A DNA stretch of 64,000 bases from Cyanobacteriota bacterium (GTDB lineage: Bacteria > Acidobacteriota > Vicinamibacteria > Vicinamibacterales > UBA2999): positions 1 to 64,000 of the forward strand of contig JAIEMQ010000022.1 in the NCBI GenBank assembly GCA_019752015.1, in the 5' to 3' direction. Below, piece by piece: positions 1-64,000 of this stretch. The notes under the pieces were generated by a model. That model saw only the letters and a program-made list of their open reading frames with translations, had not been told where the DNA came from and ran no database searches. How positions within the stretch are numbered: the first letter of the stretch is position 1; each line of letters begins with the position of its first letter. The position numbers were made by a program, and so were the translations under genes.

Positions 1-152
1 CAAAACAAACACCACGAGTGAAATCAATACACGGACAGGCATGGGGGGCCACTCCGATTGCAAAACTGTTATTGGGGATGGAGCTCTTAAATGAATAGAC
101 GGACTGCCTAACGAAAACTCTCACGGCCGCAGTCGATAGCGACGCGCAATCG

Positions 153-184
153 ATCAACAGATCACCAGATCACCAGATCACCAG
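153..184. repeat. 8-bp tandem repeat (ATCACCAG)
   Basis: One variant unit and three perfect ATCACCAG units follow each other just past the stop codon of the glycine-rich lipoprotein. The first ~150 bases of the window hold no gene I can recognise. The same words recur around 45173-45275. Confidence 0.8.
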
Positions 185-1839
185 ATGATGATGATCTGCC
201 CATTGCCCGCCCGCACGCCCTGAGCATGCACGACGTTGGTGGCGCTGCCGGTCGTGAACGACGATCCGCCGCCACCGCCTCCGCCCGTTCCGACGCCGGC
301 ATTCGATTCTTCGCCACCACCGCCGCCGAAGAAGCCGCCGCCGGCACCACCGCCGCTCTCGACGCCGAACCCACCCGCGCCACCCTGACCCGACGCGCCC
401 GCCGCTCCATCGGTGCCAGGCCCGCCGGCACCGCCGGTGCCGCCCGCCGCTTGCGTTCCGCCGCCGCCATTGCCGTCATTGCCCGCGCTTCCAGAACCGG
501 CCGCGCCATTGGCTCCGACGAGGCCACCGCCTGCGCCACCCGCGCCGCCGCCTGCGAGCGTTCCACTGCCGCCACCACCGCCGGCAACCACAACGCGATT
601 CGCTAAACCAACTCCGCCCCGGCGCACATCGGACGCGCCGCCGCCGCCACCGCCGCGACTCACAGCGGCGCCGCTCGCACCACCGCCATTGAATCCGCCG
701 GCGCCGGCCGCCACACCGGCTCCTCCGACATTGATCGTCAACACTTCACCGGGCGTCACGGTGATCCGGGCCTGCACCGATCCACCGAGTCCTCCGGCCG
801 GACCGCCGCCCGCACCGGCGCCGCCTTGCGCGCCGAACGCGGTCACCGTGATCGACGTGACACCGGCCGGGACCGTGAATCCTTGCGCCGCACCGGTGAA
901 GTTGAAGATGACGCCCGACTCCACGACAACCGTGACGTACTTCCATTCGCGTCCGCCCGGACCAACCGTCATCAATTGATATTCGGTCGTTGACGTGGGA
1001 GCAACGACGACGCTGCCGTCAGCGCACGGCACGCCGCCGACGCCGTTGTTGATGCTGCAGGTCGTTGCGCCGGCAATGCCGGTCCACCTCAGCGTCGACG
1101 AACCTCCGGAGGCGATGATTCCAGGAGTCGCACTGAACGATCCGATCACCGGCGGCACGGCATTCACCGTGAAGATCGCGTTGCTCGTGCCGAACGGCGT
1201 CGTCAGCGTCACCGTGCGATCGCCAGGTGTCGCGTCGGCGTTGATCACGAACGTGGCCGTGACCGGCGCGCCAACGGCACCCGGCCCGCTGATGTTTCCG
1301 ATCGAGACGCCGCCGCCGCTGATCGCGATCGTCGTCGAGCCGGGGATCGACGCGGAGCTATTGAGCGTGACGTTGACGGTCGTCCCGCGCAGCCCCGTTG
1401 CCGGAGTGATCGTGAAAGACGACGGCGTCGGCACCGGACCGGCCGGATTGGGAGTGACCGAGAAAGTCGCCGTGGCGCCGCCACGGTTGGTGAGGATCGT
1501 CAGCGTCCGCGGACCCGGCGTCGCCGCCGCATCGATCGACACGCGCGCGGTGATCGAGGTCGCGCTCACGTTGACCTCGCTCAGCGACACGCCGTTGCCG
1601 GAAAGTTCCGCCGTCGTCGCGCCGCTGACGAAGTGATTGCCCGTCAGCGTCACCGTGACAGTGCTGCCTGCGGCGGCGCTGCTGGGACTGAGGGAAAGAA
1701 TTTCGGGCCCGACGATCACCGCCGGCGGCACCGGTGGCGACGTTGGGGTCGGCGTGGTCGGCGAATCGCTGTTACATCCCGCGAAAAAGAGTGCAACCAG
1801 AGCGGCCATGAACGACGCGCGAGGTGTGATGGCGAACAT
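178..1839 (-). CDS. glycine-rich IPT/TIG-like lipoprotein
   Basis: Predicted surface or periplasmic lipoprotein of 553 aa; no enzymatic role is visible. The N-terminus is a lipoprotein signal peptide with lipobox FFAGC (lipidated Cys about residue 22), followed by a Thr/Pro linker. Residues ~45-230 form two or three Ig-like repeats of IPT/TIG type, with recurring phrases such as ATPG-RT-T. From about residue 305 a 'FTGAAQGFTVPAGVTSITV' segment begins a glycine-rich module like those of secreted Gly-rich repeat proteins, ending in hydrophobic QIIIIW. The opposite strand also stays open because of the GC-rich repeats, but codes nothing recognisable. It is separated by 33 bp from the exported protein upstream, so the two may be co-transcribed. 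Adhesion or envelope function is a guess. Confidence 0.75.
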   Translation of the reverse strand: MFAITPRASFMAALVALFFAGCNSDSPTTPTPTSPPVPPAVIVGPEILSLSPSSAAAGSTVTVTLTGNHFVSGATTAELSGNGVSLSEVNVSATSITARVSIDAAATPGPRTLTILTNRGGATATFSVTPNPAGPVPTPSSFTITPATGLRGTTVNVTLNSSASIPGSTTIAISGGGVSIGNISGPGAVGAPVTATFVINADATPGDRTVTLTTPFGTSNAIFTVNAVPPVIGSFSATPGIIASGGSSTLRWTGIAGATTCSINNGVGGVPCADGSVVVAPTSTTEYQLMTVGPGGREWKYVTVVVESGVIFNFTGAAQGFTVPAGVTSITVTAFGAQGGAGAGGGPAGGLGGSVQARITVTPGEVLTINVGGAGVAAGAGGFNGGGASGAAVSRGGGGGGASDVRRGGVGLANRVVVAGGGGGSGTLAGGGAGGAGGGLVGANGAAGSGSAGNDGNGGGGTQAAGGTGGAGGPGTDGAAGASGQGGAGGFGVESGGGAGGGFFGGGGGEESNAGVGTGGGGGGGSSFTTGSATNVVHAQGVRAGNGQIIIIW

Positions 1840-1872
1840 GCCGGTACTATACGCGCGGCCGCGATTTGGCGC

Positions 1873-2691
1873 TTACGGGAGCGGGCGGTAGTCGAACCAC
1901 TCGACCACGTGATCGATGCGCGCCTTGCGGAAGATGGCGCGCACGTCGCCGCGGAGCGTCAGTTTCGTCGGCATCCACACGCCGGGTTCGATTTCGTCGC
2001 GTTCAACGGCCGTCGCCATGCCTTGATAGACTTTCGCCACGAATCCGCCGAACGCGACGTCGTCAATCGCGACCGCGCGCACAGCGGTGACTTCGCGACT
2101 CGCCTCGTCCACCCACGCGTCGCCGCGAAACGCCTTGAGCAGCTGCGCCTCGCGCGTCTGCGGCCGTGCGTTGGGCCTGGCCCTGAACGACACCACGATC
2201 GCCGGCTTGCCGCCGCGAAACTCGCGGCGGGTAATGTCGAACTGCATCGTGGCGACGAGGTCCTCGATCAGCCGTTGCGCGCGCCGGCGGGCGAGCTGAT
2301 CGTCGTTGCGGCGCCGCTCGCTCGAGTCCGGTTCGCCGCGGCCGGCGAGCCGCTTGACGAGCGCGTTGTATTCGGCGTCCTGGCGATCGAGCTGGAACCT
2401 GGACAGCGCCACGCCGTTCAATTCGATCAACCGGCGATAGGTGAGCTTCGGGTTTGGCGACGGCCGCACCTCGAGCACACGCACGTCACCCGTGCCGATG
2501 CGGCCGAACGGGTTCAGGTGCAAATCTGTGCGCCGCTCTTTGTAGCTGTAGCGATGCCAGGACTCCTGCGATCGCGTCAACGCCTCGCGCACTTCGCGCA
2601 AGAAGGCGTCTCTCGGCGGGAGCGCCTGCGGCTGACCGGCGCCGGTCAGCACCAGCGATGCGAGCATCAGGACGGCGAGCCTGCTCAGCAT
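1873..2691 (-). CDS. exported protein of unknown function
   Basis: Protein of 272 aa when started at the ATG at 2691, which places a signal peptide (MLSRLAVLMLASLVLTGAG) at the extreme N-terminus. A start 33 bp further upstream would put eleven polar residues before it and is less likely. The mature part is rich in Arg and charged residues, with no transmembrane segment after the signal. It resembles uncharacterised secreted proteins common in Acidobacteriota (an outer membrane lipoprotein-sorting-like fold is possible), but I do not recognise a named family. It is divergent from the asd leader, whose -10 lies about 50 bp away. Confidence 0.6.
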   Translation of the reverse strand: MLSRLAVLMLASLVLTGAGQPQALPPRDAFLREVREALTRSQESWHRYSYKERRTDLHLNPFGRIGTGDVRVLEVRPSPNPKLTYRRLIELNGVALSRFQLDRQDAEYNALVKRLAGRGEPDSSERRRNDDQLARRRAQRLIEDLVATMQFDITRREFRGGKPAIVVSFRARPNARPQTREAQLLKAFRGDAWVDEASREVTAVRAVAIDDVAFGGFVAKVYQGMATAVERDEIEPGVWMPTKLTLRGDVRAIFRKARIDHVVEWFDYRPLP

Positions 2692-2740
2692 GTCGATATT
2701 CTGCCAAATATAGATGACGGCCATGCCCGCCGAGTTCCGG

Positions 2741-2931
2741 TATACTGGACGCAGTGACGATGACCCGAAAGCGGATGCCTAAGCGTGCCAAATGCGGCGC
2801 GGAGGGCATTCGTTTGTAAGGACTCGTTTCCGGAGTTCAACGATCGACAGCCACCCGCCGCGGCCTCATCACCGTTGGCGGGTTTTTCATTTCAGATCTC
2901 AGATATCAGATTGCTGATTGAAGGGGCATTC
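2741..2931 (+). promoter_or_regulatory. asd leader region with candidate leader peptide and attenuator
   Basis: TATACT at 2741-2746 is a good -10 box; the -35 is unclear. The transcript would start near 2752. A 19-codon frame runs from ATG 2760 to TAA 2819 (begins MTRKRMPKR). Seven of its 19 residues are Met, Thr, Lys or Ile, all products of the aspartate pathway. A terminator hairpin follows at 2854-2887, and GCGGCG at 2794-2799 could pair with CGCCGC at 2856-2861 as an antiterminator. Two short CAGAT-type repeats (2892-2921) lie between hairpin and start codon. That this regulates asd by attenuation is inference; the very short 5' end before ATG 2760 argues for caution. Confidence 0.45.
2854..2887 (+). 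terminator. rho-independent terminator in asd leader
   Basis: CCCGCC (2854-2859) pairs with GGCGGG (2877-2882), with an inner CGG/CCG pair, followed directly by five T. It lies upstream of the asd start rather than after a gene, so it probably acts as an attenuator. Confidence 0.7.
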
Positions 2932-3972
2932 GTGGACGCGATTGAAGTTGGTGTGTTGGGTGCGACCGGCGTGGTGGGACAACAGTTTGTCTCACGACTC
3001 GCGCGGCATCCGTGGTTCCGATGCACGTGGCTGGCGGCGAGCGAGCGGTCGGTGGGAAAGCCGTACAAGAGCGTTGCGCCGTGGAAATTGACGACGCCGA
3101 TTCCGGGCGGCTCCGCCGGACGCATTGTTGAAGCGTGCGTGCCCGGCAAAGGACCAAAGGTCGTCTTCTCCGGTCTCGATGCGTCCGTGGCGGGCGAGAT
3201 CGAAGGCGCGTTCGCAAAGGCCGGCCACATTGTCGTGAGCAACGCGCGCAATTTCCGTATGGATCCGCTGGTGCCGCTGCTGATTCCCGAGATCAACGCC
3301 GATCACCTCAAGCTGCTCGGCGAGCAGCGCCGCTCGAAAGGGTGGAGCGGCGCGATCGTCACCAATCCGAATTGCTCGACGATCGTGCTCGCCATGGCGC
3401 TCGCGCCGCTGCGCCAGTTCAACATTCGCGGCGTCGTGGTGTCGACCATGCAGGCGGTGTCGGGCGCGGGATATCCGGGCGTGCCGTCGCTCGACATCCT
3501 CGGCAACGTGGTGCCGTTCATCAGCGGCGAAGAAGAAAAGATGGAGAGCGAGACGCTGAAGATTCTCGGCACCGACGGGGGGCGCGTGCCGTACTCCGCC
3601 GTCGTCAGCGCGCACACCAATCGCGTGCCGGTGTTCGACGGCCACACCATGACGGTGTCGGTGGCGTTCGAGAACAAGCCGTCGATCGAGGCGATCAAGG
3701 AAGCCATGCGGACGTTTGCCGGCAAGCCGCAGGAGCTGTGGCTGCCGAGCGCGCCGCAGCCGCCGATCGTCGTCAATGAGGAGGAGAATCGCCCGCAGCC
3801 CCGGCTCGACGTGAACCTCGGCGACGGCATGGCGATTACGGTCGGCCGCGTGCGTGAGTGCCGCGTGATGCATGCGAAGTTCGTCGCGCTGGGACACAAT
3901 ACGGTGCGCGGCGCGGCCGGAGCGGCGATTCTCAATGCTGAGCTGATGCACGCTGAAGGGACATTGCAGTAA
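2932..3972 (+). CDS. asd: aspartate-semialdehyde dehydrogenase
   Basis: Reduces L-aspartyl-4-phosphate to aspartate semialdehyde with NADPH, the branch-point step to lysine, threonine and methionine. The GTG at 2932 is chosen because AAGGGG lies five bases upstream and the NAD(P)-binding motif GVLGATGVVGQQ follows at once; a longer in-frame extension to 2785 would cross the leader terminator. The catalytic cysteine is in TNPNCSTIV, and SGEEEKMESETLKILG is typical of the archaeal/fungal-type Asd subfamily. Its 346 aa match that family. It is first in a run asd-lysC-dapB-dapA-dapD-dapE on one strand. Confidence 0.95.
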   Translation: MDAIEVGVLGATGVVGQQFVSRLARHPWFRCTWLAASERSVGKPYKSVAPWKLTTPIPGGSAGRIVEACVPGKGPKVVFSGLDASVAGEIEGAFAKAGHIVVSNARNFRMDPLVPLLIPEINADHLKLLGEQRRSKGWSGAIVTNPNCSTIVLAMALAPLRQFNIRGVVVSTMQAVSGAGYPGVPSLDILGNVVPFISGEEEKMESETLKILGTDGGRVPYSAVVSAHTNRVPVFDGHTMTVSVAFENKPSIEAIKEAMRTFAGKPQELWLPSAPQPPIVVNEEENRPQPRLDVNLGDGMAITVGRVRECRVMHAKFVALGHNTVRGAAGAAILNAELMHAEGTLQ

Positions 3973-3973
3973 T

Positions 3974-4034
3974 TAAAAGTTAAAAGTTAAAAGTTAAAAG
4001 TTAAAAGTGAAAAGTTGAAAGTTGAAAGTTAAAA
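3974..4034. repeat. 7-bp tandem repeat (AAAAGTT)
   Basis: About eight to nine slightly decaying AAAAGTT units fill the whole asd-lysC gap and end six bases before the lysC ATG, so lysC has no strong Shine-Dalgarno sequence. This AT-rich patch stands out from its GC-rich surroundings. Similar words occur at 22093-22123. Confidence 0.85.
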
Positions 4035-4040
4035 ATAGCG

Positions 4041-5471
4041 ATGAAGGTAATGAAGTTCGGTGGCACGTCGGTCGCCGATCAGCCGGCGATTGAGCGTTTG
4101 ATTGCGCTGGTGCGCGCGGAACGCCAGGCGGAAGCGCAGACCGAAGGCGGCGACGCGCGCGGGCCGGTGGTGGTGGTCTCCGCGTTGTCCGGCGTCACCG
4201 ATCGATTGCTTGGCGTGGCGGCGCTTGCCGGGTCCGGCGACGTCGAAGGCGCGCGGACCAGCCTGCAGGATCTTCGCGCCCGGCACATCAAGGTTTCCGA
4301 AGTCATCAAGGATCAATCGCTGCGGCAGCCGGTCGTCGATTCCTTGAATCGCGAGTTCGATGAGCTCGAGCGCGTCGTCACGGCGCTGGCCGTGCTGCAG
4401 GAAGTGTCGCCCCGCTGGCTCGATGCGCTCGCGGCGACGGGCGAAATTCTCAGCAGCCAGATCGTGGCGGCGGCGCTGACGTCGCACAAGCTGCTGGCCA
4501 GTTACGTGGATTCACGGAAGGCCGTCGTCACCGACGGCGAGCACACGGCCGCGGCGCCGATGTTCGAGGAAACGACCGCGGCCTTGATGACGCATGCGGA
4601 TCCGCCGCTCGCTGCCGGGCGCATTCCGGTGATGGGCGGGTTCGTCGGCGCCACCACGAGTGGCGTGACGACGACGCTGGGGCGCGGCGGGTCGGATTTC
4701 TCAGCTGCGATTGTCGGCGCGTGCCTGGGCGCGTCGGAGATTCAAATCTGGACGGATGTGGACGGCATGCTCACCGCCGATCCTCGCATCGTCAAGAATC
4801 CGCAAGTGGTGCCGCACCTCTCGTTCGCGGAAGCGTCGGAGCTTGCGTACTTCGGCGCGAAAGTGCTGCATCCCGCGACCATTCAACCGGCGGTCGCGCG
4901 CAACATTCCCGTGCGCATCTTGAATTCGCATCGCGCAACCGCGCGCGGCACCTTGATCACCGGCGAGCGGCCCAAGGCGGACCGCCCGCTGACCGCGGTC
5001 GCCTCGAAGAAGGGCGTCACCGTTGTCGACATCACCTCGACGCGCATGTTGATGGCGCATGGTTTCCTGCGGCGCCTGTTTGAAGTGTTCGAGCGTTTCA
5101 AGACGCCGGTCGATGTCGTCACGACGTCGGAGGTCAGCGTGTCGGTGACGATCGACGATGCGCGAAGGCTGCTATCGATCATCGAAGGGTTGTCCGGATT
5201 CGCGCATGCGGAGCGCGAGGATCAAATGGCGATCGTGTGCGTCGTTGGGGACGGGCTCCACGACGACCCGCAGCTCGCGGCGAACGTGCTCAGGTCGGTG
5301 GGCGACGTGCCGCTGCGCATGGTGTCGCAGGCAGCGTCGCGGCGGAACATCACGTTCGTGATCCGCGAGGCGGATCTGCCCGCGGCGCTCGGGCGTGTGC
5401 ATGAGAAATTCTTCGCGACCCAACCTTCGCTCGCTTCGCGAGCTACGGTGGGCAAGCCGGTGGGCGCGTAA
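4041..5471 (+). CDS. lysC: aspartate kinase
   Basis: Phosphorylates L-aspartate, the first and usually feedback-controlled step of the pathway. The signature KFGGTSV is at residues 5-11. GRGGSDFSA and WTDVDGMLTADPR form the kinase active site, and the part from about residue 310 carries two ACT domains that normally bind the allosteric amino acid. Length 476 aa fits a monofunctional aspartokinase with an inserted helical segment near residues 60-130. The last ~20 residues (SLASRATVGKPVGA) are coded by a dispersed repeat (5421-5460) and look like an acquired tail. TAA is followed without a gap by the dapB GTG, so translation is coupled. Confidence 0.95.
   Translation: MKVMKFGGTSVADQPAIERLIALVRAERQAEAQTEGGDARGPVVVVSALSGVTDRLLGVAALAGSGDVEGARTSLQDLRARHIKVSEVIKDQSLRQPVVDSLNREFDELERVVTALAVLQEVSPRWLDALAATGEILSSQIVAAALTSHKLLASYVDSRKAVVTDGEHTAAAPMFEETTAALMTHADPPLAAGRIPVMGGFVGATTSGVTTTLGRGGSDFSAAIVGACLGASEIQIWTDVDGMLTADPRIVKNPQVVPHLSFAEASELAYFGAKVLHPATIQPAVARNIPVRILNSHRATARGTLITGERPKADRPLTAVASKKGVTVVDITSTRMLMAHGFLRRLFEVFERFKTPVDVVTTSEVSVSVTIDDARRLLSIIEGLSGFAHAEREDQMAIVCVVGDGLHDDPQLAANVLRSVGDVPLRMVSQAASRRNITFVIREADLPAALGRVHEKFFATQPSLASRATVGKPVGA
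5421..5460 (+). repeat. partial copy of GAGCTACGG dispersed repeat
   Basis: CTTCGCTCGCTTCGCGAGCT followed by ACGGTGGGCAAGC, translated as the C-terminal tail of LysC. CTCGC-TTC-GCGAG is a small hairpin. The same layout occurs in dnaX (11941-12027) and in the complete palindromic element at 43389-43565. Confidence 0.6.
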
Positions 5472-6167
5472 GTGCGCATCCTGCTCCTGGGCCATGGCCG
5501 CATGGGCACGCTGGTTGAATCGCTGGCGCCGGAATACGGCGCGACGATCGCCGGCGTCGTCGATGAGCACTCAGGACAGAACGCCATCGCCGGCGGCGAT
5601 TTCGGGGACGTCGACGTGGCGATCGATTTCACTCTTGCCGAAGCGGTGCCCAATAATCTCCCGCAGCTGGCGGCGCGAAAGATCAACGTCGTGATCGGGA
5701 CGACCGGGTGGCAGGCGAAGGAAGCGGCGATGCGGAAGATTGCCGGCGACGCCGGAATCGGCGTGCTGGCGGCGTCGAACTTTTCGCTCGGCGTCAACAT
5801 TTTCCAGCTGGCGGTCGAAGAGGCGAGCCGGCATTTTGCGAAGCACCCGGAGTTCGGCGCGTGGATCCACGAATCGCATCATGCGATGAAGAAGGACGCA
5901 CCGTCCGGAACCGCGGTGACGATCCTCAATGGCATGGCCCGCGTCGGCTTTCAGCGCCCGGTCGACGTGACGTCGACGCGCGTCGGCTCGGTGCCGGGCA
6001 CGCATACCGTCGGCTTCGATGGACCGTCGGAAACCATCGAGCTCACGCACACCGTCCGCGATCGCGCGGTGTTCGCGCGCGGTGCACTGTCGGGCGCCAA
6101 GTGGCTGATCGGTAAAAAGGGTTGGTTTTCGATTCGCGATCTTTTACGGGAGCGTAGCAATGAATAG
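5472..6167 (+). CDS. dapB: 4-hydroxy-tetrahydrodipicolinate reductase
   Basis: NAD(P)H-dependent reduction of hydroxytetrahydrodipicolinate in lysine and diaminopimelate synthesis. The start is GTG at 5472, immediately after lysC TAA. The nucleotide-binding motif GHGRMG is at residues 7-12. The substrate-binding and catalytic stretch is HESHHAMKKDAPSGTA. At 231 aa it is shorter than the ~270 aa of Escherichia coli DapB and belongs to a compact form. It lies between lysC and dapA, in the expected operon context. Confidence 0.93.
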   Translation: MRILLLGHGRMGTLVESLAPEYGATIAGVVDEHSGQNAIAGGDFGDVDVAIDFTLAEAVPNNLPQLAARKINVVIGTTGWQAKEAAMRKIAGDAGIGVLAASNFSLGVNIFQLAVEEASRHFAKHPEFGAWIHESHHAMKKDAPSGTAVTILNGMARVGFQRPVDVTSTRVGSVPGTHTVGFDGPSETIELTHTVRDRAVFARGALSGAKWLIGKKGWFSIRDLLRERSNE

Positions 6168-6202
6168 GAAAGTACGAGCATCATTGCTCATTGCTGGTAC
6201 TG

Positions 6203-6225
6203 GGGCCGTTCCGTAGGAACGGCCC
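6203..6225 (+). promoter_or_regulatory. perfect hairpin between dapB and dapA
   Basis: GGGCCGTTCC and GGAACGGCCC pair perfectly around a GTA loop. No T-run follows, so it is not a classical terminator; it may be an mRNA processing or stability element within the operon. Confidence 0.6.
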
Positions 6226-6265
6226 GTTGGCGATTTCGAACACGTATCCCATTGAAGGCTTAATC

Positions 6266-7171
6266 ATGAGAACACCATTCACCGGTGTTGGCACCGCGCT
6301 GATCACTCCGTTTACGAAGACTGGCGCGCTCGACCAAGCAGGCATCAAGCGGCTCGCGCAGCGCCAGATCGACAACGGCATTCATTTCCTGGTGCCGTGC
6401 GGAACGACCGGCGAGACACCGACCTTGAGCGCCGCCGAGCGTCGCCGCGTCGTCGAGCTCGTGCTCGAAGCCGCGAACGGCAAAGTGCCGGTAATGGCCG
6501 GCGCCGGCGGCTACGACACGCAGGAAGTCGTGCACGTCGCGAAGGAGATGCAGAGCATCGGCGTGCAGGGACTGCTGTCGGTGACGCCGTATTACAACAA
6601 GCCGACGCCCGAAGGACTCTACGCGCACTTCTCGAAGATCGCCGAAGCCACGTCGGTGCCGATCGTGCTCTACAACGTTCCCGGCCGCACCGGCTGCAAC
6701 ATTGACGCGGCCACGTGCGCGAAGCTGGCCACGATTCCGCGCGTGATCGGCGTCAAGGAAGCGTCCGGCAACATCACGCAGATGATCGAGATCTGCCGCG
6801 CGGTGCCGCCGGAGTTTCTGGTGCTGTCCGGAGATGACGCGCTGACGCTGTCGCTGATGGCGATTGGCGGACGCGGGCTGATCTCGGTGGCGTCGAACGC
6901 GATTCCCGCCGAGATGTCGCAGATGATCGAAGCCGCGGAGCGCGGCGACTTTGCCGCCGCGCGCAAGATGCATCATCGCCTCGTGCCGTTGATGCTCGGC
7001 AACTTCATCGAGTCGAATCCCGGGCCGGTCAAGTTCGCGATGGCCGCGATGGGACTGTGCGAAGAGGTCTACCGCCTGCCGATGGTCTCGCCGCGTCCCG
7101 CCTCGCAGGAAAAGATCCGCGCCTTTTTAAAGGAGCTGGGGATTGACGTCTTGAAGGCGCTGCATTCATGA
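6266..7171 (+). CDS. dapA: 4-hydroxy-tetrahydrodipicolinate synthase
   Basis: Condenses pyruvate with aspartate semialdehyde. The ATG at 6266 is chosen because GAAGG lies about eight bases upstream and MRTPFTGVGTALITPF is the canonical N-terminus; an in-frame start at 6191 would translate the hairpin. The GTTGETPTL motif binds the pyruvate carboxylate, YYNKPTPEG holds the proton-relay tyrosine, and the Schiff-base lysine is in VIGVKEASGN. The 301 aa are standard. The stop codon lies inside a long inverted repeat (7145-7187). Confidence 0.96.
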   Translation: MRTPFTGVGTALITPFTKTGALDQAGIKRLAQRQIDNGIHFLVPCGTTGETPTLSAAERRRVVELVLEAANGKVPVMAGAGGYDTQEVVHVAKEMQSIGVQGLLSVTPYYNKPTPEGLYAHFSKIAEATSVPIVLYNVPGRTGCNIDAATCAKLATIPRVIGVKEASGNITQMIEICRAVPPEFLVLSGDDALTLSLMAIGGRGLISVASNAIPAEMSQMIEAAERGDFAAARKMHHRLVPLMLGNFIESNPGPVKFAMAAMGLCEEVYRLPMVSPRPASQEKIRAFLKELGIDVLKALHS

Positions 7172-7187
7172 ATGCCTTCAAGACGTC
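7145..7187 (+). promoter_or_regulatory. 19-bp stem hairpin across the dapA stop codon
   Basis: GACGTCTTGAAG (7145-7156) pairs with CTTCAAGACGTC (7176-7187), and the inside GCATTCATGAATGC (7162-7175) is itself a perfect palindrome; a five-base bulge separates the two stems. A second hairpin (CCGCGC-GGA-GCGCGG) follows at about 7191-7205. There is no T-run. It could set different expression of dapA and dapD through RNA processing. Confidence 0.65.
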
Positions 7188-7238
7188 CCGCCGCGCGGAG
7201 CGCGGCAAAACAACGCTGCCCTCACGAGGCGCAGCCTC

Positions 7239-8075
7239 ATGAGCAGTCTGCAGTCCACCATTGAGGCGCTCGCCGCCGAGAGCGGCAACGCCGATCGCGC
7301 GAAGGCGCGCGCAGCGTTCGACGAATTGAAAGCGGCGCTGGAAAAGGGGACCGTTCGATCCGCCGAGCCCGATGCGTCGTCGCCAACCGGCTGGCGCGTC
7401 AACACCTGGGTCAAGCAGGGCATCCTGCTCGGCTTCCGCTTCGGCGACATCGTCGATCAATCGGCAGGCTTGCCGTTCTACGACAAGGACACGCAGACGG
7501 TGCAGCGCTTCAGCGCCGCATCGAACATTCGCATCGTTCCCGGCGGATCGGCGGTGCGCGGCGGCGCGCATCTTGGCCGCGGCGTGATCTGCGTGCCGCC
7601 GATGTACATCAACATCGGCGCCTACCTCGGCGAAGGATCTCTCGTTGATTCGCACGCGCTGGTCGGATCGTGCGCGCAGATCGGCGCACGCGTCCACATC
7701 AGCGCGGCCGCACAGATCGGCGGCGTGCTCGAACCGGTCGGCGCGATGCCGGTGATTGTCGAAGACGATGTGCTGGTTGGCGGGAACACTGGCATCTATG
7801 AAGGCGCGGTGATCAAGCAGCGCGCAGTGATCGCGGCCGGCACGGTGCTCACCGGATCGACGCCGGTTTACGATCTCGTGAATGGCTCGATCATCAAGCC
7901 CGCCGCCGGGCAGCCGCTGGTGATCCCGAAAGGCGCGGTCGTCGTGCCCGGCGCGCGAGCGGTGACGGTCGGCGCCGGCAAGGAGTGGGGGCTGTCGCTC
8001 TCGACGCCGGTGATCGTGAAGTATCGCGACGACAAGACGGATGCACGCACGGAGCTCGAAAAGTGGATCAGATAG
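7239..8075 (+). CDS. dapD: tetrahydrodipicolinate N-succinyltransferase
   Basis: Transfers succinyl from succinyl-CoA to tetrahydrodipicolinate, which defines the succinylase branch of lysine synthesis. At 278 aa it has the normal size: a helical N-terminal domain followed from about residue 100 by a left-handed beta-helix with imperfect hexapeptide repeats (for example GGAHLGRGVICVPPMYINIG, AQIGARVHIS, VIKQRAVIAAGTVL). The last codons overlap the dapE start. Confidence 0.95.
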   Translation: MSSLQSTIEALAAESGNADRAKARAAFDELKAALEKGTVRSAEPDASSPTGWRVNTWVKQGILLGFRFGDIVDQSAGLPFYDKDTQTVQRFSAASNIRIVPGGSAVRGGAHLGRGVICVPPMYINIGAYLGEGSLVDSHALVGSCAQIGARVHISAAAQIGGVLEPVGAMPVIVEDDVLVGGNTGIYEGAVIKQRAVIAAGTVLTGSTPVYDLVNGSIIKPAAGQPLVIPKGAVVVPGARAVTVGAGKEWGLSLSTPVIVKYRDDKTDARTELEKWIR

Positions 8076-9118
8076 ATCCCGTCGCGCTCGCTCGCCAGCT
8101 GATCGACATTGAATCGACGACCGGGAATGAGGGAGCGGTCGGAAAATTTCTTGCGGATTTCTTGCGAGCTCGCGGCTATTCAGTCTTGGAACAGCCGCTT
8201 GCGCCAATCCACCTTAAGGTGGACACCACCCGTGAGGGACAGGTGGTGTCCGGCTTTAGCCGGATTAATGTCATCGCCGTAGTTGGTGAACCTGACGTTG
8301 TTTTCTCCACGCACTTCGACTGTGTTCCACCGTTCTTCCCGAGCCGCCTTGAAGACGGCAAGTTGTACGGGCGAGGGTCGTGCGATGCCAAGGGCATCCT
8401 CGCTGCGCAGCTCGCTGCGGCGGAGCGATTAAGAACCAAAGGCGAATCGCGCATCGGACTGGTGTTCGTCGGCGGCGAGGAGCGTGGCAGTGATGGCGCC
8501 AAGGCCGCGAACCGGATCGGCTCGAAGACACGATTCCTCATCAACGGCGAGCCGACCGACCTGCGTCTCGGTGCCGCGACGCGAGGCTGCTATCGCGTCC
8601 GATTGACCGCCGCCGGCAAAGCCGCGCACTCCGGATATCCGGAGTGCGGCGAATCGGCGATCGAAAAGCTGCTCGACTGCCTGATGGCGTTGCGCAAGGT
8701 GGACTGGCCGTCGGATCCGCTGCTCGGCACGACGCACTACACGATCGGATTGATCAACGGCGGCGTGGCGCCGAACGTGATTCCGCCGAACGCCGAAGCC
8801 GAGGTGTTCTTCCGCACGGTCGGCGAGCACGATCCGCTTCGCACGCTGCTGCACCAGGCGCTGGCCGGCCGCGTGGACGTCAAAGAGATTCTGGAATTGC
8901 CGGCGGCAAGGATGCACACCGTGCCGGGATTCGACACCGCGGTGTTTTCGTACTTCACCGACATCCCGTTCCTGACGAACTGGGGAACGCCGCTGCTGCT
9001 TGGCCCGGGATCGATCCACGTCGCCCATACCGATCGCGAGCACATCGCGATCGACGAGCTGACGCGCGCTGTCGATGTCTACGAGAAGTTGGCCGCGACC
9101 CTGTTGTCTTCTTCGTAA
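8063..9118 (+). CDS. dapE: M20 peptidase, succinyl-diaminopimelate desuccinylase type
   Basis: Zinc-dependent hydrolase that most likely removes succinate from N-succinyl-diaminopimelate, as it directly follows dapD. The GTG at 8063 overlaps the dapD end by 13 bases and gives VDQIDPVALARQLIDI. Metal and catalytic motifs are STHFDCVPP (His, Asp), GRGSCDAKG (bridging Asp), GGEERGS (catalytic Glu) and a C-terminal GPGSIHVAHTDRE histidine. The 351 aa are slightly short, and the family also contains ArgE-type enzymes, so the substrate rests on context. Residues around 50-67 are coded by a triple-palindrome insertion (8209-8263). The 3' end overlaps the convergent response regulator gene by 40 bp. 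Confidence 0.88.
   Translation: MDQIDPVALARQLIDIESTTGNEGAVGKFLADFLRARGYSVLEQPLAPIHLKVDTTREGQVVSGFSRINVIAVVGEPDVVFSTHFDCVPPFFPSRLEDGKLYGRGSCDAKGILAAQLAAAERLRTKGESRIGLVFVGGEERGSDGAKAANRIGSKTRFLINGEPTDLRLGAATRGCYRVRLTAAGKAAHSGYPECGESAIEKLLDCLMALRKVDWPSDPLLGTTHYTIGLINGGVAPNVIPPNAEAEVFFRTVGEHDPLRTLLHQALAGRVDVKEILELPAARMHTVPGFDTAVFSYFTDIPFLTNWGTPLLLGPGSIHVAHTDREHIAIDELTRAVDVYEKLAATLLSSS
8209..8263. repeat. three adjacent palindromes inside dapE
   Basis: CCACCTTAAGGTGG (8209-8222) is a perfect palindrome. It shares two bases with GGACACCACC/GGTGGTGTCC (8221-8230, 8242-8251), which shares two bases with CCGGCT-TT-AGCCGG (8250-8263). All is translated in-frame in DapE. The reverse strand reads IRLKPDTT, a peptide I remember as a recurring spurious product in acidobacterial sequence (unverified). 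Confidence 0.8.
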
Positions 9119-10206
9119 TTCCTGTCGCTCGCCACGATCCGTTCGAGGGCATCGATCAATCGTCCTTCGTAGTGCCGATCGTACTGCTCGCGCAGCACCT
9201 GAATCGCGACGCTGACTGGGCGTGCCGGACGATATGGCCGGTCGTTGGTGATGGCGTCGAACGCGTCCGCGACCGCGACAATGCGGCCCGCCACCGGGAT
9301 CTCGGTGCCCTTCAACATCCGCGGATAGCCGGTGCCATCCCACCGCTCGTGATGCGATTTGGCCACCGTCTCGGCGAGCTGCAGCAGCGGCACCTGGCTG
9401 CCGCCGAGGATGCGCGCGCCGATCGAGGTATGAGTGCGCATCACGCGCACCTCACTCTCTGTCAGCGCGCCCGGCTTGCGCAGCAACGCATCCGGAATGC
9501 CGATCTTGCCGATGTCGTGCAGCGCCGCCGCGCGCCGCAGCAGGCCGGCGTCTTCCGTGGTCCAGCCAATCGCCTCCGCCAGGCGCGACGACAACAGCCC
9601 GACGCGTTGATTGTGCTCGCTGGTTTCTTCGTCGCGATATTCCGCCGCCAGCGCGAGCCGCTCGATCATCTCGATGCGCGTCGACTCGAGCTCGCGGCTC
9701 TGGCCGGTCGCCGATTCGAGCAGCGTGCGATTCTGCTTGCGCAGGTCCTGGAACAGCACCCGGCTCTCGAGCAGGTTGCGCACGCGCAGCAGCACTTCCA
9801 CCATGTCGAACGGCTTGGTGACGAAGTCCTTCGCGCCGCGCGTCAACGCCTGCTGCCGCGCGTCGCGCGACGAATCGCCGGTGACGACGAGCACGGGCAG
9901 GCGCTCCTGGTTGATCAGCGGCGTCAGCGTGTCGAGCACCCCGAAGCCGTCGACCTCCGGCATGTGGAGATCGGTGATGACGAGGTCCGGCGGACTGGCG
10001 ACGAGCATCCGCGGCAGCTCGCGCGGGTCGGTGATGCCGGTGACGCTCAGAAAGCCGCCGCGTTCGAGCATCCGCGCCAGCATCCGCACGTTGGTGTCCT
10101 CATCGTCAACAATGACAATGTGAGCAGCCAGGCTCAGCAGTGCCAGGCGATCAGGCTCGCCGAACAGTTCGGTCTGGCCGCGGTCGGCGGGCGGGAAATG
10201 AATCAT
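9079..10206 (-). CDS. response regulator with HD-GYP domain
   Basis: Two-component output protein, probably a cyclic-di-GMP phosphodiesterase. Receiver domain: residues ~28-150, acidic pocket VDDED, phospho-acceptor Asp79 in VITDLHMPEVDG, Lys131 in KPFD. A coiled linker (~150-185) joins it to the HD-GYP domain with HDIGKIGIPD (His230-Asp231), HHERWDGTGYP (285-295) and GRIVAVADAFDAITNDRPYR. All key metal ligands and the GYP motif are present, so an active enzyme is expected. There is no kinase next to it. The first ~27 residues precede the receiver and could be partly untranslated. Confidence 0.9.
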   Translation of the reverse strand: MIHFPPADRGQTELFGEPDRLALLSLAAHIVIVDDEDTNVRMLARMLERGGFLSVTGITDPRELPRMLVASPPDLVITDLHMPEVDGFGVLDTLTPLINQERLPVLVVTGDSSRDARQQALTRGAKDFVTKPFDMVEVLLRVRNLLESRVLFQDLRKQNRTLLESATGQSRELESTRIEMIERLALAAEYRDEETSEHNQRVGLLSSRLAEAIGWTTEDAGLLRRAAALHDIGKIGIPDALLRKPGALTESEVRVMRTHTSIGARILGGSQVPLLQLAETVAKSHHERWDGTGYPRMLKGTEIPVAGRIVAVADAFDAITNDRPYRPARPVSVAIQVLREQYDRHYEGRLIDALERIVASDRNYEEDNRVAANFS

Positions 10207-10304
10207 GAGTCAAAAATTCAGAGCAAAAGGAATGCCCCCGCGGTCGAAGGACCAAGGCCTGATTACGCAACGATTTAGCTGCGAGGTTGCGGTCAACGAA
10301 TTGG

Positions 10305-10322
10305 GCGCGCACATGTGCGCGC
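10305..10322. promoter_or_regulatory. perfect 18-bp palindrome upstream of SRP RNA
   Basis: GCGCGCACATGTGCGCGC lies about 20 bp before the SRP RNA 5' end, where the promoter core is expected. It could be an operator. I cannot assign convincing -35 and -10 boxes for the RNA gene. Confidence 0.5.
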
Positions 10323-10341
10323 TCATGTGTCAAACTAAGAG

Positions 10342-10446
10342 TTCGGCCCGGAACCTCGGCAATCTCAGGGCGGCGAATCGCGTCAGGGCCGGAAGGCAGC
10401 AGCGCTAAGTCGTTTCCGTGATGTGTTGAGGACCTCCGGGCCGAGT
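10342..10446 (+). ncRNA. ffs: signal recognition particle RNA, small bacterial type
   Basis: RNA component of SRP, which with Ffh brings membrane proteins to the translocon. The conserved apical domain is visible as GTCAGGGCCGGAAGGCAGCA (10382-10401), with the GGAAG-type tetraloop and the asymmetric internal loop. The ends close by perfect pairing of TCGGCCCGGA (10343-10352) with TCCGGGCCGA (10435-10444). About 105 nt long. The neighbouring dnaX is its common partner in many bacteria. Exact ends are estimated from the closing stem. Confidence 0.92.
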
Positions 10447-10452
10447 TTTCAA

Positions 10453-12132
10453 ATGGCCTATCAAGTACTCGCCAGAAAATGGCGTCCACAAAAATTTGAA
10501 GACGTGCTCGGGCAGCAGGCTGTCACACGTACGCTCAAGAACGCGCTGAAGAGCAAACGCATTGCGCAGGCGTTCGTGTTCTCCGGCCCGCGCGGCTGCG
10601 GCAAGACGACGACGGCTCGCATCCTGGCGCGCGCGTTGAACTGCGCGAAGGGCCCGACGCCGGAGCCGTGCGGCGTGTGCGAGGCGTGCATCGAGATTGC
10701 CGAAGGCCGCGACATCGACGTCCTCGAAATCGATGCGGCCACGCACACGGGAGTCGATAACGTCCGCGAGGTCGTGATCGAAGGCCTGGCGATCGCGCCG
10801 GTCCGCAACAAGTACAAGGTCTTCATCATCGACGAGGTCCACATGCTGTCGGCCTCGTCGTTCAACGCGCTGCTCAAGTCGATCGAAGAGCCGCCGCCGC
10901 ACGTGATCTTCATGATGGCGACGACCGAGCAGCACAAGATTCCCGACACGGTGCTGTCGCGATCGCAGGTCTACGAGTTCAAGACCATCTCGGCGAAGAC
11001 CGTCTCGGAGCGGCTGCGGTTGATCGCGGGCGAGGAGAAAATCGAGATTCCCGAAGAGGGATTGCTGCTGCTGGCGCGCGCCGGCGAGGGCAGCATGCGC
11101 GATTCGCTCAGCGCCTTCGATCAGGTCCGCGCCTTTGCCGGCGACTCGATCGCCGTCGAAGACGTCGTCACCGTGCTCGGACTGGTCGGGCGCGATCTGG
11201 TGTTCGATCTGCTCGACGCCGTCGTGACCGAGGATGCGCCGTCGGCGTTCGCGCTGGTCGAGCGCGCCATCGAGCGCGGCTATGATTTGCGGCTGCTGTG
11301 CCGCGAGCTGGCGAGAGCGACTCGTGATCTCCTGATCCTGTCGGTCGATCCAAAACGCGCCTCCGATCCGGATGTGGCCGCCGACGCCGAACGCGAACGC
11401 TTGAGCGCGATGGCAGGGCAGTGGTCGCGCGAAGATCTGCTGCGCGCATTCGATCTGCTGACGAAAGCCGAGCAAGAGGTTCGTGTTTCGGATCAGCCCC
11501 GCTACAACCTGGAAATGGCGCTGTTGCGGCTCATGCACCTTCGAAAGCTGGTGCCGCTTAGCGATTTACTTTCTGGCGCCGCAAGAGTTCCAGCGGTTCC
11601 AAAGGGCAATGTTCTGAAGGCGGTACCAACTGTACCGAGTGCGGTTAAGGCTCCATCACCGACACCCAAACCTCAACCCGCAACTGAAGTTGCTGCCGGT
11701 AGTGAGAACGCGTTCAAGGATCGTTTTCTGGCGGAAGTGAAGTCGGGCAAGTCGACGTTCTACAACCTCGTCGTCGCATCCGCGTTCCGGATTGACGCGT
11801 CCGCGAGCGGCATCGTGTTCACGTTCCTTCCGAACCAGAAGAACGCGAAGAGCCAGTGTGACGAGCAGAGGGCGTGGCTCGCATCGATTGCGGAAAAGGT
11901 CGCGGGTAAGCCGGTGCCGGTTTCGGTTGCGGTCGCAGAAGCGTCCGCCTCCGCTCCTGCGCAAGCCGCGGAGCTACGGCGAGACTCCGCTCGCGAGCAA
12001 TCTGGCGAGCTGCGGCGAGACAAGCTCAGTCAAACCGCGGACGATCTCAAGGCGGAAGCGATGGCGAATTCAACGGTGCAGGCCGTGCTCGAGATCTTCC
12101 CGGTCGACAAGACGACGATCGAGGAGCGCTGA
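10453..12132 (+). CDS. dnaX: DNA polymerase III subunit gamma/tau
   Basis: AAA+ subunit of the clamp loader that loads the sliding clamp at the replication fork. Walker A is GPRGCGKT (residues 45-52), the zinc-binding cysteines are near 64, 73, 76 and 79, and Walker B is FIIDEVHML. The usual sensor-1 SRCQ reads SRSQ here. A Pro/Ala-rich linker from about 385 leads to a shortened tau-like C-terminus. Residues ~497-525 (with ELRRDSAREQSGELRRD) come from a dispersed repeat. The ATG at 10453 starts only six bases after the SRP RNA end, and no Shine-Dalgarno sequence exists outside the RNA. The stop overlaps the ybaB start. I see no slippery A-run for a short gamma form. Total 559 aa. Confidence 0.95.
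   Translation: MAYQVLARKWRPQKFEDVLGQQAVTRTLKNALKSKRIAQAFVFSGPRGCGKTTTARILARALNCAKGPTPEPCGVCEACIEIAEGRDIDVLEIDAATHTGVDNVREVVIEGLAIAPVRNKYKVFIIDEVHMLSASSFNALLKSIEEPPPHVIFMMATTEQHKIPDTVLSRSQVYEFKTISAKTVSERLRLIAGEEKIEIPEEGLLLLARAGEGSMRDSLSAFDQVRAFAGDSIAVEDVVTVLGLVGRDLVFDLLDAVVTEDAPSAFALVERAIERGYDLRLLCRELARATRDLLILSVDPKRASDPDVAADAERERLSAMAGQWSREDLLRAFDLLTKAEQEVRVSDQPRYNLEMALLRLMHLRKLVPLSDLLSGAARVPAVPKGNVLKAVPTVPSAVKAPSPTPKPQPATEVAAGSENAFKDRFLAEVKSGKSTFYNLVVASAFRIDASASGIVFTFLPNQKNAKSQCDEQRAWLASIAEKVAGKPVPVSVAVAEASASAPAQAAELRRDSAREQSGELRRDKLSQTADDLKAEAMANSTVQAVLEIFPVDKTTIEER
11941..12027 (+). repeat. GAGCTACGG dispersed repeat within dnaX
   Basis: Starts with GCGTCCGCCTCCGCTC and contains CGCGGAGCTACGGCGAGAC, then a second ending GGCGAGCTGCGGCGAGACAA. 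Start and end words match the arms of the palindromic element at 43389-43565 (GCGTCCGACTTCGCTC and CGCGAGCTTCGTCGAGAC on its reverse strand). It is translated in-frame. Confidence 0.6.
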
Positions 12133-12428
12133 TGGGCATCCAGGACATGATGAAGCAGGCGCAGGAAATGCAGGAGCGCCTGAAGCGTGAAATGTCGGAG
12201 CTCTCGGTGCAGGCGACCTCGGGCGGCGGCATGGTGACCGTGACCGTCAACGGCCACAAGCAGCTGCAGAAGATCACGATCGATCCCGAAGTGGTGTCGA
12301 AGGATGATGTCGCCATGCTGCAGGACCTGATCGTCGCCGCCATCAACGACGCCCATCGCAAGATCGACGAGGCGATGAGCCAGAAGATGGGCGGGCTGCT
12401 GGGCGGCCTGCGCCTGCCCGGAATGTAA
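12132..12428 (+). CDS. ybaB: YbaB/EbfC nucleoid-associated protein
   Basis: Small DNA-binding dimer that affects nucleoid structure. The 98 aa begin with [20 protein letters not shown], an amphipathic coiled segment, and contain the family phrases [20 protein letters not shown] and [16 protein letters not shown]. The start overlaps the last base of dnaX and the stop overlaps the first base of recR; the dnaX-ybaB-recR order is classical. Confidence 0.95.
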
Positions 12429-13024
12429 TGTCGCTGCCCGGCTCGCTGCAGGAGCTCGTCGAACAACTCAAGAAGCTTCCCGGCGTCGGCGGCAAGAGCG
12501 CGCAGCGGCTGGCGTTTCACATCCTGCGCACGCCGCGCGAAGACACCGAGCGGCTCTGCCAGGCGATCCGCGACGTCAAGGATCGCGTCACCTATTGCTC
12601 GACCTGCAACAACATCACCGACGTCGATCCGTGCACGCTCTGTAACGACACCGGCCGCGATCACCGCGTCATCTGCGTCGTCGAAGAACCGCAGAACGTC
12701 AACGTGGTCGATCGCACGGGCGGATTCCGCGGCGTCTATCACGTGCTGATGGGCGCGATCTCGCCGCTGCAGGGCGTCGGGCCCGACGACTTGAAGATCA
12801 GGGGGCTGCTGGCGCGCATTGCCGGCGGCGGCGTCGACGAAGTGATCCTCGCCACCAATCCGACGGTCGAGGGCGAGGCGACCGCGATCTACCTGGCGCG
12901 GCTGCTCAAGCCGCTCGGCCTGCGCGTGACGAGGATCGCGACGGGCATTCCGGTCGGCTCCGATCTGGATTACGCCGACGACCTCTCGGTCGGCAAGGCG
13001 CTCGACGGCCGTCGAGAGGTGTAG
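12428..13024 (+). CDS. recR: recombination mediator RecR
   Basis: Works with RecO/RecF to load RecA on gapped DNA. At 198 aa it shows an N-terminal helix-hairpin-helix ([20 protein letters not shown]), a C4 zinc finger with Cys57, Cys60, Cys69 and Cys72, and a Toprim domain with VVEEPQNV and the [16 protein letters not shown] stretch. Length and domain order are normal. The TAATG overlap with ybaB indicates coupled translation. Confidence 0.96.
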
Positions 13025-13040
13025 AATGCCGGTACGCGCA

Positions 13041-13072
13041 GTCTGAGATCTGCAATCTGAGATCTGAGATCC
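13041..13072. repeat. TCTGAGA-type short tandem repeat
   Basis: Units of TCTGAGATCTG with variants fill the short gap after recR. Related CAGATCTCAGATATCAGA units stand before asd (2892-2921). Confidence 0.7.
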
Positions 13073-13084
13073 GCGATACCCCCG

Positions 13085-13738
13085 ATGTTGCCTGCGGCAT
13101 ACCAGGTCCCAGCAGCGGCCGTCCTTCTCGCCGGCGGCTTTCTCGCCTGCTTCCTCGGCTATCGCATGTTCAAGGTGGTGCTCGCCGTGTTCGGCTTCAT
13201 GGTCGGCGCGCTCGCGGCGAGCTCGGTGTTCGGCGGCAACAACACCACGCCGATGATCATTGCCGCCCTCGTCGGCGGCATTGCCGGCGGCGCGCTGCTG
13301 CTGGCGGCGTATTTCGTCGGCGTCGCGCTGGTCGGCGCCGGCATCGGCGCGCTGCTGGTCAACGTGATCTGGACGCAGATCGAAGGCGATCCCCATCCGG
13401 CGGTCGTGATCATCTTCTCGGTGGCCGGCGCCGTCGTGGCCACCTGGCTGCAGCGCTACGTGATCATTCTCGGCACCGCATTCGCCGGTGCGTGGACGAT
13501 GCTGGTCGGCGGACTGGCGATGATGGGCGACAGCAGTCCGCTGAAGGCGGCCGCGGCCGGCGATGTGTGGGTCGCCTATCCGCTCAATCCGGCGCCCGAC
13601 ATGCGGTGGCTGCCGTGGGCGTGGTTCGTGCTCGGCACGCTCGGCACGTTGATTCAGATGCGATGGACCGGCGGCGATCGCGGACGCATCGGCAAGGCCG
13701 CGAAAGCCAATAAGAAGAAGCCGCCTAAAGAAGAGTAG
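13085..13738 (+). CDS. multi-pass membrane protein, TM7SF3/TMEM198-like (DUF4203)
   Basis: Integral membrane protein of 217 aa with about six or seven hydrophobic segments and many small-residue motifs (GGFLACFLGYRMF, VGGIAGGALLLAAYFVGVALVGAG), as in the DUF4203/TMEM198-like family; no function is known in bacteria. The C-terminus is a positively charged tail (KAAKANKKKPPKEE), expected in the cytoplasm. It follows recR after a repeat-filled 60-bp gap, and its end overlaps the convergent oxidoreductase by 14 bp. Confidence 0.7.
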   Translation: MLPAAYQVPAAAVLLAGGFLACFLGYRMFKVVLAVFGFMVGALAASSVFGGNNTTPMIIAALVGGIAGGALLLAAYFVGVALVGAGIGALLVNVIWTQIEGDPHPAVVIIFSVAGAVVATWLQRYVIILGTAFAGAWTMLVGGLAMMGDSSPLKAAAAGDVWVAYPLNPAPDMRWLPWAWFVLGTLGTLIQMRWTGGDRGRIGKAAKANKKKPPKEE

Positions 13739-14654
13739 CCGCCTCGATTCCGCTCAAGTACGCATCTTCAATTCGCGAGCCCTTGCACCAGTCTCCACAC
13801 AGTGTGATCCGATCATTCTGAATCGCGCCGGCGGCCAACGGCGGATCGGCCGTCGCCGATTTCCATCGATGCACGCTCGCGAAAAAGGCCTTCGGTAATC
13901 CCGCGGGAATCAGATCGTCGAAGGCTTCCATGAGAAACGATCCGACATCATCGGAACGATCGGCGGAGTGCGCCCGGCTCCACGCACTCGTTGCTTGAAG
14001 GACCCAGCAATCAATCTTCCAGTTCCGTTTGGGCTTTGACGTGTTGCGCGCGATCCAGCCGAGCGGGCTGCCGTTCACGAACGCCGCATCGAATCGCGCG
14101 GCGACACGATCTTCGAACGCCGCCATGACGGTCCAGTTCGGCATCATCGTCACGACGGGAACAGTCACGCCGAGGGCGGCCGCCTGATCCGGCGGCGTAG
14201 CCACGATCACGCGATCGAAGTCGTTCAACAGCGGCGCGAGCGCTTCGACCTTGCTGCCGTATTCGATGTCGAGGCCCCTGGCGAGCGCGTCGGCGATCGC
14301 GCTCATGCCGGGCGTGCCGACGTAGCGGCTGGTGGTGTCCTCCACGTCCTCCCAGCCTTCGCCATCGAAGCTGACAATGCGGCCGGCCCATTTGGCGAGG
14401 ACTTTATCGCGCTCCCATTCAGCCGCGAGTGCCGAGAAGCGATCGTCCCGAACCGTGAAGTATTGCGCGCCGTAATCGAAGGCGACGTCGCCCGACAGGC
14501 CGCGCGGCAGCTCGATCGCCTGGATCACGCGCGTCGCGACGCGTCCACCGGCAACGCGCCCGCGCTCGAACACCTTCACGGTGTGGCCGCGATCGACGAG
14601 CGCCCGCGCAGCGGAGAGTCCGGCGATGCCTGCGCCAATGACAGCAATGTTCAC
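13725..14654 (-). CDS. FAD-dependent amine oxidase-like protein (renalase type)
   Basis: Predicted flavoprotein of 309 aa. The N-terminus is a perfect dinucleotide-binding fold, MNIAVIGAGIAGLSAARAL, followed by the FAD motif FERGRVAGGRVATR. The rest fits the short amine-oxidase/renalase-like NAD(P)-binding family; the substrate cannot be told. It is last in a leftward run after lolD, ftsX and attH with a gap of 46 bp, so it may be co-transcribed. Confidence 0.8.
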   Translation of the reverse strand: MNIAVIGAGIAGLSAARALVDRGHTVKVFERGRVAGGRVATRVIQAIELPRGLSGDVAFDYGAQYFTVRDDRFSALAAEWERDKVLAKWAGRIVSFDGEGWEDVEDTTSRYVGTPGMSAIADALARGLDIEYGSKVEALAPLLNDFDRVIVATPPDQAAALGVTVPVVTMMPNWTVMAAFEDRVAARFDAAFVNGSPLGWIARNTSKPKRNWKIDCWVLQATSAWSRAHSADRSDDVGSFLMEAFDDLIPAGLPKAFFASVHRWKSATADPPLAAGAIQNDRITLCGDWCKGSRIEDAYLSGIEAATLL

Positions 14655-14700
14655 GCCGCTGTTAGCGACGGCTGAAGCCGTCGCTCTCCGAACGTCCGCA

Positions 14701-15834
14701 TCAGGAGCCCGAAAAAATTCTTCCCAGACTGCCGTAGTAGCCCGTCATCTCGAGGTACCCCGACCCCCTGACTGCCTGACCCCCTGACTGCCCGGCAACG
14801 TCGATCATCCCTTCCCAGTACGCGACACCTGTTGACTGCACCAGCGACAGCTCCTGGTCGGCAAGCGGAGTGGTCACGGTGAGATCGATCTTGTGCTTCG
14901 GTATCGACACGGTCCATTCAGTCGGGTAGATCGCTCCGTTCGTCGACTTGAAGGTCGATCGCCCCGGCGTCAGCGTGAAATCCGTATTCGTCAGATGCGT
15001 CGTCCTGCCGCTCGCATCGACCAGCGTGCCGCTCGATCGCGGATCGTGCGATCCGTCGGCGCGGCGCATGCGATACAACATCAGCTCGCGATTGTCGGAG
15101 AGCTGAATCGAAAACCAGTCCCAGCCGCGCTGCTCGGGCTCGAGGAAGCTGGTGCTGAATTCGTGATCCATCCACGTCAGGCCGCTGACTTCAAAACGCT
15201 CGCCGTCGATCGTGATCGTGCCTTTCGTCGGCATCCTCGTCAGCGAGTAGTAATGCGACGCGTTGCCCTCGCGCGCGCCTTTCTGGTTGATCCCGTTGAT
15301 GCCGTTGATCGCCGGCGTCTTGCCTTCGTCGAGAACCAGGTCGATGCCGGCGTTTTTTCCGGCGGCTTTCAAGGCGTGCCGTGCCCGGTTCCCGGCTCCA
15401 GGCTCCCGGCTCCCGGTAAGGCCTGCCGACCAGTCGTCGTTCCAGGTGTAGTAGGTATCCGCCTTCGCACCGGCGAGACCAGGGCCGCCGCGCGTCAGCT
15501 TTTCATCGTAGCGATAGCGCTGACCCTTCGGATCGCTGACCGCGAGATGCGTCATGTAGAGATCGCGCACGGCCCACTTCGACGGATTCGCCGGCGTGTG
15601 ATCGATGCCGACGCGGAAGAAGGTCACCTGGTAACCAAACCGGCGTCCATCAGCCGCGCTGACATTGCCCGTGTAATACCACCATTCGATCTTGAAGTCG
15701 GGATGGGCCGCGTGGTCCCGCGGAAACGAAAAGACGTACCCGGCTTTCGCCTCTTGCCAGGTGGCTTGGGGCTTGGGGCTTGGGGCTTGGCCGAATGCCA
15801 GCGCCAACATCGCGATAAACACCTTACTCATCAT
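14701..15834 (-). CDS. AttH/CrtC-like lipocalin hydrolase, exported
   Basis: Exported protein of 377 aa of the AttH/carotenoid 1,2-hydratase-like lipocalin family, usually encoded beside a LolCE-type exporter. Visible family motifs are FKIEWWYYTGN, DLYMTHLAVSD, GLTWMDHEFST, WDWFSIQLSDNRELMLYRMR and a closing WEGMIDVAG segment. The N-terminus is a short signal peptide. Three low-complexity repeats are translated inside it: GGCTTGG units (15763-15790) just after the signal, CCCGGCTCC units (15384-15416) giving SREPGAGNR, and GACCCCCTGACTGCCT units (14762-14793) near the C-terminus. ATG overlaps the end of the permease gene by 11 bp. Confidence 0.85.
   Translation of the reverse strand: MMSKVFIAMLALAFGQAPSPKPQATWQEAKAGYVFSFPRDHAAHPDFKIEWWYYTGNVSAADGRRFGYQVTFFRVGIDHTPANPSKWAVRDLYMTHLAVSDPKGQRYRYDEKLTRGGPGLAGAKADTYYTWNDDWSAGLTGSREPGAGNRARHALKAAGKNAGIDLVLDEGKTPAINGINGINQKGAREGNASHYYSLTRMPTKGTITIDGERFEVSGLTWMDHEFSTSFLEPEQRGWDWFSIQLSDNRELMLYRMRRADGSHDPRSSGTLVDASGRTTHLTNTDFTLTPGRSTFKSTNGAIYPTEWTVSIPKHKIDLTVTTPLADQELSLVQSTGVAYWEGMIDVAGQSGGQAVRGSGYLEMTGYYGSLGRIFSGS
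14762..14793. repeat. 16-bp tandem repeat within attH-like gene
   Basis: GACCCCCTGACTGCCT and GACCCCCTGACTGCCC stand head to tail and are translated near the C-terminus as a GQSGGQ-type loop. Confidence 0.8.
15384..15416. repeat. CCCGGCTCC repeat within attH-like gene
   Basis: Four related CCCGGTTCC/CCCGGCTCC units are translated on the minus strand as SREPGAGNR. The same repeat and nearly the same peptide occur in the P450 gene at 30307-30326. Confidence 0.75.
15763..15790. repeat. 7-bp tandem repeat (GGCTTGG) x4
   Basis: Four perfect GGCTTGG units lie within the segment coding the residues just after the AttH-like signal peptide (QAPSPKPQA). Confidence 0.85.
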
Positions 15835-18484
15835 GTGACAACACCAATTGCGCGGCCCTCCGAGCGGGATAAATGCCGGCGATCGAAGTGGCGATCACGA
15901 CCGCAATCGACGCCTGGATCAGGAACGCGAGCGGCACGTGGAACTGGATGGTCCAGCCGAAGCTCTGCACGTTGATGACGTAGATCAGGACCAGCGACAG
16001 CCCGAAGCCGACCGCGAGACCAATGCCCTGGCTGACGGCGCCAATCAGCGCCGCTTCGATGATCACCATCCGCCGCACCTGGCGGCGATCCGCGCCGGTC
16101 AGGCGCAGCAGCGACAGCTCGCGCCGCCGCTCGAGCACGAGCGTCAGCAGCGTGCCGGCAACGCCCAGCATCGCGACCGCGATGGCGATCAGCTCGAGCG
16201 CGTAAGTGATCGCGAACGTGCTGTCGAACACCTTCAGGATCTCGCCGCGCAGCGTGCTGTTACTCATGATGAAGGCGCGGTGGCCTTCAGCGAGCATGCC
16301 AAGCATTTCTGAGCGCACCTTCTCGGGATCGACGTTCGGCTTCAGATACGCCGCGACGCCGCTCGGCGACAGCTCGCCGAAATATTTCCTGAAGGTGCCG
16401 CGATCCATGATCACGACACCGCGATCGCTGGCGTAGTCGTAATAGACGGCGACAACTTTGAACGGCATCACGCCCTTCGGCGTCGGGATGTCGATGGTGT
16501 CGCCATCGCGCTTGCGATACCTGGTGGCGAACGGTTCCGAGATGATCACCACGTCCTGGCCGATCGAGCCGCGCACCACTTCGCGCGCGTTCGCCGGACT
16601 TTTGAACAGCAGCCCGCCGTAATCGAGCACGACATCGAACGAGCCGGCGCCCAGCACCGCGAGATTGTTCTCGAAGATCAGGTCGACGTTGCGGAAGCGA
16701 TCGAGCGCGACCACGTCAGGATGTGTCGCCAGCGTCGCGATCACGTCCTCGGACACGGTCTGTTCCGATCCGACCGTCGGCCGGATGCCCGGGCCGATGA
16801 AGAGATCCGCCTTCAGCGTCTGGCCGACCCAGTAGACGACCGTGTCGCGGAAGCTGCCGATCATCACCGCGATGGCCACCATCATCGACAGGCTGACCGC
16901 GAGCGCCGCCACCGAGATCGACAGGCGCGGAATCGCCGACGTCAGGTTGGCGTGCGCGAGCAGGCCTTCGACGCCGAGCCGCCGCCGGAGGACGAGGCGC
17001 CCGATCTTCGCCAGAAAATACATGATCGCCGGCACCAGGAACGCGCCGCCGATCACGATCGCGAACGACGCCATGTAGCCGAACACCGGCCGCCGGCCGA
17101 TCGGTCCGAGCTGCGCGAGCGCATAGGCGGCGATCAGGAACGTGAAGCCGGCGATGAGCGCCGCCGGCTTGAATCGCACGCGCATGTCGAGGGTGTCGTG
17201 ACCGCGCATGGCCGCGGTCGGCGGAACGCGGCTGGCCTCGAGCGCGGGAATCGCGGCGGCCACGAGCGACAGCGGCAGGCCGATTGCGATCGCGGTCCAC
17301 AGGTGCCCGATATTCATGTCGGGCGGCGCCGACACGGCGGCGATATACAACGTGCTGACCGTCGACGCCGTCATCGTCACCGCGGCGTCAGCCAGCAGTC
17401 GAGCGAGACCGAGACCGATTGCGATGCCGGCGACCGCCAGCGCCGCCGCTTCACCGAGAAACAGCAGCAGCACTTTGTTGCGCGTCAGCCCGAGCGCGCG
17501 CAGCGTGCCGATCTCCTGCCGGCGCGCCACCACCGAGATCGTCACGGTGTTGTAGACGAGGAACAACCCGACGATCAGCGCGATCCACGACAGCGCGGTC
17601 AGGTTGGTATGGAACGCCGCGAGCATCGTCTCGACCTGCTCGCCGCGCCGTGACGGCCGCTGCGCGAACACGCCGGCGGGCAGCCGCTTCGCGATCGCCT
17701 GGAGCGTTTGCTCAATGTCGGCCTGTCCCCCGTAGCCTTGGCGAAGGGGGGCGCCATCGGGCAGCAGCACATCGATCCGATCGACGCGGCCAAGGCGATC
17801 GAATGCCAGCTGCGCCGCGGCAATGTCCATCATGATGAAGTTGCCGTCGAGCACGCGCGCCGGCCCTTCGTTCTTCAGGATGCCGCGCACCACGAACGGC
17901 AGCACCCGGTCGCCGATCATCAACTTCAACTCGGAGCCGAGCGAATAGCTGCGCCGCGCCGCCAGCTTCTCGGTGATGACGACGGTTTGCGGGCTGGTCA
18001 GGATCTCGAGGAACTGCTGCGTATTGAAATCGGTGGCGCGCTCGTGATTTCGTTTTTCGATCTCGAGCAGCTGGTAGTCGCGGAACGGCTGATCGCGAAG
18101 GATGTCGATGCCGAGAATCTTGACCGCTTCCATCTGTCGCCGCGACAGCGACCGGGGATCGGCCGTCACGAGCGCCGCGCTGCCTTCGATGACCGGGCTG
18201 ATGATGCCGTATTCGCGGAGCCAGCCGAGTTGCGGCATCAACGTCTCGTCGACGCCGGTGCCGGAGCCGATGATCTCGACGGCGGTCTTGCCGGCAACGG
18301 TCTCGAGCGCGGTCTCGAAGCCGCGCACCGAGCTGGCGTTGGTCAGCTGAATCGCGATCACCACCGCGATGCCGAGCGACACGCCGAGCACCGTGGTGAT
18401 GGTGCGGATCTGTTCGGCGAGCAGCGGCCGGATGATGAACTGCCGGAATAACCTGCCTCGCCGAAGCGTGAAGGCGGGCTTCAT
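15824..18484 (-). CDS. FtsX-like ABC transporter permease (LolCE/MacB superfamily, two-unit)
   Basis: Inner-membrane permease of 886 aa with two fused FtsX-type units. A first hydrophobic segment lies near residues 28-48 ([16 protein letters not shown]) and is followed by a large periplasmic domain; three helices cluster near 290-410, then a second unit with a periplasmic domain and a C-terminal cluster ending in [19 protein letters not shown]. The pair with the LolD-like ATPase upstream (ATGA overlap) and AttH downstream is a recognised locus thought to export or extract lipids or lipoproteins. The segment [10 protein letters not shown] (~17721-17755) is coded by a dispersed repeat. Confidence 0.88.
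17721..17755 (-). repeat. GGCTACGG-type dispersed repeat within ftsX-like gene
   Basis: On the minus strand CCTTCGCCAAGGCTACGG is followed by GGGACAGGCC. It resembles the CTTCGC...GCTACGG...GACAAGC layout in lysC and dnaX and is translated as [10 protein letters not shown], interrupting the periplasmic domain. Confidence 0.5.
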
Positions 18485-19149
18485 GCGAACTTGCCGTCCT
18501 TCATCCGCAGGACCCGCGAGGCGGCAGCGGCGACGTCGGCGGCGTGGGTCGCGAGCAGGACCGTGACCTTCAGCTCCTTGTTGAGCGCGGCGATCAGCGA
18601 GAGCACGTTGGCGCCGTTCTCCGAGTCGAGGTTGCCGGTCGGCTCATCGGCCACGAGCAGCGAGGGCTGATGAATCAAGGCGCGCGCGATCGCCGCGCGC
18701 TGCATTTCGCCGCCGGAGATCTGCTGCGGGTAGTGCGACAGGCGATGCGCGATCCCGACGCGCTCAGCCAGCGCGCGCGCCTTGTTCTCCGCTTCCTGAT
18801 CCTTCACGCCCGCCAGCAGGCAGGGCAGCGCGATGTTGTCGCTCACCGTCAGCGTCGGCAGCAGGTTGAAAAACTGGAAGACGAATCCCACCTGTTCGCG
18901 CCTGACGCGCGTCAATGCATCGTCGCCGAGTGAAGAGAGGTCGCGGCCGTCGAGCGCAATGCTGCCGCTGCTGGCGCGATCCATGGCGCCGCAGAGATGC
19001 AGCAGCGTCGACTTGCCGCAGCCCGACGGTCCCATCAACGCGACGAAGTCGCCCGGCTCGACCGAAAAAGACACGCCGGCGAGCGCGGTGACTCGCGCTT
19101 CGCCGGTGACGTAGGTTTTCTCGAGGTGTTCGGCGCTCAGCAGGGACAT
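18481..19149 (-). CDS. ABC transporter ATP-binding protein, LolD type
   Basis: ATPase of 222 aa that powers the adjacent FtsX-like permease. Walker A is GPSGCGKST, the signature is [15 protein letters not shown], Walker B is [12 protein letters not shown], and the H-loop is [28 protein letters not shown] is the Q-loop region typical of LolD/MacB ATPases. The stop overlaps the permease start by four bases. First gene of the leftward run that includes attH. Confidence 0.93.
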
Positions 19150-19197
19150 CTACTCAATAGTAGTGCCCCTGCTTTGCAATTCAAAGTGGACAGATGC

Positions 19198-22065
19198 TCA
19201 GAAGTTCACCTTCACGCCGAGGCGGGCGAGCCGAGGCGGGACGATGCTCAACGGGCGGTTGAACGCGGTGCCCGAGCCCCACTGCAGGTTCTGCGCCGGG
19301 TTGGCGTTGAACATGTTGTAGAGATCGAAGAACACGCCGATGTCGCGGCCGGCCGCGAACTTGGTGTTCTTCTCGACGCGCAGGTCGGTGATCAGGATGG
19401 TGTCCTGCCGCCGCGTCCCCATCGGCTCGGCGAGGAAGCGCACGCTGCCGTAGCCGAGCGTCGCGGCGAAGGTGCGGCCGAACGGCACGCCCTGCTGATA
19501 GCGCAGCATCGGCGCGAACGAGATGCCCCAGAACGGCGAGTTCCAGGTGGCGTTGAGCTTGACGCTCGACCGCGTGAACACCAGGCGGCCGTTGTCGGTG
19601 TTGATCAAGTCGTTCGGGGTCACCGGCAGCGCGTTGCCGCGGATCGCGTTGCCCTGGATGGCGCTGGCCTGTTCGAAGCTCTTGGTCCAGCCGTACGAGG
19701 CGAGCAGGCTCCAGTTGTGGCTCATGCGCTTGGTGCCGGTGATCTCCAGGGTGTGGTAATTGGAATCGCTGTTGTCGACGTTGAACGTGCGGTTCACCGT
19801 CGGCAGCGCGCGGATGTCCGCCGGCAGATCGAACGCCGCGATCGCCGCGCCGTCGTCCGGGGTGCCGATGCGCCCGTCGGGACCCGGGTCCGGCACTGAG
19901 ACCGGCACGGTAAACGCCGAGAACGGCCGGCTGATGTTGTAGCGGCCGTAATGATTGCGCTCGCCGCGCCACACGTAGCCGGCGCGGACGCCGAAGTTGG
20001 CCATCACTTCCCGCTCGAGGAAGGTCGCGAACTCCCTGGTGTACTGGTTCTTCAGGTTCGGATCGAGCGATTCGGTCGTCGAGCCGCCGCGCGCGTCGAC
20101 CAGCGCGCCCTCTTCGCCCGGCTGCCAGCGGTTGTCGTTGTTGAGATCGCAGCCGGTCGTCTGGCCCACCGCGCACGAGCTCCAGCGATAGCGCCGCCAC
20201 CACGCCGACGCGTTGGGGCTGATGTTGAAGACGAAGTCGGCGCCGGGATTCCACCAGTAGGTGCCGTAGTTGGCCTTGACCACCGTCTTGCCGTCGCCGG
20301 TGATGTCGTAGGTCATGCCGAGGCGCGGCGCCGGCAGGTTCCAGGAGATGTAGTTGTCCACCGCGGCAAACGTCTGCGCGGTCGGATTGAACTGGCTGAC
20401 CGGGTGGCTCTGTTCGGGCGAATAGGCGCGGTAGCGATCCATACGCACGCCGAGGTTGAACGTCAACTGGTTGTTGACGCGCCACGTGTCGTGGAGGAAC
20501 GCGCCGTAGGTGCGCAGGCCGCCGATCGACTGGCCCGGCTGGAACAGGATCACGTCGAGCTTGGCGCCGTTCTGCATCACGTGCAGGACGTTGTCTTCGA
20601 AGCCATCGATGAACACGTCCTTGACGGACTCGTCGAAGATCTCGCCGCCAAGCTTGAAGTTGTGATCGCCGGCCCAGTTCTTGAAGTAGCTGAGGCTGCC
20701 GAGCACCTGGTTGCGGCGCCGCTCGCGCGCCCAGTTGCGGTTGCGGCCGGTGATCAGGTTGTTGCCGATGTCCTCATAGCGCGGCCCGGTGCCGTTGACG
20801 CCGTTGGTCCAGTTGTAGCCATACTGCCCGCCGCGAACTTCAGCGAAGGCGTTGTCGCTGATCACGCCGTTCCATTCCGCCTTGTGCACCCACGCCCAGA
20901 AGTTCTGGTTCCACGTGGTGCCTTCGGTGGAGTTGATGCCGGTATCGACGCCGAGCAGCCACGAGTCGAACCGCTGCGGCTGCTTCTTCTGCGACGGTTG
21001 CGTGTAGCCGATCAACTTGTTGTTGGTCGAGAGGTTGTAGGTGACCTTCGCGCTGTAGTTGTTGAGCATGGTCTGCTGAGGCTTGACCGGGAAATTGACG
21101 AAGCGCGCCCGGATGTCCTGGCGCCGGTACGAGCCGTACCACCACAGGCGATCCTTGATCACGTAGCCGCCGATGCCGAGGTTGGTGTCCTGGTACTTGT
21201 TCAAACGATTGACGTCTTCGGGATTCAGGCCGCCGCCGCCCTGCACGCCGCGCGCGATCTGATCCGCATCGATGTTGAAAGCCTGCCAGCCCTGAGGCGA
21301 ATAGCCCCCGAAGAAGGTGCCGCGGAACTGGTTGCCGCCCGACTTGCTGATGAACTGCGACTGCACACCCGGCGTCGACGCTTCGGCGGAATGCGCGGCG
21401 GTGTTGATCTGCACTTCCTCCATGCCGCCGATGTCGGGGTAGTTGCCGAACGCGCCGGTGGCTTCGGTGGCGTTCAGTCCTTCGAAGATCACGCGGACCT
21501 GGCCCGAGGTGCCATAGACGACAAAACCCTGCTGCGTGCCGTTGGTGCTGCCGCCCACGTCGATGCGCGCCATCTGCACCGCCGGCGATCCCGCCAGCAG
21601 CGAGAAGTAATCGCGCGACGTCGGCAGCGCCGACAGCTGCTTGGCATCGAACGTGTTGCCGATCTGCGTCGCCGACGTGTCGACGACCGGTGACTGGCCG
21701 GTCACCGTCACCGACTCCTGCAGCGACGCCACCTTCAACTCGGCGTTGACGGACGCGGTGAAGCCGAGGCTGACGCGAATCCCTTCATTGCGTACCGTCG
21801 AGAAGCCGGCCAGCTCGAACACGACGACGTAGTCGCCCGGGGTGACGGCCGTGAAGCGATACGAGCCGTCGCTGTCGGTGACGGCGGTCCTGACGCCCAT
21901 CTGCTGCGGGCTGGTGATGGTGACGGTGACGCCGGGCATTACGGCGTCGGACGCGTCCGTGACCCGCCCGTTGATGGCGCCGGTGCCGGACGTGACAGCT
22001 TGCGCGAACGCGGAGGAGGCGGAGAAGAGGAGCAACGACAAGACAAACGCGAACGAACGACGCAT
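19198..22065 (-). CDS. Oar-like TonB-dependent outer membrane receptor
   Basis: Outer membrane protein of 955 aa. A signal peptide (MRRSFAFVLSLLLFSASSAFAQ) precedes a carboxypeptidase-regulatory-like beta-sandwich (residues ~30-110, INGRVTDASDAVMPGVTVTI), then a plug domain (SVTVTGQSPVVDTSATQIG onward) and a long beta-barrel rich in aromatic and Asn residues, ending in a terminal Phe (LGVKVNF), as expected for BAM recognition. This architecture is typical of large acidobacterial TonB receptors; the ligand is unknown, polysaccharide or peptide uptake being common guesses. The start has GGAGGG six bases upstream. No TonB or ExbBD lies nearby. Confidence 0.9.
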   Translation of the reverse strand: MRRSFAFVLSLLLFSASSAFAQAVTSGTGAINGRVTDASDAVMPGVTVTITSPQQMGVRTAVTDSDGSYRFTAVTPGDYVVVFELAGFSTVRNEGIRVSLGFTASVNAELKVASLQESVTVTGQSPVVDTSATQIGNTFDAKQLSALPTSRDYFSLLAGSPAVQMARIDVGGSTNGTQQGFVVYGTSGQVRVIFEGLNATEATGAFGNYPDIGGMEEVQINTAAHSAEASTPGVQSQFISKSGGNQFRGTFFGGYSPQGWQAFNIDADQIARGVQGGGGLNPEDVNRLNKYQDTNLGIGGYVIKDRLWWYGSYRRQDIRARFVNFPVKPQQTMLNNYSAKVTYNLSTNNKLIGYTQPSQKKQPQRFDSWLLGVDTGINSTEGTTWNQNFWAWVHKAEWNGVISDNAFAEVRGGQYGYNWTNGVNGTGPRYEDIGNNLITGRNRNWARERRRNQVLGSLSYFKNWAGDHNFKLGGEIFDESVKDVFIDGFEDNVLHVMQNGAKLDVILFQPGQSIGGLRTYGAFLHDTWRVNNQLTFNLGVRMDRYRAYSPEQSHPVSQFNPTAQTFAAVDNYISWNLPAPRLGMTYDITGDGKTVVKANYGTYWWNPGADFVFNISPNASAWWRRYRWSSCAVGQTTGCDLNNDNRWQPGEEGALVDARGGSTTESLDPNLKNQYTREFATFLEREVMANFGVRAGYVWRGERNHYGRYNISRPFSAFTVPVSVPDPGPDGRIGTPDDGAAIAAFDLPADIRALPTVNRTFNVDNSDSNYHTLEITGTKRMSHNWSLLASYGWTKSFEQASAIQGNAIRGNALPVTPNDLINTDNGRLVFTRSSVKLNATWNSPFWGISFAPMLRYQQGVPFGRTFAATLGYGSVRFLAEPMGTRRQDTILITDLRVEKNTKFAAGRDIGVFFDLYNMFNANPAQNLQWGSGTAFNRPLSIVPPRLARLGVKVNF

Positions 22066-22092
22066 GGGTCCCTCCAGTGAGCGAAGTCGTTA

Positions 22093-22123
22093 ACTTAAAA
22101 CTTGAAACTTGAAACTTTAAACT
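22093..22123. repeat. AACTTGA-type short tandem repeat
   Basis: Units of AACTT/GAAACTT lie between the TonB receptor start and the gamma-glutamyltransferase stop. The reverse strand resembles the AAAAGTT repeat before lysC. Confidence 0.75.
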
Positions 22124-23878
22124 TCAGTACGCCATTACATAGCTGTCACGAGTAGGACTTACTCCACCCATCAACACACCGGTCTTCGGATTGATGATGA
22201 TGGCTTTCACGGAACCAACGCCGCGCACGTTGCGGATATCGAGCTTGTGTCCCATGGCCGCGAGCTCGTCGAGGACGTGCTTCGGCAGCGTCGAGGGGAC
22301 CTGCAGCTTCCCTTCGGCCGCGTGCGGATAGTACGAGCTCTTGAACGACGTGCTGACGATCGATTCCTGCTCGAGCGCCTGCTGCACGTTCATGCCGAAC
22401 TCGGCGACGTTGAGGAAGAACTGCAGCTGCGCCTGCGGCTGCGTGTCGGCGCCCGGCGTGCCGAACACCATGTACGGTTTGCCGTCCTTGAGCGCCAGCG
22501 CCGGATTGATTGTCTGCCGCACGCGTTTGCCCGGCCGCAACACGTTGATGTCGTCCTCTTCGAGACCGTAGTACGCCATGCGGTTGTTGAGGACGAAGCC
22601 GGCGCCTTTCACCACGTGGCCGCTGCCAAAAATGCTGAGCAGCGATGAGGTGACCGACACCATGTTGCGATCCTTGTCGATGACCGCGAGATACGTCGTG
22701 TGTCCGTTCTCTTCGCCCGTGATGACCTGCGTGTGATCAACCGACTGCGGTGAGGAGTACGCGATCTGCTGTTGGCTCGAGGTCACAGGCGATCGAGGGT
22801 TACCGAACGGCGCCTCACCCGCGATCGCCTTGTCCGGATCGATCAACGCGCGCCTGACCGCCGCGTATTCCTTCGACAGCATCTCGCGCATCGGGATGTT
22901 CGGCGTGAACTTGGGATCGGCGACGTACTTGTTGCGATCGGCAAAGGCGAGCTTCAGCGATTCGGTGACGGCGTGCAGGTACGGCGCGCTGTTGTGGCGC
23001 ATGTAACGCACGTTCATCCCCTCGAGGATGTTGAGCGCCTGCAGCATCACGAAGCCCTGCGAGTTCGGCGGGCACTCGTAGACTTCGACGCCCTTGTAGT
23101 TGATGTGCACCGGCGCGTCTTCGTTCGCCTTGATGGCGGCGAGATCCCTGGCATCGATCAATCCGCCTTCGGCCTTCATGTAGGCGGCGAACTTCTCTGC
23201 AACTGGTCCCTGGTAAAACGCGGCGCTGCCTTTCGATCCGATCTCGCGCAGCGTGTTGGCGAGATCCTTCTGGATGACGCGCTCGCCAAATCCCAGCGGC
23301 TGGTTGTTGCGATACCAAATCTCTTTCGCGGACGGCGAGAGCTTCGCGGCGCTGCCGCGAATGGCGCCGGCCAGCGCTTCGGTGACCGGGAATCCTCGAT
23401 CGGCGAGCTCGATCGCGGGCGCCAGCAATTCGGCGAGCGGCCGGGTGCCGTAGGTCTTCGCGGCAAGCTCCGCGCCGGCGACCGATCCGGGAACGCTGAC
23501 CGAGAGAATGCCCTGATCCGGAATACCGCCCTTGTTCTTGTAGAAATCCACCGTCGCGGCCATCGGCGCGACGCCGGTGCCGTTGATGAACTTCACCTCG
23601 CCGGTCTTCGCGATGTAGATCAGCATGAACATGTCGCCGCCGAGCCCGGTCATTTCCGGTTCGGTGAGACCTTGCACGGCCCACGCGGCCACCGCTGCGT
23701 CGATGGCGTTGCCGCCGTTTTTCAGGATGCGAATGCCGGCTTCAGAGGCGAGCGCGTGACCGGACGCGATCATTCCGGTATCCGACAGGACCACCGGACG
23801 CCAGGTGGACGTCTGCGCGAGTGGAGCAGCGGCGAGGGCGAGAACGGTCAGCGCGACGAGCAACGCGATCCGGCGCAT
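22124..23878 (-). CDS. ggt: gamma-glutamyltransferase
   Basis: Secreted enzyme that hydrolyses or transfers the gamma-glutamyl group of glutathione-like compounds; it self-cleaves into two subunits. ATG at 23878 is preferred over GTG at 23887, because the latter lies within the AGAGGTG ribosome-binding site of the former. A signal peptide ends about APLAQ. The autoprocessing/nucleophile Thr is the first Thr of GHTTYLAVIDKDRN (about residue 394). NRMAYYGLEE and GTPGADTQPQAQLQ are family motifs. The 584 aa are normal. It diverges from the amidase gene with a 213-bp GC-rich gap. Confidence 0.94.
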   Translation of the reverse strand: MRRIALLVALTVLALAAAPLAQTSTWRPVVLSDTGMIASGHALASEAGIRILKNGGNAIDAAVAAWAVQGLTEPEMTGLGGDMFMLIYIAKTGEVKFINGTGVAPMAATVDFYKNKGGIPDQGILSVSVPGSVAGAELAAKTYGTRPLAELLAPAIELADRGFPVTEALAGAIRGSAAKLSPSAKEIWYRNNQPLGFGERVIQKDLANTLREIGSKGSAAFYQGPVAEKFAAYMKAEGGLIDARDLAAIKANEDAPVHINYKGVEVYECPPNSQGFVMLQALNILEGMNVRYMRHNSAPYLHAVTESLKLAFADRNKYVADPKFTPNIPMREMLSKEYAAVRRALIDPDKAIAGEAPFGNPRSPVTSSQQQIAYSSPQSVDHTQVITGEENGHTTYLAVIDKDRNMVSVTSSLLSIFGSGHVVKGAGFVLNNRMAYYGLEEDDINVLRPGKRVRQTINPALALKDGKPYMVFGTPGADTQPQAQLQFFLNVAEFGMNVQQALEQESIVSTSFKSSYYPHAAEGKLQVPSTLPKHVLDELAAMGHKLDIRNVRGVGSVKAIIINPKTGVLMGGVSPTRDSYVMAY

Positions 23879-24091
23879 GGGGAGCACCTCTGAACGCGCA
23901 ATGTGCGCCTATTCCGGGCAAATTGCAATACCAAAAACCCCGGCCGCTCGAGCCGGCCGGCGCCGGGAAATTCTGCGGCCTTCGGCCCAATCTCCGGCCC
24001 AACCACTGACAATTGCACGCCGGTTTTCAAGCTATGTTGACGTGGCACGAACCGGAGAAGAAGATGCGCGCATCGTCATGCAGGAGGGGCC

Positions 24092-25816
24092 ATGCAGATT
24101 CGGTCATTCGTCGTTCTCTGTGCGTTGTTGCTGATTCCGCTTGCGCAGCCGACTGACCTCGGCGCGCGTCACGGCGGCCAGATCACCAGGCACGCCATCT
24201 CGTTCAACGTCGTCGAGGCGTCAATCCCTGAAATGCAAGCCGCGCTCGCCGCGGGCCGCGTCACGTCGCGCGATCTGGTGGCGGCGTACATGTCGCGCAT
24301 CGCGCAGTACGAAGATACGCTCAACGCGGTCATCAACATCAACCTCAATGCCTATAACGAGGCTGACGACCTCGACCGCGAGCGCGGGCAAGGGCGCCTG
24401 CGCGGTCCGCTCCACGGCATTCCGATCGCGCTGAAAGACAACGTCAACACGTCGTTCATGCCGACCACCGGCGGCGCGCTGGTGTTTGCGGGCTACACGC
24501 CGCCCTACGACGCGACGGTCACCCGCAACCTGCGCAGCGCGGGGGCGATCGTGATTGCGAAGACCGTGATGACGGAGCTGGCCAACTGGGTATCGAGCAA
24601 CATGCCGGGCAATTACAGCGCGTTCGGCGGTTACGGCATGAACCCGTACGATCCGCGTCCCGATCCGCGCGACGCCACGAGTGACGGGCGGCCGGCGATG
24701 AACACCGGTGGATCGAGCTCGGGCATCGGCACCGCGGCGAATCTGTGGGCGGGCAATGTCGGCTCGGAGACGTCCGGCTCGATACTGAGCCCGTCGAACG
24801 CCAGCATGCTCGTCGGCATCAAGCCGACGATTGGCCTCGTCAGCCGCTACGGCGTGATTCCGATCACCGCCGATCAGGACACCGCGGGTCCGATGACGAA
24901 GACCGTCGTGGACGCGGCGATCATGCTCGGCGCGATGGCCGGGCCCGATCCGAACGATGTTGCGGGATCGACGCGCTGCACGCTGCCGCCGAATCGCGAC
25001 TACACGCGCAACCTGCGCACGACGGCCTTGCAGGGCGCGCGCATCGGCATTCCGCGCGCCGGCTTCTACGCCGCGGCGATCAATCCCGCGACCGGCGCGA
25101 CGAGCGGCGGCCTGAACGCGGCGCAAACCGCGGTGATGAACGACGCCATCGCCGTGCTGCAGCGTCAAGGCGCGGTGATCGTCGATCCGGCAAACATCCC
25201 GAGTTACGTCGATGGGACTCCGGCCAACAATTTCCTGACGTTCGGCGTCTGTTCAGGCCTGGCCAACGCGAAGGGCCTGGACACGGGTTGCTCGGTGATC
25301 TTGAAGTACGGCATGAAGCGCGACTTCAACGCCTACCTGCAATCGCTCGGGCCGGGCGCGCCCGTGAAATCGCTGACCGAGCTCCGCCAATACAACCTGG
25401 CGAATCGCCCGCGCGGCGCGATCAAGTACGACCAGGCGCAGCTCGACATCTCGGACGAGATGAATGTCGAGGCCGACCGGGCGCGCTATCTGCAGGATCG
25501 CGCCCGCGACATCTTCCTCGCCGCCACGCACGGCATCGACGAGATCATGGCGACGCAGCAGCTCGATGCGCTGCTGTTCCCCGGCAGCAGCGGCGCCGGC
25601 ATTGCGGCGAAGGCCGGACATCCGACGGTGATCGTGCCGTTCGGCATGATTCCGAACGCGCCGACGCCGCCGTTCCCGGCGGCGTTCAACGCCAACGATC
25701 AGCCGTACGGCGTCAGCTTCACCGGCACGGCGTGCACCGAGCAGCGGTTGATCGAGCTGGCCTACGCCTTCGAGCAGGCCACCCGGCGGCGCGTGCCGCC
25801 GTCGTCCGCGCCGTAA
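24092..25816 (+). CDS. exported amidase (amidase signature family)
   Basis: Ser-cis-Ser-Lys hydrolase of 574 aa with an N-terminal signal peptide. The catalytic Lys is in IPIALKDNVN, the cis-Ser in NTGGSSSGIGTA and the nucleophile Ser in GSETSGSILSPS. A C-terminal extension and the QDTAGPMTKTV motif resemble peptide amidases and Asp-tRNA amidotransferase A relatives, but the signal peptide excludes GatA. The strong AGGAGGGG lies four bases before ATG. A weak TTGACG (24036) may be the -35. Substrate unknown. Confidence 0.88.
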   Translation: MQIRSFVVLCALLLIPLAQPTDLGARHGGQITRHAISFNVVEASIPEMQAALAAGRVTSRDLVAAYMSRIAQYEDTLNAVININLNAYNEADDLDRERGQGRLRGPLHGIPIALKDNVNTSFMPTTGGALVFAGYTPPYDATVTRNLRSAGAIVIAKTVMTELANWVSSNMPGNYSAFGGYGMNPYDPRPDPRDATSDGRPAMNTGGSSSGIGTAANLWAGNVGSETSGSILSPSNASMLVGIKPTIGLVSRYGVIPITADQDTAGPMTKTVVDAAIMLGAMAGPDPNDVAGSTRCTLPPNRDYTRNLRTTALQGARIGIPRAGFYAAAINPATGATSGGLNAAQTAVMNDAIAVLQRQGAVIVDPANIPSYVDGTPANNFLTFGVCSGLANAKGLDTGCSVILKYGMKRDFNAYLQSLGPGAPVKSLTELRQYNLANRPRGAIKYDQAQLDISDEMNVEADRARYLQDRARDIFLAATHGIDEIMATQQLDALLFPGSSGAGIAAKAGHPTVIVPFGMIPNAPTPPFPAAFNANDQPYGVSFTGTACTEQRLIELAYAFEQATRRRVPPSSAP

Positions 25817-25859
25817 CGCGGGCGGCGGTTTATTCGGGGGCGGATGGCGGGACGCGCGC

Positions 25860-28502
25860 TTACTCGGATCGCAGGACGTCGAGCGTCGTTCCGATCGTGG
25901 CGCGGCGAGCGGGAATCAGGCACGCGGCCAGCCCGACGCTGACGAGCAGCAGCGACACGAGGGCCATCGTCTGCCCGTCGGTGGCGTGCACGCCGAATAG
26001 CAACGCGCGAATCGTTCGACCGAGCAGCAGACCCAGCGCGATCCCTGCGGCGACACCGGCAAGGACGGGGGTCATCCCTTGCCGGACGATCGATGCCATC
26101 AGCGCGGCGCGGCTGGCGCCGAGCGCGAGGCGGATGCTGAGCTCGTTGCGCCGGCGCGTCACCGCATACGCCACGACGCCATAGATGCCGACGCTCGCCA
26201 CCAGCAGCGCCGACACCGCGAACAGCACGACGAGCCGTGATTGCAGGCGCCGCTGCGCCACGGATCCATCAACCAATCCTTGCGCCGGCTCGATCGGCGC
26301 GATTGGCAGCGTCGGATCTTCGCCGTGCAGCGCGTTGCGAACCGGCGCCACCAGCGCGTCGGCATCCGCTCGCGATCGAATAACCATCGCCACATCGCCG
26401 GGGGGACGCTGCCAGTACGGATAGTAGGCGTGCGGCGCGGAGATGTCCTGCAGCACTGCGCGCGTGTCGGCGACGATGCCGACCAGCAGTTTGGGCTTGT
26501 CGTCTTCACCCATGAACTCGCGGCCGACCGGGTCCTGATCGTCCGGCCACAGCAACGACGCCGCTTTGGGCGACAACACCGCGACGCCGCGCGCGCGATC
26601 GGTGTCGTCGAAGGCGCGCCCTTTCAGCACCTTCACGCCCATCGCGTCGAAGAAGCCCGGGCTCGCATACCGGTTCTCGACGCTGTGACGTTCCGACGAG
26701 GCATCGCGATAAATCGCGTCGTTCCACGAATTGCCCTCGAGCGGCAGCTGCGTAGTGAATCCGACGGCCTGGATGCCGGGGATGGCATCGAGACGCGCGA
26801 GCAATCGATCGAAGAAGCGCGAGCGTCCCTCCGCATCTTCATATTGAGGTCCGGCGGTGTCGACGTCGAACGTGAAGACCTGTTCGGTATCAAAGCCTTT
26901 GTCGACGTTCAGCAGCCGGTTCAGGCTGATTGAGAGCAGCACGGCGACGATCAGCAGCGCGGTGCTCAACCCGACTTCGACGCCGATCAGCATTTCGCGC
27001 AGCCGCGCGCCCTGGCGGCCGTCGGTGACCGCCCGGCCACTCGATCTTAACGCGTCGCCGGGCAGCTGGCCGGCGAGACGCCATGCCGGCAAGACGCCGA
27101 AGATCACCGTCGTCGCCAGCGTCGCCAGCAGCGCGAACACCATCACGCTCGCGTCGATGCGGACTTCGTGAAGCCGCGGCAGCTGCACGGTTGGCGTCGA
27201 GGTCAGCATCTCGACGATGACGGAGGCGAGGAGCAGACCACAGGCGCCGCCGAACCCCGAGAGCAGCATGCTCTCCGAGAACGCGTGCGCGAAAATGCGC
27301 CCGCGGCTGGCGCCGAGCGCGCTGCGCACCGCGGTCTCACGCGCGCGGGCCGCGACGCGAGACAGCAGAAGATTCGCGAGGTTGACGCAGACAATCAGCA
27401 GCACCGCGCCGACCGCCGCCGCCAGCATCCACAGTGCGAGCGAGCGGCCGGTCACGATGTCCTGCAGCGGAATCAGCAGGGCGCCGAGCTCGCCGCCGGC
27501 GCCGGTCATCGCGGGGAAACGGCTCTGGACGACGTTCAACTCGGCGAGCGCGGCCTCGGGAGTCACGCCCGGCTTGAGTCGCGTCAACGCTGCGTAGTTG
27601 TAGTTGCCCATCAGCCGCGTGCGCTGATCGATCGGAATCACCAGCGGGCGGAACATCTGATACTGGTTGTTGGCCGGCGAGCTCGACACGCCTCCACCGA
27701 ACGCGGTCCAGAAGGAACCGGCGACGACACCGATCACCTGGTGATCGACGCCGTCGATCAGCACCATCCGCCCGAGCAATGAGCGATCGGCGTTGAATCG
27801 CGCGCGCCACAACGATTCGCTGAGGATGACGACGCGATCGAGACCGGGCTCTTCTTCCTCGGCCCGAAAGGTGCGGCCCAGCATCGGCTCGGCGCCGAGC
27901 ATCGAGAAGAAGTTGTGCGTGACGCGCGCGCCGCGCGCGATCGCCGCGGCTTCGTTCCCGGCGCCGATCTGTGCTCGGGAGTTGCTCAGGATCGCGACGT
28001 CCGCCAGCGACCGGCACTCGGCCGCCCAGGCGCGGGCGTGCGCCGGATTGACCGGGAACACCGCCGTGTCTTTGTCGGTGCGCACCTCGCGCACGGCGAA
28101 CAGTTGTCCGGGATCCCGGTAGGGCAGCGGCTGCAGGACGACGGCGTTGACGACCGAGAAGATCGCGGTGTTGGCGCCGATGCCGATGGCGAGCGACACG
28201 ATCGCGACCGTGGAGAAACCGCGATTGCGCCGCATCAATCGCCAGGCGTAGCGAAGATCCTGCAGGGTAGCGTCGATGAACGGGACGCTGCGCTGATCGC
28301 GGTACTGCTCCATCGTCGATGGCACGTTGCCGAACTTCACGCGCGCGCGGCGCCACGCCTCTTCGTCCGGAACACCGCGCCGGATCAGATCCTCCGCGAG
28401 CATCTGGATATGCGAGGCGAACTCCTCGTTGAGGTCGCGTTCGGATCGATGCAGGCCGGCAATGCCGAGCAATCGATGCCACATCCGCCGCAGCGCGCGC
28501 AT
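25860..28502 (-). CDS. ADOP-type ABC transporter permease
   Basis: Membrane permease of 880 aa in the acidobacterial ADOP family (MacB/FtsX superfamily). The N-terminal ~85 residues (HRSERDLNEEFASHIQMLAEDL) form the family's cytoplasmic lead domain; TM1 is AIVSLAIGIGANTAIFSVVN, followed by a MacB-like periplasmic core, a central helix cluster with LLLSRVAARARETAVRSALGASRGR and a C-terminal copy ending in ACLIPARRATIGTTLDVLRSE. ATG overlaps the PadR stop (TGATG), so they are coupled. A longer reading frame to 29378 exists but runs antisense through PadR and the ATP-grasp gene. No ATPase gene is nearby, as is usual for this family. Confidence 0.9.
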   Translation of the reverse strand: MRALRRMWHRLLGIAGLHRSERDLNEEFASHIQMLAEDLIRRGVPDEEAWRRARVKFGNVPSTMEQYRDQRSVPFIDATLQDLRYAWRLMRRNRGFSTVAIVSLAIGIGANTAIFSVVNAVVLQPLPYRDPGQLFAVREVRTDKDTAVFPVNPAHARAWAAECRSLADVAILSNSRAQIGAGNEAAAIARGARVTHNFFSMLGAEPMLGRTFRAEEEEPGLDRVVILSESLWRARFNADRSLLGRMVLIDGVDHQVIGVVAGSFWTAFGGGVSSSPANNQYQMFRPLVIPIDQRTRLMGNYNYAALTRLKPGVTPEAALAELNVVQSRFPAMTGAGGELGALLIPLQDIVTGRSLALWMLAAAVGAVLLIVCVNLANLLLSRVAARARETAVRSALGASRGRIFAHAFSESMLLSGFGGACGLLLASVIVEMLTSTPTVQLPRLHEVRIDASVMVFALLATLATTVIFGVLPAWRLAGQLPGDALRSSGRAVTDGRQGARLREMLIGVEVGLSTALLIVAVLLSISLNRLLNVDKGFDTEQVFTFDVDTAGPQYEDAEGRSRFFDRLLARLDAIPGIQAVGFTTQLPLEGNSWNDAIYRDASSERHSVENRYASPGFFDAMGVKVLKGRAFDDTDRARGVAVLSPKAASLLWPDDQDPVGREFMGEDDKPKLLVGIVADTRAVLQDISAPHAYYPYWQRPPGDVAMVIRSRADADALVAPVRNALHGEDPTLPIAPIEPAQGLVDGSVAQRRLQSRLVVLFAVSALLVASVGIYGVVAYAVTRRRNELSIRLALGASRAALMASIVRQGMTPVLAGVAAGIALGLLLGRTIRALLFGVHATDGQTMALVSLLLVSVGLAACLIPARRATIGTTLDVLRSE

Positions 28503-28846
28503 CAGGCCTTCTCGCCTTTCAACGCAATGAAACGATCGACGATCTCGTTGACCTGGGCCCACTGCGACATTTCGGCGTTCAGCTGCTTGAGGCCCGCGCG
28601 CGTGATGCGATAGAACCGGGCGCGGCGGTTGTTGTCGGACACGCCCCACTCGGATTCGATGGCGCCTTCCTGTTCGAGCTTGAGCAACAGCGGGTAGAGC
28701 GTGCCTTCGTTGATCGACAGTGCATCCTCGCTGGTCTGCTCGATGCGCCGCGCCAGGCCGTAGCCGTGCTGCGGACCCATGGCGCTCAGCGTCTTCAACA
28801 CCATCAAGGCGAGCGTGCCTTGCCAAACCTCGGTCTTCGGACTCAT
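28502..28846 (-). CDS. PadR family transcriptional regulator
   Basis: Winged-helix repressor of 114 aa, start MSPKTEVWQGTLALMVLKTL at 28846. PadR hallmarks are HGYGLARRIE, NEGTLYPLLLKLEQEGAIESEWG and NNRRARFYRITRAG. It is paired with the ADOP permease, which it probably represses together with itself. The start codon lies inside a palindrome, TTTGGG-AAA-CCCAAA, and a -10/-35 pair lies just upstream, giving an almost leaderless transcript. Confidence 0.93.
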   Translation of the reverse strand: MSPKTEVWQGTLALMVLKTLSAMGPQHGYGLARRIEQTSEDALSINEGTLYPLLLKLEQEGAIESEWGVSDNNRRARFYRITRAGLKQLNAEMSQWAQVNEIVDRFIALKGEKA

Positions 28847-28891
28847 TTGGGAAACCCAAAGGACTATCGCACTGTTCCTTTGGGAAAGCAA
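28846..28891 (-). promoter_or_regulatory. PadR promoter and operator
   Basis: On the minus strand TTGCTT (28891-28886) and GATAGT (28868-28863) stand 17 bp apart as -35 and -10. The perfect dyad TTTGGGAAACCCAAA (28846-28860) overlaps the start codon, and a second TTTGGGAAA half (28879-28887) sits between the promoter boxes exactly 33 bp away. This is the expected arrangement for autorepression by PadR. Confidence 0.6.
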
Positions 28892-28898
28892 CAGGAGC

Positions 28899-28928
28899 TT
28901 GACAGTTTACCGGGACCAGTGACAGCAT
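28899..28928 (+). promoter_or_regulatory. promoter of cysteine leader and ATP-grasp gene
   Basis: TTGACA at 28899-28904 is a perfect -35. A weak -10 (ACAGCAT, 28922-28928) follows at 17-18 bp. It lies back to back with the PadR promoter. Confidence 0.5.
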
Positions 28929-28949
28929 CGCTTCATCTTGGTCGCGGTG

Positions 28950-29018
28950 ATGTGTACCTGCGCGTGTTGTTGTCTCGAGGCACCTGCCTCCGGCGCCGCG
29001 CTCTGTACCCGACCGTGA
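28950..29018 (+). CDS. cysteine-rich leader peptide (attenuator)
   Basis: A 22-codon frame begins M-C-T-C-A-C-C-C: five of the first eight codons are Cys, all TGT or TGC. It ends in TGA at 29016-29018. A partial ribosome-binding site (GGTCGCGGTG) precedes it. Codons 14-16 (TCCGGCGCC, 28987-28995) can pair with GGCCCGGA, the 5' arm of the terminator at 29051, over eight base pairs with one bulge. Ribosome stalling at the Cys codons would leave that stretch free and prevent termination. This is the layout of classical amino-acid attenuation; the peptide itself would have no other role. Confidence 0.6.
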   Translation: MCTCACCCLEAPASGAALCTRP

Positions 29019-29050
29019 TTCGCTAGTTCGCATCCACGAGTTCAGCACGA

Positions 29051-29090
29051 GGCCCGGAAGGCGAGACCGCTTTCCGGGCCTTCGTCTTTT
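29051..29090 (+). terminator. attenuator terminator upstream of ATP-grasp gene
   Basis: GGCCCGGAA (29051-29059) pairs with TTCCGGGCC (29072-29080), with a further GGCG/CGC pairing inside the loop, followed by TTCGTCTTTT. It lies 58 bp before the ATP-grasp start, and the tail is only moderately T-rich. Confidence 0.65.
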
Positions 29091-29138
29091 CCGAATCCCC
29101 GCAGCGTTCCGCCTTCCTTCAACAGCAAGGGAAGGATC

Positions 29139-30386
29139 ATGGCGACAGCACGACCCATCGGCATCTACTACGAGCACCCCGACTGGTTCCGGCCGCTCTT
29201 CACCGAGCTCGACAAGCGAGGCGTCACCTACGAGGCGGTCAATGCCGATCGTCATTCTTACGACGCGACCAACGGCGACGGCTCTCAGTACGGCCTCGTC
29301 TTCAATCGCATGAGCCCGTCCGCGTATTTGCGCGGCCGCGGCCACAGTATTCTCTACACGCTCAACTACCTCGCCCACCTCGAACAGCTCGGCGTCCGCG
29401 TCGTCAACGGGCTGGCGGCGTTTCGTACCGAGACGTCAAAAGCGCTGCAGCTGTCGCTCTTGAAATCGCTCGGTCTGCCGTTCCCGGCGGCGCACGTGAT
29501 CAATCACCCGGATGCGGCGCCGGCGGCGGCGAAGGGTTTGCGCTTCCCCGTCGTCGTCAAGGCGAACATCGGCGGCAGCGGCGCCGGCATTGTGCGCTTC
29601 GATACGCCTGAGGACCTGGAGCGCGCGGTCAGGGAGGGCCGCGTCAAGCTCGGCGTCGACGAGACCGCGCTGGTGCAGGAATTCATCCCGGCACGCGGCG
29701 GCCGCATCACCCGCGTGGAAGTGCTCGGCTACAAGTACCTCTACGCGATCAACGTCTACAGCAGCGGCGAGAGCTTCAACCTGTGCCCGGCCGACATCTG
29801 CCAGAGCACCGACGGCGTCGAGCTCGCCCGCGGCGCGTGCCCCGTCGATGCGCCGAAGAACAACCTGCGTGTGGAGCGCGCCGATCCTGAGCGCGAGAGC
29901 ATCGACGATGTGGAGCGGATCATGCGCGCGGCGGACATTGAAATCGGCGGCGTCGAATACATGATCGACGATCGCGACGGGCAGCGGTACTACTACGACA
30001 TCAACGCGCTCTCGAATTTCGTCGCCGATGCGCCGCGGGTGATCGGCTTCGATCCGTTCCAGAAGCTCGCCGACTACCTCGAACAGGAGACACGCTATCG
30101 CCGCGCGGCCTGCATACGGAGATGTTTCGGTCGGAGCGTGATGCGCGGTTCGAGCGCCGGCTCGGTGCCGGCGACGAACCGCCACTGCTGCGCGATGGTG
30201 GAGAGCAGCAGGATCAACTCCGTCCAGGCAAATGACTCGCCGATGCAGATGCGGGACCCGCCCCCGAACGGAAAGTACGCATACTTGGGCCTCGTCCGGC
30301 TCCCCGCTCCCGGCTCCCGGTTCCCGTCAGCGAGCCAGCGCTCTGGTGTGAATGATTCCGGATCAGACCACCAGCGCGGATCGTGA
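29139..30386 (+). CDS. ATP-grasp enzyme, RimK/GshB-like, with antisense C-terminal extension
   Basis: Carboxylate-amine/thiol ligase fold. Residues 1-~320 are the recognisable enzyme: an N-terminal pre-ATP-grasp domain, then FPVVVKANIGGSGAGIVRF (ATP-binding glycine loop), ALVQEFIPA, and YYYDINALSNFVAD with the metal-binding Asp/Asn. It resembles RimK- and glutathione-synthetase-like ligases. The cysteine attenuator upstream suggests a Cys- or thiol-linked product, but the substrate is unknown. Strong AAGGGAAGG precedes ATG. After about residue 319 the frame continues 97 codons (30095-30386) antisense to the end of the P450 gene with no family resemblance, suggesting that the original stop was lost. 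Total 415 aa. Confidence 0.8.
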   Translation: MATARPIGIYYEHPDWFRPLFTELDKRGVTYEAVNADRHSYDATNGDGSQYGLVFNRMSPSAYLRGRGHSILYTLNYLAHLEQLGVRVVNGLAAFRTETSKALQLSLLKSLGLPFPAAHVINHPDAAPAAAKGLRFPVVVKANIGGSGAGIVRFDTPEDLERAVREGRVKLGVDETALVQEFIPARGGRITRVEVLGYKYLYAINVYSSGESFNLCPADICQSTDGVELARGACPVDAPKNNLRVERADPERESIDDVERIMRAADIEIGGVEYMIDDRDGQRYYYDINALSNFVADAPRVIGFDPFQKLADYLEQETRYRRAACIRRCFGRSVMRGSSAGSVPATNRHCCAMVESSRINSVQANDSPMQMRDPPPNGKYAYLGLVRLPAPGSRFPSASQRSGVNDSGSDHQRGS

Positions 30387-31462
30387 TGCGCGATCCACTG
30401 GCTGACGATCACGAGCGCCTCGGGCTCGATCGTGTGGCCGGCAATGGTGTGCGGCTCGATGGCGCGGCGGCCCATGGTCCACGCCGGCGGATAGAGGCGC
30501 ATCGACTCGGCGACAATGGCGCGCGTGTATTCGAGCTTCGGGACGTCCTCGACGTCCGGCGTTCGGCCCTGGAGCACGCGCGCCAGCTCTTCGTGCAGCC
30601 TGATTTCGACGTCGCGCGACTTGCCGAGCAGATACCACGTCCACGCCATCGCGTTGGCGGTCGTCTCGTGGCCGGCGAGGAAGATCGTCATCGCCTCGTC
30701 GCGAATCTGCGCATCGCTCATGCCGGGCGCCGATGGATTTTCCGGATCGCGCGCCGCCAGCAGCATCGAGACGAGGTCGCCTCTACGATCCGCGGATCGA
30801 CGTTCGGCGATCACGCGATGAATCACCTTGTCGAGGCGCTCTCGCGCCTTCCTGATTCTGATGAACACCGGCAACGGCAGCTTCTCGAAATACTCCAGCC
30901 CGGGCAGGAACGCGATGTCGAAGGTCTGCACCGCCGCGGTCAACGCTTCACGCACTTCGTCGGCATCACCCTTGACGTCGCTCGAGAACAACGTCTCGCC
31001 GACGATCGCCAGCGTCAGCGCGGCCATCTCGTTGGTGACATCGATCGTCTGGTCCGGCGCGATCGATTCGCGCCACCGCAGCGCGTGCTTGACCATCGCA
31101 TCGGCAAAGCGCTGCACCTGCTGGCGGTGAAACAGCGGCTGGATCGTGCGCCGCTGGCGCAGGTGCGCCTGGCCTTCAGAGGTGAGCAGGCCTTCACCCA
31201 GCAACCGCTTGGCGCGCTGGAGCGCGACGCCTTTGTGGAATTTCTTCGCCGACGTGACGAGCACGTCTTCGATCCAGTCGGGATGACTGACGAGATAGAT
31301 CTGCTGGGGTCCGAAGCTGAACCTGGCTATGTCGCCGAACTCGCGCTGCGTTTCCGTGAAGAACTTCAGCGGGTCGCGGCGGAAGGCGAGAAAGCTCGCG
31401 CCCGGAATCCAGGACGAGGGCCCGGGGACGGCTTTTGGCGCCGGCGCGAAAGTGGTCGCCAT
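30095..31462 (-). CDS. cytochrome P450
   Basis: Heme monooxygenase of 455 aa, soluble, in a class resembling CYP102/CYP4-like bacterial forms. Start ATG at 31462 (MATTFAPAPKAVPGPSSW); frames further upstream overlap other genes. Oxygen-activating I-helix is FLAGHETTANAM, the ExxR is in ESMRLYPPAW, and the heme loop is FPFGGGSRICIGE with the Cys ligand. A tandem repeat (30307-30326) is translated as GNREPGAGSR in the loop before the heme region. No ferredoxin or reductase is adjacent; the substrate is unknown. The last 292 bp overlap the convergent ATP-grasp frame. Confidence 0.93.
   Translation of the reverse strand: MATTFAPAPKAVPGPSSWIPGASFLAFRRDPLKFFTETQREFGDIARFSFGPQQIYLVSHPDWIEDVLVTSAKKFHKGVALQRAKRLLGEGLLTSEGQAHLRQRRTIQPLFHRQQVQRFADAMVKHALRWRESIAPDQTIDVTNEMAALTLAIVGETLFSSDVKGDADEVREALTAAVQTFDIAFLPGLEYFEKLPLPVFIRIRKARERLDKVIHRVIAERRSADRRGDLVSMLLAARDPENPSAPGMSDAQIRDEAMTIFLAGHETTANAMAWTWYLLGKSRDVEIRLHEELARVLQGRTPDVEDVPKLEYTRAIVAESMRLYPPAWTMGRRAIEPHTIAGHTIEPEALVIVSQWIAHHDPRWWSDPESFTPERWLADGNREPGAGSRTRPKYAYFPFGGGSRICIGESFAWTELILLLSTIAQQWRFVAGTEPALEPRITLRPKHLRMQAARR
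30307..30326. repeat. CTCCCGG repeat inside P450 gene
   Basis: Units of CTCCCGG/TTCCCG are translated in-frame as part of GNREPGAGSR in P450. Same family as 15384-15416. Confidence 0.7.
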
Positions 31463-31494
31463 GACTGGCGACCATTCTCGCACCGTTCGAACCG

Positions 31495-31719
31495 CTAACG
31501 CTTCTTCGCCGCCCGCTTCGTCTTGCGTCCGCCAGTCTGGCGGCCGGTCTTGCGCTTCGGCACCTTGCCGCCTTTTTCGCGCGCCTCGCTGAGGCCGATG
31601 GCGATTGCCTGTTTGCGGCTCTTCACCGTGGCGCCCGAGCCGCTCTTCAACGTGCCCTTCTTGCGGCGATGCATCGCCGACTTGACCCGCTTTTGCGCTG
31701 CTTGTCCGTACTTGGCCAT
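31495..31719 (-). CDS. small basic protein, DUF6496-like
   Basis: Protein of 74 aa, rich in Lys and Arg, start ATG 31719 with AGGAG just upstream. KRVKSAMHRRKKGTLKSGSG and VKSRKQAIAIGLSEAREKGG are phrases of the small DUF6496 family; the function is unknown, and nucleic-acid binding is plausible given the charge. An ATG 27 bp further up has no ribosome-binding site. Confidence 0.8.
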   Translation of the reverse strand: MAKYGQAAQKRVKSAMHRRKKGTLKSGSGATVKSRKQAIAIGLSEAREKGGKVPKRKTGRQTGGRKTKRAAKKR

Positions 31720-31778
31720 GACTCCTCCGCGCGCGTTCGCTTGCAAGCGGCGGGCCGATACGCGTTACGCTTACGCGC

Positions 31779-32789
31779 GTGCGCAAGCTCGACGTCTTCA
31801 ACCACCTGTATCCGCGGCCGTACTTCGATCGCATGATGGCGGTCGCGCCGACGTTCAAGGACATCGGCAAGCGCATGAGGGGAATCCCCATGCTGATCGA
31901 TCTCGACGAGCGCTTCCGCGTCATGGATCGATTCGGCGACGAGTATCAGCAGATCCTGTCGATCGCCACGCCGCCGATCGAAGTCTATTCGTCGGGATCC
32001 GACAGCATCGATCTGGCGCGGCTCGCCAACGACGGGATGGCGGAGCTCGTCGGCAAGCATCCCGATCGCTTTCCCGGATTCGTGGCATCGCTGCCGCTCG
32101 GCGATCCTGACGCGGCGATGCGCGAGATGGAACGCGCGATCAACGATCTCGGCGCGCGCGGCATTCAGCTTTTCTCCAACATCAACGGCAAGCCGCTCGA
32201 CACGCCCGAGCATCTCGCGTGGCTCGATCGCATGGCGGCGTTCGATCTGCCGATCTGGCTGCATCCGTATCGCGGCGCCGGCATGACCGATTACGCGAGC
32301 GAGGACAAGTCGAAGTTCGAGATCTGGTGGACGTTCGGCTGGCCGTACGAAACGAGCGTCGCGATGGCGCGGCTGGTGTTCTCGGGAATTTTCGATCGCC
32401 ATCCGAACCTGAAAATCATCACGCACCATCTCGGCGCCATGGCGCCGTACTTCGAAGGCCGCGTCGGGCCGGGCTGGGATCAACTGGGCACGCGCACGTC
32501 GGACGTGGACTACAGGGGCGTCCTCACAGCGCTGAAGAAGCGGCCGATCGACTATTTCCGCATGTTCTACGGCGATACCGCGGTGTTCGGCGGCTATGAC
32601 GCGACGGTCTGCGGGCTGAATTTCTTCGGCGCCGATCACGTGCTGTTTGCCTCCGACGCGCCGTTCGACCCGGAGAAGGGCCCGATGTATATTCGCGAGA
32701 CCATCGCCATCATCGACCGGCTGCCGATCTCGAACGAGGATCGCGAGAAGATCTACTGGCGCAACGCCGTGGAGCTGCTGAAGCTATGA
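31779..32789 (+). CDS. amidohydrolase family 2 (ACMSD-like) protein
   Basis: TIM-barrel metal-dependent hydrolase or decarboxylase of 336 aa, start GTG 31779. N-terminal FNHLYPRPYF replaces the usual HxH with a single His (NHL), while IWLHPYRG, KIITHHLGAM and the C-terminal LFASDAPFDPEKG supply the later His and Asp ligands of the ACMSD/amidohydrolase-2 group. The lost first-strand His could affect metal binding. The stop overlaps the next gene by four bases. Confidence 0.82.
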   Translation: MRKLDVFNHLYPRPYFDRMMAVAPTFKDIGKRMRGIPMLIDLDERFRVMDRFGDEYQQILSIATPPIEVYSSGSDSIDLARLANDGMAELVGKHPDRFPGFVASLPLGDPDAAMREMERAINDLGARGIQLFSNINGKPLDTPEHLAWLDRMAAFDLPIWLHPYRGAGMTDYASEDKSKFEIWWTFGWPYETSVAMARLVFSGIFDRHPNLKIITHHLGAMAPYFEGRVGPGWDQLGTRTSDVDYRGVLTALKKRPIDYFRMFYGDTAVFGGYDATVCGLNFFGADHVLFASDAPFDPEKGPMYIRETIAIIDRLPISNEDREKIYWRNAVELLKL

Positions 32790-33310
32790 TCCATCTCACC
32801 GGAGACGAGCCGCCCGTTGGTGATTTGCCGTCGGCCCTGGCCGAGAGCCGGGCGGCGCTGCAGAAGCTGGTCGCCGCCGGCGAGAAGTGCGGCACGTCGT
32901 GGACCACGCCGCGCGCGCCGGGCAAGTGGTCGCCGAGCCAGATCGTCGAGCACGTCGCGCGCGTGCTCGAGGAATCCGGCAAGACCATCAAGGGCGAGCC
33001 GAGCGCGTTTCCGGGCCTGCCGCCGTTCCTGCGCCCCCTGATTCGCGGCTTGTTCTTCAACCGCATCCTGAAGAAGAACCGCTTCATCAACGGCCGGACC
33101 AATCGCGCGCTGAATCCGATCGCCGGTCCGCCAACGCCGGCGGAGGGCCGCACCCGCTTGCAGCGCGCGCACGACGCGTTCGAGCGCGCGTGCAAGGACA
33201 GCCCGCCGCGATTCGTCCACGGCGTCTTCGGCGATATTTCGACGACCGAATACGCGCGCTTCCAGGCGCTGCACACGCTGCATCACGCTGAACAGGTCTT
33301 GAGGTCTTGA
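32786..33310 (+). CDS. DinB-like protein (DUF1569)
   Basis: Four-helix-bundle protein of 174 aa in the DinB/YfiT superfamily, often metal-dependent thiol-related hydrolases or transferases. SPSQIVEHVARVLEESGK carries the first His and ALHTLHHAEQVLRS the final His pair. It is coupled to the amidohydrolase by ATGA. The last codons are part of an 8-bp tandem repeat (AGGTCTTG x4, 33294-33325) that also supplies the stop. Confidence 0.8.
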   Translation: MIHLTGDEPPVGDLPSALAESRAALQKLVAAGEKCGTSWTTPRAPGKWSPSQIVEHVARVLEESGKTIKGEPSAFPGLPPFLRPLIRGLFFNRILKKNRFINGRTNRALNPIAGPPTPAEGRTRLQRAHDAFERACKDSPPRFVHGVFGDISTTEYARFQALHTLHHAEQVLRS

Positions 33311-33325
33311 GGTCTTGAGGTCTTG
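33294..33325. repeat. 8-bp tandem repeat (AGGTCTTG) x4
   Basis: Four perfect copies start inside the DinB-like gene, contain its TGA stop and reach up to the end of the convergent ADOP permease remnant. Confidence 0.9.
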
Positions 33326-33327
33326 AG

Positions 33328-35836
33328 TTATTCAGCGCGCAGGATGATGCCGGGCTGCACGCGCAACGCGCGAGCGGCCGGCGCCAGCACCGCCAGACAC
33401 ACCACGATCACATAGAGGATCATCGCGGCGGCGATCGCCGGCGGATCGAGCCGCAGCGACTCCTCCGGCAGGCCGAACGAGTTCGCGACCGACGGGACGA
33501 GCCGCATCAACCACGCCGCGGCGACGACGCCGATCGCAATGCCGCCCGCCGTCCATCCGAGCGTCGGCGCGCCGAGCAGCCGCAGCACATCGTTGGGCGT
33601 TGCGCCGATCGCGCGCCGCAGCGCGACTTCTTTCGTGCGTCTCGCCGTCAGATAGCTGACGACCGTGTAGACGCCCAGCAATGCAAGCGCGACCGCGAGT
33701 ATCGCAAAGCTGCCAAGCAGCCGCGTCATCAGGCGCGGTGTGTTGGTTGACTGTGCCATGACGTCGGCGAGCGCACGGATGTCGAAGATCGCCTGCTCCG
33801 GCACGATCGTCCGGATCGCCTGTTTGATGGCGTCGATCGGCACGGCGTGTCCCGCGGCCGTCTTCACGAGCAGGGTCGCGTTCGGTTCACTCTGCTGCAA
33901 GTACGACGTATAGATCTGCGGCGGCACCTCCAGCCGATGGGTCGGCCGCACGTCGCCGACGACGCCGATGATCGTGGCGGTGCGCATGCGCGGGCCGGTG
34001 CCCGATTTGATTTGCTGGCCGATCGGATTCTGATCGGGCCAGAAGCGCCGCGCCATCACGTCGTTGATGACAATGACCTGCGGCGCATCCACGCTGTCGC
34101 TGTCGGCGAACGTCCGGCCGGCGCGCAGCGGAATGCCGAGCAGGTTGAAATATTCCGGGCTGACGATCGCAAAGCCCGAGCGCTGCAGCGACAGCGTTGC
34201 CGCGTCGGCGGCGCGCCCGACGATCGAGAACTCGGTGCCCGCAAAACTTTGCAGCGGCGTGTCCGCGATCGCGACCCGGCTCAGTCCGGGCACGGACGAC
34301 AGCGCCTGTAGATATTCCTGGTATCTCGCACCAGTACCGCGCGGACTGGGTTGGCCGGCCGCGCGCAGCCGCATCACCGTTACGTCCTCGGACTGATAGC
34401 CGGTCGGCGCGTGCTGCAGTTGCCGCAGACCGGTAGCGACCAGGAGTGCCGCGACGAGCAACACCACCGACGCCGCGACCTGCGCCGCGATCATCGCGTG
34501 ACGCGATCGTGAGCGCGTGGTGCCCGTCAGCCGCGACGCATCGCCGGAGATCCCTCTGTTCCTGACGAGATGCAACGCGGGCAAGAGTCCCGAAACAATC
34601 GTGACCAGCACCGTGACCATCACGGTGAAGAGGATCACCGGACCGTTGAGCGCGAGCTGATTCAGCAGCGGCGACGGTGACGCGATCATCGTCGCAGCAC
34701 GCCGGCGAGCGCTGATGCCTGCACTACGCCCAGTGCCGCCGCGACCGCTGCAAACAGGAACGCTTCGGTCAGGAACTGGCGCAGCAATCGTCCGGCGCCT
34801 GCGCCGAGCGCCGACCGGATGATCACTTCCGGCCGCCGCTCGATCGCGCGCGCCATCAGGAACTGCGCGGTGTTCGCGCACGCGATCAGCAGCACCAGGC
34901 CGACGGCGGCAAACAACACCATCACGGCGGTGCGCGCGCCGCGGCCGAGCACCAGCCGCCGCAGCGGCGTCGCGCCCATCGTGAATCCGAGATCCTGGCC
35001 GTCCGTACCGCGGCGATACAGCTGCGGATGATCGCTCTTCAAGCGCTGCCCGATGGTGCGCAGCTCCGCGTCGGCCTGCTCGATCGTGGCGGCGCCGCGC
35101 AGCCGCGCGATCGCGATCACGCGGCGCACCGACGAGAACGATCCCGCGCGCGACGTGTACTCCGGAATCATCGGGTACGGCACATACAGCTCGATCGGCT
35201 CCGGCGTGAAGTAGTCGAAGCCGACACCCGGCGGCAGCACGCCGATCACCTGATGCGATGCGCCGTTGACGATGATGTTGCGATTGATGATGCCGGCATC
35301 GCCGCCGAAATTGCGGCGCCAGAACGCGTCGCTCAGGACGACACCGGATCGAGCGTCTTGCTCGCGGCCCGCGCATCGAGTGTCTCGGGGATCGTCGGAC
35401 CGGTGTCGAACTGGTTCTGTGTGGCGAAATTGTCGACGACGGCGACGAGACGATCCGGCGAAGGGAACGGCAGCGGCTGGATCAGCGCCGCGTGCAGCAG
35501 CGAATAGATGACGGTGTTGGCGCCGATGCCGAGCGACAGGGTGACGACGGCGAGTAACGAAGTGCCTGGCTGGCGCAGGAACATCCTCGCGCCGTACACC
35601 AGGTCCCGAGCCAGCGAATCGATCCACATCATGATGCGCGCCTCCCGCATGTCCTCTTTGGCGACGAGCAGGTTGCCGGCGTGCCGGCGCGCCGCTCCCA
35701 TGGCCTCGTCACGCGTCATGCCCTGTTTCACGTACTTGTCGGTCAGCATCTCGACGTGGAACGTGAGCTCCTCGTCGAGGTCGCCATCAACCGATCGGCG
35801 CCGGAACAGGTTGACGAATCGTGTGAGTGCCGGCAT
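33328..35836 (-). pseudogene. broken ADOP-type ABC permease
   Basis: Three fragments of one permease lie in three frames. Fragment 1 (35836 to about 35345, start [14 protein letters not shown]) has the ADOP lead domain and TM1 ([19 protein letters not shown]) and stops at 35333. Fragment 2 resumes in another frame at [14 protein letters not shown] and runs to a TGA at 34686. Fragment 3 (from ATG 34689, MIASPSPLLNQLALNGP) runs to 33328. The periplasmic stretch normally between DxxR and VVLSDAFW is missing (about 70 aa), so the first break looks like a deletion with a length not divisible by three. At the second break ATG and TGA overlap, so fragment 3 could still be translated by re-initiation. 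Confidence 0.85.
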
Positions 35837-35841
35837 GGCGA

Positions 35842-36177
35842 TCAGGCGTTCTTGAGAACGCGGCCGACGGCGCTCGTCAGCGCCGACCAATGGGCCTCTT
35901 CGTCCGCGAGCCGCCGGCGTCCGATCGCGGTGATGGTGTAGAAGCGCGCCTTACGGTTGTTCTCCGACACACCCCACGTCGATTTGACCCACCCCGCCTC
36001 GGTCATGCGATGCAGCGCCGGGTAAAGCGAGCCGGCTTCGACGCGCAGCACGTCCTTCGACACCTGCTCGATGCGCTCGGCGATCGCGAAGCCGTGCATC
36101 GTCTCGGCCGTGGACAGTATCCGAAGCACGAGCAGGTCGAGCGTCCCCTGCAGCTGGTCCTTCTTGTTGTCTCCCAT
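35842..36177 (-). CDS. PadR family transcriptional regulator
   Basis: Winged-helix regulator of 111 aa. Motifs are [50 protein letters not shown] and [14 protein letters not shown]. It precedes the broken ADOP permease by five bases and looks intact. Its ATG lies within ATAGATATCTAT (36176-36187), a likely own operator. Confidence 0.92.
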
Positions 36178-36187
36178 AGATATCTAT
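36176..36187. promoter_or_regulatory. palindromic operator at PadR start
   Basis: ATAGATATCTAT is a perfect 12-bp palindrome overlapping the PadR start codon, in an otherwise GC-rich setting. Placement parallels the dyad at the first PadR gene (28846-28860). Confidence 0.6.
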
Positions 36188-36322
36188 ATGAGGGCAGACG
36201 ATAACCGCCGCGGCCCTCCCTCGTCAAGCCCAACGCAGAGCTGGCTGGGCGCACCGCTCAGCTGGGCTGGCGAGGGGTTATCCCGCTGGCTATTCTTCCT
36301 AGGACTTGGTAGCGTGGCCCTC

Positions 36323-36973
36323 ATGACGACGAAGCTTCGCATCCTGCTCGCAGATGATCACGCGACGGTCCGCGAAGGTCTCTGCATGATCCTCAACGCG
36401 CAGCCCGACATGGAAGTGGTCGGCACCGCCAGCGAAGGCCACGCCGCGCTCCAGGAAGCCGAGCGCGTCAAGCCGGACGTGGTCATCATGGACATCTCGA
36501 TGCCCGGTCTCAACGGGCTCGAGGCGACGGCGCAGTTGATGAAACGCTCGCCATCGGCGCGCGTGCTGACGCTGACACGCCATACCGATCTCAGTTATCT
36601 CCGCCAGTTGATGAGCGCCGGCGCCGCGGGCTACGTAATGAAACAGAGCCCCGCGGAAACGCTGCTGAGTGCCGTGCGCACGGTGGCCGGCGGACGCAAC
36701 TATGTCGACGAGGCCATGGCTCCGGCCAACGCCGAAGCGGCCGACCGCTCGATCGACATCCGCGAACCGTCGCGGCCGTTGAGCAAGCGCGAAATGGAAG
36801 TGATGCGGCTGATCGCGTGGGGCGCGACCAACAAGGAAATCGCGCAGAAGCTGCAGCTCAGCGTCAAGACCATCGAGGCCCACAAGGCCAACGGGATGCG
36901 AAAACTCGGTATGGGCAGCCGCGTGGATATCGTGCGCTACGCCGTGCTGCACGACTGGCTGGCGCAGTCGTAA
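36323..36973 (+). CDS. NarL/FixJ-type response regulator
   Basis: DNA-binding two-component regulator of 216 aa. Receiver: acidic DD in LLADDHATVREGL, phospho-acceptor Asp57 in VVIMDISMPGLNG. LuxR-type helix-turn-helix at about 150-210: LSKREMEVMRLIAWGATNKEIAQKL with the recognition helix LSVKTIEAHKANGM. ATG at 36323 gives a canonical N-terminus (TTKLRILLADD); the frame is open further upstream without homology. The probable partner is the HisKA_3 kinase at 41042, three genes downstream. Confidence 0.93.
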   Translation: MTTKLRILLADDHATVREGLCMILNAQPDMEVVGTASEGHAALQEAERVKPDVVIMDISMPGLNGLEATAQLMKRSPSARVLTLTRHTDLSYLRQLMSAGAAGYVMKQSPAETLLSAVRTVAGGRNYVDEAMAPANAEAADRSIDIREPSRPLSKREMEVMRLIAWGATNKEIAQKLQLSVKTIEAHKANGMRKLGMGSRVDIVRYAVLHDWLAQS

Positions 36974-37015
36974 CCAGTTCCGGCCCGGGCCGGCGAAAGG
37001 ATCGCGGCGCCGGTT

Positions 37016-38068
37016 ATGCCTGAGCCCAACATTGTCGTGATCGGTGCGTCGGCCGGCGGCCTGCAGGCGCTGACCGATGTCGTCGAGCACCTTCCGGCCG
37101 CCACGCGCGCCGCGATTTTCGTCGTGATGCACACGACGGACGACGGCGACAGCTTTCTTCCCCAGATTCTCGGACGCAAATCGAAGATCCCCGTGGCGTT
37201 CGCGCAACACGGCACCTCTATCAAGGCCGGCACGATTGCGGTGGCGCCGCCGGGCCAGCACCTGCTGGTGATGAGGAAGCGGACGATCCTCAATCGCGGC
37301 CCCAAGGAAAACGGTTTTCGGCCGGCCGTCGATCCGTTGTTCCGCACCGCGGCGCGCGCGCATGGTGCGCGCGCCATGGGCATCATCCTGTCGGGCGCGC
37401 TCGACGACGGCACGTATGGATTGAAGATGATCAAGGATCACGGCGGCATGGCCGTGGTCCAGGATCCGGAAGAGGCCACCCATCCAAGCATGCCGCTCAG
37501 CGCGCTGCGAACGGTCAAAGCGGATCACGTCCTGCGCGCCGCCGGCATCGGCGTGCTGATCGCAAAACACTGCGCGGACGGCGCTGAAGGAGTTGCAATT
37601 ATGGCTCGCCCAGAGGAACCCGAGCCCCAGAATCCGGCCGAAGAGACCGGCGTCGAGGACATGGAACAGAACTTCGGTCCGCCGTCCGGGTTGACATGCC
37701 CCGATTGCGGCGGCGCGTTATGGGAAATTCGGAACGGCGAGCTGACACGCTATCGCTGTCATGTCGGCCATCAATACACACCAGAGGCGCTCGACGCGGG
37801 TCACCGGGAGGTGGTCGAAGGCGCATTGTGGAGCGCGGTGCGCGTGCTCGAAGAGCATTCCGACCTCCGGCGGCGCATGTCGAAGCGCGCGCAGGAGCGG
37901 GGGCTGTCGGCGGTGTCCGCGGGATTCGCTGAAAGCGCCGAGGAATCCGACCGGCAGGCGGCTACAATACGGCAGCTGTTATTTGGCCGCCATCAGCCGC
38001 AGGCCACGCCGGAAGCGGCCGATCCTGAAGCGACAGTCCGCGTCAAGGGGAAGCGGCGGCCGGCATAG
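37016..38068 (+). CDS. CheB-type methylesterase with C-terminal zinc ribbon
   Basis: Protein-glutamate methylesterase domain without a receiver (350 aa). The catalytic triad is visible as Ser in VIGASAGGLQAL, His in VVMHTTDDGD and Asp in SGALDDGTYGL. From about residue 215 a zinc-ribbon-like CPDCGGALWE...YRCHVGHQYTPEAL module follows, as in stand-alone CheB proteins linked to sensor kinases rather than flagellar chemotaxis. There are no MCP, CheA or CheW genes in the window. Confidence 0.88.
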   Translation: MPEPNIVVIGASAGGLQALTDVVEHLPAATRAAIFVVMHTTDDGDSFLPQILGRKSKIPVAFAQHGTSIKAGTIAVAPPGQHLLVMRKRTILNRGPKENGFRPAVDPLFRTAARAHGARAMGIILSGALDDGTYGLKMIKDHGGMAVVQDPEEATHPSMPLSALRTVKADHVLRAAGIGVLIAKHCADGAEGVAIMARPEEPEPQNPAEETGVEDMEQNFGPPSGLTCPDCGGALWEIRNGELTRYRCHVGHQYTPEALDAGHREVVEGALWSAVRVLEEHSDLRRRMSKRAQERGLSAVSAGFAESAEESDRQAATIRQLLFGRHQPQATPEAADPEATVRVKGKRRPA

Positions 38069-38080
38069 CGCCCGACTCCA

Positions 38081-41038
38081 ATGCCCACGAAGAAAAAGTC
38101 CCTCGTCGATACTCGTGGCGGCCGCCGTGCAACCGCCCGTCGCAGACCGTCACGCCGCGTTCATCCCCGCGCGGCCGGCGGCGTGGTGATGCCCAGAGCG
38201 CCGGTCACCGTGGTCGGCGTTGGCGCGTCCGCGGGCGGGCTCGAAGCGTTTTCCCAGCTGATCGAGGCCGTTCCACCGGATGTCGGGCTGGCCCTGGTGC
38301 TGGTCCAGCACCTCGCCCCCAATCACGACAGCGCGCTGCCGGTGTTGCTGTCCACGCACACGGAGATGCCGGTCCTGCAGGCGACCGACGGCATGCCGAT
38401 CGAGCCGAATCATGTTTACGTGATTCCGCCGAACATGCAGATGGAAGTCGACGACCGCACGCTGATGTTGTTGCCGCGTCCGGCGGATCGCACGCGGCAC
38501 CTCCCGATCGACACGTTCTTCTCGTCGCTGGCCGAGGCGTCGGACGGACGCGCGATTGGCGTGGTCCTGTCCGGCACCGCTTCCGATGGCGCGATTGGGA
38601 TTCGCGACATCAAGGCGTCCGGCGGCATCACCATGGCCCAGGCGCCGGAATCGGCGAAGTACGACAGCATGCCGCGCGCGGCGATCGGGACCGGCATGGT
38701 GGATCTCGTGCTGACGCCGGAGCAAATCGGCGTCGAGCTGGGACGCATCGCCAGCCATCCGTATATCCAGCCGCATGCGACGCCGCGCGAGGAAGAACAG
38801 CTCCGCGCCGATCAATTGCGCACGATATTCGACCTGTTGCGGCCTGTCAGCGGCGTCGACTTCCGGCACTACAAGCTGCCGACGATCCGCCGCCGCCTCC
38901 TGCGGCGGATGGCGCTGCACCGGCTGACCAACGTCGACCATTACATCGAGCTGCTGCAATCGAACCATGCCGAAGTGCGCGGCCTGTTCCACGATCTGCT
39001 GATTCACGTCACGCGCTTCTTTCGCGAGCCCGAATCCTTCGCCGCCCTCGCGGAGGACGTGTTTCCCAGGCTGCTTCGCGATCGCGATCCGGGACACCCG
39101 ATCCGCGTCTGGGTGTGCGGCTGCGCGACCGGCGAAGAGGCGTACTCACTGGCGATTGCGCTCGTCGACTTCCTGCAGGAGCAGCACTCCCAGGTGCGCG
39201 TCCAGATCTTCGCCACCGACGTCAGCGAAACAGCGATCGAGCACGCCCGCGCCGGCGTGTATCCCGCGGCCATCGCCGCCGATGTTGGACCAGACCGGCT
39301 GCGGCGCTACTTCACGAAGACCGACGGCAGCTACCGGGTCAGCAAGGCGATCCGCGACATGTGCGTGTTCGCCCGTCAGGATCTGACGAAGGATCCGCCG
39401 TTCTCGCGCCTCGACCTGGTGATGTGCCGCAACGTGCTGATCTACATGGACACGGTGCTGCAGAAGAAACTGATCGCGTTGTTCCACTACGCGCTGAACG
39501 CGGAGGGCTTCCTGGTCCTGGGCCAGGCGGAAACCGTTGGCGCGCAGCCGAGCCTGTTCTCACTCGTCGAAAAGAGGTATCGCATCCATCGCAAGAAAAG
39601 CGCGCCCGGAATGGTCGCGGCGTTCCCCGTCGATTATGCAGCCGTGACGCCGCCGAGGCGGCCGGCTATGGACGTGCCCGGCACCGAGAAAGGACTGCTG
39701 CTCGAGGTCAGCCGGATCATTCTCGATCGCTACACGCCGGCGGGCGTGGTCGTCGATAACGATCTGCAGATCGTCCAGTTCCGGGGCCAGACCGGTCCGT
39801 ACCTGGAACCGGCGCCGGGCGAGGCAAGCCTCAACTTGTTGAAGATGGCGCGCGAAGGCCTGCTCTACGGCCTGCGCACCCTGCTGCACGACGCGCGCAA
39901 GACCAAGGGGCCGGTGCGCAAGGACGGATTGCAGGTGCGGTTCGGCGCCGGCTGGCGGCCGGTCAACGTCGAGGTGATTCCGTTGACGGCGCTCGGACGC
40001 CCCCATTTCCTCGTACTGTTCGAGCCCCCCGGACCCGAGCGGCTGCGCCGTCCGGAGGCGCCGCCGGCCAAGTCGTCGCGCAAGGGCCGCGCCGAAAACA
40101 ACCGCACGATGCTGCTGCAGCGCGAGCTGGCGGCCAGCCGCGAGCACCTGCAGTCGATCATCCAGGAGCTCGAAGCGGCGAACGAAGAGCTGCAATCGGC
40201 GAACGAAGAAATCCTCTCGAGCAACGAAGAGCTGCAGAGCACCAACGAAGAGCTCGACACCGCCAAGGAGGAGCTGCAATCCACCAACGAGGAGCTCAAC
40301 ACCGTCAACGAAGAGCTGCACGGCCGCAACGAGGAGATGAGCCGCATCAACAGCGATCTGATGAACCTGGTCGGCAGCATGGAGATCGCCGTCGTCATCG
40401 TCGGCACCGACTTGCGGATCCGCCGCTTCACGCCGATGGCGGAGAAAGTGCTCAATCTGATCCCGGCCGACCTCGAGCGATCGATCAGCCACATCAATCC
40501 GAACATCAATTGTCCCAACCTCGAGCGGCTGATCCTCGAGTGTATCGAGTCGATGTCCACAGTTGAGCGCGAGGTCCAGGACCGCGACGGCTGCTGGTAT
40601 TCGCTCCGCATCCGTCCCTACAAGAGCCTCGACAACAAGATCGACGGGGCCGTGCTGGCGCTGTTCGACATCGACAGCGTCAAGCGATCGGAGCGCCGCG
40701 TCGAAGTCGCGGTCCACTTCGGCAACGCGGTGTTACAGTCGACGCCGCAACCGATGGCGCTGCTGGCGGAGGACCTCCTCGTGCGGCAGGTGAATGCGCC
40801 GTTCGCCGCGTTGTTCGGCATCCCCGCCGAGGCGCTGCGCGGCCGCAATTTCGGCGACGTGGTCGGCCGATCGCCGGCGCTCAAAGACTGGCGGATGGCA
40901 ACACCCGGGACCGCGCTGCCGCCGCTGCGGATTGGCAAGCCGCGACCGGCCGTCATCACGGGGCAGTTGCTCGAAGCGCCCGACGCGGAGGGCGCGACGA
41001 TTCTCGCCACGGTGCGCGAGGCCGCCGCTGAGTCGTAA
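38081..41038 (+). CDS. CheB-CheR-coiled-coil-PAS fusion protein
   Basis: Multidomain signalling protein of 985 aa. CheB methylesterase (~40-220): GVGASAGGLEAF, VQHLAPNHDS and SGTASDGAIGI provide Ser, His and Asp. CheR methyltransferase (~250-500): FRHYKLPTIRRRLLRRM and the SAM site VCGCATGEEAYSLAIAL, with MCRNVLIYM. A regular coiled coil (~673-763) consists of repeated NEELQS/NEEL units. A PAS domain (~765-880, INSDLMNLVGSMEIAVVIVGTDLRI) and a second PAS-like region follow. It is common in PAS/kinase networks of non-motile soil bacteria. A long Arg-rich N-terminal lead may be shortened by a later start (MPRAPVTVV). Confidence 0.92.
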   Translation: MPTKKKSLVDTRGGRRATARRRPSRRVHPRAAGGVVMPRAPVTVVGVGASAGGLEAFSQLIEAVPPDVGLALVLVQHLAPNHDSALPVLLSTHTEMPVLQATDGMPIEPNHVYVIPPNMQMEVDDRTLMLLPRPADRTRHLPIDTFFSSLAEASDGRAIGVVLSGTASDGAIGIRDIKASGGITMAQAPESAKYDSMPRAAIGTGMVDLVLTPEQIGVELGRIASHPYIQPHATPREEEQLRADQLRTIFDLLRPVSGVDFRHYKLPTIRRRLLRRMALHRLTNVDHYIELLQSNHAEVRGLFHDLLIHVTRFFREPESFAALAEDVFPRLLRDRDPGHPIRVWVCGCATGEEAYSLAIALVDFLQEQHSQVRVQIFATDVSETAIEHARAGVYPAAIAADVGPDRLRRYFTKTDGSYRVSKAIRDMCVFARQDLTKDPPFSRLDLVMCRNVLIYMDTVLQKKLIALFHYALNAEGFLVLGQAETVGAQPSLFSLVEKRYRIHRKKSAPGMVAAFPVDYAAVTPPRRPAMDVPGTEKGLLLEVSRIILDRYTPAGVVVDNDLQIVQFRGQTGPYLEPAPGEASLNLLKMAREGLLYGLRTLLHDARKTKGPVRKDGLQVRFGAGWRPVNVEVIPLTALGRPHFLVLFEPPGPERLRRPEAPPAKSSRKGRAENNRTMLLQRELAASREHLQSIIQELEAANEELQSANEEILSSNEELQSTNEELDTAKEELQSTNEELNTVNEELHGRNEEMSRINSDLMNLVGSMEIAVVIVGTDLRIRRFTPMAEKVLNLIPADLERSISHINPNINCPNLERLILECIESMSTVEREVQDRDGCWYSLRIRPYKSLDNKIDGAVLALFDIDSVKRSERRVEVAVHFGNAVLQSTPQPMALLAEDLLVRQVNAPFAALFGIPAEALRGRNFGDVVGRSPALKDWRMATPGTALPPLRIGKPRPAVITGQLLEAPDAEGATILATVREAAAES

Positions 41039-41041
41039 GGC

Positions 41042-42343
41042 ATGAGCAAGGCGAGGCGCAAAGTCGCGAAGCCGCGGCCTTCGGCGCGAAGCGCGAGCCG
41101 CAAACCCGACGCGCCCCCCCAAGTACACGTCCGCGAGCTGCTCCACGAGCTGCAGGTCTACACCGAGGAAGTCGAGGTCCAGAACGAGCAGCTGGTGAAG
41201 GCCCAGCAGGACATCGAGGAGGCGCGCGATCGGTTTGCCGACCTCTATGATTTCGCGCCGATCGGCTATCTGTCGCTCGACGGGAACGGGTTGATTACCG
41301 AGATCAACCTGTCGGGCGCCGCGCTGTTCGGCCGCGTCCGCTCGGTTCTGCTCAAGCTGCCGCTGACGGTGCTGGCGCACTCGGACGACCGCGACCGGCT
41401 GCGCCGGTTCCTGGTACACGTCATCGCCAGCGAGGCCATGGGTCCGCCGCCGCAGATCGAGATCGCGTTGAAGACCTCTCATCACAGCGTGCGGCTGATC
41501 GCGCGCGCCCGCCGCGAAAAGCGCAAGCTCGACATCCTGGTCGCCATGCTCGACGTCACGCAGGAGCACCGGCTCGAACAGGAGCGCCAGGCCGCGCTGG
41601 CGCGCGAGCAGGCGCGCACCGCGGAACTGGCGCAGGAAATGGCGGAGCGTATCGCGGCTGAAGAGCGCGTCAAGGCGCTGCTCGAGCGGCTGGTCGGCGT
41701 GCAGGAGGACGAGCGGCGGCGGTTGTCGCGCAACCTGCACGATCACCTGGGCCAGCAGCTGACGGCGCTGCGTCTCGCGATCGGATCGATCAAGGAGCGG
41801 ACGCGCGGCGGCGGCAGCGGCGATTCGAACTCGCGCATCGGCGTGATCGAAGCGATCGTCTCCGATCTCGATCGCGACATCGATCGGCTGGCGTGGGACC
41901 TGCGCCCCGCCGCGCTCGACGACATGGGCTTGAGCGCCGCGCTCGCCACGCTGGTGCGCGAATGGGCGGCGATGACCGGCGTCAGCGCGGAGTTTCACGC
42001 CACCGCGTCGCCGGCGCCGGAGCGCCGGCTCGGTAAGGATGTCGAGTCGCACGTCTATCGCATCGTGCAGGAGGCGCTCACCAACGTCGCGAAGCACGCC
42101 GCGGCATCGCGCGTGTCGGTGCTCCTGACTCAGGCGCGCGAGGAGCTCGCGCTGATCGTCGAGGACGACGGTCATGGATTTCCCGGAGGCATTGCCGCTG
42201 ATCCGGCCGACGGCGGCATGGGGCTGGTCAGCATGCGGGAGCGGGCCGCGCTGATCGGCGGCGAAATCCAGATCGAATCGCTGGCGGGCAAGGGCGCCAC
42301 CGTGTTCGTCAAGATCCCACTAAAACCCAACACGACATCCTGA
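41042..42343 (+). CDS. PAS sensor histidine kinase (HisKA_3 type)
   Basis: Soluble kinase of 433 aa. An N-terminal coil leads to a PAS domain (~65-170, FAPIGYLSLDGNGLITEINLSGA). A second helix leads to the HisKA_3 dimerisation domain with phospho-acceptor His233 in RRLSRNLHDHLGQQLTALRL. The ATPase domain (~330-430) has VQEALTNVAKHA, VEDDGHGFP and GGMGLVSMRERA. This class pairs with NarL-type regulators; the one at 36323 is the obvious candidate. No transmembrane segment. It starts three bases after the CheB-CheR stop. Confidence 0.93.
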   Translation: MSKARRKVAKPRPSARSASRKPDAPPQVHVRELLHELQVYTEEVEVQNEQLVKAQQDIEEARDRFADLYDFAPIGYLSLDGNGLITEINLSGAALFGRVRSVLLKLPLTVLAHSDDRDRLRRFLVHVIASEAMGPPPQIEIALKTSHHSVRLIARARREKRKLDILVAMLDVTQEHRLEQERQAALAREQARTAELAQEMAERIAAEERVKALLERLVGVQEDERRRLSRNLHDHLGQQLTALRLAIGSIKERTRGGGSGDSNSRIGVIEAIVSDLDRDIDRLAWDLRPAALDDMGLSAALATLVREWAAMTGVSAEFHATASPAPERRLGKDVESHVYRIVQEALTNVAKHAAASRVSVLLTQAREELALIVEDDGHGFPGGIAADPADGGMGLVSMRERAALIGGEIQIESLAGKGATVFVKIPLKPNTTS

Positions 42344-42471
42344 ACCTCGACTGTTCGCGCGAGCCCGTTTGCGGCGGCATGCGATCCACGGTGTGCGTTT
42401 ACAAAAAATTGCACGCTCGTGAGGCGCCTTCCTGATGGTGGGCATCGCATCGCCGTGAGATTTTCTTGCGT

Positions 42472-42675
42472 ATGGCGAACATCCCGCGCGTCGATTCGTT
42501 TCCAATGCCGTGTCCGGTGTGCGCCGCGAATGCGGGCTTCCCGTTCAAGGCGACGACGTCGCGCGACAGCGCGCAGATCAAGATCGAAGTGCGTTGTCAC
42601 GCGTGTCAGCATGAGTGGCGCGCCTACATGGACCGCGTCGAGCCGAAACAGAACGACCTGCGCCACGCCGGGTAA
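42472..42675 (+). CDS. small zinc-ribbon protein
   Basis: Protein of 67 aa from ATG 42472 (MANIPRVDSFPMPCPVC). Two CxxC pairs, CPVC and CHAC, form a likely zinc ribbon, followed by HEWRAYMDRVEPKQND. No named family is evident; nucleic-acid binding or a structural role is possible. The 128 bp before it hold nothing recognisable. Confidence 0.6.
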   Translation: MANIPRVDSFPMPCPVCAANAGFPFKATTSRDSAQIKIEVRCHACQHEWRAYMDRVEPKQNDLRHAG

Positions 42676-42714
42676 GTTCCGGCGTCAGCCAGTTTCGGTA
42701 TGATGCCCCTCGAT

Positions 42715-43002
42715 ATGGGCATCATCCATCGACACCTGATCGCCGCGGCGCTGGCCGTTGCCGTGGCCACGCCTGCCGCCGCTCAATCCATCCGTACAGG
42801 CAAGACCGCCGGCGGGATCGCCTACGACGTTCAGGGCTCCGGCCCGGCGCTCGTGCTGATCACCGGATCGAATCTCGATCGGCGTCTGTGAATCGCGAGG
42901 CGGAGTGCGTCTCGTCGTCGTTCCCGGCGGGACACGCACGTCAACATGAGCTCGCCGAAGGAGTTCGAAGCCGCGGTTCGCGCGTTCCTCGCGAGCCGCT
43001 GA
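42715..43002 (+). pseudogene. alpha/beta hydrolase with internal deletion
   Basis: The 5' end is intact: a signal peptide (MGIIHRHLIAAALAVAVA) and the start of an alpha/beta hydrolase (GIAYDVQGSGPALVLITGSN) up to LDRRL and a TGA at 42889-42891. The 3' end reappears in a different frame as HVNMSSPKEFEAAVRAFLAS with TGA at 43000-43002. The 200 or so residues between, with the whole catalytic core, are missing. Both ends match what is expected of one secreted hydrolase, so this is a deletion remnant. Confidence 0.7.
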
Positions 43003-43007
43003 CGAGT

Positions 43008-43274
43008 CTAGGTGACGCCGAAGTGACGCTTACTGAAGGCCCGGCCCGACCCGCCCTTCAGGTAAACCTCGAATCGACGGGCCGCGGCCTCCGTCGGAAA
43101 CACGAATGCGACCACCAGTGACCACGGACGCTCATTTGCTGTGTGACCGCCGCGGTCGCCGTGGTTATGCCAGTGGAGGCGAGCATCGAGATCGTTCGTG
43201 ATGCCCGTGTAATGTTTCGATGCGTCTCGATCACTGCGGATGATGTAGACGATGTTCTTTTGAAGTCCATGCAT
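43008..43274 (-). CDS. GIY-YIG nuclease superfamily protein (UPF0213-like)
   Basis: Small protein of 88 aa from ATG 43274. It contains VYIIRSDRDASKHYTGITND (a GIY-YIG variant: VYI-YTG), LDARLHWHNHGDRGGHTA and a C-terminal FEVYLKGGSGRAFSKRHF, matching the stand-alone GIY-YIG family related to UPF0213/YhbQ, here with the FEVYLKGGSGR ending usual for the family. Probable DNA-repair or structure-specific nuclease. It is convergent with the hydrolase remnant, five bases away. Confidence 0.85.
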   Translation of the reverse strand: MHGLQKNIVYIIRSDRDASKHYTGITNDLDARLHWHNHGDRGGHTANERPWSLVVAFVFPTEAAARRFEVYLKGGSGRAFSKRHFGVT

Positions 43275-43388
43275 GCCTCGATTAGGAGCATGGGATGTGC
43301 CACGTATATTCCGGCTGATGTCCGCGTTAGTGGCTCCAAGTCGACGCAGATTCTGATCACCACATCGAATCGAACAGTCCAAAAAAAT

Positions 43389-43565
43389 GCGTTCCGACTA
43401 CGCTCCTCGGCTTCGCCTCGGAGCTTCGTCGAGACAGGCTCTGACAACGCCTGTCGAGACAACACCACGACAAGAAACTTAGTGAGAGCTGCAGTTACCA
43501 CGACATACTCAGAGCCTGTCTCGACGAAGCTCGCGGAGTAATGCGAGCGAGCGAAGTCGGACGCC
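43389..43565. mobile_element. MITE-like palindromic element
   Basis: A perfect 24-bp inverted repeat (43421-43444 against 43509-43532; core CGTCGAGACAGGCTCTGA) lies inside longer imperfect arms: the left begins GCGTTCCGACTACGCTC and the right, read on the minus strand, GCGTCCGACTTCGCTC. Total about 177 bp, no coding sequence. Its arm consensus GCGAGCTNCGNCGAGACANGC is shared with pieces in lysC, dnaX and less closely an ABC permease. I see no clear target duplication. Confidence 0.65.
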
Positions 43566-43579
43566 GCTAGAATAATCGC

Positions 43580-43820
43580 GTGAACACACTGATCCTGCTG
43601 CTTGCATCAACTCGCCGTGCCCGCGAATCGCTTCGGCTACGGCCAGTTCACCGGCTTCGAGCTGAAGATCATCCAGGAGGTCGTCACGCTGGCGGTGTTC
43701 AGCGTGTTCGCGATCCTGTTCCTGAAGGAACGCTTCGCGTGGAACTACGCCGCCGCGTTTCTGTGTCTCGGCGCCGCGGCGTTGTTCGCGTTCGGGTTCA
43801 AATCCGCTCCAGTAGGATGA
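43580..43820 (+). pseudogene. DUF486/DMT-like membrane protein with internal deletion
   Basis: GTG 43580 starts VNTLILLLAS, the usual first residues of DUF486 small membrane proteins. The frame then shifts, and the last two thirds appear from about 43602 as AVPANRFGYGQFTGFELKII and onward to GAAALFAFGF. The 35 or so residues normally between LLLAS and VPANR (with NVFMTFAWYGHLK-type sequence) are gone. The C-terminal piece alone could be translated from an alternative start as about 70 aa. Confidence 0.7.
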
Positions 43821-43824
43821 CCTG

Positions 43825-44796
43825 ATGGATCGACGAGAGTTTCTGAAGGGCACGCTCGGCGCCGCCGCACTGGCCGGATTCAACATCCAGCCCGCGGCTC
43901 TACGCACCGTCCGAACGCCGATCCTCGAGATCGGCTATCACGAGACCGGCGATCCGGCCGGCTTTCCGGTCGTGCTGCTGCACGGCTTTCCCGATGACGC
44001 GCATGCTTACGACGGCGTGTCGCCGATCCTGGCGAAGGCCGGCTATCGCGCGCTGGCCGTGTATCTGCGCGGCTATGCGCCGACGCGCTTCCTCGATCGA
44101 TCGCAACCGCGGACGGCGGAGCAGGCGGCGATCGGCCAGGACGTGATCGACTTCGCCGACGCGTTGAAGCTGCCGAGATTTGCGGTGGCCGGTTACGACT
44201 GGGGCGGCCGCGCCGCGGCGATTGCGGCAGCGTTGCATCCGGATCGCGTGCGTGCCGCGGTGTTGATCGGCGGTTACTCGATTCAGAACACTATTACTCC
44301 TGCCCGGCCCTCCGGGCCGGAGGCAGCGCGCCGGCTCTGGTATCAGTGGTACTTCAACACCGAAGCCGGCCGTGCCGGACTCGAGCAGAATCGCCGCGCC
44401 CTATGCGAGCTGTTGTGGCGAGAGTGGTCGCCGACGTGGAAGTTCACGCCCGAGATGTACGCGCAAACGGCGGTGTCATTCGAAAGCCCGGACTTCGTCG
44501 ACTGCGTGATTCACTCGTATCGCCATCGCAACTTCAATGCGCCGGGTGAGCCGCGGTTTCTCGAGATCGAGAAGCGCCTGGCGGCACGTCCGCCGATCAC
44601 CGCGCCGGTCATCACGCTGCATGGCGGAGACGATGCGTTCGGCCGTGCCTCGGCGGAGATCTCAGCGGCGGATCGCACGGTGATGCCGCAATTGATCGAG
44701 AAGCGGATCGTCGAAGGCGCCGGCCATTTCGTGCCGCACGAGAAGCCGGAGCCGGTTGCGCAGGCGATCATCGACGTGCTCGCGCGATCGAAATAG
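43825..44796 (+). CDS. alpha/beta hydrolase with Tat signal, epoxide-hydrolase-like
   Basis: Exported hydrolase of 323 aa. The N-terminus MDRREFLKGTLGAAALAG is a twin-arginine signal (DRREFLKG). Oxyanion-hole motif is LLHGFPDD, and the nucleophile elbow is AVAGYDWGGRAA with Asp in place of Ser, as in epoxide hydrolases and haloalkane dehalogenases. The final His is in EGAGHFVPHEKPE and the acid probably in LHGGDDAFG. Intact, in contrast to its neighbours on both sides. Confidence 0.88.
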   Translation: MDRREFLKGTLGAAALAGFNIQPAALRTVRTPILEIGYHETGDPAGFPVVLLHGFPDDAHAYDGVSPILAKAGYRALAVYLRGYAPTRFLDRSQPRTAEQAAIGQDVIDFADALKLPRFAVAGYDWGGRAAAIAAALHPDRVRAAVLIGGYSIQNTITPARPSGPEAARRLWYQWYFNTEAGRAGLEQNRRALCELLWREWSPTWKFTPEMYAQTAVSFESPDFVDCVIHSYRHRNFNAPGEPRFLEIEKRLAARPPITAPVITLHGGDDAFGRASAEISAADRTVMPQLIEKRIVEGAGHFVPHEKPEPVAQAIIDVLARSK

Positions 44797-44823
44797 AATC
44801 GGAGACTCACCCAAGGAGACCGC

Positions 44824-45167
44824 ATGAACGCACGTCGGCGCTCTTCGGACACGTGGCCGACGCCATGTTTGCGATGTGCTCGACCGCCGCCGGATCGAAA
44901 CCGCCGCGCACGGGCATCGAGAAGGCGGTGACCTCGAAGCCGGCGCTCGTGGCGGCGCTGAAGGAAGGCGTCAGCTACTGCAACAGCGTGTACGATTCGA
45001 TGACGGATCAGAAGGGCACCGAGACAGTGCCGTTTTACTTCGGCCCGACGCCGCGCGTATCGGTGCTGTATTTCGTCGTGACGCACACCTACGAGCACTA
45101 CGGCAATCTCGTCACTTACATGCGCCTAAAAAACATCGTGCCACCATCGAGCGAACCGGCAAAATAG
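44824..45167 (+). pseudogene. DinB family protein with N-terminal deletion
   Basis: AAGGAGACCGC and ATG 44824 form a proper translation start, but only ATGAAC remains before the frame jumps into RTSALFGHVADAMFAMCSTA, which is residue ~50 onward of a DinB-type bundle (RTFG-LFGHVADA-type). The rest (VLYFVVTHTYEHYGNLVTYMRL) is intact to the stop at 45167. From GTG 44853 a 104-aa piece could be made. The missing part is about 50 residues. Confidence 0.65.
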
Positions 45168-45172
45168 AATCC

Positions 45173-45275
45173 GGTGATCTCGTGATTTGGTGATCTCGTG
45201 ATTTGGATTCAACAGACCACGAGATCACAAATCACCAAATTCATTGATCTGAATTCACCAAATCACCAGATCAAC
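45173..45275. repeat. direct and inverted GTGATCTCGTGATTTGG words
   Basis: GGTGATCTCGTGATTT occurs twice head to tail (45173-45204). Inverted forms (CACGAGATCACAAATCACC, CACCAAATCACCAGATCA) follow up to 45275. The segment can fold on itself and fills the gap between two convergent genes, so it may also end transcription. Confidence 0.75.
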
Positions 45276-45291
45276 AGCTCACAAGATTTAT

Positions 45292-46113
45292 TTAGTCCCA
45301 CCACAGACGAACTTCCTTCTGTCCCGAATCGATCAGCAGGTGGTCGTCGCCGCCATCCTCGTCGGGCTGGCCGACTTCCGCCATGAACTCGAACAATGCC
45401 GATCGCGTCTTCGGGTCTTCAGGGAGCCTGACCAGCAACGTGTCTGCGTAGGGTGTCCAGTCGTGATTGGGCAGCATCATCACACCGTCGACGCAGATTT
45501 GCGTGGCTCCCAATCCATACAACTCGTCGACAAACTTGATGGCGTTTGCTGTCGTGCCGAATCGATTCGACGCAAATGCGGATTCACTCCAGTTCGCCCG
45601 CAACCAGGCTGCGGCTTCGGGGACGGTTTCCCAAGGACCCGGCAGCACGTCATCTCTCGTGAACGGCGTCTGTTCGTGCGCAGGTATCGTGTCGTCCGGA
45701 TACTCCGCGCGCCATCTCTCGCGGTCTTCATCGTCCGCGTAATACTTCAGCCATACCGCGTTTTCCGCGTCGTCTCCGCCGAAGCGCGCCAGATTGACAT
45801 GCGAGCTGAATCCGATTTCGTCGATCGCGGCCGTCTCTTCACGAAGCGTCTCCTGCCACAGCTTTGTATACAGCTCGCGATCGCTGAGATGATTCGTATG
45901 CTCGAGAAAGACGCGCAGCTTCTCCAGACCGGCAATCACCTCCCACAGTTTCGTCCGGAGATCGGCGTCGGACACTGAATCCGGCTCCGGCAGTGCAATG
46001 CCGGCTTCGCGAAGTTGTTCGAAGTTGGTGGTGGTCGGACCATCCATGAAGAGATCCATCTTGCGGGCGTATTCCTGGTAGCTCTTTTTGAATTCCTCGG
46101 GATCGATTTTCAT
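45292..46113 (-). CDS. hypothetical protein
   Basis: Acidic protein of 273 aa without signal peptide or membrane segment, start MKIDPEEFKKSYQEYARKMD. I recognise no family. The N-terminal half is helical and charged; the C-terminal half has WLRANWSESAFASNRFGTTA and a VDELYGLGATQICVDGVMML stretch suggestive of a mixed alpha/beta domain. It is a single gene between repeats and the tRNA-Asn, convergent with the DinB remnant. No function proposed. Confidence 0.6.
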   Translation of the reverse strand: MKIDPEEFKKSYQEYARKMDLFMDGPTTTNFEQLREAGIALPEPDSVSDADLRTKLWEVIAGLEKLRVFLEHTNHLSDRELYTKLWQETLREETAAIDEIGFSSHVNLARFGGDDAENAVWLKYYADDEDRERWRAEYPDDTIPAHEQTPFTRDDVLPGPWETVPEAAAWLRANWSESAFASNRFGTTANAIKFVDELYGLGATQICVDGVMMLPNHDWTPYADTLLVRLPEDPKTRSALFEFMAEVGQPDEDGGDDHLLIDSGQKEVRLWWD

Positions 46114-46339
46114 CGCGTGCCTCCGGCCTCTCTTGACGCACGTTGAGTGCCGGCGGGATTTCCGAATGAATCCGGAAAAAGGCGGGCGCGACGCCGCAGA
46201 ATTTGCGACGCGATTGGCCGGAAGCCGCTGAAAAATCTGCCGCCCAAGAAGTTGCTCGGGGGGCGTCGATGATTTGCGGTCGCGGTCGTTTTTGGAATAC
46301 GATGAGGATTCTTCTCTTCGCGAGAAGTCCTGCCTGGAT

Positions 46340-46414
46340 TCCTCGGTAGCTCAATGGCAGAGCATCCGGCTGTTAACCGGAGGGTTGCTGGTTCGAGTCC
46401 AGCCCGAGGAGCCA
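46340..46414 (+). tRNA. tRNA-Asn (GTT)
   Basis: Acceptor stem TCCTCGG/CCGAGGA, D-arm GTAGCTCAATGGCAGAGC, anticodon arm CCGGCTGTTAACCGG with anticodon GTT, T-arm GCTGGTTCGAGTCCAGC, and encoded CCA (46412-46414). It marks the border between the chromosomal part and the defence island. A perfect small hairpin (CTTCTC-TTCGC-GAGAAG) lies just upstream. Confidence 0.96.
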
Positions 46415-46601
46415 ATATTCTCAAGCACTTACAGCTACTACGCTGAAATCGATCGCGCGACTGTACCCAAAACTGTACCCACCCTCTAGGGTTCAACGAG
46501 TCGCGATCCGCGAGGCTGAAATTCTACATGCGAAACGAACGATTTCTTGACGGCGCGCGACCGCACGCGGCGATGAAGCAGGGGCTCCGCGAGTGCGAGC
46601 C
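46415..46601. other. intergenic region after tRNA-Asn
   Basis: No gene is supported here. CTGTACCCAAAACTGTACCC (46460-46479) is a short direct repeat. An integrase gene or a second copy of the tRNA 3' end was not seen in this region. Confidence 0.5.
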
Positions 46602-48068
46602 CTAAGTAATCAGAGTGCAGCTCGCGGCGTAACTCGGCTCCTGAAATTCGAACAGCTCGATCGTCCCCACCGATGTCAATTGCTGGCCGAGGGAGACGGC
46701 GAGCGCCAGAGGTCCATAGACAAAGAGGCGCGTGCGTCGGATTGCGTGTGTCTTGAGCAGCTCTCCCAAGCGCTCACGTACGGCACGGGCAAAGGCGCAG
46801 GCTTCGCGATCTCCTGCGATGGCCTGACTGCCGGTCGATGAAGGCGCCATGAACGCGAGGAGCTTCGGGGGGATTCCGCTTTCAGCGATGTATCGCCGTA
46901 CATCTTCGCGGCTATCGCCACGGATATTCAAACCCAGCACCAGATCGTCCCCGCCGCCATCGGCGAGTTCGATTGCCAGTTGATAGTCTGCGGTCGGCTC
47001 GGCGTCGGAACGCCACAGCTCCTTTGCCGGCGGCTGCGGCATCTCGAAGACCCAGCCGCCGACGGCTGGGAAGGCAGCACCCAAAGCGACCCCGCTTGAT
47101 AGCGGACACTTGCCACGAAACCGGATCAGGCGCTCGGTGCGCTCACTTTGAATACGTTGCCGCATGGCTTTCAGCTCCGGCAGGAGATCATCGTTCCAGA
47201 CCTTTGGCGAAGGTACGCGGCGAGTGCTGCGATCGAAATGCTGAGACCAATCGATCGTGTAGTCGGCGGGAACATCAAAGGTTTCGTGCGTCCAGTTCTG
47301 CATCCACAACGTGACGCCCTTCTCTCCCGGCGCCAGCGTGGCAACAGCCGATCGCAACATCTGGTCGATATCGGCGCGGCTCAGCACATGACCGCGCTTC
47401 GCTTGCAGTGTTCGCAGGAGTTCGGCAAACGCTGGCTGAACGGCCGCGAGCAGCCTGTCGGTGTAGTCCGGATGTTTCAGCAGGCGCGCGACAAAGGTCT
47501 CCGCGGCGCGATCGTCGTGCTGCAGATCGCCATGGCCGATTTCAAACGCCAGGCTGTTATGAACGAAGGCGATTGCGTCATCATCGAGCCCGACGCTACG
47601 CAGCCGGTCGTCGACGTCCTGTTTGGTGGGTGCCGTCGACGCCGGGTCATCGTAGAAAGGCTGCGCGTTGCGCAAGCGCGCTAGCGCGGACTCGATCGGC
47701 CGCAGCTTTGGCGAGAGCGACGGGCTCACGAGCGTGAAGCACTTGTAGACGCCGGGGAGCGCTCGATCCAGTTCGCGAAAATGAGTGAGGCTCGTCTTGA
47801 ATTCCGCTGGGCTCGCCTCATGGTCTTTGACTTGAAAGTGTATGCGCGTTGACTGCCCACTCTCGTCCCGGAAGTGCACGTCAATGTCACCTGTGCCCTC
47901 GTAGAAGATCTGATGAAACGCGCTTTGCAGCAGCCACACCGGCACGTGACACGCGGCGAAACGCGTTTGAAAGTCGAAGCCCTTGAGCGCATTGATCCCG
48001 CCCATGGCTTCGGGCGACAACAGCGAGCCGGGGCGTGCCTTCGATTTCGATGTCTTTTGCGGGCTCAT
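46602..48068 (-). CDS. cap4: CBASS effector, Cap4-like nuclease with SAVED domain
   Basis: Predicted effector of 488 aa that degrades DNA when its SAVED domain binds the cyclic oligonucleotide made by the adjacent cyclase. ATG 48068 lies two bases after the cyclase stop. The N-terminal nuclease (DUF4297-like, ~25-230) shows GFDFQTRF, EGTGDIDVHF and IHFQVK, a PD-(D/E)xK-type core (Asp61/Asp63, Gln79-Lys81). The C-terminal SAVED domain (~300-480) includes GWVFEMPQP, DYQLAIELADGGGDDLVLGL and a final LALAVSLGQQLTSVGTIELF segment. Last gene of the five-gene leftward operon. Confidence 0.85.
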   Translation of the reverse strand: MSPQKTSKSKARPGSLLSPEAMGGINALKGFDFQTRFAACHVPVWLLQSAFHQIFYEGTGDIDVHFRDESGQSTRIHFQVKDHEASPAEFKTSLTHFRELDRALPGVYKCFTLVSPSLSPKLRPIESALARLRNAQPFYDDPASTAPTKQDVDDRLRSVGLDDDAIAFVHNSLAFEIGHGDLQHDDRAAETFVARLLKHPDYTDRLLAAVQPAFAELLRTLQAKRGHVLSRADIDQMLRSAVATLAPGEKGVTLWMQNWTHETFDVPADYTIDWSQHFDRSTRRVPSPKVWNDDLLPELKAMRQRIQSERTERLIRFRGKCPLSSGVALGAAFPAVGGWVFEMPQPPAKELWRSDAEPTADYQLAIELADGGGDDLVLGLNIRGDSREDVRRYIAESGIPPKLLAFMAPSSTGSQAIAGDREACAFARAVRERLGELLKTHAIRRTRLFVYGPLALAVSLGQQLTSVGTIELFEFQEPSYAASCTLIT

Positions 48069-48070
48069 GT

Positions 48071-48943
48071 TTATTGACCGAAGCGAGAGCCGAATAGCTG
48101 GCGCCACAATTTGCGGCTCTCCCCTTCGTCTTGGCTGTTCAGCGCCTTGCGTGCGGTGACGGCGGCGGTCTTGACCTGATTCATGAAGGCAGTGAAATCG
48201 CTGGGCTCCCAATGTTTCGACACGTTGACGGATGCATATCCTGGATCCGGAATCGAGGGCACGCGACCCGTGCCGCGATAAGCGCCGTAAGAGGTTTCAA
48301 TACCCTCCAGAACGTTCACGACGCCCACGGCGTGAGTCGAGGGGAGACCGATCGTGCGATGAACCAAGCTCTCGAGGATGTACGACTTCGGCTTGCAAGC
48401 CTCCGCGGGCAGTTGATCGCGCCAGTATTTCATCAGCTTGACGACCTGAACGTAGTAGCCGCTTGTGGCCTTGTTCTTGTCCGTGGCGGCTTTGATCTGG
48501 CCTCTTGGATGGGTGGCCACCCACACCTTGGCCTCGCGGTCAGGGATCCAGAGCGGCCCATCGTCCTCAGCGATCGGTGTGGCGGGCACGATGTCCAGCC
48601 AGACGCCCTTTGCGGCCTGCACGCCCACCGAGCGTCCTTGACGCTTCGTCTCCTTGTAGTACTTCGCCAGGACCGACTGCGTCCACGCCAGCACGACGTC
48701 AGGCGCCGTGATGAGACGGTCGACGTCGATGATGCAAATCACATCAACGTCATTGATGTCGTTGATCGCCGTATGCCTCGCATAAGAGCCTGAGAGGAAC
48801 GTTTCCTTATGCGCTTCCTTGAATTCACTATCCGTCCGCAGCTGCTGCCGCACGGTTTCGTGCGCCGCCTTCGCGTTTGCAACATGCTGGTCGGTCGGCT
48901 CGATTGAAGAGACAAGAGCCTTGAAGTCAGACGCGAGCTCCAC
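48071..48943 (-). CDS. CBASS CD-NTase (cyclic oligonucleotide synthase)
   Basis: Nucleotidyltransferase of 290 aa that makes the second messenger after phage sensing. GTG 48943 starts two bases after the E1 stop with AGGA upstream. The active site is GSYARHTAINDINDVDV: Gly52-Ser53, then Asp65 and Asp67, with the third Asp at about 117 (GVWLDIVPA). C-terminal substrate-binding helices follow (GYYVQVVKLMKYWRD). The C-terminus reads FGSRFGQ; type II CBASS cyclases are conjugated through a C-terminal Gly, so the extra Gln is notable. The clade cannot be decided by eye. Confidence 0.88.
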   Translation of the reverse strand: MELASDFKALVSSIEPTDQHVANAKAAHETVRQQLRTDSEFKEAHKETFLSGSYARHTAINDINDVDVICIIDVDRLITAPDVVLAWTQSVLAKYYKETKRQGRSVGVQAAKGVWLDIVPATPIAEDDGPLWIPDREAKVWVATHPRGQIKAATDKNKATSGYYVQVVKLMKYWRDQLPAEACKPKSYILESLVHRTIGLPSTHAVGVVNVLEGIETSYGAYRGTGRVPSIPDPGYASVNVSKHWEPSDFTAFMNQVKTAAVTARKALNSQDEGESRKLWRQLFGSRFGQ

Positions 48944-48945
48944 CG

Positions 48946-50418
48946 TTATCGGTCCTTTCCTGTGGACACCGGCAGGTCGGGAAGCGAGTCGACATTCAGC
49001 CCGTAGTTCCCCGCGAGCGCAGCAAGGAAGTTGCCGCAGACGGAGCACTCTTCGTCCCTAGGCAATTCGATGCCGTACCACCGGTGAATCGTCATCTCAT
49101 CCACGCTCTCGCTTAAGGGGGGCCAGCTCGCGTATTCGGTTCCCGGCTCGGGACGATTCAGCCAGAGGTACCAAGGAGCCGCGAAGTCCCGTTGCAGGAT
49201 ATTGAGCGAGCTGTCGCGGTCGGCGAGAAGCTCGAGGAGGGCCAGTTTTGCCACCATATTGGCGATTGGCAGCACATCGAGCGACAGGCCTGGTTCGATC
49301 GCGACCGGCTGATCGGAATACGCGATCCCTTCCGCATCGGCGGCCGTGGAGACCTCGACGTCCGACGCCTGATCAGGCATCGCGGCGACGAAGCACTGAT
49401 GACAGGCCGACTGATTCGGCCGGACGCGAAGGACCTGACCACCATAGGCGCGCCGGAAGGCGCCTCCGTAGACGGCGATCACGCCTGCCTCAACGCAAAG
49501 CTGATTGACAAGGAGCTTACTGGGCCGGCTATCGGTCCCGCAGACCACGACGTCGGCTCGCGCGATCAGCTCCTTGATGTCGCCTTGATTGTCGTAGTCA
49601 ACCGCGACCGGATGGGCGGAGACGTTCGCATCCGGATTCTTTTCAAGAATCAGATCGCGAATGACATTTACCTTATAGCGGCCGACCTGCGAAATGCCGC
49701 CAGGATGTCGGACGACATTTCCGACCGCTAACCGGTCCCGGTCGATCAAGATGAAGTTGCCGACCCCGCACTTGGCAAGCTCAATCGCCGCGTGGCCGCC
49801 CCCTGTGCCCAGCCCGATCAGGACGACTGTCTTGTCCTTGAGCACGGTGGTTTCGAGAATGCCCGAGCGCCGCGTGGCGAGCTCCGGCTGTACATCGGCG
49901 AAGCACACATCAAGGGCCAGCCGCGTGTCCCCGTCCTGGCGCCAGGCTGTCGCTCGATAAGGAGTGGCGCTCGGGGACGAAAACGTAGCCGCGTTGGGCT
50001 GCCCGCCGCTGTCAGATTGCAGGACGATCGCGACGGTCGTTCCGGGCGGGACCTGAAATGCGGGATCAAGCGTTATGCAGGCGGCCGCCGACGACGCGGC
50101 CGGAGTCACGCCGAGGGCCGCGTGGGTGAGCGCGTCCCCTTCGTCCCAGCTGCTCAGGCTCAAGGGCGCGTAGCCATCCCGGATCAGGCTGTCCCAATGG
50201 TCGCGTAGCCAAGTGGTCGACAGCGTCAAGGTCGCGAACATGTCGGCGTCGTCTGCGGTGATGTTCAGCGCGCGCGGAGCCTGAGTGCCCTCCGCGACGG
50301 CGACGATCGTGCGTCTGGTTTTGTCGTACACGAGCTTGGTGCGCCCGGGCCGTCGCTCTGCGATCGATTTCATCGCCTCGTGAATCATCTGTTGCTGCTG
50401 CGGATCGCTTGTGCTCAT
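48946..50418 (-). CDS. CBASS E1-like ThiF-family activating enzyme
   Basis: Predicted E1 of the type II CBASS conjugation system (490 aa). Residues 1-~185 form an N-terminal domain without recognisable E2 motifs. The ThiF adenylation domain follows: GLGTGGG (~202-208), Asp226 in LIDRDRLAVGNVVRH with Asn234 and Arg237, and VVCGTDSRPSK. Two CxxC pairs, ACHQC and ECSVC, probably hold zinc. It overlaps the E2 gene by four bases. In most type II systems E2 and E1 are one protein (Cap2); here they are separate. Confidence 0.87.
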   Translation of the reverse strand: MSTSDPQQQQMIHEAMKSIAERRPGRTKLVYDKTRRTIVAVAEGTQAPRALNITADDADMFATLTLSTTWLRDHWDSLIRDGYAPLSLSSWDEGDALTHAALGVTPAASSAAACITLDPAFQVPPGTTVAIVLQSDSGGQPNAATFSSPSATPYRATAWRQDGDTRLALDVCFADVQPELATRRSGILETTVLKDKTVVLIGLGTGGGHAAIELAKCGVGNFILIDRDRLAVGNVVRHPGGISQVGRYKVNVIRDLILEKNPDANVSAHPVAVDYDNQGDIKELIARADVVVCGTDSRPSKLLVNQLCVEAGVIAVYGGAFRRAYGGQVLRVRPNQSACHQCFVAAMPDQASDVEVSTAADAEGIAYSDQPVAIEPGLSLDVLPIANMVAKLALLELLADRDSSLNILQRDFAAPWYLWLNRPEPGTEYASWPPLSESVDEMTIHRWYGIELPRDEECSVCGNFLAALAGNYGLNVDSLPDLPVSTGKDR

Positions 50419-50879
50419 ACGGTCTCCGTCATTGTCGGAACGAAGTCAGCGAGCGATCGCCCCGTCGCCAGATGTTGCTCGTACGCCTCAAGCCAGATGT
50501 GCGCCTTGAGAAATACCTTTTGCAGCAGGATGTTGGAATGCCACCGTTCATCGCGCCAATGGCAAACCTGAGGCCAGCCGGCGGCATGCGGCGTGAGCGT
50601 GTGCATCGCATGCGAGACGCCGAGCGTAGAGACAGGGCTTCCGTTGAACAGCCGCAACGGATCCGGATCGGTCACATAGAGCGGCGGCCGCTGAAACGGA
50701 TATCGCGTGGGGATCGGAATATAGAGGTGATAGCGCCGACCGGAATTGGAGATGGCGGTCCCTGACGCGGTATAGGTGTCGTCGGAAGGATGATGGTAGA
50801 CGCTGAACTGATCGAATCCCTCACGCTGCAGGATCTGGTGTTCGACTGCGAGACGTTGACGCTGCTCAGAGGTCCACAT
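50415..50879 (-). CDS. CBASS E2-like (UBC fold) protein
   Basis: Ubiquitin-conjugating-like protein of 154 aa. Beta-meander YHLYIPIPTRYPFQRPPLYV has the YPF-RPP turn of UBC folds, and HTLTPHAAGWPQVCHWRDERW carries the putative catalytic Cys106 followed by the usual helix SNILLQKVFLKAHIWLEAYE. It overlaps the HTH-JAB gene by 14 bp and E1 by four bases, so all are translated from one mRNA. Confidence 0.83.
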   Translation of the reverse strand: MWTSEQRQRLAVEHQILQREGFDQFSVYHHPSDDTYTASGTAISNSGRRYHLYIPIPTRYPFQRPPLYVTDPDPLRLFNGSPVSTLGVSHAMHTLTPHAAGWPQVCHWRDERWHSNILLQKVFLKAHIWLEAYEQHLATGRSLADFVPTMTETV

Positions 50880-52140
50880 GCCCAGTTCCTTTCACGTTCG
50901 TGCTCGCCTTGCGGAATGCTGCGACGATGCCCGGCGTATCCAGCGCATTCAGGCTCGCCGGGCTCTCGGCTGGCGTCGTTGAGCCGTTCAGCCTGTTCAG
51001 GAGATGAACCTCTAGCACCGGCATCGGCCACGCCGATCCCAGGGCGACGGCGAAATAGTGGGGCTCCGCGATCTTCGCGACAAGGATGGAGCCAAAGCCG
51101 ATCGTGTGGTGCTCGATTGGAGCGCCGCTTTCGCGCGCGAGCGCTTCGGCGACGTGCGCGAGCACGCGCTCCCTCGTGCCTGAATCAACGTCCGACGCAG
51201 GTTCGACGGACGGCGGCGCGGTGTCGGCACCGATGCGGATTCGTTGAAGCGAGATCTTTTCCCACCCATGGAGTTCTTGCTCGGCGAGCGCTCGTCGCGT
51301 CACGAGCGCCTGACGGACGGGGCTGACGCCGGGTAGTACCTTCACCCGCGTCGGCAATGGCGCGCCGTCCGTGCCCGACAGGTCATAGATCCACGGGTGA
51401 ATCCTGACGAGGGGCTCGCTCTGGCTGCCATCCAGCGTGACGATGATTTCGGCCATGTTGGTGAACTGGTTGCGGCCAGCCAGGCCCACGATGCGCTTTC
51501 GATCGCCGCCGCTCGGCGCTGACAGCCCGAGCCGGTGATGCGAATGCCAATCGCCGAAATAGCGCAACGCCCAGTCCGCGGCCATCATTTCGCTCAGCTG
51601 ACGCAGGTAGTCGACGTCGAGCCGGAAGTGCGTGTTGTCTCGTTGCGCGGCTGGTCCCGCCTTCGTAGCGAGAAGCACCGTCGGCAGGTCATGCCACCGG
51701 CCGAAGAGATCTCCGCCAGTCTCGATGGACCAGGCCGAGGCCTCGGCCGCGATAGCGCGCAGCTCCGACTCCCATGTAATCAGGAACCCCTTCGCGGGTT
51801 GCGCTTGCGCCCGGCGACTTATGAAGCGGCCGAGCCGTTGAATCAGCCGGTCGGAATTCGGAGAGGCGTGCAAGGTGCGCAGGACGGCCGTCAGTGGCGG
51901 CCGCTCCTCAATCCAGTCGCGCAAATCAGCGCTCAGCCGTGTATCCGCGGCAGCGAGATTCTCCGGCGAAATGTCGAGCGCCGCCGCGATTCGCTCCTTG
52001 AGCTCGGCGCCGGGCGAACGGCGGCCAGCCTCGAGGTCAGCGACATAGGCAGGCGTGACGCCTATCTTTTCGCCTAGCTGGCGAAGCGACCATTTGCGGT
52101 CTTGGCGCTTCTCACGGATCAGTTTTCCGAGGTCCGACAC
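50866..52140 (-). CDS. XRE helix-turn-helix fused to JAB/JAMM peptidase
   Basis: First gene of the CBASS operon, 424 aa, start GTG 52140 (an upstream ATGATGACGTAA closes the frame). Residues 1-60 are an XRE helix-turn-helix: WSLRQLGEKIGVTPAYVADLEAGRRSP. The middle (~130-260) is a JAB/MPN metalloprotease like Cap3: Glu140 in IETGGDLFG, His199-Ser-His201 in GDWHSHH and Ser210-Gly-Gly-Asp213. There is one residue more between HxH and SxxD than in the standard JAMM motif. The C-terminal ~160 residues are unassigned. Cap3 removes conjugates from the cyclase; fusion to a DNA-binding domain would also make it a regulator of its own operon (inference). Confidence 0.85.
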   Translation of the reverse strand: MSDLGKLIREKRQDRKWSLRQLGEKIGVTPAYVADLEAGRRSPGAELKERIAAALDISPENLAAADTRLSADLRDWIEERPPLTAVLRTLHASPNSDRLIQRLGRFISRRAQAQPAKGFLITWESELRAIAAEASAWSIETGGDLFGRWHDLPTVLLATKAGPAAQRDNTHFRLDVDYLRQLSEMMAADWALRYFGDWHSHHRLGLSAPSGGDRKRIVGLAGRNQFTNMAEIIVTLDGSQSEPLVRIHPWIYDLSGTDGAPLPTRVKVLPGVSPVRQALVTRRALAEQELHGWEKISLQRIRIGADTAPPSVEPASDVDSGTRERVLAHVAEALARESGAPIEHHTIGFGSILVAKIAEPHYFAVALGSAWPMPVLEVHLLNRLNGSTTPAESPASLNALDTPGIVAAFRKASTNVKGTGHVDL

Positions 52141-52147
52141 GACCCCA

Positions 52148-52176
52148 ATTACGTCATCATATGCTTAATATGTCAA
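52148..52176 (-). promoter_or_regulatory. CBASS operon promoter with dyad
   Basis: On the minus strand TTGACA (52176-52171) and CGTAAT (52153-52148) are 17 bp apart. A start about seven bases later falls at the GTG of HTH-JAB, so the mRNA may be leaderless. CATAT-GCTTA-ATATG (52158-52172) is a small dyad between the boxes, a plausible operator for the HTH domain. Confidence 0.5.
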
Positions 52177-52255
52177 GGCGAATATTTGGTGTAGCCGTGA
52201 CTGAGTATAAATCTCCAGTCTTCGAGGCCATATTTGCCTTTGATGTCAGACTTAG

Positions 52256-52369
52256 ATAGGTCATGGCCTATTAAGATTTAATTGATAAATAGGCTATGAC
52301 CTTTCAATACATATTGTGTGATAGGTTATGACCTGTATTTAAATCACTTATCAATAGGGTTTGACCTAT
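52256..52369 (+). promoter_or_regulatory. four phased 16-bp operators
   Basis: ATAGGTCATGGCCTAT (52256-52271), ATAGGCTATGACCTTT (52289-52304), ATAGGTTATGACCTGT (52321-52336) and ATAGGGTTTGACCTAT (52354-52369) share ATAGGN(2-3)ATGACCTAT and are near palindromes. Centre distances are 33, 32 and 33 bp, three helical turns, so all face one side of the DNA. The last overlaps the ATG of the mobile mystery protein A gene, a likely autorepressor. The region is AT-rich. Confidence 0.75.
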
Positions 52370-52823
52370 GAAAACTGCGCGACTCGCGGCTCAGTCCCGT
52401 GCCCGTCTCGACGAGCGACTCGCCCAATTCGGACCAGCTGAACTGTACCGTCCACCCAACCGGGGCTGGATAAAGGCGATCCGCGAGGGCCTTGGCATGA
52501 GCACGGCGCAGCTCGCCAAGCGGCTGGGCGTCCGCCAACCGAGCATCGTCGACCTTGAGCGATCCGAAGAGAAAGGCAGCATCGAGCTGGCTACGCTTCG
52601 GCGGGTCGCCGAGGCGTTGGACTGCGACCTCGTGTACGCCCTTGTTCCGAAACAGCCCCTTGAGATGACGATTCGTGCGCGCGCGCGCGCACTGCTGCGA
52701 CGGCGGCGGAGCCCGGTCGAACATACGATGCTCCTTGAGGCCCAGCACGTAGCAGGCCCCGTCACCGAGCGGCAGATCGATGACATCATTCGCGAGACTA
52801 GTCCCCGGCGCTTTTGGGATTGA
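52368..52823 (+). CDS. mobile mystery protein A (XRE regulator)
   Basis: Protein of 151 aa matching the TIGR02612 family: an XRE helix-turn-helix (MSTAQLAKRLGVRQPSIVDLERSE) with the N-terminal lead WIKAIREGLG and a C-terminal MLLEAQHVAGPVTERQIDDI segment. It always pairs with protein B and acts as antitoxin-like regulator in mobile regions. Its start lies in the fourth operator. It is divergent from the CBASS operon. Followed by the Fic gene with a five-base gap. Confidence 0.9.
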   Translation: MKTARLAAQSRARLDERLAQFGPAELYRPPNRGWIKAIREGLGMSTAQLAKRLGVRQPSIVDLERSEEKGSIELATLRRVAEALDCDLVYALVPKQPLEMTIRARARALLRRRRSPVEHTMLLEAQHVAGPVTERQIDDIIRETSPRRFWD

Positions 52824-52828
52824 CGCGG

Positions 52829-53413
52829 ATGGCCGACCTCTTCGAGGAGCCGGACGACGCGACACCTCTCACACCCGAGGAGAGACTGGCGCTCATTCCG
52901 TCCGATATCACATACCGGCGCGAGCTGAATCGAGCGGAACAGGAAAACATCGCGCGCGCGCAGGACTGGGCGTTCTCCCGCCGCCGCGATTTACTGACTG
53001 AGAAATTTATCAAGGACCTCCACGGCCGGATGCTCGGAGAAGTGTGGCGATGGGCGGGCGACTTTAGGACCACCGAACGCAACATCGGGATTCCGTTCTA
53101 CCAAATCCCGATAGCGTTGCGAGAGCTTCTCGACGACGTGAAAGCGTGGATCGAATACAAGACTTACCCGCCCGACGAGATCGCAGTGCGCTTACATCAT
53201 CGCCTAGTGCACATTCACCCATTCCCAAACGGGAACGGCCGACATTCCCGGCTCATGGCAGACCTCCTGATCATGCAATTCGATGGCGAGCGTTTTACAT
53301 GGGGCAGCGCCAACTTGCAGGATGCAGGAGAGGTGCGAAAACGCTACATTGAATCGCTTAAGGCGGCGGATAATCACGACCTGGGGCCGCTGCTCGCCTT
53401 CGCACGCTCATAG
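52829..53413 (+). CDS. mobile mystery protein B (Fic domain)
   Basis: Fic-type AMP transferase of 194 aa (TIGR02613). ATG 52829 gives MADLFEEPDDATPLTPEE. The catalytic loop HIHPFPNGNGRHSRL matches HxFx(D/N)GNGRxxR with Asn in place of the usual Asp/Glu. The WRWAGDFRTTERNIG segment is typical of the subfamily. With protein A it forms a toxin-antitoxin-like or regulatory pair. The 3' end overlaps the convergent unknown gene by six bases. Confidence 0.9.
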   Translation: MADLFEEPDDATPLTPEERLALIPSDITYRRELNRAEQENIARAQDWAFSRRRDLLTEKFIKDLHGRMLGEVWRWAGDFRTTERNIGIPFYQIPIALRELLDDVKAWIEYKTYPPDEIAVRLHHRLVHIHPFPNGNGRHSRLMADLLIMQFDGERFTWGSANLQDAGEVRKRYIESLKAADNHDLGPLLAFARS

Positions 53414-54358
53414 CTCTTGGACGGCAACATCTGCGGGCATCCTCTTCTTTTCCGCATAGTGGACTTCGCGCTCCTCCTTCGGGACGGGACGATTGTAGGC
53501 TCCGCACGCCCCGCGCTTGGGACACTCGCATCCGGGCTCGGTGTCGAACCAGCCTCGTGACAGGCAGCGACCATCGTCAGCTGATAACGTCGCGGTGGCG
53601 GCCACGAATCGTTCGTAAATCCGCTCGTTGTAGATGCCACACAGAACGGGTCGTTCAACAGCTTCAAGCGTGTCGAAGCACTGCTCAAAAAACCATTCCA
53701 TGAGGCCGCACACGGATCCGAAAGTGTCGTTCAGCCAGGCCACGATATCCTCGATGTGAACGTCTTTCTCGGCGCCCGTCCGATAGCGATACGAAATCCG
53801 TCCCGTGTCGCGATCTCTGTAACAGTTCCCCGTTCTACCGTGGGTGGTCAGGGTGCGAACCTGGCAAAGCAGAGGGAACCAGTCGGCCTGGGCCGCGGCG
53901 AGTCGCGCATTGAGCTCAGGGAATATATGCGCGCCGACATGCGACGCCGGAACTGCGCCATACGTGGCGTCGGCGGCTCGCTTGAACAGCTTCTGGGTCG
54001 ACGAGTCCTGGGTACCCGGAACCCTTCTGAAAATCGAATGAACGACCTTACGAAATCCGTCCAACATCGCGTACTGCTCGGCAACCATCGTTTCAGACAA
54101 CGCGGCGAACGAGCGGGTCCGCCTTGCCGCCGTGTATCCAGTTTCTTCGAGTTCCGTTTCATCCTCGTCGAGGGTTGAACGGAACGCGTTCGCGATGTCG
54201 ACGAGCAGAGAATACTTGTCTTGGTGGGCTAGCACCGACGCGACACCTGCGCAAAGCGCAGAATCAACATGGAAAGGGGGACCCATGAATTTGTTGAACC
54301 TGTATCCGAAGCTCCAGGTCTCCGGAGCGAAATGCACGATGAATCCGGTGGATAGCAT
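53408..54358 (-). CDS. hypothetical protein in defence island
   Basis: Protein of 316 aa, start MLSTGFIVHFAPETWSFGYR. No family recognised. The middle has basic and aromatic stretches (VRTLTTHGRTGNCYRDRD, ISYRYRTG), and the C-terminal ~70 residues hold a Cys-rich segment (CECPKRGACGAYN) that could bind zinc. No signal peptide or membrane segment. Codon choice is less GC-biased than in the chromosomal half, consistent with acquired DNA. Confidence 0.55.
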   Translation of the reverse strand: MLSTGFIVHFAPETWSFGYRFNKFMGPPFHVDSALCAGVASVLAHQDKYSLLVDIANAFRSTLDEDETELEETGYTAARRTRSFAALSETMVAEQYAMLDGFRKVVHSIFRRVPGTQDSSTQKLFKRAADATYGAVPASHVGAHIFPELNARLAAAQADWFPLLCQVRTLTTHGRTGNCYRDRDTGRISYRYRTGAEKDVHIEDIVAWLNDTFGSVCGLMEWFFEQCFDTLEAVERPVLCGIYNERIYERFVAATATLSADDGRCLSRGWFDTEPGCECPKRGACGAYNRPVPKEEREVHYAEKKRMPADVAVQEL

Positions 54359-54490
54359 CGTCTCGATCCTAGCGCATGAGGCAATGGTCCACCGCCGACG
54401 TCATTGTCCAGAGGCCCGAACGCTGGCGTCAAGCGAGCCTCAAGAGCAGAAATGGGGACGAGGAACACGAGCTCCAGCCGTCGCCTCGCC

Positions 54491-54550
54491 TTCATCTTGA
54501 CACCCTAAAGGAAGCGTGCAACCATCCCGTTCATCTTGTTTACCTAAAGG
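54491..54550 (+). promoter_or_regulatory. direct repeat upstream of third PadR gene
   Basis: TTCATCTTGACACCCTAAAG (54491-54510) and TTCATCTTGTTTACCTAAAG (54530-54549), each followed by G, agree at 17 of 21 positions and lie 39 bp apart. The first includes TTGACA as a possible -35. CCTAAAGG cores resemble CCCAAAGG at the first PadR gene, so these may be PadR sites. Confidence 0.5.
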
Positions 54551-54557
54551 GACAGCG

Positions 54558-54884
54558 ATGGAGAAGCTGGATATTCCACAAGGCACGCTCGACCTCATGA
54601 TCCTGACAATCCTTTCTCGCGCGCCGATGCACGGCTACGGCATTACGGAAAGGCTCACCGTCCTCAGTCAGGATCACTTCCGGGTCAATCCGGGCTCGTT
54701 GTTCCCATCCCTGTACCGTCTTGAGCAGGACGGCAAGTTGAAGGCGGAGTGGCGCGCCACAGAGAATAACCGGCGCGCCAAATACTACCGGCTGACAGCG
54801 TCTGGAAAGCGGCAGCTCGAACAGCATCTCGAGCGGTGGAACCGGGTCTCATTCGCCGTCACCAGTGTCTTGGAGGGCGCATGA
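54558..54884 (+). CDS. PadR family transcriptional regulator
   Basis: Winged-helix regulator of 108 aa, MEKLDIPQGTLDLMILTIL. Motifs MHGYGITERLTVLS, NPGSLFPSLYRLEQDGKLKAEWR and NNRRAKYYRLTASGKRQL are standard. ATGA overlap couples it to the permease. Third PadR/ADOP module of the window, here inside the defence island. Confidence 0.93.
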   Translation: MEKLDIPQGTLDLMILTILSRAPMHGYGITERLTVLSQDHFRVNPGSLFPSLYRLEQDGKLKAEWRATENNRRAKYYRLTASGKRQLEQHLERWNRVSFAVTSVLEGA

Positions 54885-57514
54885 AGCTGCTACATCGCCT
54901 TGTGTCGGTCATGGGTTGGATCACCCGCCGAGACGTCGCAGAAAAGGACTTGAACGACGAGTTACAAGCTTTCATCGACATGGCGGCTGCCGACGAGGTC
55001 CGCAGCGGTACTACTGAGGCTGAAGCCCGTCGGCGAGCCGCGCTCCGGTTGGGAGGCCTGGAACAGGCCAAGGAGCACGTGCGGAGCGGCCGGCATGGCG
55101 CCTGGCTCGACATTGTCGGACGTGACCTCCGTTACGGGTTGCGGCAAATCCGGCGTGATCCAGCGTTCTCTGCCATCGTGATCGCGACGCTCGCATTGGG
55201 TATCGGCGTCAATACTGCGATGTTCAGCGCAGTCGACGCAGTCCTCATCAAGTCGCTGCCGTACGCGGATCCTGACCGCCTGGTCATGATCTGGAATCAA
55301 TCGACGCGCGAGGGTGCGCCGAAGTTCTTCACCAGTCCTCCGGAGTGGAAGGAGTGGCGGCGCCTGAACACCGTCTTTACCGATATCGCGGCGACGCAAC
55401 CAGGCGACGTCTCGCTGTCGAACGACGGCGAACCGGAGACGTTGCCGGGCCGCAAGGTGACGGGAAATCTGTGGAGCGTACTGGGTGTGCGGCCGCTTCT
55501 CGGGCGGGTCTTCACTGAGGAGGAAGACGTCACGGGTACCCGCGTCGTAGTGATTAGCCATGGGTTGTGGCAGCGCCGATTCGGCGCGTCGCCAACCGTG
55601 GTCGGCCGTACGATCCTCCTGAACGACAAGCCCTACGAGGTTGTCGGCGTGATGCCGCGCGAATTCTATTTTCTGCCGACGCGCGACATCGATGTCTGGA
55701 TGCCCGCCTCGTTCTCGCCCGACCTGTTGAAGAGCTGGGGATGGACCGACGTCGTGAGTGTCGGCCGCCTCAAGCCGGGCGTCACCGCGCGGCAGGCTGG
55801 CGACGCCATGGCGGCGTTGAACCTGCGCGTGTCAGCCGAACACGTGAAGCCGCCACGGTCGGCGGTCGTGTCGTCGGTGCGCGAGGACCTTGTTGGCAAG
55901 ACCTCGACCTCGCTGATCGTCCTGCTTGGCGCAGCCGGAGCGGTCCTGCTCATTGCGTGCGTGAATGTCGCGAACCTGCTGTTGTCACGTGGCGAATCAC
56001 GCCGTCGCGAGGTCGCGATGCGCGCGGCTCTTGGCGCATCCCGAGGCCGGCTGATCGCGCAATTCCTGATCGAAAGCCTGACGCTTTCAGGACTCGGCGC
56101 CATCGCGGGCGTCGCGCTCGCCTGGCCGGCGATGCAGTTTCTCGAGCGCCTGGTTCCGGAAACCATGGGCGTGAGGCAACTCGCGTTCGATTGGCGCGTG
56201 TTGACGTTTTCCGTCGTGATCGCGCTGACGGCGGGAGTGATCTTCGGATTGGCGCCGGCAGTGCGCGGCGCCGTGTTTGCATTGCAGGAGCGGTTGCACG
56301 ACGGCGGCCGCGGACACGCCGGCGGTCGAAGCCACGTGTTTCAACACGCGTTGATTGTGATCGAAACCGCGCTGGCTGTCGCGCTCCTGACCACCGGCGG
56401 CGTGCTGCTGCAGACCTTTCAACAACTCCGTCAGCTCGATCTGGGCCTTCGCGGCGACCACCTGCTAACCTTCGTGACGCCGCTGTTTCGATACCGGACG
56501 TTCGACGAGCGCGTGGCATTCGTCAACGCGGAGTTGGAGCGTATCCGGGCCATCCCAGGTGTCGTCCAGGCAGGTGGGATATCGCAGATTCCGTTGACCG
56601 TGAAGGACCAGTCCACGTTCTATCTGCTCTCTGCTCAGGACGGCAGCGAGGCTCGCGAGCAGGTCGCCTTGTCACGGGTCGTCACGCGCGATTACTTTTC
56701 GACGATCGGCGCCAGCCTTCGCGAGGGCCGGTTCTTCGATGTCTCGGATGTGCGATCGGATGCCCCGTCGGCAGTCGTCAACGAGACATTTGCCAGCAAG
56801 CACTTCCCAGGGCGCTCGCCAGTCGGCGAGCGTGTGAAGTTCGGGCGGCTGGGCGCCCAGGGATATTGGTATTCGATCGTCGGAGTGGTGAACGAGATAC
56901 GCGAGCGAGGCGTGGCAGAAGATCTGCGGCCGGCGATTTACCGGCTGCATGAGCAAGCCGATCAAACCAATGATCACCCAAGCGGGTTCGTGGTCCGAAC
57001 GGCGGTGCCGCCGGCGTCGATGATCACGGCGGTCCGAGAGGCGATCTGGTCGCTCGACAAACATCAGCCGGTGGCACGCGTGCAAACGATCGAGGACATT
57101 GTCATCCGCCAGCTGTCGGTGCCGACCCAGAACACGGTGCTCCTCGGGGCGTTTGCCCTGCTGGCGCTCACGCTGGCCGCGCTCGGATTGTACGGAGTGT
57201 TGTCATACGCGGTTGCGCAACGCACTAGCGAGATTGGCGTTCGCATGGCGCTCGGCGCGAGCGGACGCGAGATCCTACTGTCGTTCGGTGCCCGGGGCCT
57301 CGCGCTGACATTGGGCGGGCTCCTGATCGGAGTGGCCCTGGCGTTGTCAGCAGCCCGTCTGATCACGACCCTGCTATACGGGTTCGAGCCGAACTACACA
57401 GGCGTGCTGGCAGCGGTATCGGGCGTCCTCATCGCCGTCGCCATGCTCGCGTCCTTTGTGCCCGCCCGGCGAGCCTCGCGTGTCGATCCGATGATCGCGC
57501 TGCGCCAAGAGTAA
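54881..57514 (+). CDS. ADOP-type ABC transporter permease
   Basis: Intact permease of 877 aa, start MKLLHRLVSVMGWITRRDVAEKDLNDEL. Lead domain (~1-80), TM1 IVIATLALGIGVNTAMFSAV, MacB-type periplasmic core with RVVVISHGLWQRRFGASPTVVGRTI, central helices with LLLSRGESRRREVAMRAALGASRGR and C-terminal ASFVPARRASRVDPMIALRQE. It is a full-length reference for the broken copy at 33328-35836. A role in defence is not shown; it may be a passenger of the island. Confidence 0.92.
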   Translation: MKLLHRLVSVMGWITRRDVAEKDLNDELQAFIDMAAADEVRSGTTEAEARRRAALRLGGLEQAKEHVRSGRHGAWLDIVGRDLRYGLRQIRRDPAFSAIVIATLALGIGVNTAMFSAVDAVLIKSLPYADPDRLVMIWNQSTREGAPKFFTSPPEWKEWRRLNTVFTDIAATQPGDVSLSNDGEPETLPGRKVTGNLWSVLGVRPLLGRVFTEEEDVTGTRVVVISHGLWQRRFGASPTVVGRTILLNDKPYEVVGVMPREFYFLPTRDIDVWMPASFSPDLLKSWGWTDVVSVGRLKPGVTARQAGDAMAALNLRVSAEHVKPPRSAVVSSVREDLVGKTSTSLIVLLGAAGAVLLIACVNVANLLLSRGESRRREVAMRAALGASRGRLIAQFLIESLTLSGLGAIAGVALAWPAMQFLERLVPETMGVRQLAFDWRVLTFSVVIALTAGVIFGLAPAVRGAVFALQERLHDGGRGHAGGRSHVFQHALIVIETALAVALLTTGGVLLQTFQQLRQLDLGLRGDHLLTFVTPLFRYRTFDERVAFVNAELERIRAIPGVVQAGGISQIPLTVKDQSTFYLLSAQDGSEAREQVALSRVVTRDYFSTIGASLREGRFFDVSDVRSDAPSAVVNETFASKHFPGRSPVGERVKFGRLGAQGYWYSIVGVVNEIRERGVAEDLRPAIYRLHEQADQTNDHPSGFVVRTAVPPASMITAVREAIWSLDKHQPVARVQTIEDIVIRQLSVPTQNTVLLGAFALLALTLAALGLYGVLSYAVAQRTSEIGVRMALGASGREILLSFGARGLALTLGGLLIGVALALSAARLITTLLYGFEPNYTGVLAAVSGVLIAVAMLASFVPARRASRVDPMIALRQE

Positions 57515-57625
57515 AGGAACGTTGTTAGAGGTTGCCTGAAACTATCGAGCGCGCATCCCTTCGGACCGCCTTGAGCTGGCGTAGCCACTTGGTTCGATCT
57601 GGTGAAGCGCTGGTCCGCCAAGCTG

Positions 57626-58765
57626 TCATTCACTGGTCAGGCTTCTTATCACCGCTTCGTGGGCGTCTGCCGACCGAATTCGCTCCTGTTCGAGCATCCA
57701 GGGCCCGGACAGAACTGCCTCATGCGCCGCTCGTTCGCTCGGCGTCAGATGGTGGTGGCTTGCAGACAAGTCGCGTTTGCCGGGAATCGCTAACGTCTTC
57801 CACTGAAGCCAAGATTGTTCATCCATGAGAACGCTTCGAACGTGTGCAAACTCGGAGCGGAGACGAGAGAGGATGCCGAAGCCCGCGTCGTCACAATCTC
57901 CCCAGTAAACGATGTCGGCGCTTCGCATCCAGGCGCACCCATGCAGAAGAGTGGCCGCTTTACCTGCTCCAAAGATCGCCAATGTCTCTGGAATATCCGG
58001 AAGGCACAGAAACACATTCCGGTTCTCAACAACGAGCACTCGGCCGATCTTCCAGCTCAGATCGGCAAAGCTCGGTGCCGGGACGGCACAGTCCAGCACC
58101 GGCCAGCCCACCTGTTCCCGCAATTGCAAGTCGAGGAACCGGAACCGCACTTGCGCGGGTTCGACGAGGAGATGGAAGCGATCGTAGAACGTTTCGCCGC
58201 ACTGATTCGCCCGTTCGCCGACGACGACATCGAGAAGCTCGCGCAAGATACCTAAGTGTTCCTCAATGAACTTCGTTCCAACCGGCACCGGGATCTGCCT
58301 TGCGTAGCAGCCAGGTCGTGGGTTAGCGTGAAAATACTGGCAGACCGCGACGAGGCTCGGCCAGTCTTCCAGATGATCGACAATCCGATCGGCTCGGGTT
58401 CGCAACCACGGTGCGAGTGCGGGGCACGTTTCCCGAGTTAAATGGATCGCAGTTCGAAGTTCCTTCAGTTCCCGAGATTTCTTGAGCGCGTCTGCGAGTG
58501 CGTCGGCTGAATCGAACACCACGCGCATTGGTATCCTCTGTCGGCCCCACTTTCGGGTTGCGACCTCCTCCCAGTCGATCGTCCATGGCATAGAAGCTGA
58601 TGCCAGTGCCTGGATCTGCCGCTGTAGGACGTCGAAATCATCGGTCGTTCGCGGTTGGCCAAACGGTATCTGCAGGGGGAACAAGTTGTCCCCTGACCCT
58701 TCCGCCCGTAGTACGGCAGGCCATTTCCTCGATGCGGCAGCAACAATTTCCGCGGGGCTCAGCAT
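57626..58765 (-). CDS. jetD: Wadjet JetD, Toprim-like nuclease subunit
   Basis: Nuclease subunit of the Wadjet anti-plasmid system, which cuts circular DNA extruded by the JetABC motor (379 aa). The N-terminal DUF3322 part spans about 1-190, and the C-terminal DUF2220 Toprim fold has the metal-binding Glu in VLVVENRNVFLCLP and the DxD motif in IVYWGDCDDAGFGILSRLR. ATG starts two bases after the jetC stop. Length and position fit type I. Confidence 0.92.
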   Translation of the reverse strand: MLSPAEIVAAASRKWPAVLRAEGSGDNLFPLQIPFGQPRTTDDFDVLQRQIQALASASMPWTIDWEEVATRKWGRQRIPMRVVFDSADALADALKKSRELKELRTAIHLTRETCPALAPWLRTRADRIVDHLEDWPSLVAVCQYFHANPRPGCYARQIPVPVGTKFIEEHLGILRELLDVVVGERANQCGETFYDRFHLLVEPAQVRFRFLDLQLREQVGWPVLDCAVPAPSFADLSWKIGRVLVVENRNVFLCLPDIPETLAIFGAGKAATLLHGCAWMRSADIVYWGDCDDAGFGILSRLRSEFAHVRSVLMDEQSWLQWKTLAIPGKRDLSASHHHLTPSERAAHEAVLSGPWMLEQERIRSADAHEAVIRSLTSE

Positions 58766-58767
58766 GA

Positions 58768-61700
58768 CTATGCCGAATCGCGAGGATCAGGTTCAGCAGT
58801 CAGCGCAGTCGCGTCTGTTGAATCGCCGATGCCGTCGGTATGGGAGCGTTCAACTTGCTCGCGCGTTAAGGCCATTAGGCGAGAGTTTCCTCCACCAGGA
58901 TTGGAGGCGAGATGGATTGTCTTGACGAACGGGACGGCGAGCTTTGCCTTGGCATCAAAGGGCCCGACGATCAGCAATTGAAATCCAAGTTGCGCGAACA
59001 GTTGCATCGCGCGTGTTGAATTCGATTCATCTGTACGTGAAAACGCTTCGTCGATAACGACCAGTCGAAAATTCGGTACGTCTGCCGGAGATTGGGACAG
59101 CCCGTACTGGGCCGATAGCGCCGATGCAAGAATCGTAAAGGCTAGCTTGGCTTTCTGTCCGCCCGACTTCCCAGTTGTTGCGGCAAAATAGTTGACTTCA
59201 CTATTGTCCGACCGTCGGAGTTCCTGTACTCCGGCCGCCTGCCAAGTCCGCACATCAATAACGCGTTGGGTACCTTCAGGGTCGGTTTGGAACTGCTCGA
59301 GCAGTAGCCTTACTCGCTCGAATATTCTCAATCGCTCGTCGGCCTTCGGGGCGAAGCCATGCTCGAAGCATTCACGCAGTTTGCGCCTAAATTCTGATAC
59401 TTCCTGGCTGGGCCGGTTCTGAAGCCGCAACTGGACGTATGTGTCTTCGCCATAGTCGATCCGGCGAAGCGACTCATTGGTCTCTTCGATACGCGCCTCG
59501 ATCGCTTCGAGATGGTCATCAAGCCGCCGCTGCAGCATGAGGAGGTCACCCACCAGGTTCTCGTTCAGATATTGCTCAAAGCGGTCACGATGACGCGGTA
59601 AGTCTTCTTCTTCTATTCGTTGCAGCACTGACGCGAAGCTGCTTGCGTATGCTCGGCTCGCCTGTAGAGTCGCCTTGAAGTCCGGAAAATCGTTGAGGAA
59701 ATTACTCATTCCCTCGATCATCTTTTCGGAAGCTTCGTTTATCTTGCCCTGCTCACTACCGATGCGCCCCTGAAGAGTCTTTTGTACTGAGTTCGCGAGC
59801 TGCTCCGCGTTATCGAGCGTCAGTGGGGCGAGGTTCAAGGTCAATTCGGCAAAGGCCGTGTCTAAGGTGTCGTGGTCGAACCCCCCTGCGTCCTTGAGCT
59901 GCGCTTCGCGAGCCTGTGCGCGGGTGCGACAGAACTCGAGTCTGTCTCGAAGCCTACCCAGTGTCGAGTCGAGTTCGCTCAATTCTCGGGCGGCGTTTTC
60001 GATGGCTGTGTCGATTTCGCGCTGTCGCTCCTGAAGCGTCCGTAGCTGATCGGAACTGCGCTCGAGCTCCATCAGTTGGCGCCGGATCTCAAGAATCGTC
60101 GCGGCCCAACCCTGCGGATCGATTTCGGCAAATTCCGTTATGGCTAGCAACTCGCGAATTGCGGCCGACCGCGCCCTCGCCGCGGTGGCCCTCGTCGAGG
60201 CTTCAGTCACCGCTCTCGCCTCCGATTCTGCCGTCCGATCAGCTGCGGCGATCTGCTGGAGCAATGCTGCGATCTTGCGTTCCGTTGACCACCCAAGCAC
60301 GCGGTTTGTCGGATCGTCGACTGAGCGTTGATCATCCTTGGTGTGCCGTGTGCCGTCCCGAATTAGGCCTTCCCTCGTCAGCCCGCGATCAGTTGATTTG
60401 AGCTCGGCGATTGAGTCGCAACATTTGTGATTGAACCTGCGAACGAGCTCGTTGGCAACCCATCGGTGAAGCGGATGGTCGCTGCGGAAATCGAGACGGC
60501 CTGGCACGCGATCGGTGGACAGACTCGGTGCTGGCAAGGCCTCAACTGGCACCTTGTGGAACGTGAGCCGCAATCCAAGGGTTGTTGAGTTGATGAACTG
60601 CGCGGCAGGGAAATACAAACCATCTGGAACCAGCATGGCAAGCCCGAATCCTCCAAGAAGCCGTTCGATGGCTCCGATCCAGTCTTCGTGCTTGCTGTTC
60701 ACCTCCATCAGCTCACCTGCGAACGGCATCTGGTCGGCGGAGCTGCCGATTGCTTCAGCGACGCGTGCCCGAACCGCCAGATAGTGCCTGGGTATGTTGA
60801 CGCGATGCCGCTTGACGCTTTCGAGTTCGGCGGACTTGTCGATCCTGTGCTTCAACGCCTGCTCTTGCTGATGACGTCTGGTCGCACGTTCCTCGTCTGC
60901 CTCGCTCGCGGTTGCGTTCTCGAGTAGCTCTCTCTGCTGCCACGCGGGACGTGCCGCTTCGAATGCCGCCGCGTTTGCTAGGTTCGACGCCGCTTCGACG
61001 AGCCGAGAAGCAGATTCAATTCGTGTGCGTCGCTGGGAAGCCAACTTGTGTGACTGCTCGGCCTGTTGCAGCTCGCGCTGGAGAGACTGCAAACGGAGTC
61101 CGACGTCACTGCCGGCTATTGCTGCGTTGACAACATCCCGTTCCGCCCGATGCTCGGTCAGTCGAGAAGCGAGACTGGCACGAGCGAGCCCCGTGGCATC
61201 GAGATCCTGCGCTAGTTGTTGTTCCTGTTGCCGAAGCAACGCCAGATGCCGGCTTGCGAAATAAGAAGTGGTCAGTTCTTGGAGCTGCCGCCACACCTGA
61301 ATTCTTTCATCGCATTCTTCAATGCGCGCCGCACGCTGGGCGACCGGGGTCAGGAACGCAACTTGCCGCTCGGCGCGCTCGATGGCACTCCAACAATCAA
61401 GCAGGGTGCGATAGTGCGGCTGCAGCGTGTCCTTGATAAATGAGAACGTGTCGGCCGACGGAAGCATGAATTGCCTGACGAATGCATCGATGTCGCTGAC
61501 CTCCTTCATGCCAATGGCGCGGTTAAATACCTCGAGTGCCTTGTCTCCCGGGATGTGTAGGAGTCCCCGCATCCGCTCCGCGTACGCCGTAAAGCTGTCT
61601 TCGATGGTCCAGCCGGCTCGGCGCGCGCCGCGCTTGATCTCGGTGGTATTGGAATAGCCTTCCAACAGGTCACGAAGGTTCCGTCGGTCGGCAGCAATTG

Positions 61701-62154
61701 CATACAGTTCTCGAATTTGCTCGTCGTGCTCCCACAGCACCTGCGCCAACGTTACCGATGCTCCGCGACGTCTGTCGCAGAAGATTGCGGCGACTGCGCT
61801 CAGGGCGCCGCTATCGCGGAGATACTGTGTGGTAGGAGCGGTCGAGTCGACGGTGCTTGAGCTTGCCCAAGCGCCACGCACGTAAGAACGCCGCGTCCGA
61901 TCGCGGCCACGACGCCCGTCGCCAGAGGCGTCGTTGTAGTTAAGCATTCGCGGTGGCACCAGCAGCGTCCGCAGGGCATCGATCGCAGTCGATTTTCCGG
62001 ACCCGTTGTCACCGATCAGAAGGGACCAACCACCACCTGCCTCAAGAACCTGGGCGTCTTTGTGAAAAGTGCCCCAGTTCCACAGCTCGAGCCGTTCGAG
62101 CCTAAACCCGCACTCGTCTGGATCGCCGATGGGCTCAGCTGTCTGCATCGACAT
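58768..62154 (-). CDS. jetC: Wadjet JetC, SMC/MukB-like ATPase
   Basis: Condensin-like ATPase of 1128 aa that extrudes DNA loops. Walker A GDNGSGKST (~48-56) near the N-terminus, two long coiled-coil arms (~280-500 and ~640-960) around a hinge with LVPDGLYFPAAQF, and the C-terminal head with TGKSGGQKAKLAFTIL signature and VVIDEAFSRTDESN Walker B. It overlaps jetB by 20 bp. Confidence 0.94.
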   Translation of the reverse strand: MSMQTAEPIGDPDECGFRLERLELWNWGTFHKDAQVLEAGGGWSLLIGDNGSGKSTAIDALRTLLVPPRMLNYNDASGDGRRGRDRTRRSYVRGAWASSSTVDSTAPTTQYLRDSGALSAVAAIFCDRRRGASVTLAQVLWEHDEQIRELYAIAADRRNLRDLLEGYSNTTEIKRGARRAGWTIEDSFTAYAERMRGLLHIPGDKALEVFNRAIGMKEVSDIDAFVRQFMLPSADTFSFIKDTLQPHYRTLLDCWSAIERAERQVAFLTPVAQRAARIEECDERIQVWRQLQELTTSYFASRHLALLRQQEQQLAQDLDATGLARASLASRLTEHRAERDVVNAAIAGSDVGLRLQSLQRELQQAEQSHKLASQRRTRIESASRLVEAASNLANAAAFEAARPAWQQRELLENATASEADEERATRRHQQEQALKHRIDKSAELESVKRHRVNIPRHYLAVRARVAEAIGSSADQMPFAGELMEVNSKHEDWIGAIERLLGGFGLAMLVPDGLYFPAAQFINSTTLGLRLTFHKVPVEALPAPSLSTDRVPGRLDFRSDHPLHRWVANELVRRFNHKCCDSIAELKSTDRGLTREGLIRDGTRHTKDDQRSVDDPTNRVLGWSTERKIAALLQQIAAADRTAESEARAVTEASTRATAARARSAAIRELLAITEFAEIDPQGWAATILEIRRQLMELERSSDQLRTLQERQREIDTAIENAARELSELDSTLGRLRDRLEFCRTRAQAREAQLKDAGGFDHDTLDTAFAELTLNLAPLTLDNAEQLANSVQKTLQGRIGSEQGKINEASEKMIEGMSNFLNDFPDFKATLQASRAYASSFASVLQRIEEEDLPRHRDRFEQYLNENLVGDLLMLQRRLDDHLEAIEARIEETNESLRRIDYGEDTYVQLRLQNRPSQEVSEFRRKLRECFEHGFAPKADERLRIFERVRLLLEQFQTDPEGTQRVIDVRTWQAAGVQELRRSDNSEVNYFAATTGKSGGQKAKLAFTILASALSAQYGLSQSPADVPNFRLVVIDEAFSRTDESNSTRAMQLFAQLGFQLLIVGPFDAKAKLAVPFVKTIHLASNPGGGNSRLMALTREQVERSHTDGIGDSTDATALTAEPDPRDSA

Positions 62155-62710
62155 GACGAACCAAGCGCTCCTTAATCTGTTCTAGCTCCAGCGCGCCCAG
62201 TCGAGCCTTCAGAATTCGCATTACCTCGAAAGTATCGGCCTCACTTGATCCGAAGGAGCGCAGGAAGCCCAGTTCTTCCAGCCGCCGAATCGCGGTATCA
62301 ACAGTACGCGTATCGCGTATCTGGTTGTTCGTTTCGCGGAGGAACTGCGCCACCAAGTCCCGCAGTTGCTGCCGAGTGAAGATGAGGCGTGTTGACTCAT
62401 CCGGAGCGGAATCGAAACGTGCCATTTCTTCTCGCAAGCACACAAGAAGCAGAGTTGCCGTATATCCGAGCGATTGGCGACGGCCCACTCGGGGCACAAG
62501 GTCGCCGCCCTCTCCTTCAATCTGCCGCAGGAACGCGTAGCCCTCGGCTTCATCAATGACAACTTCTTGGCCAATTTGACGGAAGTAGTGCGACGCAGCC
62601 TCGCGCTCGGCGCGTAGAGTGTCCCACAGAGGTTTGTCTTCGCGATAAATCGGCTGCAGAAGCAACCGCGCAAAAACGAATGACCGCTGTGGAAAGGCGC
62701 TGTTGTCCAT
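62135..62710 (-). CDS. jetB: Wadjet JetB (DUF4194), MukE-like
   Basis: KITE/MukE-like winged-helix subunit of 191 aa that links JetA and JetC. RFVFARLLLQPIYREDKPLWDTL and the Glu-rich YAFLRQIEGEGGDLVPRVGRR region match DUF4194. It lies four bases after jetA. Confidence 0.92.
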   Translation of the reverse strand: MDNSAFPQRSFVFARLLLQPIYREDKPLWDTLRAEREAASHYFRQIGQEVVIDEAEGYAFLRQIEGEGGDLVPRVGRRQSLGYTATLLLVCLREEMARFDSAPDESTRLIFTRQQLRDLVAQFLRETNNQIRDTRTVDTAIRRLEELGFLRSFGSSEADTFEVMRILKARLGALELEQIKERLVRHVDADS

Positions 62711-62714
62711 GGGA

Positions 62715-64000
62715 CTAGGTTGGGCGCGCGAAGAGCACTTCGGGTATACGCCAGCGCTCAGGTATGCCAGCGCCAGTCGACAGCTCTACGTCTGAGAACT
62801 GGTCGCCGGGAACATAGTGCTGGGCGTCCTGCGTAGCCAGGACGAGATAGCCAACGATTTCAAGGATCCCTTCGCGAGGCGGGAATCGCAGTAGTACTTG
62901 CGACAGCAGCACGGTCTCGGCCGCCAAGAGGCAGGTCCGGACCTGTTCGCGAAGCCGCGCTAGGTTCAAGTCGACTAGGTCACGGAATCGGTTAACAACG
63001 TCCCAGTCCAAGACGTGGTCGGCAAACGCTAGCTCGCTGGTCATGCTGCCAGGCACTTCGGGTTGCCAGAAGGTTCGACCGAAACTTGTGAACACCTCAG
63101 GCGGTCCCCAAAGTTCAAAGAACGAATCGTCCGATGGCGGCCTCGTTCGACACGCCAGCACCAGTTGTTGGACCTCCTTTAGCAATTCGCGTAGTCGGCG
63201 GTCTTCGCCGGCCGCGGCGCTCTCCAGTGCGCGTCGAAGTGTCGCCGCCATCCGCTCATTGGACTTGACGACGCGTTCGCCTTCAACGAGGAGGCGGCTT
63301 GAGAGCCGCTCTAGCAAACGATTGGCGCGTAGATCGGCATCTATGGCATCGGTCTTGTACGCCTGTCGAATCAAGTCCCGCCAACGCGCTTGTCGCTCCG
63401 GTGACGACAACAGATGCCAGAATGCGTAGAAACTCTGTCCCTGCGAGGAATCCTTCAGGGCCGCATGAGTGTCAAGCAACTGATTGACGATCCGGCCCTT
63501 CGTCGTTCCAGGTTTCACCTGCTCCTCGGCCAACGCCCTGGCCACCTCTTTGAAATTCTCCTCGAGTTGTCTGAAATCGGCTGCAAGTCCGCGTGCCAAA
63601 TCGAGAGCGTTTGCGAACCGTTCCGAGAGCTGAACGGCCGAATACGCCTCGGCCGTGTTGGTGGCTTCAATAGCCTCGATTTGCTTCTGCAGAGTATCTT
63701 GCTGCGCACGCAAAGCGGTGACCCGTCGCTCAGCATCCGGTGTTGAGAAGAGGACAATCTCTTCGAGTTGCCGGAAGATCAATTCAAGTCGTGACTCTGC
63801 GCCAATGAAAGGACGAGCCTGCAAGTCCTCAAGCCATTGCATGGCCCGCTCGGCGGCTGTAGTGAGCTCGAACACAGGTTCGTCGACTTCGTCGCTGTAC
63901 AGCTTCTTGAGCAGGAGTTGCTCCGTTCCGCACCAGGACGCCAGATAATCCGTCGCCGTTTGTTGGTAGTGCCCTGGATGTAGCGTCCTCGCTTCATCGA
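62715..64000 (-). CDS. jetA: Wadjet JetA (DUF3375), MukF-like, 5' end outside window
   Basis: Kleisin-like subunit cut by the window end. The frame stays open to 64000, reading EARTLHPGHYQQTATDYLAS and LLLKKLYSDEVDEPVFELT before the ATG-like GTG at 63875, so that codon is internal. About 428 residues are visible of a family length near 480. Helical N-terminal part with ERAMQWLEDLQARPFIGAESRL and the C-terminal winged-helix part ending IPERWRIPEVLFARP fit DUF3375. Confidence 0.92.
   Translation of the reverse strand, partial: DEARTLHPGHYQQTATDYLASWCGTEQLLLKKLYSDEVDEPVFELTTAAERAMQWLEDLQARPFIGAESRLELIFRQLEEIVLFSTPDAERRVTALRAQQDTLQKQIEAIEATNTAEAYSAVQLSERFANALDLARGLAADFRQLEENFKEVARALAEEQVKPGTTKGRIVNQLLDTHAALKDSSQGQSFYAFWHLLSSPERQARWRDLIRQAYKTDAIDADLRANRLLERLSSRLLVEGERVVKSNERMAATLRRALESAAAGEDRRLRELLKEVQQLVLACRTRPPSDDSFFELWGPPEVFTSFGRTFWQPEVPGSMTSELAFADHVLDWDVVNRFRDLVDLNLARLREQVRTCLLAAETVLLSQVLLRFPPREGILEIVGYLVLATQDAQHYVPGDQFSDVELSTGAGIPERWRIPEVLFARPT

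Follow-up and report, generated by a model that had tools for sequence, protein, structure and literature searches.

The element that precedes the ATP-grasp gene in the window (the whole 64,000-nucleotide stretch of DNA that was analysed) is very probably a cysteine-responsive, ribosome-mediated transcription attenuator, one of a family that serves sulfur acquisition and cysteine synthesis in a bacterial order. This reading is drawn from comparison of related sequences, in which the leader, its Cys codons, the stems, the order of the parts and the genes of the regulon can be followed from locus to locus. As in ribosome-mediated attenuators, a run of regulatory codons, an intrinsic terminator and alternative 1:2 and 2:3 pairings have been found, and most of the genes behind the attenuators of this family have sulfur or thiol functions.

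The leader and its alternative stems

The TTGACA -35 hexamer that the initial annotation placed in front of the leader is located at 28899-28904 (plus strand), and TTGAC or TAGAC is kept in nine aligned leaders. The -10-like hexamer CAGCAT (28923-28928, plus strand) follows after a spacer of 18, a spacing common to the relatives. Its match to the consensus is weak, and a generic promoter scan of the window locus did not report it. The open reading frame that runs from ATG 28950 to the TGA at 29018 encodes MCTCACCCLEAPASGAALCTRP. This 22-codon frame had been proposed as the leader; the frame is real, but the start is probably TTG 28938, which is in frame and lies 9 nt 3' of CAGCAT, the same layout as in the relatives. 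The resulting leader, LVAVMCTCACCCLEAPASGAALCTRP, has 26 codons plus stop (28938-29018, plus strand). In most attenuator copies the frame of the Cys run has an ATG, GTG or TTG 8-10 nt past the -10, which puts the start codon on the expected transcription start or only a few bases from it. The leaders of the family, including that of the window, are therefore probably leaderless, as judged from the spacing between the -10 and the start codon.

The putative sensing stretch (28953-28973, plus strand) has Cys codons at 28953, 28959, 28965, 28968 and 28971. The five Cys among eight codons noted earlier are thus present, a density that none of 2000 dinucleotide-shuffled versions of the 240-bp region attained. 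Among the ORFs of at most 45 codons in the 64-kb window, just two have five Cys in eight codons. The gene upstream of the leader encodes a PadR-like regulator (28502-28847, minus strand) and faces the opposite direction. Between this divergent gene and the leader promoter, a TTTGGG/CCCAAA-type inverted repeat (28850-28886) has been observed, which is a possible PadR operator.

Directly after the Cys run, a 1:2 hairpin of the form GAGGC-ACCT-GCCTC (28977-28990, plus strand) is seen in the single and consensus folds. The antiterminator strand, region 2 (28986-28997, plus strand), pairs with 29051-29062 once the 3' terminator arm is withheld from the fold, confirming the initial proposal that leader codons can pair with the 5' arm of the terminator. 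The terminator hairpin (3:4; 29049-29082, plus strand) has been found by the scanner and in both single and consensus folds and contains 15 pairs, 10 of them G-C. The GC hairpin described at the outset is present, but its T-rich tail, CGTCTTTTCC, is an interrupted U-tract, weaker than the TTTTT in relatives. All the parts, from promoter through leader, antiterminator and terminator to gene, occur in the proper order, as had been claimed. The scanner found one terminator against 1.3 expected per shuffled 2-kb region, so the window hairpin is not significant by itself and the weight of the case falls on comparison. The leader region as a whole is more stable on folding than its shuffles (z -2.9). 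Further downstream, a hairpin of CCTTCCTT and AAGGGAAGG (29101-29138) could mask the ATP-grasp ribosome site.

From these pairings we infer the following mechanism. Transcription would begin near the leader start codon. With ample Cys-tRNA, translation would proceed past the Cys codons, region 2 would be unavailable for pairing, and the hairpin at 29049-29082 would terminate transcription before the ligase. When cysteine is scarce, the ribosome would stall at 28953-28973 and mask 28977-28981, the 5' arm of the 1:2 hairpin, freeing 28986-28997 to pair with 29051-29062; the terminator would then be blocked and the ATP-grasp gene transcribed. Without translation, the 1:2 hairpin would form and termination would be the default.

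Conservation and the genes behind the leaders

The ATP-grasp ligase is found in 47 of 149 related genomes (E 1e-30 or better), and with all loci oriented, nearly all of its closest homologues have a Cys-rich short ORF upstream. Nine leaders, that of the window and eight from related genomes, have been aligned from promoter through terminator. They have the TTGACA element, a -10-like hexamer (spacer 17-18), a start codon (GTG or TTG) 8-9 nt on, and the Cys run, followed by the segment GCCTCCGG-CGCC, the terminator GGCCCGGAAGGC...GCTTTCCGGGCC and a T-rich tail. The terminator is the most conserved part of the alignment. The Cys runs of the relatives show TGT/TGC third-base changes, and outside the run the leader peptide is free to vary among the regulon copies that were read. 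Conservation of the Cys run and the stems had been put forward as the check on the initial annotation; it passed this check across genera, and the Cys leader with its terminator does so across phyla. The likely start codon with its probably leaderless layout, the 1:2 hairpin and the membership in a regulon go beyond that annotation.

The consensus fold of the nine leaders has two stems, the 1:2 hairpin immediately 3' of the Cys codons and the 3:4 terminator. Leaving out the 3' terminator arm turns the consensus into the antiterminator, in which the GCCTCCG segment is joined to the terminator 5' arm. Single-sequence folds give the antiterminator in eight of the nine leaders, and in the exception (L007) the 2:3 form is not the optimum. 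Compensatory changes from A-U to C-G and from A-U to G-C occur in the terminators of relatives. True compensatory changes affect 3 of the 20 pairs in the 1:2 and 3:4 consensus and 1 of the 10 pairs in the 2:3 consensus, and they are few because the stems are conserved. In a set of 70 attenuators, the pairing of region 2 with the terminator arm of the same locus is worth -17.2 kcal/mol, compared with -15.6 kcal/mol for swapped arms, and none of 5000 permutations was as good as the own arms, a statistic that still includes the relatedness of the loci.

Some ligase loci of relatives have additional features. In one genome (G038, locus L036) the leader is located two genes higher, before TlpA-like and DsbD-like genes, so named from reading their sequences, that precede the ligase. 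In two others a tRNA-Cys(GCA) lies between terminator and ligase (L009 1391-1466, plus strand; L008 2506-2581, minus strand), and L006 and L007 have tRNA-like remnants at the same position. A DNA search of the L008 and L009 genomes found no second similar tRNA-Cys, a search that a diverged copy could escape.

A covariance model, R1, was built from the nine leaders with the Cys stretch included, and it matches in 81 of the 149 related genomes (E 0.1 or better). Of the 60 best matches read, 58 have a leader ORF with a Cys run (20 of 20 in a first batch and 38 of 40 in a second), a result that is partly expected since the model contains the Cys stretch. The downstream genes are information outside the model. 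By our own count, about 55 of the 60 attenuators have a sulfur or thiol gene in the same orientation no more than 2.6 kb downstream; the remainder are two TonB-type receptors, one unknown gene and two matches without a Cys leader. Clustering of the downstream genes, with representatives confirmed using Pfam and NCBIfam, gives uroporphyrinogen-III methyltransferase (25 loci), NirA-like sulfite/nitrite reductase (20), CysD or CysH (15), TlpA-like proteins (11), TauE/SafE (two clusters, of 6 and 5), a PF03601 (YeiH-type) membrane protein (5), cysteine-synthase-like proteins (4) and a sulfate-binding protein (1). The regulon includes sirohaem/sulfite reductase and CysDN/CysH genes. A protein with no NCBIfam match is encoded straight after one Cys attenuator (L227 215-946, minus strand) and is a candidate new sulfur gene.

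The genome to which the window belongs has two strong R1 matches, the window locus and C59:16789-16937. The second attenuator, on contig C59 (L202 3790-3938, plus strand), has a Cys leader, and behind it lies an AhpC-TSA/TlpA-like gene (L202 3968-5200, plus strand). The CysD and cysteine-synthase-like genes of the same genome were checked for Cys leaders, and none was convincing. Matches to the pattern TTGAC-N30-60-TGYTGYTGY were no more numerous in this genome than in the reversed control, with a pattern that misses the window locus itself, where the spacing is one base longer.

With one genome per species, a scan found the ligase at 80 loci (57-80% identity), in records that bear the names Acidobacteria, Gemmatimonadetes, Planctomycetes, Bacteroidetes and others. 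Short ORFs were counted in the 450 nt before the ligase, or before an FMN-reductase-like gene that precedes it. At 20 of the 80 loci such an ORF has at least four Cys in eight codons; the opposite strand yields 6 and shuffled sequence ~0.2. Roughly three in four of these loci have no strong Cys leader. In 21 of 22 Cys-leader loci checked, leader and gene are separated by a GC hairpin and its T-rich tail. The stem sequences differ in these other lineages. By inspection, many of their terminators have the form GGCCGCTC...GAGCGGCC, and many of their leader peptides place Glu-Arg immediately behind the Cys run, with codons for this pair that could read GAGCGG. Together these could represent another sequence solution to the same attenuator layout. 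Several Bacteroidetes relatives (L129, L138, L144, L150 and L156) have short ORFs with a Cys run at the stop codon, such as MATFATETASCCCCC, in the upstream region on the divergent (minus) strand, before large outer-membrane-receptor-like or TlpA-like genes.

These comparisons bear directly on the other explanations that can be offered for the window element. The Cys-rich ORF might be a product of chance and the hairpin an ordinary terminator, for example at the end of an upstream transcript, and about one such hairpin is expected by chance per 2 kb of the same composition. However, no shuffle reaches five Cys, the upstream gene points away, the arrangement is conserved across genera and phyla, and other copies precede sulfur genes. 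The comparative data count strongly against chance, which we consider extremely unlikely. The leader could instead sense a signal other than cysteine, such as thiol-reactive metals or oxidation, as the several TlpA-like or peroxiredoxin-like members of the regulon might suggest. The peptide varies freely outside its Cys run, though, and sulfate assimilation and cysteine synthesis account for the bulk of the regulon, which makes a different signal very improbable.

The element might also respond to cysteine at another level, with control of the translation start or of Rho access as in mycobacteria and with the hairpin in a secondary role. The leaderless polycysteine ORFs of mycobacteria are attenuators described as translational (PMC9031893, PMC13236596), and the ribosome site AAGGGAAGG of the window ligase can pair with CCTTCCTT just upstream. 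On the other hand, relatives such as L003 show no evident hairpin at the ribosome site, while the intrinsic terminator is better conserved than any other part of the leaders and recurs with a different sequence in other lineages. Control of this kind is judged unlikely, and transcription attenuation at the conserved terminator remains the preferred reading.

The ATP-grasp ligase and its partners

The gene behind the window attenuator encodes a RimK-like ATP-grasp ligase (homologous part 29139-30101, plus strand) that matches PF08443 at 24.4 bits (cut-off 21). The score for TIGR00768, the RimK alpha-L-glutamate ligase subfamily, is 68.4 bits, below the cut-off of 143.4. The ORF starts at ATG 29139 and extends to 30386, and its homologues end near 30101; it is therefore ~95 codons longer than they are and overlaps an opposing P450 ORF (30095-31924, minus strand), as if the ancestral stop had been lost. 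The AlphaFold model of the ligase has a pLDDT of 88, and its nearest folds are ArgX/LysX, PsnB and RimK, suggesting that the enzyme likely forms amide or ester bonds. Cys216, Cys221 and Cys234 are invariant in 42 homologues and are possibly a metal site or active cysteines; the confidence of the model is low in this region. Elsewhere in the window, a bacterial small SRP RNA is located at 10346-10444 (plus strand).

According to our own reading of the loci, a luciferase-like monooxygenase follows the ligase in 74 of the 80 loci. This partner scores 235 bits to SfnG (TIGR04021), below the cut-off of 383, and lies below the SsuD cut-off of 518; it is SfnG/SsuD-like and no confirmed SfnG. An FMN-reductase-like gene, identified from its sequence, precedes the ligase in ten loci that are Gemmatimonadetes by title. 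A search of the window genome found no SfnG/SsuD-like monooxygenase. A search of the same genome for NIR_SIR sulfite/nitrite reductase found none although CysD is present, suggesting that this organism depends on reduced or organic sulfur. In Salinimicrobium nanhaiense, a SAM-I riboswitch (L110 3479-3577, plus strand) lies ~420 nt upstream of the ATP-grasp/monooxygenase operon, which lends separate support to sulfur control of the ligase operon.

Since the attenuator of the ligase belongs to the sulfur and cysteine family, for the enzyme its most likely role is in organosulfur or thiol metabolism. The operon partners, together with the genes that follow the other attenuator copies, support by association the link to thiol metabolism suggested by the initial annotation. 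A broader proposal, to which we give somewhat less than an even chance, combines two parts. In it, an order-wide and possibly phylum-crossing regulon of leaderless polycysteine leaders with intrinsic terminators would be a main form of sulfur control in these Acidobacteriota. At the same time, the ligase, with its three invariant cysteines, would prepare a substrate for the SfnG/SsuD-like flavin monooxygenase in an uncharacterised organosulfur pathway, for instance by conjugating it to an amino acid. The cysteine attenuator could serve as a marker for orphan genes of cysteine and sulfur supply, including the ligase and its usual monooxygenase partner, and attenuation by a leaderless leader with an intrinsic terminator becomes directly testable.

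Relation to known systems

The ligase operon resembles the two-component sulfone and sulfonate monooxygenases SfnG and SsuD-SsuE in its SfnG-like partner and in the FMN-reductase-like gene of ten loci. It differs from them in that the partner scores under the SfnG and SsuD cut-offs, is coupled to an ATP-grasp ligase, and is missing from the window genome.

The classical attenuators of the trp, his and leu operons work by a 1:2, 2:3 and 3:4 logic with ribosome stalling at regulatory codons. The element described here has the same logic and would use the same stalling. Unlike the classical attenuators, it is directed to cysteine, has a seemingly leaderless leader, and belongs to a distributed regulon and not to one biosynthetic operon.

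No Rfam 15 family reaches its gathering score for the window leader or for the Cys leaders of related loci, and in the open-access literature no cysteine attenuation has been found described for Acidobacteriota or Vicinamibacter. The initial view that a Cys leader before this ligase is undescribed there holds to this extent, but cysteine attenuators are also known in Rhodobacterales (PMC8632094). Predicted Cys leaders with no conserved terminator were noted in 2005 (PMC1262725). In mycobacteria, leaderless polycysteine ORFs are cysteine-responsive attenuators (Canestrari et al. 2020, cited in PMC9031893), and their control has been called translational (PMC13236596). The present leaders are like these ORFs in being short, in carrying a Cys run before cysteine or sulfur genes, and in their proposed sensing of cysteine, and the spacing of their start codons suggests that they may be leaderless too. 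Unlike the mycobacterial leaders (PMC1262725, PMC13236596), they are separated from the gene by an intrinsic terminator that is conserved and has 1:2 and 2:3 alternatives.

The uORFC-8-2 motif before cysS in Rhodobacterales, for which ribosome-mediated attenuation has been predicted, likewise combines a leader ORF with tandem Cys codons and an intrinsic terminator (PMC8632094). This motif is found only before cysS and has two Cys codons, at positions 14-15 (PMC8632094). The downstream genes here are other than cysS, which places the present leaders outside the location that defines uORFC-8-2. They differ from it further in their longer Cys runs, in being probably leaderless, and in preceding many sulfur genes in other phyla.
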